Positions 1 through 39,607 of a DNA stretch of 39,607 nt are shown here, in pieces. Numbering within the stretch: the stretch's first letter is position 1; every line of letters begins with the position of its first letter. The position numbers and the translations under genes are program-made. The notes under the pieces were generated by a model, which searched no databases, had not been told where the DNA came from, and saw only the letters and a program-made list of their open reading frames with translations. Origin of the DNA: Desulfobulbaceae bacterium (lineage in GTDB: Bacteria; Desulfobacterota; Desulfobulbia; Desulfobulbales; SURF-16); assembly GCA_020444175.1 (NCBI GenBank), contig JAHLLM010000048.1, forward strand, positions 1 to 39,607, read 5' to 3'.

Positions 1-60
1 TTAACCCAACCTACAAATAACACCATAAATTAAGGCAATACATGAAGTCGGAAAGGTGAG
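1..60. repeat. R1 element, right part (cut by window edge)
   Basis: These 60 bases match the right end of two complete R1 elements at 8780-8993 and 28271-28484, with one visible difference near the end (GGTGAG instead of GTTGAG). The left part lies outside the window. It abuts sequence homologous to the interior of an R3 element, so R1 appears to have inserted into an older R3 copy. Confidence 0.85.
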
Positions 61-165
61 TTAAGATTTTTCACATCCGTTCCCCTAAGCGAGCTTGTGA
101 GACACCGAGAAGACAGAAAAAACGAAGAACTCTCTTTGTGCCGGCTGAAATACGTTGGTAATCAC
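61..165. repeat. R3 element, right part, interrupted by R1
   Basis: Read in reverse complement this stretch matches the left half of the R3 copy at 34293-34516. It includes the terminal GTGATTACCAACGTATTTC motif, here seen as the GGTAATCAC end at 157-165. The other half is missing because R1 sits at the junction. Confidence 0.75.
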
Positions 166-338
166 TAAAAAATATTCTAAATTTCGACGTGTTTTATATG
201 TTTGAATCTTTGTCGTATCCGTCCAGGCTGAACCATTTCCGGTTTTTTATGGGAGATTATAAGTAAAAAACATGATAGGCTGAATTGTTCTACAGCAATT
301 TTTCTTGCGAAATGGCTGAAAAACAGGGTAGGCTTTGC

Positions 339-380
339 CTGCAACTGCAACTGCAACTGCAACTGCAACTGCAACTGCAA
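339..380 (+). repeat. Hexanucleotide tandem repeat (CTGCAA)x7
   Basis: Seven perfect copies of CTGCAA end one base before the Shine-Dalgarno-like GGGAGG of the following response-regulator gene. The unit is a multiple of three. Copy-number change would therefore not shift frame if translation began upstream, but it would change leader length and spacing to any promoter. Confidence 0.9.
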
Positions 381-391
381 GGGAGGGAATA

Positions 392-1078
392 ATGGGGGAA
401 GGGACGAACGGATTTTTATCAACACAGAGGAAAACGAGCGTTCTGATCGTTGAGGATCATGCTATTCTGCGCGATGGCCTGCAGGCCATTCTTGCCGATT
501 ATTCGGAGGTCAAAGTCATTGGCGAAGCAGCGGACGGAATCGAAGGTGTGCGCTGTGTCAAAGAACTGCAACCCGACCTTGTTCTATTGGATATGACTAT
601 GCCTAAGATGGACGGTATTGACGCCCTCCTGGAAATAAAGAAAATAAATCCGCATACCAAGGTTCTTGTTTTATCCATCCATCGTTCTCAAAGCCATTGC
701 AAAAAGGCAATTGCTGCCGGGGCGGATGGTTATGTTTTAAAGGATTCCAGAAAGGCCGAACTCATCAAAGCCATTCAAAAAGTCGTGAAAGGGCATGGCT
801 TTATCAGTAAAGAACTCCTGGGGGATAGTGAAACTGCTGAAAAGAGACAGAGCTCGGATTCGCTGAAACTGAAAATAGACCTCATCACCCGGCGGGAGCG
901 CCAGGTGATGAAGCTGCTTGCCGAAGGCCATACGAATAAACAGATCGGCGTCATGCTCTTTATAAGTCCCAAAACAGTTGACAACCATCGGGCAAACCTG
1001 ATGCGCAAACTGTCCCTGCACAGTGTCCAGGAGCTGACCAGGTTCGCCGGTCGCGAAAAACTTCTGGTTGAAGACTAA
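392..1078 (+). CDS. NarL/FixJ-family response regulator
   Basis: This 228-aa protein has an N-terminal receiver domain (about residues 15-130) with the acidic pair in VEDH, phospho-acceptor D67 in LLDMTMPKMDG and the conserved K of VLKD. A C-terminal LuxR-type helix-turn-helix follows (about 165-215; RREREVM-like start, SPKTVDNHRANLMRKL recognition region). It is expected to bind DNA when phosphorylated. The ATG at 392 is chosen because GGGAGG lies five bases upstream. An in-frame start at 335 would translate the CTGCAA repeat into an Ala-Thr run and looks unlikely. The gene is convergent with the hybrid kinase at 1089-5621, the obvious candidate partner, although that kinase also carries its own receiver. 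Confidence 0.93.
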   Translation: MGEGTNGFLSTQRKTSVLIVEDHAILRDGLQAILADYSEVKVIGEAADGIEGVRCVKELQPDLVLLDMTMPKMDGIDALLEIKKINPHTKVLVLSIHRSQSHCKKAIAAGADGYVLKDSRKAELIKAIQKVVKGHGFISKELLGDSETAEKRQSSDSLKLKIDLITRRERQVMKLLAEGHTNKQIGVMLFISPKTVDNHRANLMRKLSLHSVQELTRFAGREKLLVED

Positions 1079-1088
1079 GATACCTTTT

Positions 1089-4000
1089 TTATTTTTTCTT
1101 CACACAATCGCGAATTGTCCTGCAGAGTTCTTTCGGAGGATCGCTTTTTCTGTGGAAGGCAAAGGCCCCGGCTTTTGTCATGATTCTAGCTATTTCCGGA
1201 TTGCCGTTGACGGAAAGACCGATGACCCTGGTGGTCGGCACCATTGCCGTGATCAGCCTGCAGGCCTCGATGCCGTTCATGTCAGGCATATTGACATCGA
1301 GGATACAGACATCCGGAGATAAACGACTGGCAAGCTCCACGGCTTCCCTGCCGCTCGCGGCCTCGCCGACGATACGCATGTCGTCTTCCTCCTGGAGAAT
1401 CAGGACCAGCCCATCCCGAACAATAGCATGGTCATCGGCCAGCACAATGGTGATCTCCTGCTGCCGGTTGCCCTGATGATCCGTCTCCTGCCGTTGTCGG
1501 CTCTCATCCCTGCCAATGGATTCATCCACGGTTTGCGGAGCGCGGCAAACATCACTGTTCTCCGAGTAGGGCAGCCGGATGTCTGCCTTAAACCCGTTTG
1601 CCGGAGAGGTTGTTACCGTTAAATCACCGCCCATGGAGCGCAGACGGTCATAAATACTTCTGAGGCCGATCCCTGGTTTTTTGTTTTCTTGAGGGGATAA
1701 AACCTCTTTATCCGTCCCCCTGCCTTTGTCTGCGACAATGAGGAAAAGGCAATCTTTGTCATCAACGCCCAGAGAGAGGCTGACCGTATTAACCCCTGCA
1801 TGCTTGACAGTGTTGAAGAGCAGCTCCTTTGCTGATTCGAAAAGATAGGTGCTTGTTTCATCCGTTATTTTTTCCTCATCGAAATTTTCACTGATATGGA
1901 GTTGGACTGTAAGGTCGAATTTTTCTTGGAACCAGTCGGCGAGCCAGTGCATTTTCTCCCTGGGCCGGAGGTTGAGCATGGGGGGACGCAGATCGGATGC
2001 CAGGTTGCGGGCCGATTCGGTCAACTGTTCAAAAATAGTGAATATCTGTTGCATCCCCTTGATATTACGATTAACTTTTAGTTTTTCCATCAAACTTTCA
2101 ACCTGCAGTTTGCCGGCAACCAGCAATTGCTGCATATCGTTATGAAGCACCATTGACAGCCGTTCCCGTTCCCGCTGTTCCGTCTGGGTCAGTTCCAGGG
2201 TCAGTCTGCGCAGCTGCAGCATTTTTTCCTCCAGCTCCGCCGTCCTTTCCCTGATTTTTGTTTCCTGGCTGCGGTTAATAGCCTGCAGCTCTTTTTCAAG
2301 TTTTTTGCGCTCAGAAATGTCAAGATGAAAACCGGCCCAGAATTTTATGGCGCCTTTTGCATCCCGGATAGGTCGGCCCAGGGCCATGATATCATATAAT
2401 TTGCCATCGCCGCCCAGGAAACGGTATTCATAGTTCCAGTCCCTGCCTGTACGTAGGCATCGCAGCCATTCTTTCTCAAGCTCATCCCGCTCTTCCTGCG
2501 GAACCCGCGACAGCCAGCCGAAACCCAGAACCTCGTCAAGGGTCATGCCCGCCATGTCCAGAAAGGGTTTGGTCACATGGGTGAAGTGTCCTTGGGCGTC
2601 GCTGGTCCAGCTGCCGAAAGGCACGTTCTCGCCGATGGTGCGGTGCAGTTCCTCGCTTTCGCGCAGGCTGCTTTCAAGCCGGTTCCGTTCGGTGATATCA
2701 ATAATCAGGGTAAAAAAACCGACAACATTTCCAAGCGCATCGACATTGGGGGTATAATCGGCCATTATATGGCGCGTTTTCGAATCCGGGTAGTTGAGAG
2801 TGGTTTCAAAATGAACCTTCCGTCCCTTCAGGGCCTTTTGAATGTAAGGTGCGATCTGTTTGTAGAAGGCAGCACCAAGGACGCTTCTGACTGTTCTGTC
2901 TATAACCTGATCTCTGGGCAGCATGACCCATTCCAGGTAAGTGTCATTGACATACTGATACCGTTCCCGGCTGTCCACATAGGCCATGCGGGCCGGTTGA
3001 ATATTGGTGATCATCTGCAGAAAGGCGGCCCGGCGCTCGGCTTTAATTTCCACTTTCTTGATGCAACTGATGTCGGTAAAGGTGATAACAACGCCTTCAA
3101 CCCTTTTCGTCGCTGTATGGTAGGGCAGAATCCTTTGCAGGTACCAGCGGCCATCCGCGGTTTGCAGCTCTTTTTCCAGAGGGATTATTTGCTCCATCAC
3201 CCGGGTGGCATCTTCAACAAGAAGCAGGGTGCTGAAATTGCTTTCAAAATCCTGCAAGGGACGATCAACGTCGGAGGGCAGCAGGTGGAAAAGTTTTTGT
3301 ATGGTTGGAGTAAAGCGCTTGATGCGCAATTCGGCATCAAGGAAAAGAGTGCCTATCTCGCTGCTCGCCAGCAAATTATTGAGATCATTTGTCATTTTTT
3401 CCAGTTCATTTATTTTTCCAAGCAGTTGCGAATTGATCGTGATCAGCTCTTCTTTGGATGTTTCCAGCTCCTCGTTGGTGGACTGGAATTCCTCGTTCAG
3501 GGACATCGCTTCTTCGTTGCTGGTCTTGAGCTGCTCGTTGGAGTTTTCAAGCATGATGATGGTGTTTTCAAGGTCTTCCCGGGTGGTTCTCAGCTCACTT
3601 TCCAACTGACTGATGACCAGTTCATGGGTGTCGCAGCAGGCATTTTGAACCACTGTTTTGTGTTGAACGGTCTGTATTTCCGGCAACTCCCGGCAGGTGA
3701 CGAGATAGAGCGGTTCCTCCTGGGGCTCGGTATCTATCCGCCGTACCCCAAGCTCGATAATTTTGTATGTTTCCCGAGTTTTCCCGGGCAGAACCAGGAC
3801 AGTGTCTGCCGGCTTTTCCCTATCCTCCGTGATTTTATGCAGCAGTGAGCGCAAGGATATGCGAATTGAAGTCGGGGTCATGGCCATGAGGTTCGTGGTC
3901 GAATCGCCTTCAGGGATTTTCAGGAAATTTTCCGTATTGCCGAGGAAATAAAGGATATCATGGTGCCGGTTTATGACTACGCCGCAGGGGGTAAAATGTT

Positions 4001-5621
4001 TCAGCATGGTCCGTTCGGCCAACTCTTTAAGGTTCAGGCCCGGTTTTACAATTTTGCCATAACCGGTGGAAACTCCTTTATTACGGGCACCCAGTGGAAA
4101 TTCAAAGAAGGGTGGACGAGACTCGTCATTTTTCTGATATATGCGCCATTTCTTGTTGAAAGGCTGGAAAAGATCAAGGTGTTTGCCTACACCTTCGGCA
4201 TTGCCCAGGAAAAGGAAGCCGTGGGGCTTGAGAGAAAAATGAAACAGGGAGATAATGCGCTTCTGCGCTTCGCCGTTCAGATAGATAAGGAGGTTGCGGC
4301 AGGAAATAAAATCGACTTTTGAAAAGGGCGGATCAGTCAGGAGATTCTGCATTGAAAAAATTACAGCGTCTCGGACAAATTGTTTGACGCAGTATTTGCC
4401 CTCCGAAAAGTTGAAAAACCGCTGCAGACGGCGGGGAGCAACATCCGCTTCGATGCTTTGCGGAAAAACGCCGCAACGGCCCCGTTCCAGGGCGAATCTG
4501 TCAATGTCTGTGGCAAAAATCTGCAGTCGGCAATTGTTTTTGCCGAGCCGGGAGAGCGTTTCGAAAAAAACAACGGCAATGGAGTATGCTTCTTCTCCTG
4601 TTGCCGACCCGGGGACCCAGATCCTGACAGGTGTGTCCGCATCAGCCTTGCGGCAGATTTCCGGTGCCACTTTTTTTTCAAGAACCTGAAAGGCTTCGGC
4701 ATTCCGAAAAAAACCGGTAACAATAATCAGCAGGTCCTTTGAAAGGGACTCACGTTCACGGCTGTCCCGCTCAAGTTTCAGGCGGTATTGAGCAAGGCTG
4801 TCCAGGGAATGGATGCCCATGCGTCTTTCGATACGGCGGATCAGGGTGCCGCGTTTATACGAGTTGAAATCAGACAGTCCTTTTTCTTTTAAAAGAGCGA
4901 GGATTTTCAGAAGCTCCGGTTCATCTTCAGAAATATGAGGTTTTCTGTCGGAGCTGCCTGCATAATATGAATGTTTGACATAATCCAGAAGAACGGAGGG
5001 CATCTTTGCCGCAGGAAGAATAAAATCGATGAGGCCGGTGCTGATTGCCGAACGGGGCATGCCGTCGTGAAGCGATTCTTCCGGATCCTGGGCCATGGCC
5101 ATGCCACCCTCGGCCTTGATGGATTTCATGCCGAGGGTGCCGTCGGCACCGGTGCCGGAAAGAATGATACAGATCGATTTGTCGCCCTGGGTTGCAGCCA
5201 GAGAACGGAAAAAAGAGTCAATTGGCAGGCGCAGTCCCCGTTCTTTGGAAAAATTTTCAAGCTTCAGGGTGCAGCCGCTGATAAGAAGGTTTTTGTTGGG
5301 AGGGATGAGATAGACATGATCGGCCAGGACCGTCATGTTGTTTTCGGCCTGGAGCACGGACATGTCGGTACAGCGACCAAGAAGTTCGGCCATTGAGCTT
5401 TTATGATTGGGATCCAGATGTTGGATAACTACGTAGGCCATGCCGTTCTTCGGAGGCATGGCCTGGAAGAATTTTTTCAGGGCCTCAAGGCCGCCGGCCG
5501 AAGCGCCGACAGCCACCACGGGAAATTCAGTGCTGCTGTCGTTTTGAGGAGATTTGAGCTTTTTTGCCTGCCTGTTCTGCTTATTTGGAGCATCCTTGTG
5601 ATTGTGTTGTTTTGACGTCAT
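1089..5621 (-). CDS. CheB-CheR-PAS hybrid histidine kinase with receiver
   Basis: This is a 1510-aa multidomain signalling protein. Residues about 32-215 form a CheB methylesterase with S41 (GASAGG), H68 (QHLDPNH) and D160 (GTGADG). Residues about 235-497 form a CheR methyltransferase with a SAM loop (GSATGEEAYS) and SCRNLLIYL. A long coiled coil spans about 665-750. Three PAS-like modules follow (about 755-855, 865-980 and 990-1105). The kinase core has H1160 in VLHNDMQQ and an HATPase with KELLFNTVKHA and GIGLRS. A C-terminal receiver (1390-1505) has D1442 in LDVNMPDMNG and no output domain. CheB-CheR-PAS fusions are known in many bacteria and are usually not part of classical chemotaxis operons. 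No che genes are nearby. It converges on the NarL regulator, leaving 10 bases between the genes. Confidence 0.93.
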   Translation of the reverse strand: MTSKQHNHKDAPNKQNRQAKKLKSPQNDSSTEFPVVAVGASAGGLEALKKFFQAMPPKNGMAYVVIQHLDPNHKSSMAELLGRCTDMSVLQAENNMTVLADHVYLIPPNKNLLISGCTLKLENFSKERGLRLPIDSFFRSLAATQGDKSICIILSGTGADGTLGMKSIKAEGGMAMAQDPEESLHDGMPRSAISTGLIDFILPAAKMPSVLLDYVKHSYYAGSSDRKPHISEDEPELLKILALLKEKGLSDFNSYKRGTLIRRIERRMGIHSLDSLAQYRLKLERDSRERESLSKDLLIIVTGFFRNAEAFQVLEKKVAPEICRKADADTPVRIWVPGSATGEEAYSIAVVFFETLSRLGKNNCRLQIFATDIDRFALERGRCGVFPQSIEADVAPRRLQRFFNFSEGKYCVKQFVRDAVIFSMQNLLTDPPFSKVDFISCRNLLIYLNGEAQKRIISLFHFSLKPHGFLFLGNAEGVGKHLDLFQPFNKKWRIYQKNDESRPPFFEFPLGARNKGVSTGYGKIVKPGLNLKELAERTMLKHFTPCGVVINRHHDILYFLGNTENFLKIPEGDSTTNLMAMTPTSIRISLRSLLHKITEDREKPADTVLVLPGKTRETYKIIELGVRRIDTEPQEEPLYLVTCRELPEIQTVQHKTVVQNACCDTHELVISQLESELRTTREDLENTIIMLENSNEQLKTSNEEAMSLNEEFQSTNEELETSKEELITINSQLLGKINELEKMTNDLNNLLASSEIGTLFLDAELRIKRFTPTIQKLFHLLPSDVDRPLQDFESNFSTLLLVEDATRVMEQIIPLEKELQTADGRWYLQRILPYHTATKRVEGVVITFTDISCIKKVEIKAERRAAFLQMITNIQPARMAYVDSRERYQYVNDTYLEWVMLPRDQVIDRTVRSVLGAAFYKQIAPYIQKALKGRKVHFETTLNYPDSKTRHIMADYTPNVDALGNVVGFFTLIIDITERNRLESSLRESEELHRTIGENVPFGSWTSDAQGHFTHVTKPFLDMAGMTLDEVLGFGWLSRVPQEERDELEKEWLRCLRTGRDWNYEYRFLGGDGKLYDIMALGRPIRDAKGAIKFWAGFHLDISERKKLEKELQAINRSQETKIRERTAELEEKMLQLRRLTLELTQTEQRERERLSMVLHNDMQQLLVAGKLQVESLMEKLKVNRNIKGMQQIFTIFEQLTESARNLASDLRPPMLNLRPREKMHWLADWFQEKFDLTVQLHISENFDEEKITDETSTYLFESAKELLFNTVKHAGVNTVSLSLGVDDKDCLFLIVADKGRGTDKEVLSPQENKKPGIGLRSIYDRLRSMGGDLTVTTSPANGFKADIRLPYSENSDVCRAPQTVDESIGRDESRQRQETDHQGNRQQEITIVLADDHAIVRDGLVLILQEEDDMRIVGEAASGREAVELASRLSPDVCILDVNMPDMNGIEACRLITAMVPTTRVIGLSVNGNPEIARIMTKAGAFAFHRKSDPPKELCRTIRDCVKKK

Positions 5622-5739
5622 ATTTTTCCTCTTATCCGCGCGGCCATGTCATTGTTAGACGTAACTGCCTGCTAGATCAGCATTATAACAGAAAACGCCC
5701 AGACACAGAGACATTTATGCCCTTTAGCGGTACAAAATT

Positions 5740-5755
5740 TTTATAAATGGCATGG
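5740..5755. repeat. 16-bp direct repeat, copy 1
   Basis: TTTATAAATGGCATGG occurs here and again, identical, at 6376-6391. Both are preceded by GGTACA at slightly different distances. The pair brackets the gene at 5819-6211. Copy 1 overlaps a candidate sigma-54 promoter. Confidence 0.8.
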
Positions 5756-5763
5756 TTCTTGTT
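5748..5763 (+). promoter_or_regulatory. Candidate sigma-54 promoter
   Basis: TGGCATGGTTCTTGTT fits the -24/-12 consensus TGGCAC-N5-TTGCW except for a C-to-T change in each half. It lies 55 bases before the start codon of the small receiver-like protein at 5819. A sigma-54 activator is encoded at 29954-31435, but no link between the two is shown. Confidence 0.4.
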
Positions 5764-5818
5764 GTACAAAAAAATAGGATGCACGCCAATCAATAGATGC
5801 AAATTTAACAGGGGTATC

Positions 5819-6211
5819 ATGGTTTTATTGCTCGACATGAAGAAAAACAACGGGGTCGGCAAGAGTCTTTTGGAAAAAGTGAACAAAGTTGTTCTCCATG
5901 ACCAATTTGAAGAGTTTCATAGCTTTGAAGCGCTGTTTCAGTGTCTTGTCAAATCGTGGGATGAGACAGAGATTATCATACTAAGGGCCGCTTCAGGAAA
6001 GGATCTTGTTGATTTCATGCGAATACGGGGCCTGATGCGGGATGTTCAGATTCTTCTCGTCTTGCCGGACCGAAAGTCTGAAACACTTGTTCAGGGTCAT
6101 CTTCTGCATCCGCGCTATATTACCTATGAGGATGGCAATTTTGATGATCTGGCTGCCGTGCTGCAGAAAATGCTGAACAGAAAACGCCAACAGTTTCATA
6201 TTTCCTCCTGA
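5819..6211 (+). CDS. Small receiver-like protein without phospho-acceptor
   Basis: This 130-aa soluble protein is not assigned to a named family. Its alternating hydrophobic strands and helices (IIILRAASGKDLVDFM, VQILLVLPDR, ITYEDGNFDDLAAVLQKML) resemble the second half of a response-regulator receiver fold. The usual acidic pair and phospho-Asp motif are not recognisable, so it may be a pseudo-receiver. The ATG at 5819 has AGGGG about five bases upstream. A longer in-frame reading from 5747 would start inside the candidate promoter. The gene lies between the hybrid kinase (divergent) and ubiB (convergent) and has its own candidate sigma-54 promoter. Confidence 0.75.
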   Translation: MVLLLDMKKNNGVGKSLLEKVNKVVLHDQFEEFHSFEALFQCLVKSWDETEIIILRAASGKDLVDFMRIRGLMRDVQILLVLPDRKSETLVQGHLLHPRYITYEDGNFDDLAAVLQKMLNRKRQQFHISS

Positions 6212-6375
6212 AATCCTGTCATGCAGGATCAATTCTCGCCACACAGGACAATGTGCTAAGGGCCTTCCGGCTGCAATTTTAAATCACAGGAAAAAAATCT
6301 TTTTTCTCCTTTGCCAAATGAGGGTGCGCAATGAATCCGTACTATACGGCCTGGTGGTGAGGCCGGACAGGTACA

Positions 6376-6391
6376 TTTATAAATGGCATGG
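6376..6391. repeat. 16-bp direct repeat, copy 2
   Basis: Identical to 5740-5755, placed between the small receiver-like gene and the end of ubiB. The sigma-54-like -12 half (TTG) is not present here, so this copy is not a matching promoter. Confidence 0.75.
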
Positions 6392-6407
6392 ACGCTGGTG
6401 GGAATAT

Positions 6408-8063
6408 TTACAGTTTACGGCTGCGGATCATGTTGAAAACAAGCCATAATCCAAGAAGACCGGATACCAGGTAGCCGACAACCCCCAGTGCCGGGTAGCC
6501 GAAAAGCAGCGGCTTGACACCTGTGGTGATAATCATTGAGGAACCGATGATAATGGAGCCGATAATGATGCCGAAAGTCAGCCGGTTAGTACTGTTTTCC
6601 AGAGAGTCGAGAAACTCATCAAGATTATCGTGGACAAAACGAATGGATAGCCGACCGTCTTCAAGTTCAGTGATAATATTATTCAAGGCTTTCGGCATCC
6701 TTTTCGAAAAACGTGTGATTCTTCGTATTCGTCCCTTTAAACGTTTATACAGTGACAAAGGCTGCCATTGTTCCATGACCAGCTGCTGTATGAAGGGTTC
6801 GGACTCCTTGACAACGTTGAGTTCCGGATAAAGCTCCCGTGCCATGCCTTCCGCAGTTATCAGGGCTTTAATCATAACTGAAAGATCAAGGGGCAATCTC
6901 AACCTGTTCTGCCTGACAATGTCGCTCAGCTCCAAAAGCAGGTTGCCGATTCTCACCTCCTGAAGCGATAGGCTGTGGTAGGTGTCAAGGATATCGACGA
7001 TATCGTTTTCCAGCTTTTTTTCATCAAAATCAGCATCAGTATCAATTGAAGCAAGTTCCAGTAGATTCTCCATGACCGTTTCACTGTCTTTATCAATAGC
7101 AGCCTGAACAAGTTCAAGCACAGTGCGGCGGCTCGTTGCGGTCAGCCGGCCCACCATGCCCCAGTCAAGGAGACAGAAAATATTGTTTTCAATAATAAGC
7201 ACATTGCCGGGATGCGGGTCGGCATGGTAGAAGCCGTCGGCAAAAATCTGCTTTATCATCAGTCTCAAACCGGTACGGGCAAGCTGGTGGCGATCCTCGA
7301 CAGCAGCCTCGCTTTCAAACATTCTGCTGCCCATGATGAGTTCCATGGTCAGCATGCGGCGGCTGGAATATTTTTCATATGCCTTTGGGATATAGGCCAT
7401 GGGTTCCGCTGCGAAATTATGCCCGGCAATGAGCATATGGCGGGCCTCTCTGCTGAAATCAAGTTCCCTTGTCAGCACTTTTTTAATTTCCGAAACAATG
7501 CCGGGAAAATTGTGGAATTTGAATTTTTCCAGCTTTTCGTGGGCTTTATTGGCGATGATTTCAAGAAGATGAAGATCAATTTCAATAACCTGCCTGATAC
7601 CGGGCCGCTGAACCTTGACGGCGACGACCTTGTTGCTGTCTCGCAATATGGCCCGATGCACCTGGGACAGGGAAGCTGCGGCCAGGGGTTTTGAATCAAA
7701 GAAGGAAAAAATCTCCCCCAGGGGCCGGCCAAGTTCACTTTCCACCACGCCTGTAACGCTCTCAAAAGATTCAGGCGTTACCTCGTCCTGGAGTTTGCGT
7801 AATTCCAGAAGCAGTTCGCCTGGAATGACATCGGGCCTGAGACTGAGAATCTGACCGATTTTTATAAACCCGGGCCCCAGTTCTTCAAGGGTCAGCCTAA
7901 TCCTTTCCCATTTTGTCATGGCTGGGTCAATAAGATGTTTTTTGCCTAAAAATTTTTTGCCGGGCAAATCAAGTCCTATGACCACATCATCAAAACCGAA
8001 TTTCAGTAAAGTAAAGGCTATATCTTTGAGCCGTCCGAGATGGGCAACGGTTTTATTTGACAC
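6408..8063 (-). CDS. ubiB: UbiB/ABC1 (AarF) family protein kinase-like protein
   Basis: This is a member of the atypical kinase family that supports quinone biosynthesis or lipid handling at the inner membrane. Visible motifs are KIGQ (the family KxGQ loop), an Ala-rich loop AAASLSQVHRA, the lysine of AVKVQRPG, ELDFSREA, the catalytic FYHADPHPGN and LLDWGMVG in place of DFG. Two hydrophobic C-terminal segments (about the last 55 residues) would anchor it in the membrane. A GTG start at 8063 is preferred: AGGAG lies nine bases upstream and the gene then overlaps the phasin-like gene by 11 bases. A TTG at 8090 is also in frame. This gives about 551 aa, normal for the family. It is probably co-transcribed with the upstream phasin-like gene. 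Confidence 0.9.
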   Translation of the reverse strand: MSNKTVAHLGRLKDIAFTLLKFGFDDVVIGLDLPGKKFLGKKHLIDPAMTKWERIRLTLEELGPGFIKIGQILSLRPDVIPGELLLELRKLQDEVTPESFESVTGVVESELGRPLGEIFSFFDSKPLAAASLSQVHRAILRDSNKVVAVKVQRPGIRQVIEIDLHLLEIIANKAHEKLEKFKFHNFPGIVSEIKKVLTRELDFSREARHMLIAGHNFAAEPMAYIPKAYEKYSSRRMLTMELIMGSRMFESEAAVEDRHQLARTGLRLMIKQIFADGFYHADPHPGNVLIIENNIFCLLDWGMVGRLTATSRRTVLELVQAAIDKDSETVMENLLELASIDTDADFDEKKLENDIVDILDTYHSLSLQEVRIGNLLLELSDIVRQNRLRLPLDLSVMIKALITAEGMARELYPELNVVKESEPFIQQLVMEQWQPLSLYKRLKGRIRRITRFSKRMPKALNNIITELEDGRLSIRFVHDNLDEFLDSLENSTNRLTFGIIIGSIIIGSSMIITTGVKPLLFGYPALGVVGYLVSGLLGLWLVFNMIRSRKL

Positions 8064-8397
8064 CGGACTGATCTCCTGTAGATGAGGCAATTCTGTCTTC
8101 GAGAATGGTTATGTGTTTTTCAAGATCAACTACTCTCTCTTTTAATTCGATGAATTCCTTCTTGCTGCCGATATCAAATGCATCAAAACTCTGGTGCACC
8201 ATTTCATTTATTTTTTCCCGTATATCATCCCACTGCCGATTTCCTTCATCCATGAACTCCTCTATAAGCTTTTCCCCTTCTTGACGGCTTATTTTCCCTT
8301 CATTCACGAGTTTATCGGTTGTCTCCATCAATTTTTTTCTGGTGACCAGCACAAGACCAAAGCCCGTCAGCAGACCTTTACGAATAAATTCAAACAT
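8053..8397 (-). CDS. Phasin-like coiled-coil protein
   Basis: This 114-aa protein has a short amphipathic N-terminus (FIRKGLLTGFGLVLVTRKKL), a middle region rich in Lys and Glu (KLVNEGKISRQEGEKLIEEF) and a C-terminal heptad-like helix (ELKERVVDLEKHITILEDRI). This layout is typical of the short phasin/PhaF-like proteins linked to polyhydroxyalkanoate granules and often found beside ubiB-type genes. No PHA synthase is in the window, so a granule role is only inferred. GGGGGA precedes the ATG. The stop overlaps the start of ubiB, suggesting translational coupling. Confidence 0.75.
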   Translation of the reverse strand: MFEFIRKGLLTGFGLVLVTRKKLMETTDKLVNEGKISRQEGEKLIEEFMDEGNRQWDDIREKINEMVHQSFDAFDIGSKKEFIELKERVVDLEKHITILEDRIASSTGDQSGVK

Positions 8398-8779
8398 AGT
8401 GTCCCCCTTTTTTATTATTCAGTGAGATCTGAAAATGAGCCTACACTCCAGGCTGTAACGTTCAGAACGGTGCCTCATATGAGGATAAAAGCAAATATGG
8501 GTCCAGACAATTCAGAAAAATCGGAAACCAGGACTCCATGGGCCACTATCAAGTCTGAAAAGGGACAGGAAAAAAAGAGTTGTGACAGCATGATTCAAAG
8601 AATGGCGGATTGTCATCCTGAAGGTCCCGTCAAACAGGACACGTTCCGGTTGAACAGGACTTTTGAGAGCAAGGAGAAGATGTCTGCACGGAAAAAAAAG
8701 CGGAGCCAAGCTGTCCACAGTGGAAGAGATGGATGGCACAAATTTTGAACTACTTATTACTACACTTATTTTAATACAT
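8398..8779. other. Intergenic region with R4 half and a doubtful ORF
   Basis: A stretch at 8434-8475 (CTCCAGGCTGTAACGTTCAG and flanks) resembles the left end of the R4 element at 10254-10364. An ATG at 8478 opens 89 codons to 8748 with a basic, low-complexity product. It has no clear ribosome binding site and no recognisable motif, so I do not call it a gene. Confidence 0.4.
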
Positions 8780-8993
8780 CTCAACTTTCCGAGTTGACAT
8801 AACTCGTTGTTATTACATTGTAGGTTGGGTTAAATTCGTTTCATGCTACCAGAATTGTTGGGTTTTCGGTAGCAAGCAATAAGTAAAAAAGTTGAAAGAC
8901 CTATAACCCAACAAGAACAGAGGTTATTGGAAATTAACCCAACCTACAAATAACACCATAAATTAAGGCAATACATGAAGTCGGAAAGTTGAG
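8780..8993. repeat. R1 element (MITE-like), complete, 214 bp
   Basis: The ends are CTCAACTTTCCGA and, inverted, TCGGAAAGTTGAG. A second internal inverted pair is GTAGGTTGGGTTAA / TTAACCCAACCTAC. It carries no ORF of useful size. It is flanked by the direct repeat ATACAT at 8774-8779 and 8994-8999, a likely 6-bp target duplication. It differs from the copy at 28271-28484 at only about two positions. Confidence 0.9.
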
Positions 8994-9071
8994 ATACATC
9001 ATTATGTTTTCACATAAAAATACTTGCTTTGCCGTATGTCATTGCCACGGAGCGGAAAGAACACACAAGAG

Positions 9072-9094
9072 GGCTGATACTGATCGGTAATCAT
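9072..9094. repeat. Diverged R3 end
   Basis: GGCTGATACTGATCGGTAAT plus TCAT resembles the right end of R3 (GGCTGAAAT..GTTGGTAATCA). No matching left end is visible, so this is a remnant, perhaps disrupted by the R1 element just upstream. Confidence 0.45.
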
Positions 9095-9120
9095 ACATTA
9101 TAATAATATATGGTTATAAA

Positions 9121-9256
9121 CAATTCTCACTTAAAAATTACCACTTTCCGGTCGTCAAGTTTCCAATACTGGATTCCCGTTACCGCGGGAATGACATAAG
9201 CAAGCCCGCCGTCACTTCTGCGGTGGCGGGAGTCTAGAGGTTGGCTACTGAGATTG
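9121..9256. repeat. R2 element, 136 bp
   Basis: Terminal inverted repeats CAATTCTCA and TGAGATTG enclose an interior that contains two GC-rich inverted segments (ATTCCCG..CGGGAAT type). It is the reverse orientation of the copy at 34138-34273. A TATA tetranucleotide lies near both outer edges. It ends 37 bases before the start codon of the DsrC-like gene and so may contribute its promoter region. Confidence 0.8.
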
Positions 9257-9293
9257 TATAGAGGCAAATAATAATATGAAATGGAGAAAAACA

Positions 9294-9650
9294 ATGGACA
9301 ACATTCAATGCGGTAATAAATCAGTTGCTCTTGATGATGAAGGTTTCCTGGTCAATGAAAATGACTGGGACGAAGAGGTTGCAATGGCTCTGGCAAAACG
9401 GGAAGGCTTTGACGGACTTGACCAGGAGAAATTTGAGATCGTCGAGTTCATGCGAAACTATTATCGTAAATTTCATGCTTTTCCTATTCTGAATTATGTC
9501 TGCAAAAACTTGAAAGAACCCAGAAACTGCGTGAGCGAGGAATTTATCAATCCGATGAAAGCCTGGAAAATCGCCGGATTGCCTAAGCCTGACGGTATTG
9601 AATTCGTCGCACTGGACGGCAAACATTATGTTATGCAGGAATGCTGCTAA
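9294..9650 (+). CDS. DsrC/TusE-family protein with remodelled C-terminus
   Basis: This 118-aa protein matches the sulfur-carrier DsrC fold: DEEGFL-type N-terminus (ALDDEGFLVNENDW), EIVEFMRNYYRKFHAFP and KIAGLPKP near the end. In canonical DsrC the C-terminal arm carries two redox cysteines, one before KxAGLPKP and one two residues from the end (GCV). Here those positions are W91 and I102 (PKPDGIEF), and the protein runs on for 16 residues to a terminal Cys-Cys pair (C117, C118). C70 and C79 are further cysteines. It may thus be a regulatory or alternative sulfur-binding paralogue, not the DsrAB substrate. The ATG at 9294 is chosen for GGAG seven bases upstream. An ATG at 9276 is also in frame. 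Confidence 0.88.
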   Translation: MDNIQCGNKSVALDDEGFLVNENDWDEEVAMALAKREGFDGLDQEKFEIVEFMRNYYRKFHAFPILNYVCKNLKEPRNCVSEEFINPMKAWKIAGLPKPDGIEFVALDGKHYVMQECC

Positions 9651-9781
9651 TGTCATTGTTAATTGACTCATGACGAATGCTGTAGGCCGGGAAACCCTTT
9701 CCTCACAAAACAAGTCGCTATAATTGAGGTACGGGACCTGGATGAACTCATCTCTCTTTCGGGAAAAAATAAAAAGGAAAC

Positions 9782-10204
9782 ATGATGCTCGTTCCAGATG
9801 TACTCTTTTCTTTCATCATTGCCTTGATCGGCAGCTTCGTTGCAGCCCTGGTTCTACGCAAGGGCATGCCGCGAAAAGGATTCTGGTTGTTTTTTCTTGT
9901 TATTTTTCTGGCGACTTGGGCCGGTGGGGTGTGGGGAAGGTCTTCGGTTGAATCCTGGGTGTCGAAAACCTGGCTGCCCTTCCTTGTTTCCGGCGTCATT
10001 TCTGCGCTTGTTTTTTCGTGGCTGGCACCGGGCAGGCCATCAGTTGATAGAGACTCTGTCCTCGATAAAAAGGAAACCATGGAAATGCTTGAAGAGATCG
10101 AACAGCAAAGGGAAATGGAGGAACTGGCGTATATCACGGTCAATATCTTTTTCTGGGTAGTCGTTATTCTTCTGCTTGGTGCCATCGTGCTGAGATACAT
10201 ATAA
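9782..10204 (+). CDS. Small integral membrane protein, unknown function
   Basis: This 140-aa protein has hydrophobic segments at about residues 5-25, 33-50, 65-83 and 118-138. An acidic, Glu-rich cytoplasmic stretch (KKETMEMLEEIEQQREMEEL) lies before the last helix. I recognise no family. AAGGAAAC precedes the ATG. It lies 236 bases upstream of ftsH with an R4 element between, so shared transcription is uncertain. Confidence 0.75.
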   Translation: MMLVPDVLFSFIIALIGSFVAALVLRKGMPRKGFWLFFLVIFLATWAGGVWGRSSVESWVSKTWLPFLVSGVISALVFSWLAPGRPSVDRDSVLDKKETMEMLEEIEQQREMEELAYITVNIFFWVVVILLLGAIVLRYI

Positions 10205-10253
10205 AGACTGATGGTATCTATTCAGCGAAGGCTCGAAATGGGCCTCAACTCCA

Positions 10254-10364
10254 GGTCGTAATTATTCAGATGTGCCTTAGATTTGGACAGGTAAGCGCAA
10301 CGAAGTGGAGACTCCGAGCAGGCCTGATCGTTCAAAGATGAGGTGCAGCTGAATAATTACGCCT
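10254..10364. repeat. R4 inverted-repeat element
   Basis: CGTAATTATTCAG at 10257-10269 is the exact reverse complement of CTGAATAATTACG at 10349-10361. The arms extend imperfectly outward and inward (GATGTGCC / GAGGTGC). Related half-copies appear at 8434-8475 and near 35820-35846. Confidence 0.65.
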
Positions 10365-10439
10365 GATGAAGGTATTTGTTGCAGATATTGTGAAAAAATA
10401 TGCCGCCTTGTTGTGGGACTTCGGAAAAAGGTGAAAGAA

Positions 10440-12353
10440 ATGCCGACAGGAAAAAAAACTCAGCCGCCAAAAGAAATCAACTGGCAATCACTGCTGTGGC
10501 TGGTTTTAATCATATTTGTGATAAGTAACACCATCCAGTTCCTTTTTTATAATGATCATACAGATGAAATATCCTACTCAAAATTCAAACAGGATCTGGC
10601 CCAGGGGCTGGTCAGTGAAGTTGTCATAGACGGAGAAAGACTGACCGGCACCTATGAAAAAACAGGAGATTCGGAGGGGCGCAAGGAAACTCAAGGAAAA
10701 AACGAGAAAAACAGTCGGAAATTTATCACCGTGCTTCCCCCCTTCGACGATCCAAAACTTATTGAACTCCTAGGCGATGAGAAAATATCGGTTGTCGCCA
10801 GACCCCAGCAGAATTCAACGCTGTGGACCGTGCTCATCACTCTGCTGCCCTGGCTTCTCATTATTGGTTTTTTTGTCTACATCAACAAAAAAATGCGTCA
10901 GAACATGGGAGGGGGCGGCGGACCTTTAGGAATCGGCAAATCAAAAGCAAAACTCTATCGCAAATCAAAGGAAGAGACAACCTTTAATGAAGTCGCGGGG
11001 TTGGAGAATGCCAAAAAAGAATTACAGGAGATCATTGAATTTTTAAAAACCCCGGAGAAATTTCATTCTCTGGGAGGCGAGCTGCCCAAAGGCATCATGC
11101 TGGTCGGACCGCCGGGCATCGGTAAAACTCTGCTGGCAAAGGCAACGGCCGGTGAGGCGGAGGTACCTTTTTACAGCATCAGCGGCTCCGAGTTTATCGA
11201 GATGTTTGTCGGTGTCGGCGCCTCCCGGGTGCGTAATATGTTTAAAAACGCCAAAAAGAATGCGCCTTCCATTATTTTTATCGATGAAATTGATTCCATC
11301 GGCAGGATTCGGGGCAGTGGGCTCGGTGGCGGCCATGACGAACGGGAGCAAACGCTCAACCAGATTCTTTCGGAAATGGACGGTTTTTCAACAGATGATC
11401 CTGTTGTCGTTATTGCCGCTACCAATCGGCCGGATGTGCTTGATCCTGCCCTTGTGAGACCCGGCCGATTTGATCGGCAGATCAGCCTGGACCTCCCCCA
11501 GAAGAAGGCGCGGTTTGAAATTCTCAAACTGCACACAAGCAAGATTCCTCTGGCCGGCAATATTGATCTTGAAAAAATTGCTGCGGCCACCGTCGGATTT
11601 TCAGGCGCCGACTTGCGAAATCTTGTCAATGAAGCCGCCCTGCTGGCAGCACGCAAAGGCAAAAAAAAAGTTGATGAGCTGGATTTTGATCAGGGGCGTG
11701 ACAAAATACTGCTTGGCCTGGAGCGTGAAGATCATCTCAGCGATAAGGAAAAAAGGATCGTCGCCTATCATGAATCCGGCCATGCCCTTGTTGCACTTTT
11801 ATCGCCCAACGCCGACCCCCTGAAGAAAGTCACCATTATTCCCCGCGGACGTTCCCTGGGTGCAACGGAACAGCTGCCTGTTGAGGACCGTCATAATTTC
11901 GGCCGCCAATATCTTTTTGACAGGCTCTGCATCATGCTGGGCGGTCATGCCGCTGAAAAAGTGATTTATGATGAAGCAACATCCGGTGCTGGTGATGATC
12001 TGAAAAAAGCAACAGAGCTGGCACGCCGCATGATCTGTCAATGGGGTATGAGCGAAAGACTGGGGCCTGTATTTTTCTCCCGTGGCGAACCCCATCCTTT
12101 TCTGGGACGGGAATTGAGTGAAGAAAAAAATTTCAGTGATGAAACAGCCCGCATTATTGATGAAGAAATCTTATCGCTGTTACGACAGGCCCAGAAAAAG
12201 GCCCAGGAGATCCTGGGGGAAAACCGACAGAAGCTGGACTCCCTGGCTGAGAAACTTATTGAGTGCGAATCGCTTACCGACCGAGAAATTGATGACCTGC
12301 TGCAAAGAGATCATGAGCAGGGAAATGAAAATAAATCCATGGAGAACTCATGA
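10440..12353 (+). CDS. ftsH: ATP-dependent zinc metalloprotease FtsH
   Basis: This 637-aa membrane AAA+ protease degrades membrane and regulatory proteins. It has an N-terminal transmembrane helix (about 18-37), a periplasmic FtsH-ext region, a second helix (about 128-147) and a Gly-rich linker. The AAA core has Walker A GPPGIGKT (223-230; the usual Thr is Ile), Walker B IIFIDEID and the second region of homology ([21 protein letters not shown]). The protease domain has HESGH at 444-448 and the zinc-ligand region SGAGDD at 516-520. The ATG at 10440 is chosen for AAGG about eight bases upstream; a GTG at 10413 is in frame. Its last codons overlap the start of the flavoprotein gene (ATGA). Confidence 0.95.
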
Positions 12354-13768
12354 AACAAAAAGCAAGGATCGTCATAATCGGGCTCGGCAGCGCCGGTCTT
12401 TCAGCCTTGGGTGAAGTAAAAAAAATCACCGATGATTTTCTGCTCATCCAGCAGGGACCCTATGGAACGAGTTGCGCCCGTTCCGCCTGCATGCCGACCA
12501 AAACCCTCATAGAGGTGGCCGACGCCTTTCATCGGAGAAAAATCATGGCCGCCCGAGGTGTGTCCGGCACAGAGGGGCTCTGGATGGACCCGGCAGCAGC
12601 CCTCGGCTATGTCAGGAAGCTGCGGGATGCTTTTGTCGGCGGCATGGTCGATTCAACCGACAGATACAAAGAAAAAATTATTCATGAGAATGCCTTTTTT
12701 CTGGAACCCACCATTATCAAGGCCGGCGACATAACCGTTGAAGCTGAGCGTGTCATTATCGCCACCGGTTCGCGTCCGTTCTATCCTGAATCGTGGAAAG
12801 AGTTCGATGATCTGTTACTGAGCACCGAAGATATGGTTGAGCAGCGGGATTTGCCCCGGCGCATGGCAGTTATCGGCCTGGGACCGGCAGGGATTGAATA
12901 TGCGCAGGCGTTGAGCAGGCTTGGCCTCCATATTGCCGCTTTTGATGCCTCTTCAACCCTGGCAGGTATATCGGACCCAGAGGTCAATAAGGCGACAATT
13001 GATATTTTAAAGGAAGAATTTCCCATTGTACTGGATGAAAAAGTGGAAATAATGCGGAAAGGAGAAGGGCTTGTCGTTCAAGCCGGAGAGCAGAAAACAA
13101 CTGTACCGAAAGCCTTAGTGGCAATTGGTCGGAAGCCGAACATTGAGGGTCTCGGTCTGGAAAAAATAGGTGTTGCGACAAACGAAAGGGGGCTCCCCGA
13201 TTTTTCCAGGCAGACCATGCAGATTGAGGATTTACCCATATTCATTGCAGGTGATGTTAATGACGATGCAGCCATACTTCATGAGGCCATTGATGAAGGC
13301 CATATCGCCGGATTTAATGCAGCACGGGACAAAAAACATTGCTTTAAGCGCCGTGTTCCGCTGGCCATCACCTTTACCGATCCCAATATTGCGGCAGTGG
13401 GCAGGACCTACCGTGAGCTGAAAGGCGAAGATTTTGTAATTGGTCGATATGATTTCAGCAAACAGTCACGGGCCCGTATGTCGGGTGTCAATAAAGGATT
13501 ACTGCGAATATATGCCGGAGAGAAAGACGGGGTCGTGCTGGGTGCGGAAATGGCGGCACCCTCCGGCGAACACCTGGCTCATTTACTGGCCATGGCCATA
13601 GACCGGAAAATGACCGTCTTTGACATGCTTACTTTACCGTTTTATCATCCAACCATTGAAGAGGGACTGCGGACTGCAATCAGGGATGCAGGCAAAAAAC
13701 TTTCCTGCTCCCCCGAAGAAACGGTATTACTTCTCTGCCGCAGCACTCCGGACGATTTCCTGTGTTAA
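12350..13768 (+). CDS. Dihydrolipoamide dehydrogenase-like flavoprotein disulfide reductase
   Basis: This 472-aa pyridine nucleotide-disulfide oxidoreductase has an FAD-binding GLGSAGLSAL near the N-terminus. The redox pair is C42 and C47 (SCARSACMPTK, the CxxxxC of the Lpd/mercuric reductase group). It also has an NAD-binding GLGPAGIEYAQALSRLG, the FAD site FIAGDVNDD and the active-site base pair H433/E438 (FYHPTIEE). Its active-site context is not the usual GGTCLNVGCIPSK, so lipoamide may not be the substrate. It overlaps ftsH by four bases, implying translational coupling. The last residues run to within a few bases of an IS66 remnant, so the extreme C-terminus may have been altered. Confidence 0.9.
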   Translation: MKQKARIVIIGLGSAGLSALGEVKKITDDFLLIQQGPYGTSCARSACMPTKTLIEVADAFHRRKIMAARGVSGTEGLWMDPAAALGYVRKLRDAFVGGMVDSTDRYKEKIIHENAFFLEPTIIKAGDITVEAERVIIATGSRPFYPESWKEFDDLLLSTEDMVEQRDLPRRMAVIGLGPAGIEYAQALSRLGLHIAAFDASSTLAGISDPEVNKATIDILKEEFPIVLDEKVEIMRKGEGLVVQAGEQKTTVPKALVAIGRKPNIEGLGLEKIGVATNERGLPDFSRQTMQIEDLPIFIAGDVNDDAAILHEAIDEGHIAGFNAARDKKHCFKRRVPLAITFTDPNIAAVGRTYRELKGEDFVIGRYDFSKQSRARMSGVNKGLLRIYAGEKDGVVLGAEMAAPSGEHLAHLLAMAIDRKMTVFDMLTLPFYHPTIEEGLRTAIRDAGKKLSCSPEETVLLLCRSTPDDFLC

Positions 13769-13774
13769 GGATGA

Positions 13775-14626
13775 TCCTGCAAAAATAAGCACAGCCCAAA
13801 CAAGAAGAAAAAAGCCAAGGGCCAAGGTAGAAACGGGGCATACGATTACAACGAAGCCCAAAAGGTTCCTGTCGTCCATACAACCTTGCAGCATTGCGGG
13901 CCTTGCCCTTTATGTGACGATGGCAAACTGTATCGGCAGTTATCTCCCCGCGTGGTTGTTCGAATTAAGGGTGCCGCACCTCTGCAGGCCACTGTCTATG
14001 AGCTGGAAAAGCTGCGCTGCAATATCTGCGGCAAGGTCTTCACTGCAGACTTACCAGAAGATGCCGGTTCACAGAAATATGATGAAACTGCTGCAGCCAT
14101 GGCGGCCCTACTGCGCTATGGCTCCGGCTTTCCCCTAAACCGGATTGCCAGGTTGCAGGCTGCTATGGGAATACCTCTTCCAGCCTCTACTCGGTGGGAG
14201 ATGAGCGAAGGCCTGGCGGACCTGACTCATCCAGTTTACCCGGCTCTCATCAGGCAGGGGGTTCAATCAGATGTTATCCACAACGATGATACCCACATGA
14301 AAGCCTAGCAGGCTGTTGAAAAATGTAGCGAGCGTAGCGGAGACAAGGAAAAATAAGGCGAAAAAGCACAGTTTACATGGAGTAAATGAGCATTTTGAGC
14401 CGAATTTTGACGCAGTATCAGCAAGCGCAGTAGTTTTTCAACAGCCTGCTAGGAATTGATGGCACCTGACGAGGATAAGCCGGGACGTACCGGAGTCTTC
14501 ACCTCCGGCATACTTGCTGTCCATGGGCAACGCAAGACAGCTTTATTCTTTACTGGAAGAAAACACGCAGGAGAGAATCGGGCAACCCTTCTGGCTCATA
14601 GAAGAAAACCGATTAAAAGATCCTAG
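13775..14626 (+). pseudogene. IS66-family transposase (TnpC) remnant, split by R6
   Basis: An open frame without a start codon begins near 13775 (KKKAKGQGRNGAYDY). It shows the zinc-finger-like CPLCDDGKLYRQ and LRCNICGKVFTADLP, the KYDETAAAMAALLRYGSG block and the catalytic HNDDTHMKA. After the 142-bp R6 insertion the same frame resumes as ELMAPDEDKPGRTGVFTSG and FFTGRKHAGEN before a stop at 14624. This order is diagnostic of IS66 transposases. The N-terminus, most of the C-terminus and the accessory tnpA/tnpB genes are absent. One TAG codon remains even if R6 is removed. Confidence 0.85.
14308..14449. repeat. R6 MITE-like element inside IS66 remnant
   Basis: Perfect 16-bp terminal inverted repeats GCAGGCTGTTGAAAAA / TTTTTCAACAGCCTGC are flanked on both sides by TA (within CTAG), consistent with a TA target duplication as made by IS630/Tc1-like transposases. 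The interior has no significant ORF. It interrupts the transposase right after the DDTHMKA motif. Confidence 0.85.
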
Positions 14627-14753
14627 ACAATTTTCCCCTGAATTGCAAATCGAGGCGACGGCCACTTTAATCCAGCACGATGCTCTCCATCCTGTCCGGC
14701 AGGAAAAAATCTTGTTCGATGATAAACAATTCCTAAAGCACTTAAAGATATTT

Positions 14754-14976
14754 TTGATTACCACTCATTTTCAGCCAAGGTTATAGTTGTATGTTAATTT
14801 TTCTTGTCATCTCGGTGTGTCACAAGCTCGTTTACCGGAACGGATGTGAGAAATTTTTATTGCGGTGGAGTCAGATTTCTCACATCCGTTCGAAATGACG
14901 ACATTGGTCGTATTATAGACAAGTCATTAGGTTACATGCAAATTGGCAACTATGGCTGAAAATGAGTGGTAATCAC
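14754..14976. repeat. R3 element, complete, 223 bp
   Basis: The ends are TTGATTACCACTCATTTTC and, inverted, GAAAATGAGTGGTAATCAC. The direct repeat AAAGATATTT lies on both sides (14744-14753 and 14977-14986), a likely 10-bp target duplication. The interior contains the inverted segment around CACATCCGTTC. No ORF of useful size is present. Confidence 0.85.
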
Positions 14977-15055
14977 AAAGATATTTGGAAGAGAGTTTTT
15001 CCACAGTTGCAGGCACAAGAAGCTGTTTTTGAGAAAAAAGGTGATTTACATATCG

Positions 15056-15071
15056 TGGCACTTTTCTTGAA
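15056..15071 (+). promoter_or_regulatory. Candidate sigma-54 promoter of the sulfur operon
   Basis: TGGCACTTTTCTTGAA has a perfect -24 half and correct spacing to TTG, with A in place of C in the -12 half. It lies about 100 bases before the rhodanese start codon. Confidence 0.35.
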
Positions 15072-15172
15072 AGTTTGAAAAATCATTGCTTACAAAACAG
15101 AACAATATACAGCGCCTGATCTTAAATAATCATCATCAAAAAACTATCCTCATTCAAAGTGGAGGGAAAACA

Positions 15173-16276
15173 ATGGATATGGATAAGGAGAAAAGAGCAC
15201 GATATGGAGTTATTGCGGGGCTTCTCGTGCTCGCCGCTGTCTGGATGTTTTATGCGTCTGGAACCAGGGCTGACGAGGGTAAATTTCCAGCTTCTGAGTT
15301 TATTGCCTCTTCCCAATGGCTTCTTGAGCATGCTAAGGACCCAACCGTCCTTGTGGTTGATGTAAGGGACAAAAAAGACAAGGATATGGTTTTTATTGAC
15401 AATGCTATTTCCTTACCGTGGAAACTCTTTCGTTACAATGACGGGGCGCGGGGTATTGCCGAAGCCTTCGTCGGTTACTCCAGAGCCCAGGAGATTCTAG
15501 GCAGCCATGGAGTTTCCAGAAGCGACAGCATCGTTTTGTATGATTCCGTAAAAGAAGATGGGGGTGCAACTGCGTCCTATGTCTTCTGGGTGCTTGATCT
15601 CCTGGGACACAAAAAAATAAAAATCCTTGACCGCGGCATAGATGGTTGGATAGCTGCCGGCGGCGCCACAACATCTTCCCCGAGAGTTCTTCAGTCAATC
15701 CTTTACCAGGCACACCCGGGCCAAATAAAACTTCGTCCCTGGAAAAACGGTGATTTTATTGCAATGCGACTGGGAGATCCCCACTATCAATTGCTTGATG
15801 TTCGATCCCGTGAAGAATATCTGGGGCAGAAACCCAATGTAGGACTGGACGGCAATATCTTGAATATGGGACATATACCAACAGCGTATAATGTTGATTA
15901 CCGGCTGAACTGGAGCAGCCCTGAAGAAAAAGCTATCCGTTCCTATACGGAACTGCTTTCAATATATAAAGGGATTGATCCTGAAAAGGCAGTAATCGTG
16001 TACTGCCATTCAGGGAGACGCAGCTCCTTCAGTTATTTTATTCTCAGGGCCATGGGGTTCACGGATCTTATTCTTTATGAGTTGTCCTGGAATGAATGGG
16101 GCAACAAAGAGTATTTTTATCCAGCAGAAACAAAAGAGAACACGATTAAAAGTGACAGGTTGCCGATAGTCGGTGGTCTGGAAGGCTCCCGCCCCCGGGC
16201 CACTCAAAGCCAAAAAACCGCAGAGTCCGGAAAATTGGAGCCCATGAAGGGTGGCTATATTTCTTGTGGAGGGTGA
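15173..16276 (+). CDS. Membrane-anchored double-rhodanese sulfurtransferase
   Basis: This 367-aa protein has an N-terminal signal anchor (about residues 11-30, GVIAGLLVLAAVWMFYASG) followed by two rhodanese domains (about 40-165 and 185-320) in the extracytoplasm. The first domain lacks a catalytic Cys (YDSVKEDGGATA at the loop). The second has the persulfide-forming Cys in VYCHSGRRSS. The tail ends in YISCGG, adding another Cys. The ATG at 15173 has GGAGGG six bases upstream; a longer frame from 15086 is open but lacks such a site. It is the first gene of an operon with two YeeE/YedE genes, suggesting it moves sulfane sulfur or thiosulfate-derived sulfur to or from the transporter. Confidence 0.9.
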   Translation: MDMDKEKRARYGVIAGLLVLAAVWMFYASGTRADEGKFPASEFIASSQWLLEHAKDPTVLVVDVRDKKDKDMVFIDNAISLPWKLFRYNDGARGIAEAFVGYSRAQEILGSHGVSRSDSIVLYDSVKEDGGATASYVFWVLDLLGHKKIKILDRGIDGWIAAGGATTSSPRVLQSILYQAHPGQIKLRPWKNGDFIAMRLGDPHYQLLDVRSREEYLGQKPNVGLDGNILNMGHIPTAYNVDYRLNWSSPEEKAIRSYTELLSIYKGIDPEKAVIVYCHSGRRSSFSYFILRAMGFTDLILYELSWNEWGNKEYFYPAETKENTIKSDRLPIVGGLEGSRPRATQSQKTAESGKLEPMKGGYISCGG

Positions 16277-16280
16277 AATA

Positions 16281-16796
16281 ATGAACCAAGACAATAAGTC
16301 TCCATACTGGCAAGTACTGCCTGCGGCCATAGCTCTTGCCGGAATCATTGTGTATATTTTTGCCACATTTGGCCCACCTGCCTCATCAAGTGGCTTTGTC
16401 TCCACTTTAAAAGGGTTTCTCAACTATTTTGCACCTGATTATATCTCTAATAAAGAGCATTACCTAATGATTCCCGGACCCGGATCATGGCTTATGAGTT
16501 TTGTTATCGGCATGGCCATCGGCGGGTTTATCGGCGGAAGAACTTTTTCCAAAAAAGTTGAAGATGTCCCGAAGGTATGGGTAGATCGTTTCGGAGATTC
16601 CCGACCTAAAAGATATGCCGCAACTTTTTTAGGTGGTTTTCTCATTCTTTTTTCCTCGCGAATGGCCGGAGGCTGCACTTTAGGTCTTTTTATTTCCGGT
16701 AGCACGCAGCTTGCCTTAAGCGGCATCTATTTTGGAGCGGTAATATTCGCCGCTGCCATGTTGACTTCGCGGCTGGTATACGGACAACAGAAATAA
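16281..16796 (+). CDS. YeeE/YedE family sulfur transporter, first half
   Basis: This 171-aa membrane protein has about four hydrophobic segments and the family signature FSSRMAGGCTLGLFISGSTQLALSG, whose Cys is typical of the YeeE/TsuA thiosulfate channels. YeeE proteins are often encoded as two half-size polypeptides, as here. GGAGGG precedes the ATG at 16281, four bases after the rhodanese stop. An earlier in-frame ATG at 16251 lies inside that gene. Confidence 0.88.
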   Translation: MNQDNKSPYWQVLPAAIALAGIIVYIFATFGPPASSSGFVSTLKGFLNYFAPDYISNKEHYLMIPGPGSWLMSFVIGMAIGGFIGGRTFSKKVEDVPKVWVDRFGDSRPKRYAATFLGGFLILFSSRMAGGCTLGLFISGSTQLALSGIYFGAVIFAAAMLTSRLVYGQQK

Positions 16797-16811
16797 TCAG
16801 GAGGAAAAGTA

Positions 16812-17349
16812 ATGACAGATGTTTTTCTTGGTCTTTTTTCAGGTATTTTTTTTTGGTTTTATTATCCAACGTATTGGTGCCACTAACCCCCACAAAATGG
16901 CCAAGGCCCATCTGATGAAAGATCCGGCTATTCCACAGTTCATGTTGCTGGCTATTGTTTTTTCAGCAATCGGTCTCTTTGGTCTTCAGGCAACGGGCAT
17001 CGACAAAACAGTAATACTGCCGACCAGCCTTGTGGCCACGAGCCTGGCAGCTATTATCTTTGGAATGGGCTGGGGACTGGCAGGATATTGCCCGGGAACC
17101 TGCTGGGCTGCCATGGGAGAAGGACGGATGGATGCGGTCTTCGCTTTCTTTGGCGGCCTTCTCGGAACGGCAATTTTTGCTCATTTTCATGAATGGATAA
17201 TTCCCCGGCTGTACATGCCGACAAATATCGGCCGGCTGACCCTGGCCGATATCGCAGGTAACAAATATATTGGTTTGATCATACTGCTTATCCTTTTTAT
17301 CGGCGGCGTATGGACCATCAACAAGTATTGGGGACATGAAAAAAATTGA
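16812..17349 (+). CDS. YeeE/YedE family sulfur transporter, second half, with T9 frameshift
   Basis: From the ATG at 16812, preceded by CAGGAGG, the reading is MTDVFLGLFSGIFF and then fails at a run of nine T (16846-16854), meeting a stop after about ten more codons. Removing one T joins this start to the long frame FGFIIQRIGATNPHKMAKAH and gives a normal half-size YeeE protein of about 178 aa. That protein has LAGYCPGTCWAAMGEGR (two Cys) and four or five membrane segments. Starting at the alternative ATG 16819 gives the long frame directly but with poor ribosome-site spacing. Slippage on the T tract, phase variation or a sequence error are all possible. Confidence 0.8.
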
Positions 17350-17968
17350 TTGGTGTACCTATATTTATGCAGGTTCTCTATGCATAAGCCTGTTGTTTAC
17401 TGCCTGCTCTGGGGAAAATCGGGACACAAAAGGAAAAATTGCACTGCAGGTTCCCCGCGGCTATGTGCCTGTCTTGATCTTCGAGCATGAGGATCAGCGC
17501 TATTTTTTCGGCCCTTTTACAGGATATTATTTCCGCCCGTCACGGTATGGAGAGCTGGAAAAATTGATCTTTGTCTGCTTTAACGAGCAAGGTTTTTACA
17601 CAGACAGTCTGCCCCACAATACCTTGCTTTATGAAGGTGAGGCCGTTTTTCAGAAACTACCGGGCAACAAGAAAGATATTCCGAAACAAGGGGAACGTAT
17701 CCGTCCTGTTTTTTTTGACAAAGCTCCTTCCGTATGGCTTTCCACCCGGCCGGAACCCCAGACTGAGTATGTGCATTTTCACTCCGGCTATAACAAGCAG
17801 GGAGCGGCATTGCTGGGCTATTGGCTGCGCCATCGGGCGATGGCAGATTTTACTTACAACATGGGTGGACGTCTTACGCCTGACAGTATACTCTACCACC
17901 GAGCAGCCAAAGGCATTGACCATGATTTCGCCAGGATAATTGAATTCGACATGGGACCCGGCTCTTAG
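17336..17968 (+). CDS. Putative lipoprotein of the sulfur operon
   Basis: This 210-aa protein starts with a lipoprotein signal (hydrophobic segment then LLFTACSG, Cys about residue 24). The mature part contains YFFGPFTGYYFRP, EYVHFHSGYNKQGAALLGYWL and RAAKGIDHDF. I do not recognise the family. The His-rich stretch could bind metal, but that is a guess. It overlaps the end of the second yeeE by 14 bases, so it belongs to the same operon. An R5 element sits two bases after its stop codon. Confidence 0.8.
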   Translation: MKKIDWCTYIYAGSLCISLLFTACSGENRDTKGKIALQVPRGYVPVLIFEHEDQRYFFGPFTGYYFRPSRYGELEKLIFVCFNEQGFYTDSLPHNTLLYEGEAVFQKLPGNKKDIPKQGERIRPVFFDKAPSVWLSTRPEPQTEYVHFHSGYNKQGAALLGYWLRHRAMADFTYNMGGRLTPDSILYHRAAKGIDHDFARIIEFDMGPGS

Positions 17969-17970
17969 CG

Positions 17971-18113
17971 AGTGTCTGTCCAGAAATAGGTCATTTTGTT
18001 CGAGATCAAGGATTGCGCAAAAAATTACCGGAGGCATATATACGATATCCCGAGGATAATTTTTTAAGCATAACGCAGATATCGGTCAAAAGGGCCATTT
18101 ATGGACAGGCACT
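17971..18113. repeat. R5 MITE-like element, 143 bp
   Basis: The ends AGTGTCTGTCCAGAAATAGG and, inverted, CCATTTATGGACAGGCACT pair imperfectly. The flanks share AGCG (17967-17970 and 18114-18117), a possible 4-bp target duplication that includes part of the upstream stop codon context. A related single end (GAGCCTGTCCATATTTCTT) lies at 25788-25806. Confidence 0.7.
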
Positions 18114-18516
18114 AGCGAAAGACCTATCCAGATATAGTTCTGCACCAAAATAAAATGCTCGGCGATACACACGCGCAACAATTCCTATTTCGCCTCAGTC
18201 ATGCAAGTCGAAGTTTCTGTGTTTGTGCAGGTCTTGTAAATGAAACAATATGGAAAAATGGTAGAGAAATACGATGGTAAATGCAAGTGACAATTGTTCT
18301 CGAAGGGAAGGGGTTGGTGCCATGCTGATCTCAATATCCGAGGATATTCTACAAAGATTTTTCCGACAGTCGACGTTCCTGCTGGGGTCCCCTTCAGCTA
18401 ATTGCTCAACTCACTGCAGTTTGTTATGAAAATGGAATGGTAATCTGGTTAGTTGGATATGGAGTGCAATCTGCGCGCAATTTATTTAATCAATAATCCG
18501 TTTATTCTCCAAGGAA
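18114..18516. other. Intergenic region, nothing recognised
   Basis: About 400 bases with no convincing ORF, RNA gene or strong hairpin. ACCTATCCAGATATAG near its left end resembles the outer part of R5 and may be a remnant. Confidence 0.4.
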
Positions 18517-19120
18517 TCAAGGACTTCCATCAATCGGCGTTTTGCCTTGTGCACGGCCCGCAATGTTTGGATAATCGATGTAGTTGGAGCGGGAGGGATA
18601 GTTGAAAAAATCATCAGCCCGGTAAGCGGCTACAGGATCGAATTTCTTTTCGCGCAGGGCAAGTTCTCGAAGCTTTTCTTTCAGGTCGGAAGCAATGCCG
18701 GGAGCACTTGTTGCGGTTTTTTGAAAACCCTTGACGCACCACTCCCTTGCCATTTTATGATTGCCGCTCTGCAGAAATGTATCAACCAGACGTCCGTAGC
18801 ATTGGGTTCTGTGAGCCTCCTGTTCGTATGCCTTGTTTTGGATGAACTTTTTACACGAATCGGTGAGGGAATACTGATCTTCCAGAAAAGTATCAATCAT
18901 CCAGAGCAACTGTTGCGGACCTGGCAGAGAAGAAGAGGTCACTGCCTGAAAGACGATTTCCATGCATTTTTCTATTTCCCAGGCCGTATCGCCTTCGTCA
19001 TGGGATTCTTCAACCTGTTCAAGACCTCTTTCCCAGAGTTCCCGGCCCAGTTCGACCACCGTATCGGCGTGGCCTGCTTTTAAAAGGGCTGCAAGCTGCT
19101 CCTGGATGTGTGAATAGTCA
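18517..19120 (-). CDS. SWIM zinc-finger protein, C-terminal part (frameshifted)
   Basis: The open frame here has an internal Met at 19059 (180 aa to the stop). It extends upstream without interruption to about 19120, reading PDYSHIQEQLAALLKAGHAD before VVELGRELWERGLEQ. It continues the preceding SWIM gene in a frame shifted by one base. It is alpha-helical, with ELAL/REKKF-type repeats and no catalytic motif. I regard it as the C-terminal half of the same protein, made separately, by frameshifting, or only apparent through a sequence error. Confidence 0.7.
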
Positions 19121-19772
19121 GGCCGGTTTCTTCGTCTTTCCAGGGATTATACCAGGCATCTTCACTGGTGACTTCTTTGATCTCCCTGCGCAGGGCACTG
19201 GCGAGTTTTTTGATGTTCCCTCTTTGAAGGTAATCGGCATCAAGAATCTTACGTTTGACTTCAGGATAGCGGCCTGCTAAGTCCACCAGCAGGTCCACCA
19301 ACTCTTTCTTGGTTTTTTTCTGTAAAATTTCGGGAAGGGCGTGATTTTTCCGTATGGAATCATGATTTGCTGTTTCTTCGGCTTCATCATCATCCCAGAA
19401 ATCATCATCGTCGTCCAAGTCATCCAGCAGGGCCAGATAAAGATCTTCTTCCTTGTCCGCAAGGGGTATTTCTCGGCCTGCTTTTTCCAGTTCAAGTGCT
19501 TTCAGGATAAGGGCAACGGAATGTTTGCAGGGGCCTCCCCAGTCAAACGGGCAGGTGCAAAACCAATCGAGTTCTCCATCCTCATCAACCTCAACATTGG
19601 TGGCATAGTCTTCGCTGCCGGAGACCCAGGCGATGAGGCCGCCACTCTCGGTCCTTGCCAGGTCATAGACATTTTTCATGTATGTTTTGCCGCGATTAAG
19701 GAATTTGGTGCCGGCCCACTGCCGCAGATCATCCCAGGTCAAATTCGTAAAATATTCATTTATTGAGTTCAT
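19080..19772 (-). CDS. SWIM zinc-finger domain protein, N-terminal part
   Basis: This 230-aa reading has the SWIM motif CTCPFDWGGPCKHSVALIL (CxC...CxH) at about residues 72-90. SWIM domains bind nucleic acid or protein and occur with SWI2/SNF2 ATPases, MULE transposases and stand-alone proteins. An Asp/Glu-rich stretch follows (LLDDLDDDDDFWDDDEAEE). The frame ends in TIHTSRSSLQPF just after a point (about 19118-19128) where a one-base change would continue into the frame at 18517-19120. Its start overlaps the end of the upstream gene by 17 bases, a sign of translational coupling. Confidence 0.8.
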   Translation of the reverse strand: MNSINEYFTNLTWDDLRQWAGTKFLNRGKTYMKNVYDLARTESGGLIAWVSGSEDYATNVEVDEDGELDWFCTCPFDWGGPCKHSVALILKALELEKAGREIPLADKEEDLYLALLDDLDDDDDFWDDDEAEETANHDSIRKNHALPEILQKKTKKELVDLLVDLAGRYPEVKRKILDADYLQRGNIKKLASALRREIKEVTSEDAWYNPWKDEETGLTIHTSRSSLQPF

Positions 19773-21018
19773 CGCGTTTCCATGGTTCTACTCGGAGATC
19801 TGGTCCAAGAATATTACTGACAAATCGGTTTCCTGAGCTATCCGCTACCAGGGTGCGAATACGTTCCACGGTCTCGGCGCTGCTTCCTGCATTCCGGGCT
19901 GCTTCCATGGTAAAGTTATATGCTTCCCGCACATCCAAACCGGTGATTTCGTATCCATAGCCGGCAACCAGCCAGCGCAGAGCGGTAATTCCTGCTTCAA
20001 CGGCAAAGAGAGGTTCTTTGATTTTCATATCCCGTGCCGCCCTGGTCAGGGTCCTTGGGTCGCATGGGGATAGATTGGCCAGTTCAATGGCCTCGCGGTA
20101 GAGTCCTGCCGATTTTGCTGCTGCAAACCATTTGCCCTCATTCCCCGGTGATTGTGCAGTCAGATCGGATAGAATTCTGCTGGCCTCTTTGAAGGGATAT
20201 TTTTTGGCAACGGCGCGAAAGGTTGCAAGATAAGTGGTCTTCCGGTTCGCTTCGATAGAGTAACGGTTGTAAGCTTCTTCTGCCATACCGCTTGACAGCA
20301 GAATTTCTTCGCATGCTGCGCTGATGAGAGAGTCCGGTTCATTCAGCCCGCGGGAATCCTCCGCATAACGAATTGCCTCTGCCTTTTTCCCCATGGCTGA
20401 CAAGGCTTTTACCCCCCACATCCGGTAATGCCAGAATTTGAAGGAGGCGAGATCGAGCAATTCCAGGATTTCTTTAAAGCGTCCAGCCTTGAATAAGGCA
20501 CTCAGACAGGCCGATGTTCCCTTGAAATAGCCTTCTCCGGCTTTTCGATCCTTTGACCAGGTGATGCGGACTGGAGTTATCAGTTCATCCGCCCAATATG
20601 AGGCAAGTTCCGGAGAACGGCAGAGGGTACCCCAATATTCCAAAAGCAATTCAATATAGGGGATGTCATCTTCCTCAACTGCCTTCCAGAGGCGATCAAG
20701 CCACTTGCCGCGTATCGTGTCGTCGGTAGGTGCATCAGCGATGATAGGTACCAGAGCATCAATGGCATTATTGACTGCCGTGCCGATAGCCCCGGAAGAG
20801 CTGTCCACCTGTTCAAGGGCAGGGGAGAGTTTTTCCAGAAGCAAAACTGCTCCTTCTGCACCCAGGACCGGATCTTTCCTGGCAGTTTTTTTTATTTCTG
20901 TCACTGCTTCCTTCACTCGCTTGATTGGAGTCTCGGAACGCCAGCCAAATGCCTGCCGACGAAAACGAGTGGCAAATGTCCATTTGTGTTTCTTTGGTTT
21001 TTTCAAGTTTGATGTCAT
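19756..21018 (-). CDS. Helical-repeat partner of SWIM protein, unknown function
   Basis: This 420-aa protein is rich in helix pairs of the TPR/HEAT kind (YFKGTSACLSALFKAGRFKEI, KALSAMGKKAEAIRYAE, EGKWFAAAKSAGLYREAIELA, YLATFRAVAKKYPFKEAS). The N-terminus is basic (KKPKKHKWTFATRFRRQAFGWRS), which suggests nucleic-acid contact. I recall uncharacterised proteins of this type encoded next to SWIM proteins in other proteobacteria, but cannot confirm it here. No enzymatic motif is visible. It is the first gene of a two-gene minus-strand unit. Confidence 0.8.
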   Translation of the reverse strand: MTSNLKKPKKHKWTFATRFRRQAFGWRSETPIKRVKEAVTEIKKTARKDPVLGAEGAVLLLEKLSPALEQVDSSSGAIGTAVNNAIDALVPIIADAPTDDTIRGKWLDRLWKAVEEDDIPYIELLLEYWGTLCRSPELASYWADELITPVRITWSKDRKAGEGYFKGTSACLSALFKAGRFKEILELLDLASFKFWHYRMWGVKALSAMGKKAEAIRYAEDSRGLNEPDSLISAACEEILLSSGMAEEAYNRYSIEANRKTTYLATFRAVAKKYPFKEASRILSDLTAQSPGNEGKWFAAAKSAGLYREAIELANLSPCDPRTLTRAARDMKIKEPLFAVEAGITALRWLVAGYGYEITGLDVREAYNFTMEAARNAGSSAETVERIRTLVADSSGNRFVSNILGPDLRVEPWKRDELNK

Positions 21019-21451
21019 GACGTATAGCTATCCATTCGATATTTTGATGTATTTATTGCAACTTTACGTTCCCTGGCTTTGCCCCGGATAGTAACAATCA
21101 AAGGCGGAACGTCATAGAACTTTTTTCCATTCTTACTGCCTTGGATGTCTGTTGATCAATGAGAGTTTACCGAGACGCCTGGATCAACATCTATATATTC
21201 CTGATTTTGATGTTGCAGCATGAGGATGAAATGCGCGAAAGATGAAAATAAATTGTTATCACAAGTGGTTATGATGTGCTCCTTGGTCAGCACAGGTTAA
21301 ATAATAGTCAGGAATGATTTGTTGTGGTATAAAATTTCAGTGACTTTCAGATGTGCTCTGAAGGATAAAGGGGAAATGGGACTCGAATAGTGAATTTGAG
21401 AGTGTTGAGAGAGTAAAAAACTTATATTTCAAGACTTGACCCCATTTTTTT
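21019..21451. other. Intergenic region before integrase scar
   Basis: About 430 bases with no supported gene. It should hold the promoter of the minus-strand SWIM pair; I see no clear -35/-10. Composition becomes AT-rich toward the right, at the edge of the foreign segment. Confidence 0.4.
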
Positions 21452-21607
21452 CAGGATGTTCTGGGCCATGAAAATAGAAAAATGACTGAGGGTTATATTC
21501 ATACTATAAATAACCGGGCAAAAGAGGTTATGGCCGCTTTTGAGAAAGTAAGAAGTTATAAGATTGATTTTGAAGAAGATTTCTGTGTCTCAAATGAGAG
21601 TGTTTAA
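21452..21607 (+). pseudogene. Tyrosine recombinase (integrase) C-terminal remnant
   Basis: A frame from 21452 reads QDVLGHENRKMTEGYIHTI, then NNRAKEVMAAFEKVRSYK, to a stop at 21605-21607. LGHxxxxMTxxYxH is the C-terminal active-site block of tyrosine recombinases, with the catalytic Tyr in EGYIH. Only about 51 codons remain; the Arg-His core and the N-terminal half are absent. The TPR gene starts at the last base of its stop codon. Confidence 0.8.
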
Positions 21608-23319
21608 TGTTTATGAATTTGTCGAGACTTAAGAGTAAAAATAAAATTGTAATATTTATAGTCTTCTTGTTTCTTGCGGTCATATACATAGGAGACTTTA
21701 CCCAAAGTTTGCATAACTTAATAAGTTTTAGGGATAAATATTTTCCTAGTTTATTTCAAAACAATAATAGAGAATTTTCAGATAAATATTTTGGTATACT
21801 GGTTGCCCCATTTGTGGGTAATAGCAAAGAGCTTAATGAAAAAGGGTTTTCTGTACAAGGTACTATTAACAGTACCCTAAATGCTCGTTTTAAAGAGTTG
21901 AATTTATCTAATACTCAATCAAGGCTTCTTAATATTGAAGAAATAAACTCCCATGAAATGGCTAGAAGAATTGGCGAGAAATATAATGCAAATTTAGTAA
22001 TTTGGGGAAGTGTAACGATTGCAGGGATAATTCCTAATATTACAGTGGTTGATAAGGATGCCGTCTATGGTGAAATCGTTAATTATGAAACAACAATGTT
22101 GAAGAATAGTCTTATGTATATGTCTTTGGAGACATTTGAAGATATCCGTTTACCTCAGTTGACTGATGAGACAGTGGTTATAGTTTCATTTGTTGCAGGG
22201 TTTAAATTTTATTCTAATGCTAAGTTTGATGAAGCTATTAAATATTTTAAAATGTCAATACCAATTTCAGGTAATAAATATATAAATTTGTCTAGTGTAT
22301 ATTTCTACATTGGAAATATTAATTATTTCAAAAAAAATTATAATGAGGCAATAGATTTCTATAATTCTTCTATTGAATATAGAGAAGATAATGATATGGC
22401 TTTTAATAACAGAGGTTCTGCGCTGAAGATTATTGGGAAAAATAATGAAGCTTTATCTGACTTTAATAAGGCTATAAAATTGAATGATAACAATCAATTC
22501 GCACACAATAATCGTGGTTTGATATTTTATGAAAAAAAAGAAATCGGAAAGTCGTTAGCTGATTTTGATAGAGCGATTGAATTAGATGTTAAATATATAA
22601 ATGCATATTTAAATAGGTCACTTTCGCATCTTTATCTCAAAAGATACGAAGATGCGATTTTTGATTATTCTATTGTTTTAGAAATTGATCCTGAGAATAA
22701 TATTGCATATTACAATTGGGGCGTGACATTGACAGAACAGGGAAGGTATGAAGAGGCCATCGAAAAATATAAAAAGGCTTTAGAATACAGTTTTGCTGAT
22801 GCAGATGCCTTATATAATTGGGGTAATTGTCTTTTTGAGCTTGGAAGATACGAGGAGGCAATTATTAAATTTGAAGAGTCAATAAAATATAGACCAGGAT
22901 TTTTAAAAGCTATTTCTAATTATGGTGCTGCCTTAAGTAAGTTGGGAATGCATGAAGAAGCAATAACTAAATTTAAAAAGGTGCTGACTTCCAGACCCGA
23001 TGATACAACTGTTTTGCATAATTATACTAAGGCCTTAATTCAGTTAAAAAAATATGATGAATCCGTTGATGTATATCAAAAAATTATTGAATTAAATTCC
23101 CAAGATTTAGAAGCATTGATAAATTACGGAGGCGTTCTTCGTGAGTTAGAAAAATATGAGAAATCCCTTGTAATATATAAACAGGCTTTGAAATTAGATC
23201 CAAACTCTGTACATACTAGGTTTGGTATAATTTTTAATTTAGATAAACTAGGAAAAAGTGATGAATTGGGTAGTATATTATTAAATGATAGTAGCTCAAC
23301 AAGTGAAGATAAGTTTTAA
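21607..23319 (+). CDS. Membrane-anchored TPR protein
   Basis: This 570-aa protein has one N-terminal membrane segment (about residues 12-30, KIVIFIVFLFLAVIYIGDF). An alpha/beta module follows (about 60-170; YFGILVAPFVG, ANLVIWGSVTIAG). Nine or ten TPR units run from about 200 to 560, with repeated patterns such as YNWGVTLTEQGRYEEAIEKY, YNWGNCLFELGRYEEAIIKF and NYGAALSKLGMHEEAITKF. It is probably a scaffold facing the periplasm or cytoplasm. Base composition is far more AT-rich than its neighbours, and it sits between an integrase scar and a tRNA gene. No Shine-Dalgarno is visible at the ATG. Confidence 0.88.
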   Translation: MFMNLSRLKSKNKIVIFIVFLFLAVIYIGDFTQSLHNLISFRDKYFPSLFQNNNREFSDKYFGILVAPFVGNSKELNEKGFSVQGTINSTLNARFKELNLSNTQSRLLNIEEINSHEMARRIGEKYNANLVIWGSVTIAGIIPNITVVDKDAVYGEIVNYETTMLKNSLMYMSLETFEDIRLPQLTDETVVIVSFVAGFKFYSNAKFDEAIKYFKMSIPISGNKYINLSSVYFYIGNINYFKKNYNEAIDFYNSSIEYREDNDMAFNNRGSALKIIGKNNEALSDFNKAIKLNDNNQFAHNNRGLIFYEKKEIGKSLADFDRAIELDVKYINAYLNRSLSHLYLKRYEDAIFDYSIVLEIDPENNIAYYNWGVTLTEQGRYEEAIEKYKKALEYSFADADALYNWGNCLFELGRYEEAIIKFEESIKYRPGFLKAISNYGAALSKLGMHEEAITKFKKVLTSRPDDTTVLHNYTKALIQLKKYDESVDVYQKIIELNSQDLEALINYGGVLRELEKYEKSLVIYKQALKLDPNSVHTRFGIIFNLDKLGKSDELGSILLNDSSSTSEDKF

Positions 23320-23410
23320 ACATATGACAGATATTCAAAATTATAATAAACTCACACAAATTCAAACACTTAAGAGCAGGGATTAAATAAAAATGTAATC
23401 CATAAAAAAC

Positions 23411-23451
23411 AAAAAAAGGACTAACAAGCAGATATCACTTGAAAGTCCTTT
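23411..23451 (-). terminator. Intrinsic terminator of tRNA-Arg
   Basis: On the minus strand AAAGGACT pairs with AGTCCTTT and is followed by a T run, nine bases after the tRNA 3' end. Confidence 0.75.
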
Positions 23452-23459
23452 GTGTTATA

Positions 23460-23535
23460 TGGTGCCCCCGGCAGGATTCGAACCTGCGGCACCAGGATTA
23501 GGAATCCTGTGCTCTATCCCCTGAGCTACGGGGGC
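23460..23535 (-). tRNA. tRNA-Arg (anticodon CCU)
   Basis: The minus strand folds as a standard cloverleaf. The acceptor is GCCCCCG with CGGGGGC, the D arm is GCTC..GAGC, the anticodon stem CAGGA/TCCTG has loop TTCCTAA (anticodon CCT), and the T arm is GCAGG TTCGAAT CCTGC. The discriminator is A and a CCA end is encoded. Its 3' end faces the AT-rich TPR gene and integrase scar, the usual orientation of an island integration site. Confidence 0.97.
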
Positions 23536-23901
23536 GATATGGTGATTTTGGCAGGCCAACATCTCTCTGAAACGCAAGCCTGATAAGCATTCGGTAAGAA
23601 CAGGCTATATTAATCTATTCCAAGATTTTCGCAATATAATTTCGATATCAGTGCCGGGTTAATGACATATCCTTATGAAAACGAACTTGTTTCAGCAGCC
23701 ATGCTGCTAGAGAATTATCTGTAATTCCTGCATGTTGGCGCGGCTGAACTAGCGCTACTCAGTTTTACCTGCAAACAAGCAGAGCACGACCATTGATTTT
23801 TTCAGTACCTCAGCATGGTTTGCTTCAAATTTAACTAATCGTATATTCAACCAGAACATCATCTTGCCATATCCTATCCCCATGAAGTAAAAAAACCTTA
23901 G
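23536..23901. other. Intergenic region upstream of tRNA and PAS regulator
   Basis: About 365 bases between the divergent tRNA and the PAS/LuxR gene. No ORF or clear repeat family member is seen. It should carry both promoters, but I cannot place them convincingly. Confidence 0.4.
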
Positions 23902-25668
23902 ATGTTTTTAATATCCATGAGTCAGGGGTACATAAAAATTGTTTCTGAGCACACTATGGGTAACAAAAAAATAACAAGCCGAAAATCTCTTCAAACGGAA
24001 TGTGAGCAAATCTATAGCATCTTGGACAATATAGATGCAGTTGTTTACGTAACCGACATGCAAACTCACGAAATTCTGTTTGCCAACAAATTTTCACGGG
24101 ATCTTTTTGGTGAAATTTCCGGAAAAATCTGCTGGCAGACAATCCAGGTCAACCAGTCCGGACCCTGCCCTTTCTGTACCAATGAAAAGCTGCTTTCCAA
24201 GGAGGGGAAACCTCTTGCCTCCACTTATGTCTGGGAACACATAAACAGTATCACCGGACGATTTTATGAGATCCATAACAAGGCCTTCAAGTGGATTGAT
24301 GGCCGCCTTGTTCGTCTGCAGCTTGCAATTGATATAACAGAGCGAAAACAATTTGAAGAGGCTTTGGTAAAAAGTGAGGAAAAATTCCATACCTTTGCAG
24401 ATTATACGTATAACTGGGAGTGCTGGATCGATCTGGCTGGACACTACCAATACATCTCTCCATCGTGCCAGCGGGTTACCGGCTACAGTGCACAGGATTT
24501 TTATGACGATCCGCAGCATTTATTGTCCATCATTCACCCCGAGGATCGGGAGCAGTTTGCAATCCACCTCAAAAACGAGCTTAACCAGGAAAACGTCCAT
24601 CATTGTGATTTTAGAATTATTACACCGAGCGGCGAGGTGCGCTGGATAGCGCACAGTTGTCAACCTGTCTTTGATAAACAGGGAAATTGCCTTGGTCGCA
24701 GAGTGAGTAACAGGGATATTACCAGGCGTAAGCTTGCCGAGGCGGTTCTTGCCGAAAGCGAGGCGAAATTTAAGAATATTTATGAAAATTCTTCCATTGG
24801 CATTTCCCTCATCCCGCTTGGTGAGGGTACGGAGGAGGCCTGTGAAAAGAAACCGGCATTGGTCAATCGTGCCATGCAGAACTTTCTTGGCTTCAGCAAT
24901 GAGGAGATTTGCTCTAAAACATTGGCAGAACTCTCCCACCCGGATGATATGAAAAAGGAGCTTCCCATGCTCAGGAGTCTTTTAGCCGGGACCTTTGACA
25001 CATATAAAATTGAAAAAAGATTTATTGGGAAAGACGAAAAGGTCATTTGGGGAAGCCTGTCGAGAAGTATTATTAAAGACGAACAGGGAAGGCCTCTTTA
25101 TATTGTCAGCACCATCGAAGATATTCAGGAGCGTAAAGAAGCTGAAGAAGCCTTGCAGCGATCACACGAGGAGCTGGAATCCAAGGTTGAAGAACGCACC
25201 CAGGAGATAGCTGCAGCCTACCAGAAATTAGAAGAGGAAAAAACCAAGCTTGAAGAGGCTTACACAGCCTTGAAAGTCCTGTTGAATCGCCGGGAAAATG
25301 ATAAAAAGAATATTGAAAATCAAGTTGTTGCCAATGTCAAAGAACTCGTTGAACCCTATCTTGCCAAATTACGTACAGGAAGGCTTGACGCAAAACAGAA
25401 AAAGCATGTCGATATTATTGCCGCAAATCTCCAGGATGTTATATCGCCTTTTGTTCATACCGTTGCTTCAAGATATCTCAAGCTGACAGCCACCGAGTTG
25501 CAGGTTGCCAATCTGGTCAAACAGGGAAGAACAACCAAAGAAATTGCGGAAATAATGAACCTGTCAACAGAGACCATCAGTAATCACAGAAAGAAAATCA
25601 GAAAAAAATGCGGCATTACCAACAAAAATATGAATTTGAGAACCCTGCTTTCCTCCTTCCCTGAGTAA
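23902..25668 (+). CDS. Multi-PAS LuxR-type transcriptional regulator
   Basis: This protein of up to 588 aa has three PAS domains (about residues 35-150, 160-285 and 295-420). A coiled coil follows (about 425-480, SHEELESKVEERTQEIAAAY), then a C-terminal LuxR helix-turn-helix (about 520-580; LTATELQVANLVKQGRTTKE and STETISNHRKKIRKK). There is no kinase or receiver domain, so ligand or redox sensing by PAS would act directly on the DNA-binding end. The first PAS has a Cys cluster (KICWQTIQ...GPCPFCTNEKL) that could sense redox or metal. No clear ribosome site marks the start; ATG 23902 gives the longest form and ATG 23956 is possible. A terminator hairpin follows. Confidence 0.9.
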   Translation: MFLISMSQGYIKIVSEHTMGNKKITSRKSLQTECEQIYSILDNIDAVVYVTDMQTHEILFANKFSRDLFGEISGKICWQTIQVNQSGPCPFCTNEKLLSKEGKPLASTYVWEHINSITGRFYEIHNKAFKWIDGRLVRLQLAIDITERKQFEEALVKSEEKFHTFADYTYNWECWIDLAGHYQYISPSCQRVTGYSAQDFYDDPQHLLSIIHPEDREQFAIHLKNELNQENVHHCDFRIITPSGEVRWIAHSCQPVFDKQGNCLGRRVSNRDITRRKLAEAVLAESEAKFKNIYENSSIGISLIPLGEGTEEACEKKPALVNRAMQNFLGFSNEEICSKTLAELSHPDDMKKELPMLRSLLAGTFDTYKIEKRFIGKDEKVIWGSLSRSIIKDEQGRPLYIVSTIEDIQERKEAEEALQRSHEELESKVEERTQEIAAAYQKLEEEKTKLEEAYTALKVLLNRRENDKKNIENQVVANVKELVEPYLAKLRTGRLDAKQKKHVDIIAANLQDVISPFVHTVASRYLKLTATELQVANLVKQGRTTKEIAEIMNLSTETISNHRKKIRKKCGITNKNMNLRTLLSSFPE

Positions 25669-25696
25669 AAAAATTCTGCGCTGGAACTTCCAGATT

Positions 25697-25720
25697 CCAT
25701 TTTGCAAAATGGTTATTTTT
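25697..25720 (+). terminator. Intrinsic terminator
   Basis: The perfect palindrome CCATTTTGCAAAATGG is followed by TTATTTTTT, 28 bases after the stop of the PAS/LuxR gene. Confidence 0.7.
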
Positions 25721-25809
25721 TATGACCATTTTGTGACCAAAAACACCCTCTTGTTTCCCTGCACTCCCCTGCATATTATTAATTTAGAGCCTGTCCATAT
25801 TTCTTGATA

Positions 25810-25947
25810 GACACGAGTGTTATGTCAGGCTTCAATTGTTGTGTAGGTCGCCATACCCATGGCGACTCTTCGGTGTCGGGAAGGGTTCGAAGTCTCACCT
25901 TGTTCGCTATCTCCCGACCTACATGTGTCATGACACTTGTTTAAAAT
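25810..25947. repeat. Imperfect inverted-repeat element
   Basis: Outer arms ACACGAGTGTTATGTCA and TGTCATGACACTTGTTT pair at about 13 of 17 positions. Inner arms GTAGGTCG and CGACCTAC pair perfectly. It lies just upstream of the Mrp-type gene. A single R5-like end (GAGCCTGTCCATATTTCTT) adjoins it on the left. Confidence 0.5.
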
Positions 25948-25962
25948 ATAGAGGGGAGCGCA

Positions 25963-27036
25963 ATGGATTCAAAGACAATTCACCAAGCCTTACATACCGT
26001 TCTGCACCCGAAGTTAAGAAAGAGTCTTATCGATCTCGGTATGATTCGTAATGTCTCAGTTGAGGGTGGCCGGGTTACACTCACCCTTGCCGTGAAAAGT
26101 GAGCGGTCTCCCCTTAAAAAGGTGCTCATAAAGCAGATTAAAGATGCAGTGGGTGCATTGCCGGATGTTTCCTCAGTAGAAGTTGATGTCACAACATTAA
26201 CCAGGCAGGAATTTGAAGTTATCTTCCCCAAGGCCCCGTTAAAAGGCATAGAAAAAGTAAAACATTTTCTGGCGGTGGCCAGCGGCAAAGGCGGTGTCGG
26301 CAAGACGACCATCGCTGTGAATGTCGCTCTTGCCCTTGTGAAACAGGGGAAGAGGGTGGGCCTTCTGGATGCTGATGTCTATGGCCCAAGCGTTCCTTTA
26401 ATGCTGGATCTTTCCGACGCTCTTGATCAAAAAGAAAGCATGATCATACCGGTTGAAAAGTATGGATTAAGGATTGTTTCGCTGGGTATGACTGCCGGCC
26501 AGAATGAAGCTTTTATCTGGCGGGGACCGCTTGTTTCCAAGATGATTCACAAGCTCCTTGCCCAGGTGGAATGGGGTGAACTCGATTATCTGGTCATTGA
26601 CCTGCCTCCTGGAACCGGTGACCCTTCCATCACTGTTGCCCAGGCTATTCCCCAATGTTCGGTTCTAATGATAACCACCCCACAGGAAGTAGCATTGGCG
26701 GATGTTCGCCGCTCTATCGGGCTTTTTAACAAAATCGGACAGACAATTGTCGGTCTTGTCGAGAATATGTCCTACTTCCTCCCGAGTCAATCAGCGCAGC
26801 CAATTGAAATTTTCGGAAGCGGCGGCGGGGAGCGTCTCAGTCAAGAGGCAAATATTCCATTACTGGGAGCCATTCCCCTGGACCTTAGACTGAGGCAAGG
26901 TGGCGATGACGGCATTCCATTAATGGTTTCCGCGCCGAACTCTTCGGCAGGGCTTGTTTTCCAGTCAATTGCACAGAAAATAACAGAATCGCCGGAACAG
27001 GCGAGTCCCTGGCAGGGGAATTACAATGTCCCGTAA
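25963..27036 (+). CDS. Mrp/NBP35-family ATP-binding protein lacking CxxC
   Basis: This 357-aa protein has an N-terminal MIP18/DUF59 domain (about residues 5-80) and a deviant Walker P-loop NTPase (ASGKGGVGKTT at about 103, DADVYGPSVP, IDLPPGTGDPSIT). Family members carry and transfer Fe-S clusters as dimers. The usual Cys pair after VENMSYF (CPxC) is replaced by LPSQSAQ here, so cluster binding by the classical site looks impossible. The SGKGGVGKT and DLPPGTGD motifs are intact, so ATPase activity may be kept. The stop overlaps the start of the PAS kinase by 11 bases, linking the two functions. Confidence 0.9.
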   Translation: MDSKTIHQALHTVLHPKLRKSLIDLGMIRNVSVEGGRVTLTLAVKSERSPLKKVLIKQIKDAVGALPDVSSVEVDVTTLTRQEFEVIFPKAPLKGIEKVKHFLAVASGKGGVGKTTIAVNVALALVKQGKRVGLLDADVYGPSVPLMLDLSDALDQKESMIIPVEKYGLRIVSLGMTAGQNEAFIWRGPLVSKMIHKLLAQVEWGELDYLVIDLPPGTGDPSITVAQAIPQCSVLMITTPQEVALADVRRSIGLFNKIGQTIVGLVENMSYFLPSQSAQPIEIFGSGGGERLSQEANIPLLGAIPLDLRLRQGGDDGIPLMVSAPNSSAGLVFQSIAQKITESPEQASPWQGNYNVP

Positions 27037-28111
27037 CAAAAAGAGTCAGTTTCAACGGTTTATTATCGATAGTATTCCTGTTGCCATGGTGACCATGGAC
27101 TATGACTTTAAAATTACTTCTTTTAATAAACGAGCTGAAAAATTGACAGGATACAAAGCGCACGAAGCAATTGGACAACCATGTCATGACATTCTGAACA
27201 GCAGCCGCTGTCAAGAAGGGTGTCCCCTGCAAACAGTGCAGAATTTCAGTGAGTCCACACTCGGACTTGAGGGGGAAGTTATCAACCGCAATGGCGAAAA
27301 AATTCCTGTAAGAATAGGCGCTGCCTCCATCGTAAACAATGACAATAATTTTACAGGGTACCTTGAGGTTATTGAGGATATTTCCCGTCAAAAAAGAATA
27401 GAACGAGAAAAAAACAATTTTATTTTCATGATTGCCCACGACATGAAATCCCCATTGATTGGCATAAATGGACTGATCAACCGGCTCAAAAAAGAGAAGA
27501 GTTGCCAGGAGAACGACAAGCTGCAGAGTTATTTCAAGGTTATTGAAGAGGCCGGGCAACGGCTTGAGTCCATGGTCAGTGAATTTCTTGAATATTCCCG
27601 TTTGGAAAACGGGCAAATTAAATTGGAGTTGCGTGAGACTGATATTGCACATGTTCTGCAGCAGGCAACGGATATGCATCGGCTCAGGGCAGAAGAGCGA
27701 AATATTGTTTTGTCGTGCAACGGTCATTCTTTGACAGCAATTGAGGCAGATGAAAATCGTCTGCACCGAGTATTTAGCAATATTATTGATAACGCCATCA
27801 AATATTCCCCCAGGCAAACTGAGATTTCCATCAGCACCAGGGAAACGGAAAGTGAGATACTTATTTATTTCAAAGATCAGGGCTGGGGCATTGGTCCCCA
27901 GGAGATTCCGTACATTTTTGACGCTTTTTACCGGACAAAATCGGATGAAAAACCAAGCGGTCAAGGCCTTGGACTGGCAGCATCCCGTGCCATCATCAGT
28001 CAGCATGGCGGCACTATCTCGGTGGAGAGTATCCAAGGGAAAGGCTCTGTTTTTACTGTGAGGCTCCCAAAACATGGAAAAGCAGAGACGAAAATGATCT
28101 CAGGGCTTTAA
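27026..28111 (+). CDS. PAS-domain sensor histidine kinase
   Basis: This 361-aa soluble kinase has a PAS domain (about residues 8-118) with three cysteines in CHDILNSSRCQEGCPL, a pattern often seen in redox or Fe-S-sensing PAS domains. HisKA carries H138 in MIAHDMKSPL. The HATPase domain (about 240-350) has the N box NIIDNAIKYS, the G1 box DQGWGIG and the G2 box GQGLGL. No membrane segment is present. No response regulator follows, so its partner is elsewhere. It is translationally coupled to the upstream Mrp-type ATPase. Confidence 0.93.
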   Translation: MSRNKKSQFQRFIIDSIPVAMVTMDYDFKITSFNKRAEKLTGYKAHEAIGQPCHDILNSSRCQEGCPLQTVQNFSESTLGLEGEVINRNGEKIPVRIGAASIVNNDNNFTGYLEVIEDISRQKRIEREKNNFIFMIAHDMKSPLIGINGLINRLKKEKSCQENDKLQSYFKVIEEAGQRLESMVSEFLEYSRLENGQIKLELRETDIAHVLQQATDMHRLRAEERNIVLSCNGHSLTAIEADENRLHRVFSNIIDNAIKYSPRQTEISISTRETESEILIYFKDQGWGIGPQEIPYIFDAFYRTKSDEKPSGQGLGLAASRAIISQHGGTISVESIQGKGSVFTVRLPKHGKAETKMISGL

Positions 28112-28180
28112 TGCATAATTGCGGAGGATATTTTCTGATTAGAGCAAAGTCAGAAATTAAAATTGTAAATTGACTCTATA

Positions 28181-28250
28181 CAATTCTCAGCAGCCAATCC
28201 AGTATTGGAAACTTGGCGACAGGAAAGTGGCAATTTTTAACTGAGAATTG
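28181..28250. repeat. R2 element, short 70-bp form
   Basis: CAATTCTCAG and CTGAGAATTG are perfect terminal inverted repeats. Compared with the 136-bp copies the GC-rich core (CCTCTAGAC.. to ..GCGGGAAT) is missing, and the sequence passes directly from CAGCCAA to TCCAGTATTGG. Confidence 0.85.
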
Positions 28251-28270
28251 TTTTTAAGCATTAATTGTAA

Positions 28271-28484
28271 TTCAACTTTCCGACTTGACATAACTCGTTG
28301 TTATTACATTGTAGGTTGGGTTAAATTCGTTTCATGCTACCAGAATTGTTGGGTTTTCGGTAGCAAGCAATAAGTAAAAAAGTTGAAAGACCTATAACCC
28401 AACAAGAACAGAGGTTATTGGAAATTAACCCAACCTACAAATAACACCATAAATTAAGGCAATACATGAAGTCGGAAAGTTGAG
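28271..28484. repeat. R1 element (MITE-like), complete, 214 bp
   Basis: Nearly identical to 8780-8993, with about two differences, both near the left end. The flanks TTGTAA (28265-28270) and TTGTGA (28485-28490) fit an imperfect 6-bp target duplication. It lies between an R2 element and the flavodoxin gene. Confidence 0.9.
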
Positions 28485-28547
28485 TTGTGATAATTCAGTA
28501 AAGTGAAAAACGAAAAATAAACTTTAAAAAAAACAGGAGGTTAGATT

Positions 28548-29030
28548 ATGAAGGCGCTTGTTGTTTACTCCAGTAAAAGCGGGAATACGAAAAAACTTGC
28601 AGACGCGCTCTACGAGGTTTTGCAGTGTGAAAAAGATTTACTTTCCATTGCCGATAAACCAGACCCGTCCGGCTATGATTTTGTAGCAGCAGGTTTCTGG
28701 TTGATGGCCGGGCAGCCTGATCCTGAAACCCAGGAATTCTTGCCAAAGATTGGTGAAAAGGATGTTTTTTTATTTGCAACACATGGCGCGGCAAAAGACT
28801 CGGATCACGCAAAAAATGCCATGAACAAGGCAAAATCACTTGCCGCTCCGGCAAGGATCTGCGGGACTTTCAACTGCCAGGGCCAGGTATCTGAAAAAGT
28901 AATGGAAAAAGCCGCAGCAAAAGATCCCCAGCCTCCCTGGTTTGCAGATGCGCCGGCGGCCAAGGGGCACCCTGATGCAGAGGATATAAGGCAATTTGTT
29001 CATCTTTTTAACGAGTTGAGTCTTCCTTAG
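28548..29030 (+). CDS. Flavodoxin family protein
   Basis: This 160-aa protein has the FMN phosphate loop SSKSGNTKKLA (residues 8-18), the second loop FWLMAGQPDPE and the third region FATHGAAKDSDHAKN. It should carry electrons at low potential in the cytoplasm. A strong AGGAGG lies seven bases before the ATG. An R1 element ends 64 bases upstream, so promoter elements are confined to that gap or lie in R1. Confidence 0.9.
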   Translation: MKALVVYSSKSGNTKKLADALYEVLQCEKDLLSIADKPDPSGYDFVAAGFWLMAGQPDPETQEFLPKIGEKDVFLFATHGAAKDSDHAKNAMNKAKSLAAPARICGTFNCQGQVSEKVMEKAAAKDPQPPWFADAPAAKGHPDAEDIRQFVHLFNELSLP

Positions 29031-29041
29031 TTCGCGCCAGT

Positions 29042-29060
29042 CAAGAAATTATATTTCTTG
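29042..29060. promoter_or_regulatory. Short inverted repeat, possible operator
   Basis: CAAGAAAT-TAT-ATTTCTTG is a perfect 8-bp inverted repeat with a 3-base centre. It sits between the flavodoxin gene and the ACT-domain gene and lacks a following T run. Confidence 0.35.
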
Positions 29061-29172
29061 TTATAGGCACTCGTTTGAAATTGTCCGTAGGTTGATTGAT
29101 CCTTTTGGGATCGTATTTGAATCAGTGGAAAGGGAACATGTAGGTAAATTTCTTTACATTGAAAGAGGAAAG

Positions 29173-29544
29173 ATGAAGGTAACGCAGGTTTCAGTGTTCC
29201 TGAAAGATAGAGCTGGTAACTTGACTGAATGTATGAGTTTGTTGTCGGAAAATGATATCAAAATTCAGGCAATGTTCCTTGCTGAAATCAATGAATGCAG
29301 CATTTTGCACTTTATCGCAGACGACCCCGACAAAATAGTCAGTTCACTTAAAAAGAGTGGATTCGGTGTTGCTGAGAGCGAAGTGCTGCTTCTTCATCTG
29401 CCTGATTCGCTTCACGCTCTGCAATCTACCCTGAAGACATTCAGGAAGAATGATTTTCCACTTAAATATATGTACATGGGGAAAGACTCGCAATTTGTTT
29501 TTCGGTTTGACCCGCTCAAATCAAAATCGTTGATGGAAAAATAG
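29173..29544 (+). CDS. ACT-domain protein
   Basis: This 123-aa protein starts with an ACT-like unit (VTQVSVFLKDRAGNLTECMSLL, then NDIKIQAMFLAE). A second, less clear unit follows in the C-terminal half (FPLKYMYMGKDSQFVFRF). Small stand-alone ACT proteins bind amino acids or regulate biosynthetic enzymes; the ligand is unknown. AGAGGA precedes the ATG at 29173. The frame is open to 29092 but without a good start site. Confidence 0.8.
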   Translation: MKVTQVSVFLKDRAGNLTECMSLLSENDIKIQAMFLAEINECSILHFIADDPDKIVSSLKKSGFGVAESEVLLLHLPDSLHALQSTLKTFRKNDFPLKYMYMGKDSQFVFRFDPLKSKSLMEK

Positions 29545-29598
29545 TCGGTTACTGGGACAGTGCTTGTAAAGGAGTCGCTTTATGTGAATTCGGTCCTG

Positions 29599-29751
29599 CT
29601 AATAACAGTCATCGTCGGAGTCATTCGAGTCGTCAGGGCTTTTATACATGTTGGCCATGAACTGAATCAAGAAAACCAGGAAAAAAACAGCCAGGTAAAC
29701 AGCCAGCCAGTCAAGTATTCCATTTGCATGGAGAAGTATCCAGTCAAGCAT
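29599..29751 (-). CDS. 50-aa membrane protein with acidic tail
   Basis: A short ORF with a strong ribosome site (GGAGG and AAGGAG within 16 bases of the ATG). It encodes one or two hydrophobic segments (MLDWILLHANGILDWLAVYL, AVFFLVFLIQFMANMY) and ends in SPDDSNDSDDDCY. It has its own -35/-10-like sequence and a palindrome upstream on the same strand. I recognise no family. The acidic, Cys-containing tail could be cytoplasmic and interact with a partner. It is too short for most gene finders. Confidence 0.6.
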   Translation of the reverse strand: MLDWILLHANGILDWLAVYLAVFFLVFLIQFMANMYKSPDDSNDSDDDCY

Positions 29752-29840
29752 TTCTCCTTACCTCCGGTTTCAACTTGATAATGTAGAAAGAACAGGCATG
29801 TACACCGCGCAGGTGGGTGGAATTCGCACTGTCACATATC

Positions 29841-29852
29841 GTGCATATGCAC
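29841..29852. promoter_or_regulatory. Palindromic operator candidate
   Basis: GTGCATATGCAC is a perfect 12-bp palindrome just downstream of the -10-like element of the small membrane protein, with further ATATG symmetry around it. Confidence 0.4.
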
Positions 29853-29854
29853 AT

Positions 29855-29883
29855 ATGTTAAGTGAAGATTATTCCAAAGTCAA
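29855..29883 (-). promoter_or_regulatory. Candidate sigma-70 promoter of the 50-aa gene
   Basis: On the minus strand TTGACT and TAACAT are separated by 17 bases, about 100 bases upstream of the start codon at 29751. Confidence 0.5.
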
Positions 29884-29953
29884 GTTTAAGAGGGTCGTTA
29901 AATTCTCATATTGAGTTTGTCGCTTTTAAAAAATAAATCTGATGCAGCAAGGT

Positions 29954-31435
29954 TCAGCTTTTTTTTACCGGAAATTCAATCTGATATTTTTTCATCTTGC
30001 GCCAGAGGGTCGTCTTGTCTATGCCCAGATGATCTGCCGTCTTTCCCCTGGAGCCGTCAAATCTATGCAAAGCCGCCCAAATCGTTGCCGCCTCGGCATT
30101 GGAGAGTGGATTCGCTTCAGGAATATGTTCCTCGGCATCATGACTATCCCCTGAAATCGACTTCACAAGCTCTTCAGGCAGACAGGTAACATCAATGACA
30201 GGACCCTGGCACATGACAAAGCAATGCTCCAGGATATTTTCCAGCTCCCTGATATTTCCCGGAAAATCATACTGCATCAGAATGTGGAATACATCCGAAC
30301 TGACAGCATCGATTTTCTTTTTTTTCGACTGGCATAATTTTTCTATAAGGTGCTGAATCAACAGGGGAAGATCATCACGTCGTTCCAAGAGCGAGGGCAA
30401 AGTGATATGAATCACATTGAGCCGAAAGTAGAGATCTGTCCGAAAACTCCCATCCTCAACCTTTTCTTTTAAATTTCTATTTGTGGCTGCAACAACACGG
30501 ACATCGGCCTTTATCGTTGTCGTGCCGCCCAAAGGTTCAAATTCTTTTTCCTGGAGAACGCGCAGCAGCTTCAACTGCAGAGCAGGGGAGATATCGCCGA
30601 TTTCATCGAGAAAGATTGTTCCGTTCTGCGCCAGGGAAAAACGTCCTTGCCTGTCTTTGTCCGCCCCGGTAAAGGCTCCTTTTTTATATCCGAATAATTC
30701 TGATTCCAGAAGTGTGTCAGGCAGAGCCGCACAGTTAAGTGCTACAAAGGCACCCTTCCTCTCGCTTAATGTATGTATAGCTTGTGCAATCAACTCCTTT
30801 CCCGAACCACTTGGCCCTTGAATGAGTACAGTACTGTCGCTCTTTGCAATACTTGGCAGGGTGCTGAATATTTTCTGCATCCTCTCATTTTTACTGATTA
30901 TGTTATGAAAGATAAATTGCGGGGAAATCTTTTGATGCGGAGCGGAAGGATCTGAAGGAGCCGGAGTTCTGTCAGGTTGTTGTTCATGATGCTCCTGGGG
31001 TGAAGCAGACGCATTCTGTATACCTTTGATTTCCTCATCAAGGGTATCTTCGTACCATTTTTTTCTGGTTAAGAGAGACCTGACAACGGCTGCCAGTTCT
31101 TTATAATCAAAGGGTTTGGCAAGATAGCTGTCTGCGCCGATGTCCAAGCCTTTAATTTTATCCTGGATAGTGCTTTTGGCTGTCAGCATCAGAATACGGA
31201 AATCTTTTCTGTTGGCAAACTGATTGAGACGGCGGCAAACCTCATAGCCATCAATCTTGGGCATCATAATGTCCAAAATAATGATGTCAGGCGTTGATTC
31301 CTCAACTCTCTGCAGAGCTTCTTCACCATCATAGGCCGCAATCGTGTCATAGCCATCTGCCCGCAGCCTTTTGGTCAACAACTCAACTGTATCAACGGTG
31401 TCGTCAACGATCAGGATCTTCTCTTTACATTTCAC
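29954..31435 (-). CDS. Sigma-54-dependent response regulator (NtrC family)
   Basis: This 493-aa protein has a receiver domain (about residues 5-120) with IVDDTVD, the phospho-Asp in IIILDIMMPKIDG and KPFDYKEL. A linker rich in Pro, Gln and Ser follows (150-185). The AAA+ sigma-54 activation domain (about 195-420) has GPSGSGKE, the GAFTGA loop in YKKGAFTGADKD and Walker B GTIFLDEIGD. A Fis-type helix-turn-helix ends the protein (GSRGKTADHLGIDKTTLWRK). GTG at 31435 is preferred because GGAG lies about seven bases upstream and the receiver begins at once; a frame open to 31516 would add an atypical tail. No histidine kinase is adjacent. Confidence 0.94.
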   Translation of the reverse strand: MKCKEKILIVDDTVDTVELLTKRLRADGYDTIAAYDGEEALQRVEESTPDIIILDIMMPKIDGYEVCRRLNQFANRKDFRILMLTAKSTIQDKIKGLDIGADSYLAKPFDYKELAAVVRSLLTRKKWYEDTLDEEIKGIQNASASPQEHHEQQPDRTPAPSDPSAPHQKISPQFIFHNIISKNERMQKIFSTLPSIAKSDSTVLIQGPSGSGKELIAQAIHTLSERKGAFVALNCAALPDTLLESELFGYKKGAFTGADKDRQGRFSLAQNGTIFLDEIGDISPALQLKLLRVLQEKEFEPLGGTTTIKADVRVVAATNRNLKEKVEDGSFRTDLYFRLNVIHITLPSLLERRDDLPLLIQHLIEKLCQSKKKKIDAVSSDVFHILMQYDFPGNIRELENILEHCFVMCQGPVIDVTCLPEELVKSISGDSHDAEEHIPEANPLSNAEAATIWAALHRFDGSRGKTADHLGIDKTTLWRKMKKYQIEFPVKKS

Positions 31436-31764
31436 GGAGGGGACTCCAAAACTGATATTTTCATTTAAAATAAAGTGGATACTATATCTAATTACTGACA
31501 AGGCGTCAATTTTCAATGCTGATTGACACCCAGTTTGGATAGGTGGACAGGAGAAGGTGGTTGTCGACAGTCGAAAGATGATGAGCTGGTGGTTATGATG
31601 CCCATCGGCATTTTACGGATAGAAAAACCAGGTGCCACCACTTTACACGCGTTGTGACACCTGATTCTTGGGCTCATCGACATCAGAATGCGAAAAGCCG
31701 GTTTAAAACTGACAGCCAAGGCAGGAATGAAAAAAATGGAATCTCCTGTTACTGAAGGTTACAG

Positions 31765-33768
31765 TTACATAGCGGTCATGGCTTGTTCCTGGGCTTCTGA
31801 AAAAATCTCATCACCGGTTTTTATTTTGTCACTGTCTTTTGCCTGCAGGAGGATCTTGCCTGATTTGGCCCGTTTGAGTTCAATGGAAGCAACAAGTACA
31901 TTATCCAGCTCTGCCAGCAGGACTAACGATGCCATGACCTGTTTGAAATCACGGCTATGCTTTGCTCCGAAATCGGCAAAAATGCCGCCCCATTCTGATT
32001 CATCATATTTATGGAGGGATTGTATGCATTCTTTTCTGAATTTTTCAGCAGCATGGAACGTTCTTGCATCACTGCCTATATCTCTCTTTTCCCCGACAAG
32101 CACAGGTAAGGCGTGGTAGGATTTGGTGAGAGATTCCATTTTCTGAGCATCTTCAAAGTTATCTGAGTGTAAAAAATTAGGATCATATTCCCTTAAAATT
32201 GAGCGTACATCCTTGTTGTGGATAGGGGTGCCGGGGGCAACCTGGCCAAGTTCCGTAGCCACAGCAAAATAGATCTGGCGAATTTCTGTTGAGCCGCAAT
32301 TTTTGATTTTTTTTATGCCATCCTCGGTGATGAAAATATCTGCCTGGAATTTTGCGTTATCTTTTTTACTGAGGAGTTTTGTGAAAAAAGAGTGATCTTC
32401 AATCTTGTTTTCTTCATAGGGCTCGATACCAATCATGCCTGCAAAGCGGTTAAACAGCAGAACTTCATCCCTGGATGTAAAGGCATCATTTCGGTTATAA
32501 AGAAGGCGCCAATAATCCATGCCGGTATCGCGGTTGTCAAGCTGAACCTGGAGGCCTTCCCAACGAAGCTCTTCATTGTTATTAAAAAACTTTCTATTTT
32601 TGCCAACAGTTTCAAGTCGCATGATCTGCATGTGATTGTCATAAAGCAAGTAGCCATCACGAATAGCACGCAGGGTATTGGCCATGATGAGTTTTTTGCC
32701 GGGAAACCCCAATTCCAAAGAGGTTTGCTCAATGGTTTTATTTGACTGAAATTCAATACGTTCTATCGCATTTTTATCCGTTTGCCATAATTTATTGACT
32801 TTTTCTTCATTGAGACGACAGATGGCGTCATAGGCCTCACGCCCGGCAGGTTGGTCAAGATCTAAAGTATATTTTACCAAATGCTGGAGTTCGTAGCTTG
32901 TTTCGGTGCCTAGTGCGATGTAAAAGGACGTATAATTCTTCAGGTACTGGCCAATTGTTTTTTCGAGTTTGTCATTATCAAAGAGATCGATAAGTTTTTT
33001 GCCTTCCTTCCATCCTTCAACAAGACCGGATATTTTATTGGTTTCAAGAACATCCACGGATTCCTGGGCCTTTTTATACCAGTCATGCTTTATTATTGTG
33101 TTTGAAATTTTTCCAGTATCCACTTCAAATCCAACTTTGGCCTTAAACATGGTGGAAAGAGAGCGATTTTTCAGAAGAGAAACAGTGACGCTGACTTTAT
33201 TTTTTTCCTCTCGTAAAATTCGCAGGGCGAATTCGCCTTTGATCTTATCGGCGGTTTGAATTGATAAGCTGGCAAGAGTTTTTTGCAGGGTGAAAGTGCC
33301 GGAGAAACTTGCATCACCATGGCCCATCAACTGAAAAGAAGTACCGGGCAAAAGTTTTTGAGCATTTTCTGCGCTAAATGGGAATTCAACCATTGTTTCC
33401 TTTGCGACGTCAGCAATGGTTTCTTTTCCTTTCAGAATGTAAGGCCGAAATGATTGATAGTCCACAAGGGCCTTTGCAGAAAAGCCAAGAGCGACAGGGG
33501 GTCCGGCCAGTGTGAAGTTTTTGGAAAATTCACCGTCTGTCTCAAGAAGTCCACCGGTTTGCAACCAGAAAACAGGCTTATTGCTGACTTCAGTTAATCT
33601 ATCACTGGTGGCAACCCGTAACGGCGAATTTTGGATTTTATCACTTTCAGGAAGAACAATTTGGCTGCGAAGCTTGATTGAAAGTAATTTCTCATCAAGT
33701 ATTGTTTTGGTTTGTGACTCTGTGAGCTTGTCTTTTACCTCATCAACTGCAATTTCAAGAAATTTCAT
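31765..33768 (-). CDS. 667-aa protein of unknown function
   Basis: A large soluble-looking protein with no signal peptide and no recognised domain. The first third is beta-rich (KPVFWLQTGGLLETDGEF, SFQLMGHGDASFSGTFTLQ). The rest is mixed helical, with many Lys, Glu and aromatic residues (WEGLQVQLDNRDTGMDYW; ESEWGGIFADFGAKHSRD). AAGGAG lies six bases before the ATG, so expression is likely. It is transcribed in the same direction as the sigma-54 regulator, about 330 bases upstream of it, and may be a separate unit. I assign no function. Confidence 0.75.
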   Translation of the reverse strand: MKFLEIAVDEVKDKLTESQTKTILDEKLLSIKLRSQIVLPESDKIQNSPLRVATSDRLTEVSNKPVFWLQTGGLLETDGEFSKNFTLAGPPVALGFSAKALVDYQSFRPYILKGKETIADVAKETMVEFPFSAENAQKLLPGTSFQLMGHGDASFSGTFTLQKTLASLSIQTADKIKGEFALRILREEKNKVSVTVSLLKNRSLSTMFKAKVGFEVDTGKISNTIIKHDWYKKAQESVDVLETNKISGLVEGWKEGKKLIDLFDNDKLEKTIGQYLKNYTSFYIALGTETSYELQHLVKYTLDLDQPAGREAYDAICRLNEEKVNKLWQTDKNAIERIEFQSNKTIEQTSLELGFPGKKLIMANTLRAIRDGYLLYDNHMQIMRLETVGKNRKFFNNNEELRWEGLQVQLDNRDTGMDYWRLLYNRNDAFTSRDEVLLFNRFAGMIGIEPYEENKIEDHSFFTKLLSKKDNAKFQADIFITEDGIKKIKNCGSTEIRQIYFAVATELGQVAPGTPIHNKDVRSILREYDPNFLHSDNFEDAQKMESLTKSYHALPVLVGEKRDIGSDARTFHAAEKFRKECIQSLHKYDESEWGGIFADFGAKHSRDFKQVMASLVLLAELDNVLVASIELKRAKSGKILLQAKDSDKIKTGDEIFSEAQEQAMTAM

Positions 33769-34137
33769 AGTTACTCCTTGTTCAGTTTTCCCCCTCCAAT
33801 ATCTTTATGTATGCCGCCATGGAAATGATTGTTGGGCATTTGTGAGAGGTTAAAAGAGGAATCAGTAATGCTTCTTTAGCGGAATTATTTCTTCTCTTTT
33901 GTGCTTAGTCTAATCTGGCTATTTGAAGAATATATGCTTGGTTCGCCCGGATAGGGTTGAAAGTGACTTCGGCCTATCACGTACATAAAGCTTACTATCA
34001 CTCTGGAGGACTTCGGTCAAGTTTCTTTTTGGAGTTTTGCCGGAAATGGATAACTGGGTTTGCCTTTTAGATGAGGTATTTATGTTGAACAGAATTTAAA
34101 AAACGATAGCACAGAAAAGCAGCCTTTGAAAAGTATC
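33769..34137. other. Intergenic region, nothing recognised
   Basis: About 370 bases between the minus-strand 667-aa gene and an R2 element. It should contain the promoter of that gene. I see no ORF or strong hairpin. Confidence 0.4.
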
Positions 34138-34273
34138 CATTCTCAGTAGCCAACCTCTAGACTTCCGCCTCCGCGGGAGTGACGATGGGCTTGGTTATGT
34201 CATTCCCGCGGAGGCGGGAATCCAGTATTGGAAGCTTGGCGACAAGAAAGTGGCAATTTTTAACTGAGAATTG
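34138..34273. repeat. R2 element, 136 bp
   Basis: CATTCTCAG at the left and CTGAGAATTG at the right are terminal inverted repeats. The interior carries CCGCCTCCGCGGGAGTGAC and its partner GTCATTCCCGCGGAGGCGG, so the whole forms a long hairpin. It is the reverse of the copy at 9121-9256. Confidence 0.85.
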
Positions 34274-34292
34274 TTTCTAACCATAAAAAATA

Positions 34293-34516
34293 GTGATTAC
34301 CAACGTATTTCGGCCGGCACAAAGAGAGTTCTTAGTTTTTCCTGTCATCTCGGTGTCACACAAGCTCGCTTACCGGAACGGATATGAGAAATCTTAATAT
34401 CTGTGGTGACAGATTTCTCCCGTTGGTCGAAATGACACCATTTGCATTTTATGTCTCCAAATCAAGCTGTTAATGAGCCAATAATATAACATTGGCTGAA
34501 ATTCGTTGGTAATCAT
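34293..34516. repeat. R3 element, complete, 224 bp
   Basis: The ends are GTGATTACCAACGTATTTC and, inverted, GAAATTCGTTGGTAATCAT. The flanks ATAAAAAATA (34283-34292) and ATAAATAATA (34517-34526) match at nine of ten positions, again a 10-bp target duplication. It lies 20 bases after an R2 element and directly upstream of the arsR promoter. Confidence 0.85.
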
Positions 34517-34527
34517 ATAAATAATAA

Positions 34528-34564
34528 TTGACAGCAGTTTTATTGAGAATTAGCTATATAGCTA
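34528..34564 (+). promoter_or_regulatory. arsR promoter with palindromic operator
   Basis: TTGACA at 34528-34533 is followed after 17 bases by a -10 region within TAGCTATATAGCTA (34551-34564), a perfect 14-bp palindrome. Overlap of -10 and palindrome fits autorepression by the ArsR-type protein encoded next. Confidence 0.6.
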
Positions 34565-34596
34565 TGTGTAAATAAAAAATAATGACGGAGGAAGGC

Positions 34597-34941
34597 GTGA
34601 AGGGGTTTATACGAGTGATGAAAGCATTGTCTGATCCCAGCAGAGTCAAAATCATCAAAATGCTGAGCCGGAAAGAGATGTGTGTCTGTGAAATAACGGC
34701 AGTTCTTAAACTTGCCCAACCGACGATCTCTAAGCATCTGAAGATCTTAGAAGATGCCGGGTTGGTTGATTTCAGCAAGGATGGTTCCTGGGTCAATTAC
34801 AGGCTCGATTTGCAGTCTGCTAACCAGTACGCCGAAGTTATGCTGGAGCATATGCAGAACTGGCTTGAGGACGATAAGGAAATTCGGGAGATTCTCGCCA
34901 GGGCAAAAGAGGTAAACCGTGCAAGTTGCAATGCTCCATAA
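34597..34941 (+). CDS. ArsR-family metalloregulator
   Basis: This 114-aa winged-helix repressor opens with VKGFIRVMKALSDPSRVKII, has the metal-box motif MCVCEITAVL (Cys-x-Cys, as in ArsR-type As(III)/Sb(III) sensors) and the recognition helix AQPTISKHLKILEDAGL. A second Cys lies near the C-terminus (ASCNAP). GTG at 34597 is preferred over ATG 34582 because CGGAGG lies five bases before it and the protein then begins as family members usually do. It heads a unit with a 27-codon ORF and a thioredoxin; no arsenite pump or reductase is present. Confidence 0.9.
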   Translation: MKGFIRVMKALSDPSRVKIIKMLSRKEMCVCEITAVLKLAQPTISKHLKILEDAGLVDFSKDGSWVNYRLDLQSANQYAEVMLEHMQNWLEDDKEIREILARAKEVNRASCNAP

Positions 34942-35019
34942 AACTTACTCTACATTCTGTTCTTTGTGCTTATGCAGGCATGATCCCATGTTTGCTTATT
35001 CGGTGGAGGGGAGAAGGAA

Positions 35020-35103
35020 ATGAGTTATCAGCATGGTCATAGCCAGAGTGTGATTTTCGGAAACCGGCAGGTCGGGGAACAACACCCTTCTGCCGGATCA
35101 TAA
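35020..35103 (+). CDS. 27-aa ORF between arsR and thioredoxin
   Basis: A short ORF with a good ribosome site (GAGAAGGAA before the ATG) encoding MSYQHGHSQSVIFG and ending ...QHPSAGS. It could be a leader peptide, a tiny His-containing protein, or what remains of a deleted permease gene. ArsR-permease-thioredoxin order is common elsewhere, which makes the last idea plausible. Confidence 0.3.
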   Translation: MSYQHGHSQSVIFGNRQVGEQHPSAGS

Positions 35104-35120
35104 TTTAAGGAAGGAATATC

Positions 35121-35507
35121 ATGAGAAAACCAGGTCTTTTTATCGCATTTTTTTGTTTTCTGTTTTTTGCCGTTCCAGTCATGGCATCGAGTACACCGTT
35201 TCAAATTCCCGTTCCAGGCATGGTAACCATGGTTGATCTTGGGGCCAAAACATGTGTTCCCTGCAAAATGATGGAACCGATCCTGAAAAAACTCAGCACG
35301 AATTATGATGGCAAGGCAGTGATAGCCTTTATTGATGTCTGGCAGGAACCGGAACAATCAAAAAAATTCAAGGTGTCAATGATTCCCACCCAGATTTTTT
35401 TTGATAAGGACGGCAAAGAGGTTTCCCGCCACGTGGGATTTATGAGTGAGAAAGAGATCGTTGACCAGCTTGCAAAAATGGGAGTGGCCGATCCTCTGAG
35501 AAGATAA
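35121..35507 (+). CDS. Exported thioredoxin-fold protein
   Basis: This 128-aa protein has a cleavable signal peptide (GLFIAFFCFLFFAVPVMAS) and a thioredoxin domain with active site CVPC (GAKTCVPCKMMEP) and the cis-Pro loop SMIPTQIFFDKDG. It should act as a periplasmic thiol-disulfide oxidoreductase. AAGGAAGG precedes the ATG. It is in the arsR unit, suggesting induction by metal or metalloid stress. Confidence 0.9.
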   Translation: MRKPGLFIAFFCFLFFAVPVMASSTPFQIPVPGMVTMVDLGAKTCVPCKMMEPILKKLSTNYDGKAVIAFIDVWQEPEQSKKFKVSMIPTQIFFDKDGKEVSRHVGFMSEKEIVDQLAKMGVADPLRR

Positions 35508-35638
35508 CAATGAAAATAAATTGGCAATGGTTGAGAGTATACAACTTCTCTTTGGACAGAAAAAACGTGTTGTTTCCTATCAAATAAAGTAATTGGTAAT
35601 TGTTCTTTTTCCTAACCCTGTTTATGGGTGAAAAGTGT

Positions 35639-35667
35639 TTGACAATCGGGATGCATCATGATTTAAA
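35639..35667 (+). promoter_or_regulatory. Sigma-70-type promoter before riboswitch
   Basis: TTGACA (35639-35644), 17 bases, then TTTAAA (35662-35667). Transcription would begin near 35674, just upstream of the aptamer. Confidence 0.65.
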
Positions 35668-35687
35668 TGAAGTACAAATAATTTATA

Positions 35688-35759
35688 AAGAGTCAAAACC
35701 AAACCCTCCGGAAGGAGGGGACGGAAAGCCACGGGTCTGTTACAGATAGCCGGGTTGCC
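35688..35759 (+). ncRNA. GEMM-I type cyclic dinucleotide riboswitch aptamer
   Basis: The conserved core is present: AAACC, a short stem CCTCC-GGAA-GGAGG, then GGACGGAAAGCC, GGGTCTG..CAGATAGCC and GGGTTGCC. This is the GEMM-I architecture of c-di-GMP riboswitches. At the base corresponding to G20 of the Vibrio Vc2 aptamer I read A (CAAAACC before AAACC). From memory that feature marks the GEMM-Ib subclass of Geobacter, which binds 3',3'-cGAMP; the GGAAAGCC and AGCCGGG context also resembles those RNAs. The aptamer 3' strand is shared with a terminator, so ligand binding should turn expression on. The controlled gene is the GH46-like hydrolase at 35875. Confidence 0.82.
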
Positions 35760-35790
35760 TATGTTCATGCGGCAACCCGGCTTTTTTTTT
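35748..35790 (+). terminator. Riboswitch expression platform (intrinsic terminator)
   Basis: AGCCGGGTTGCC pairs with GGCAACCCGGCT across an 11-base loop and is followed by nine T. Its 5' arm is the 3' strand of the aptamer, so the two folds exclude each other. Confidence 0.85.
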
Positions 35791-35813
35791 ATGATTACCA
35801 CTCATCTTCAGCC
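35791..35813. repeat. Single R3 end
   Basis: ATGATTACCACTCATCTTC and following AGCC match the left end of the R3 copy at 14754. No right end is visible before the gene. Bases 35820-35846 in turn resemble an R4 right end (GAGGTGCCGCTGAATTGTTA). Confidence 0.55.
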
Positions 35814-35874
35814 TTTTCATACAATCTGAGGTGCCGCTGAATTGTTATGGAAACAGTAAAAATGGAGTACGACA

Positions 35875-36807
35875 ATGCTGACGACAACACAAAAGAAAAC
35901 CGCCGAAGCCATTATAAATATTTTTGAAACCAGCGAAGTTCTTGGCAACTACAGTCTGGTTACACTCATTTCCGGAGACACGGGACATCTCACCTATGGC
36001 CGCTCGCAAACCACGCTGGGTTCTGGAAACCTGTATACGTTGCTGCAACGCTATTGCGAGAATCCCGGTGCACGTTTCAGTGCACGTCTTGAACCGAGCC
36101 TGCCACGCTTCTCAGCCTGCGACCTTTCCCTGGATAATGACCTCAAGGTGCACAACCTCCTGCGAGCCAGCGCCGATGATCCGGTGATGCGCGAGACCCA
36201 GGATGCCTTTTTTGACGATGTCTATTGGCAACGAGCTGCTCGTACCGCCAAGCGCAAGGGGATCACCAGTCCCTTGGGGGTGGCGGTGGTCTATGACAGC
36301 TTTGTACATGGTTCATGGCAGGCCATGAGTAATCGTACAACCACGCAGATTGGTGATGTTGCCGCTGTTGGTGAACAGAAGTGGATCAAAGAATATGTGG
36401 CCACCCGCCGATTATGGCTTGCCAGCCATTCCCGGGCTGACCTGCGTGCTACAGTATACCGTCAGGATGCTTTTATGCGCCTGATTGATCAAGACCACTG
36501 GGCATTGAACCTGCCTCTGGTCGTCCGCGACAGGGAGATTTCCGCCTCTTCGCTTGCAGCTACTCCTCCCGGCTGCTTTGACGGCCCGCAGCCGGGCATC
36601 CGTGTTTTGTCCCTCCAGTCTCCAATGCAGCGTGGAATGGATGTGCGTCTGGTGCAACTGGGGCTTTCCGAGGCCGACATAGACATCAAGGCGGATGGTT
36701 TTTTCGGTCAGACTTCCGTCCGCCTCCTCAAAAAGTATCAATCCGCCCACGGGCTGCCCGTAACCGGTGTGGCTGATGTGGCATTAATTGCGCAATTGAC
36801 AAGTTGA
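35875..36807 (+). CDS. GH46-like chitosanase/lysozyme with peptidoglycan-binding domain
   Basis: This 310-aa protein has an N-terminal catalytic domain with FETSEVLGNYSLVTLISGDT, then GHLTYGRSQTTLGSGN, resembling the glycoside hydrolase family 46 active-site region (acid in the FETSE segment, Asp35 after the GNYS strand). A C-terminal PG_binding_1 repeat follows (about 245-308; GMDVRLVQLGLSEADIDIKA, DGFFGQTSVRLLKKYQ). No signal peptide is seen, so export would need another route or the enzyme acts during lysis or on the cell's own wall. It is expressed through a GEMM riboswitch, linking it to cyclic dinucleotide signalling. Polysaccharide, chitosan or murein are all possible substrates. Confidence 0.82.
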   Translation: MLTTTQKKTAEAIINIFETSEVLGNYSLVTLISGDTGHLTYGRSQTTLGSGNLYTLLQRYCENPGARFSARLEPSLPRFSACDLSLDNDLKVHNLLRASADDPVMRETQDAFFDDVYWQRAARTAKRKGITSPLGVAVVYDSFVHGSWQAMSNRTTTQIGDVAAVGEQKWIKEYVATRRLWLASHSRADLRATVYRQDAFMRLIDQDHWALNLPLVVRDREISASSLAATPPGCFDGPQPGIRVLSLQSPMQRGMDVRLVQLGLSEADIDIKADGFFGQTSVRLLKKYQSAHGLPVTGVADVALIAQLTS

Positions 36808-36902
36808 TTGGAGACGCATCTATGCCCTTCAGGGTGAAAAGCTCTGAAGCTGATCATCCGCCCAGGCGATTTCAATAAATGACATACCTGTCGGCAGCGG
36901 TT

Positions 36903-36935
36903 GTGGGGATAATCGAAAGGTGAGATTATCCCCAC
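36903..36935. terminator. Hairpin between convergent genes
   Basis: GTGGGGATAATC and GATTATCCCCAC form a perfect 12-bp stem with a 9-base loop. No T run follows on either strand, so termination is only inferred from its place between convergent genes. Confidence 0.4.
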
Positions 36936-36984
36936 GCAAACCGGTAGGGAACATCAAAATTTCCGCAAAAAATCAAACTTAAAA

Positions 36985-37200
36985 TCATGCGGCCACGTAA
37001 ACCGCATCCCGGCGGATATTAAATATGCCGACAATATCATCAACCAGCTCTTTCACCGTAGGATATTCCGACTGATCGATCAGGTTATTGTGGAAAGTCT
37101 CCTCTCCATCTTCATTTTCGGCAACAATAAACCCGCAGCGTATGCTGTCCATAAAGTTTTTCCGTTCAACATCGAGATAGACAGTAATGTTTCTGATCAT
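36985..37200 (-). CDS. Small hypothetical protein, 71 aa
   Basis: AAGGAG lies seven bases before the ATG. The product (IRNITVYLDVERKNFMDSI, then ENEDGEETFHNNLIDQSEYP, KELVDDIVGIFNIRRD) looks like a small acidic alpha/beta protein. I recognise no family. It is divergent from the Met-rich lipoprotein unit. Confidence 0.7.
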   Translation of the reverse strand: MIRNITVYLDVERKNFMDSIRCGFIVAENEDGEETFHNNLIDQSEYPTVKELVDDIVGIFNIRRDAVYVAA

Positions 37201-37270
37201 GGCATTCTCCTTTTGGGCTGAGGTGACAAATGGTTCATTCCGTGTTGTTCATTCGGAGAATAACATTGTT

Positions 37271-37306
37271 GGTAGGACAGATAGTGTCCTACCAGATATT
37301 TTTTTT
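37271..37306 (+). terminator. Strong intrinsic terminator in a leader region
   Basis: GGTAGGACA and TGTCCTACC form a 9-bp stem with loop GATAG, followed by AGATA and eight T. No plus-strand gene ends upstream, since the neighbour at 36985-37200 is divergent. It must therefore end a short RNA or attenuate transcription toward the Met-rich lipoprotein gene. Confidence 0.7.
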
Positions 37307-37461
37307 GACCAGCAGAAAAGAGGGTGGAAGAAGAGAGGTTGCTCTATGTTATACACTTGTTATCCCGCTGTTATACTTTCGTGATATCCCCGGATTATAT
37401 TTTCTACAAAAGCAGAAAAGAGTTGTTTTTTGCACCACAACCTTACAAACGGAGGGAAGTC

Positions 37462-37722
37462 ATGAAAAATATTACAGCAAAAGTCATTATCATGTTTGCC
37501 GCAGCTATGCTGATGCTGGGCGGTTGCAGCGCAAGTGACATGAACGGCGGTATGGACAATGGTATGGACTCCAGCATGAAGAGCATGGAAAATACCCAGA
37601 TGGAAGAACCGATGATGGAGGATTCCATGATGGAAAAAGGTATGAGCGATTCAATGGATACCATGGATACCATGGAGACCATGGAAAAGCCCATGATGGA
37701 TCCTTCTTCTTCAATGAAATAG
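37462..37722 (+). CDS. Methionine-rich lipoprotein
   Basis: This 86-aa protein has a lipoprotein signal (KVIIMFAAAMLMLGGCSAS, lipobox LGGC). The mature part is low-complexity with many Met residues (GGMDNGMDSSMKSMENTQ, EEPMMEDSMMEKGMSDSMD). Repeated MxxM and MM motifs with acidic residues suggest thioether binding of Cu(I) or Ag(I), as in CopK- or PcoE-like proteins, or a Met-oxidation sink. Neither is shown. GGAGGG lies five bases before the ATG. The next gene starts nine bases after its stop. Confidence 0.8.
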   Translation: MKNITAKVIIMFAAAMLMLGGCSASDMNGGMDNGMDSSMKSMENTQMEEPMMEDSMMEKGMSDSMDTMDTMETMEKPMMDPSSSMK

Positions 37723-37731
37723 GGAAACAAT

Positions 37732-38043
37732 ATGCATCGTTTGAAATTTATCTCGATTTTTCCCATGCTCTTTATCCTGACCTTTGGCTGCGCCCATGCT
37801 GACGTAAAATTGGGTGCAGCCGAGGCCACCTTTGCCGTTCGCTGATATGATGTCGGAGCAGCCGCCTTGGAAAGGCGGCCGGGCATTTTGTCGGTGAGCA
37901 AGGGATGGCAGGATGGTAAAGAAATAAACCGTGTTGTCTTTGATCCTGAAATTATCACTGTGCGCCGGATTGAAGAGCGGCTGAAGCAGGCCGGAACCTA
38001 TGTGCAGACTCTGGACGAACCGGACATGAAAAAGCAGGAGTAG
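37732..38043 (+). CDS. Putative exported HMA-fold selenoprotein (in-frame UGA)
   Basis: From ATG 37732 the frame reads a signal sequence (FISIFPMLFILTFGCAHAD) and meets TGA at 37843-37845. Past it, the same frame continues to TAG at 38041 as YDVGAAALERRPGILSVSKG, REINRVVFD-like INRVVFDPEIITVRRIEERL and KQAGTYVQ. That downstream part has the pattern of a heavy-metal-associated (MerP-like) domain, in which the UGA falls at the first Cys of the metal site (VRxYDVGAAAL). A stem-loop right after the UGA fits a bacterial SECIS. Read as selenocysteine, the product is 103 aa with Sec38. Otherwise the gene would be a nonsense pseudogene with a 37-aa product. The mature protein is probably a lipoprotein or periplasmic. 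Confidence 0.72.
37861..37879 (+). promoter_or_regulatory. bSECIS-like hairpin
   Basis: GCCGCCTT and AAGGCGGC form a perfect 8-bp stem with loop GGA. The loop begins 23 bases after the UGA, within the usual 16-37, and has G in its first two positions, as bacterial SECIS elements require. Confidence 0.65.
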
Positions 38044-38068
38044 CGTACCGCCCAAACAACCTTTTGTT

Positions 38069-39085
38069 CTAGAGTTGTGACAATTTAAAAGCGGTGTCCA
38101 GCATACGGTTGGCGTATCCCCATTCATTATCAAACCAGGCAAGCACGCGCACCATGCGGGAACCACTAACCTGGGTCTGGCTGCCGTCAATGACAGCCGA
38201 ATGACTGTTCTTGTTGAAATCGCTGGATACCATGGGCTCTTCGGTGTAGCCCAGCACCCCCTGCAGATGACCATTTGCCGCTTCCTGAAAAACGGTGTTT
38301 ACCGCGCGACTGTCAATATCTCTCGAAACAGCCACAGTCAGGTCGATGGCGGAAACATTGGTGACCGGAACGCGCATTGATGCCGACTGGAAGCGTTCGG
38401 ACAGGTGCGGCAGGATGCGCTCCACGCCCCTGGCAAGTTCCGTTGCCACCGGCACCATGGACTGCACTCCGCTGCGTGTGCGACGAAGATCATTGCATAA
38501 ATGGTATGCATCTAAGATGGGCTGATCGTTCATCATGGAGTGCAAGGTCGTTATCATGCCGTGCTCAATACCCATTGCATCATCAAGAACCTTGATCACC
38601 GGTACGATGCAGTTTGTCGTGCATGAGGCATTGGAAATAATCGTGTGGTTTTCCGTGAGAAGATGGTCGTTGATGCCGTAAACAATGGTTGCGTCAAGGT
38701 TGTCATCACCGGGACAGGACAGAATGACCTTCCCGGCACCACGGTCAATATGGGACGTGAGTTTTCCCCGCGTCCTGTAGCAGCCGGAACACTCCAGAAC
38801 AATATCTATTTCCTGTTCCGTCCAGGGGAGATTTGAAATCTTCCTGTGAAAAGTGACCGGAATAGTATCGCCATTGGCATGAAGACAATTCTCCTCAAAA
38901 GAAACTTTTCCGGGAAAAGAGCCATAGATGGAATCATATTTTGTCAGATACGCAATCTTCTCGATGGATGAAATTTCGTTGATCGCTTTAATCCGAAATT
39001 TTTCTCGCAAGTCAGATTCGTAATAGGCGCGGAGGATAGCCCGGCCGATTCTGCCATATCCATTAATTGCAATATTATGAGCCAT
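38069..39085 (-). CDS. epd: Erythrose-4-phosphate / glyceraldehyde-3-phosphate dehydrogenase
   Basis: This 338-aa enzyme is of the GAPDH superfamily. The NAD-binding start is NIAINGYGRIGRAILRAYYE, the catalytic Cys lies in SNASCTTNCIVPVIKVLDD, and substrate and C-terminal motifs are present (HSMMNDQPILDAYH, RVPVTNVSAIDLTV, VLAWFDNEWGYANRMLDTA). The wording LKYDS-type YLTKYDSIYGSF, SHPG-like SCPGDDNLDATIVYG and DLRRTRSG is closest to E. coli Epd, which feeds pyridoxal phosphate synthesis. A glycolytic or gluconeogenic role cannot be excluded. It converges on the selenoprotein candidate, 25 bases away. Confidence 0.9.
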   Translation of the reverse strand: MAHNIAINGYGRIGRAILRAYYESDLREKFRIKAINEISSIEKIAYLTKYDSIYGSFPGKVSFEENCLHANGDTIPVTFHRKISNLPWTEQEIDIVLECSGCYRTRGKLTSHIDRGAGKVILSCPGDDNLDATIVYGINDHLLTENHTIISNASCTTNCIVPVIKVLDDAMGIEHGMITTLHSMMNDQPILDAYHLCNDLRRTRSGVQSMVPVATELARGVERILPHLSERFQSASMRVPVTNVSAIDLTVAVSRDIDSRAVNTVFQEAANGHLQGVLGYTEEPMVSSDFNKNSHSAVIDGSQTQVSGSRMVRVLAWFDNEWGYANRMLDTAFKLSQL

Positions 39086-39545
39086 GTCTTAGAGTCGCCC
39101 GAGATTGCAATTGGGAACAATGCTGTTCATTTTTTTACCCGTTTGTTTATTGTGACAGTCTCGCATGTATGGCCGTGAGGGCGAAACCACCACTGCAGCA
39201 CGTGTAACCTGTTGATGTTGCGTTGGCGGAAGGCATAAATGAGACTCCAATATTTTTAATGAAAGATGAATATTGCAGCATTCATTCAAAATTTCAACTA
39301 TTTATAGGGATATTTCAAAAAATGCCTTTTCTGGCCTGATCTGACGCCTGCTCCAAGATAAAGGAAATATGCCTCCTATTATCTTCCCAATTACTATCTT
39401 CCCCCTCCAATAAATCCCTGTCTCTGTCTCAGCTTACGAATTTTTCTGCGCTCATTCATTGCATTGAGACAATTAAAATTCAAGGCGGCAGGTATCGGAA
39501 TTTATTAAGATTTGACTTGTGTCTTTCTGTGATTGTATGATCTCA
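39086..39545. other. Intergenic region before tandem repeat
   Basis: About 460 bases with no convincing ORF or RNA. It must hold the epd promoter on the minus strand; I cannot place it with confidence. Confidence 0.4.
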
Positions 39546-39607
39546 GAGGAGTGAGGAGTGAGGAGTGAGGAGTGAGGAGTGAGGAGTGAGGAGTGAGGAG
39601 TGAGGAG
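39546..39607. repeat. Heptanucleotide tandem repeat (GAGGAGT)n
   Basis: Eight perfect copies and six bases of a ninth run to the window edge. The true length is unknown; a contig may simply end here because the array could not be assembled. Confidence 0.9.

Follow-up and report, generated by a model that had tools for sequence, protein, structure and literature searches.

A very small exported selenoprotein of Desulfobulbaceae that is probably an overlooked part of the methionine sulfoxide repair kit

Results

A short reading frame with an in-frame TGA follows a gene for a methionine-rich protein

The DNA analysed here, referred to as the window, is the whole 39,607-nucleotide stretch at positions 1 to 39,607 (forward strand) of contig JAHLLM010000048.1 from a Desulfobulbaceae bacterium (GCA_020444175.1). 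Close to its downstream end we read a short open reading frame (ORF) with a single in-frame TGA at codon 38 and 65 further codons after it, as described in an initial annotation of the sequence (Table 1). Its start codon is separated by 9 bases from the stop codon of a gene encoding a methionine-rich protein, for which no Pfam family was found. Removal of the predicted signal peptide would leave a mature product of about 70-80 residues.

Other genes were noted on the same strand of the window. A gene for an ArsR/SmtB-type regulator (34582-34941), 2.8 kb upstream of the selenoprotein gene, is followed by one for an exported thioredoxin-like protein with a CVPC motif (35121-35507). Positions 35875-36807 encode a glycosyl hydrolase family 46 domain, which we take to be the chitosanase family, together with a peptidoglycan-binding domain. 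A rhodanese protein and two membrane proteins resembling YeeE/YedE on visual inspection are encoded at 15086-17349.

Table 1. Coordinates of the selenoprotein gene, its parts and the gene directly upstream of it in the window
Feature	Position	Strand	Details and basis
Methionine-rich exported (probable lipo-) protein, 86 aa	37462..37722	+	Read directly; lipobox LGGC by eye
Selenoprotein ORF, 103 aa with Sec38	37732..38043	+	Read directly; start ATG at 37732, terminal TAG 38041-38043; coordinates include the stop
Predicted signal peptide, cleavage about AHA|D	37732..37800	+	By eye, from the hydrophobic N-terminus of the translation
Predicted beta-alpha-beta-beta-alpha-beta domain, residues 30-95, with Sec38 and Glu64	37819..38016	+	AlphaFold2, invariant columns, MsrA alignments
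UGA read as selenocysteine, codon 38	37843..37845	+	TGA in 53/55, TGC in 1/55 and GCA in 1/55 distinct loci
bSECIS hairpin, 8 bp stem, loop GGA at 37869-37871	37861..37879	+	Covariation in 42 sequences and single fold

The TGA is almost certainly read as selenocysteine

The initial annotation had proposed a selenoprotein, pointing to a perfect 8-bp stem with loop GGA that begins 15 bases after the UGA. This hairpin, GCCGCCTT-GGA-AAGGCGGC, was found at 37861-37879 as described. The loop has 3 nt with G first and lies 23 nt from the UGA. Folding of 51 nt gave an energy of -23.9 kcal/mol (z -3.55), which none of 200 shuffles equalled, and the hairpin lies within all four bSECIS constraints in the printed section 5 of PMC13188914, which include an energy below -7.5. 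The pairing was conserved in an alignment of 42 sequences: 92.9 % of the cells were paired and both sides had changed in 5 of the 8 pairs, and neither score was reached in 500 shuffles.

Searches with single sequences were weak and recovered none of 37 relatives, and a first scan of contigs with the whole protein, one of its patterns having Cys at the TGA position, returned no locus. Restricting the query to the part after the TGA solved this problem. A search of 395 genomes of the phylum found 8 relatives in other genomes at E < 1e-10, each with one TGA, one relative at 2e-7 without a stop, and weaker matches. A post-TGA query, built from these 8 relatives and the window by taking only what follows the TGA, matched 42 GTDB loci; in 41 of them a TGA codon directly precedes the match. 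The exception, L092, looks chimeric, since its upstream part resembles the start of a response regulator in another frame. The matched loci came from genomes labelled Desulfobacterota, Nitrospirota, SAR324 and a Myxococcales MAG.

With a profile, 9 loci were detected in the 395 phylum genomes at 99-112 bits, the window included and all with one TGA, followed by one Ser-bearing locus at 63.5 bits and nothing further above 30 bits. At class level, 257 genomes yielded 20 loci from 19 genomes other than that of the window, with TGA in all but one, which has Cys; the remaining match (33 bits, genome G571) is an NF041383 protein. The Cys homologue (L176, genome G607) carries TGC and reads straight through. 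The Ser homologue (L056, L128 and L166, genome G050) has no MsrA or MsrB hit within 8 kb. The family gene is also present in genome G540 (L180) and in a cultured organism, Desulforhopalus sp. IMCC35007 (L115).

Fifty-five distinct loci were counted after removal of 7 duplicates, L187 (sister of L178), the NF041383 member L177, L056 and L128, and a copy in genome G124; L092 was retained. The phylum-search loci L048-L055 and L119-L127 were dropped as well, most of them lying on the same contigs as named ones (L052 was not in the set). The one locus among the 55 with GCA instead of TGA has a chimeric-looking junction. As only a single close Cys homologue and a single Ser homologue were recovered, the family is nearly Sec-only.

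Reading frames were compared in 52 loci, that is the 55 without L092, L110 and L178. The first 55 codons past the TGA were free of in-frame stops in all of them, and the other two frames contained a stop in 50 and 44 loci. Differences at codon positions 1, 2 and 3 amounted to 25, 27 and 58 %.

The genome of the window encodes SelA (621.9 bits), SelB (367.8), SelD (379.1) and tRNA-Sec (67.2), all over cut-off, and its SelD gene itself contains a TGA. The initial annotation had named such sel genes, along with homologues carrying Cys or TGA at this position, as the places to look, and both were found. The gene selA was present in 22 of 26 other genomes with the Sec form and was not found in the other four (G428, G430, G540 and G555). 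It was equally common in relatives lacking the selenoprotein gene (28 of 31), and its co-occurrence is therefore no argument for a selenoprotein. The idea that Cys and Ser forms arise where the Sec machinery has been lost failed, since G607 and G050 both have selA over cut-off.

If the UGA were a true stop, the gene would encode a short peptide or be a pseudogene. The Ser homologue could be taken in this sense, as could the decayed-looking TGA copy in G124, but the open frame past the TGA with its third-position bias, the Cys homologue and the covarying hairpin make this reading scarcely credible. TGA in 41 of 42 loci retrieved without that codon in the query, the Cys homologue, the covarying SECIS and the full Sec machinery together give strong support to a selenoprotein. 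On these grounds we regard it as practically certain that 37732-38043 (+) is a selenoprotein gene, and the recoding as good as settled at the level of sequence.

The degraded-looking copy in G124 (L165, about 5530-5850, minus strand) keeps the TGA, and its second half is eroded. G124 belongs to the same order as the window's organism. The copy directly precedes a gene for an MsrA-MsrB fusion, and a kinase and regulator resembling those of other loci are encoded about 2-4 kb further upstream.

Family genes lie mostly beside genes for methionine sulfoxide reductases

Of the 55 distinct loci, some of which are cut by contig ends, 36 encode MsrA and/or MsrB within 1.8 kb on the same strand and none on the other. 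Six further loci had no Msr and encoded an Oxidored_molyb protein (sulfite oxidase/MsrP superfamily); one such protein was tested and scored below the MsrP and SorA cut-offs. Neither type of neighbour was found in the remaining 13 loci, the window among them, some of these again being cut by contig ends. A small control gave Msr or molybdo hits in 14 of 63 other loci, of which 12 had been included for matching MsrA themselves and 2 were one locus (the G124 copy). Several of the linked MsrA and MsrB proteins have signal peptides by eye. In L050 and L080 the Sec domain is fused behind MsrB, and there was no MsrA hit on the 10.9 kb contig. The window's contig ends 1.8 kb after the UGA and had no Msr hit over its 39.6 kb; the same genome encodes an exported MsrB-MsrA fusion on contig C56.

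The methionine-rich neighbour recurs in the family. A small ORF with at least 12 % Met lay just upstream in 10 of the 55 loci (the window and 9 of the 54 others), compared with 11 of 3155 random positions. A first, strict scan, taken as it stands, spoke against enrichment: 4 hits fell in the 0.46 Mb of family loci and 7 in the 0.35 Mb of "background". Four of these 7 stem from further copies of family loci (L001, L127, L055 and L122) and the other 3 from L010 and L135. Met-rich segments were also seen inside or before the Msr proteins of L081, L087, L096, L097, L098 and L102; the domain limits were checked with Pfam in L102 alone. A kinase or regulator resembling those of L089 was encoded in 28 of the 55 loci. 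In L117 and L183 the order was complete: regulator, kinase, Met-rich protein, selenoprotein and MsrA-MsrB.

These operons look like a Sec version of the methionine cycling by MrpX/YedYZ (MsrP), in which, according to the part of PMC4623255 that deals with it, a periplasmic Met-rich peptide and a MetO reductase cycle methionine and detoxify hypochlorite. As in that description, a small exported Met-rich protein is encoded beside a MetO reductase. Unlike it, the family loci encode a selenoprotein, MsrA/MsrB in 36 of 55 loci, and a molybdo protein without Msr in 6, and they have a two-component system in place of the SigF/NrsF of the MrpX/YedYZ account. The window copy departs further from the arrangement described there, as no MetO reductase gene stands beside it on the contig.

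The predicted fold fits both HMA domains and the MsrA core, and the Sec falls on the MsrA catalytic position

AlphaFold2 predicted a confident domain (pLDDT about 97 for residues 31-90) behind an unstructured signal region of low confidence. Family members share the pattern ATFYVA-U-YDVGKAALEGxxGVxxVxxGFxGxREINTVxYDP. Thirteen columns were invariant across 41 sequences, including the Sec and a Glu at window residue 64. Between 8 residues ahead of the Sec and 62 behind it, none of the 52 loci encodes a Cys.

Among the matches listed, the nearest solved folds were those of heavy-metal-associated (HMA) and MerP proteins (Z 10.5 to 3dxs, 10.3 to 1osd), and the best PDB sequence match was MerP (E 0.0005). 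MsrA was absent among the 50 fold matches listed by Z; in another structure comparison the core of E. coli MsrA (1ff3_B) superposed at rmsd 1.4. A ferredoxin-like fold common to HMA/MerP and the MsrA core is the predicted architecture, and this very small domain lends itself to a comparison of the two folds. HHalign, run with profiles from small home-made alignments of which the HMA one includes some ATPase tails, gave E 2.7e-9 over 58 columns for MsrA and 2.3e-7 over 51 for HMA.

The strand before the Sec and the Sec itself aligned without gaps with ATFAGGC of MsrA, whereas the GMxCxxC loop of HMA is longer. The Sec aligned with the MsrA catalytic Cys (GCFW) at the N-end of helix 1, a position that equals the second HMA Cys. 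In HMMER alignments the invariant Glu64 fell on the Glu of the MsrA GHxE motif (GHAE), chain position 94 of 1ff3 by offset, which we take to be catalytic; HHalign placed a gap after Glu64 instead. The VxYDP strand and the linkage to MsrB are further likenesses to MsrA (PF01625/TIGR00401, including its Sec form GUFWG). Unlike MsrA, the window protein, at roughly half its size, has neither the insert nor the C-terminal half, carries Tyr-Asp where MsrA has Phe-Trp after the Cys, and scored below the Pfam cut-off (PF01625, PMSR: 12.8 bits versus a gathering score of 23.7; best of ten members, E 0.00096).

At cut-off, the family was covered by none of the models in NCBIfam 20.0 or Pfam. The best NCBIfam match was NF041383 (VPGUxxT family thioredoxin-like (seleno)protein, type 2), at E 3.8e-9 and 36.6 bits versus a cut-off of 275, and only over profile positions 143-209. 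Its C-terminal part is, by sequence comparison, the nearest known domain. Since 67 window residues aligned with these 67 profile positions, neither the window protein nor the C-terminal domain of NF041383 has an MsrA-type insert. In NF041383 proteins the domain sits behind a thioredoxin domain carrying that family's Sec motif, whereas the window protein has no thioredoxin; membership in NF041383 as a whole was rejected for this missing part. The true member L177 (330.7 bits) joins a thioredoxin to a family-length domain with ACFW at the Sec position, 34 % identical to the window protein over 64 columns. The gapless alignment around the Sec, the placement of Glu64 on the GHxE Glu by HMMER and the insert-free NF041383 domain that keeps ACFW all speak for MsrA.

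The initial annotation had described a clear HMA pattern in which the Sec replaces the first of the two Cys in a MerP-type site, as a soft metal ligand. In such a reading the Sec would bind Cu(I), Ag(I) or Hg(II), and the upstream Met-rich protein would be a periplasmic copper sponge; Met-rich proteins can bind copper. The fold part of the claim stood, with HMA/MerP as best fold and PDB sequence matches. The ArsR/SmtB-type regulator of the window and a SO_0444-like Cu/Zn efflux permease near L095 (below cut-off, 1.6 kb away, opposite strand) also count on this side. So does NF041115 (UxxU metal-binding (seleno)protein), which matched ten of ten family members at E up to 1 (best 1.3e-9) and resembles them, like MerP and HMA, in the small ferredoxin-like fold and the Sec on the second U/Cys. 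The window protein scored only 12.8 bits against the NF041115 cut-off of 95, however, and has a single Sec with neither UxxU nor CxxC. The two-ligand GMxCxxC site is missing: the Sec holds the second position rather than the first, and no other Cys was found in any of the 52 loci. In NCBIfam and Pfam, the models for HMA or metal binding all stayed below their cut-offs, for the window protein and for ten members, and Msr or molybdo neighbours occur in 42 of the 55 loci. A MerP-type metal site was therefore set aside as first choice, with one ligand position only and mostly Msr neighbours (36/55), and we consider metal binding rather improbable.

A candidate role in periplasmic methionine sulfoxide repair

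Because its relatives lie mostly beside genes that repair oxidised methionine, this very small exported selenoprotein is probably an overlooked part of the methionine sulfoxide (MetO) repair kit. Judged from gene order and alignments, the Sec protein is likely to belong to a periplasmic MetO module. That it is the Sec component of such a module and most likely works by MsrA-like chemistry seems to us somewhat probable, and that it reduces MetO directly is a serious possibility falling just short of probable. We counted against the MetO reading the 13 of 55 loci without an Msr or molybdo neighbour, the rank of HMA folds above MsrA, and the presence of an own MsrA hit in 33 of the 36 Msr loci. 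The absence of an Msr hit on the window's contig, MerP as best PDB sequence match, the missing C-terminal half of MsrA, the PMSR score below cut-off, the HHalign placement around Glu64, the permease near L095 and the persistence of selA in the genomes of the Cys and Ser forms were weighed on the same side.

In the proposed mechanism, oxidants would strike sacrificial methionines, which the upstream Met-rich protein offers in the window and Met-rich stretches within or ahead of Msr proteins offer elsewhere; reduction by Msr enzymes would then restore Met. The Sec selenolate would attack the sulfoxide sulfur as in MsrA, with Glu64 supplying the proton; Met would be released and Se-OH formed on the Sec. 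An outside thiol would then be needed for regeneration, since the Sec protein has no resolving Cys, and it could come from the Cys of MsrA/MsrB or from a periplasmic thioredoxin. The CVPC thioredoxin-like protein encoded about 2.2 kb upstream of the selenoprotein is a possible source of periplasmic thiols. By analogy, the fusion of thioredoxin to a similar domain in NF041383 fits a thiol-regenerated redox domain.

The lone Sec without a resolving Cys would also suit a shuttle that hands electrons from a periplasmic thiol system to oxidised MsrA/MsrB and does not act on MetO itself. The own MsrA of most Msr loci and the fusion to MsrB agree with such a redox partner, but the CxxU/UxxC pair usual in these donors is missing, and 6 loci have a molybdopterin enzyme as partner; MsrP-type enzymes take their electrons from the quinone pool and not from thiols. 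That the gene is linked to thiol-based Msr in some loci and to a molybdenum enzyme in others suggests to us that these partners have their substrate in common and not their electron donor. This favours action on MetO over a pure shuttle role, which we judge unlikely.

A Sec-based scavenger of peroxide or hypohalous acid, guarding the same compartment with Met residues as co-scavengers, would likewise account for the linkage to the repair of oxidant damage and for the kinase or regulator in 28 of 55 loci. It leaves the invariant Glu unexplained, and no peroxidase family was among the Pfam or NCBIfam matches; we think it improbable.

Within the MetO reading, the most specific version is offered tentatively and is rather doubtful as a whole: a minimal Msr of ~70 residues with one Sec that alone reduces the MetO of a co-encoded sacrificial Met-rich lipoprotein in anaerobes meeting oxidants at their surface, often under a co-encoded two-component system. 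More broadly, the family offers a testable view of how selenium may serve anaerobes in restoring oxidised methionine beyond the cytoplasm.

Relation to catalogued selenoproteins

Hypothetical selenoprotein DG (NF049953) was rejected as an identity, being a separate locus both in G540 and in the window's own genome. The copy in the own genome (G000:C35:9082-9594, "ribbon DG") has one in-frame TGA, and its G557 homologue has none. Ten family members, searched at E up to 1, matched none of the NF0499xx models (e.g. hypothetical protein DF, NF049942).

In the sections consulted, neither the 119-family table of PMC13188914 nor the list in PMC9312934 has an entry that fits, MsrA, NF041383 and NF041115 apart. 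The portions of the literature searched contained no paper naming such a family; an earlier mention elsewhere is possible. According to a passage of PMC12013277, every known selenoprotein now seems to have a Cys homologue, and the deep-Sep filter may drop those without one, so that nearly Sec-only families can be overlooked. The family presented here would add one that methods based on Cys homologues tend to miss.

In six further loci (L019, L021, L022, L028, L039 and L040), from several genomes of the phylum, an in-frame TGA takes the place of the MsrA catalytic Cys (GUFWGP or similar) in a long protein with a C-terminal extension. Sec-MsrA proteins of this kind are already known.
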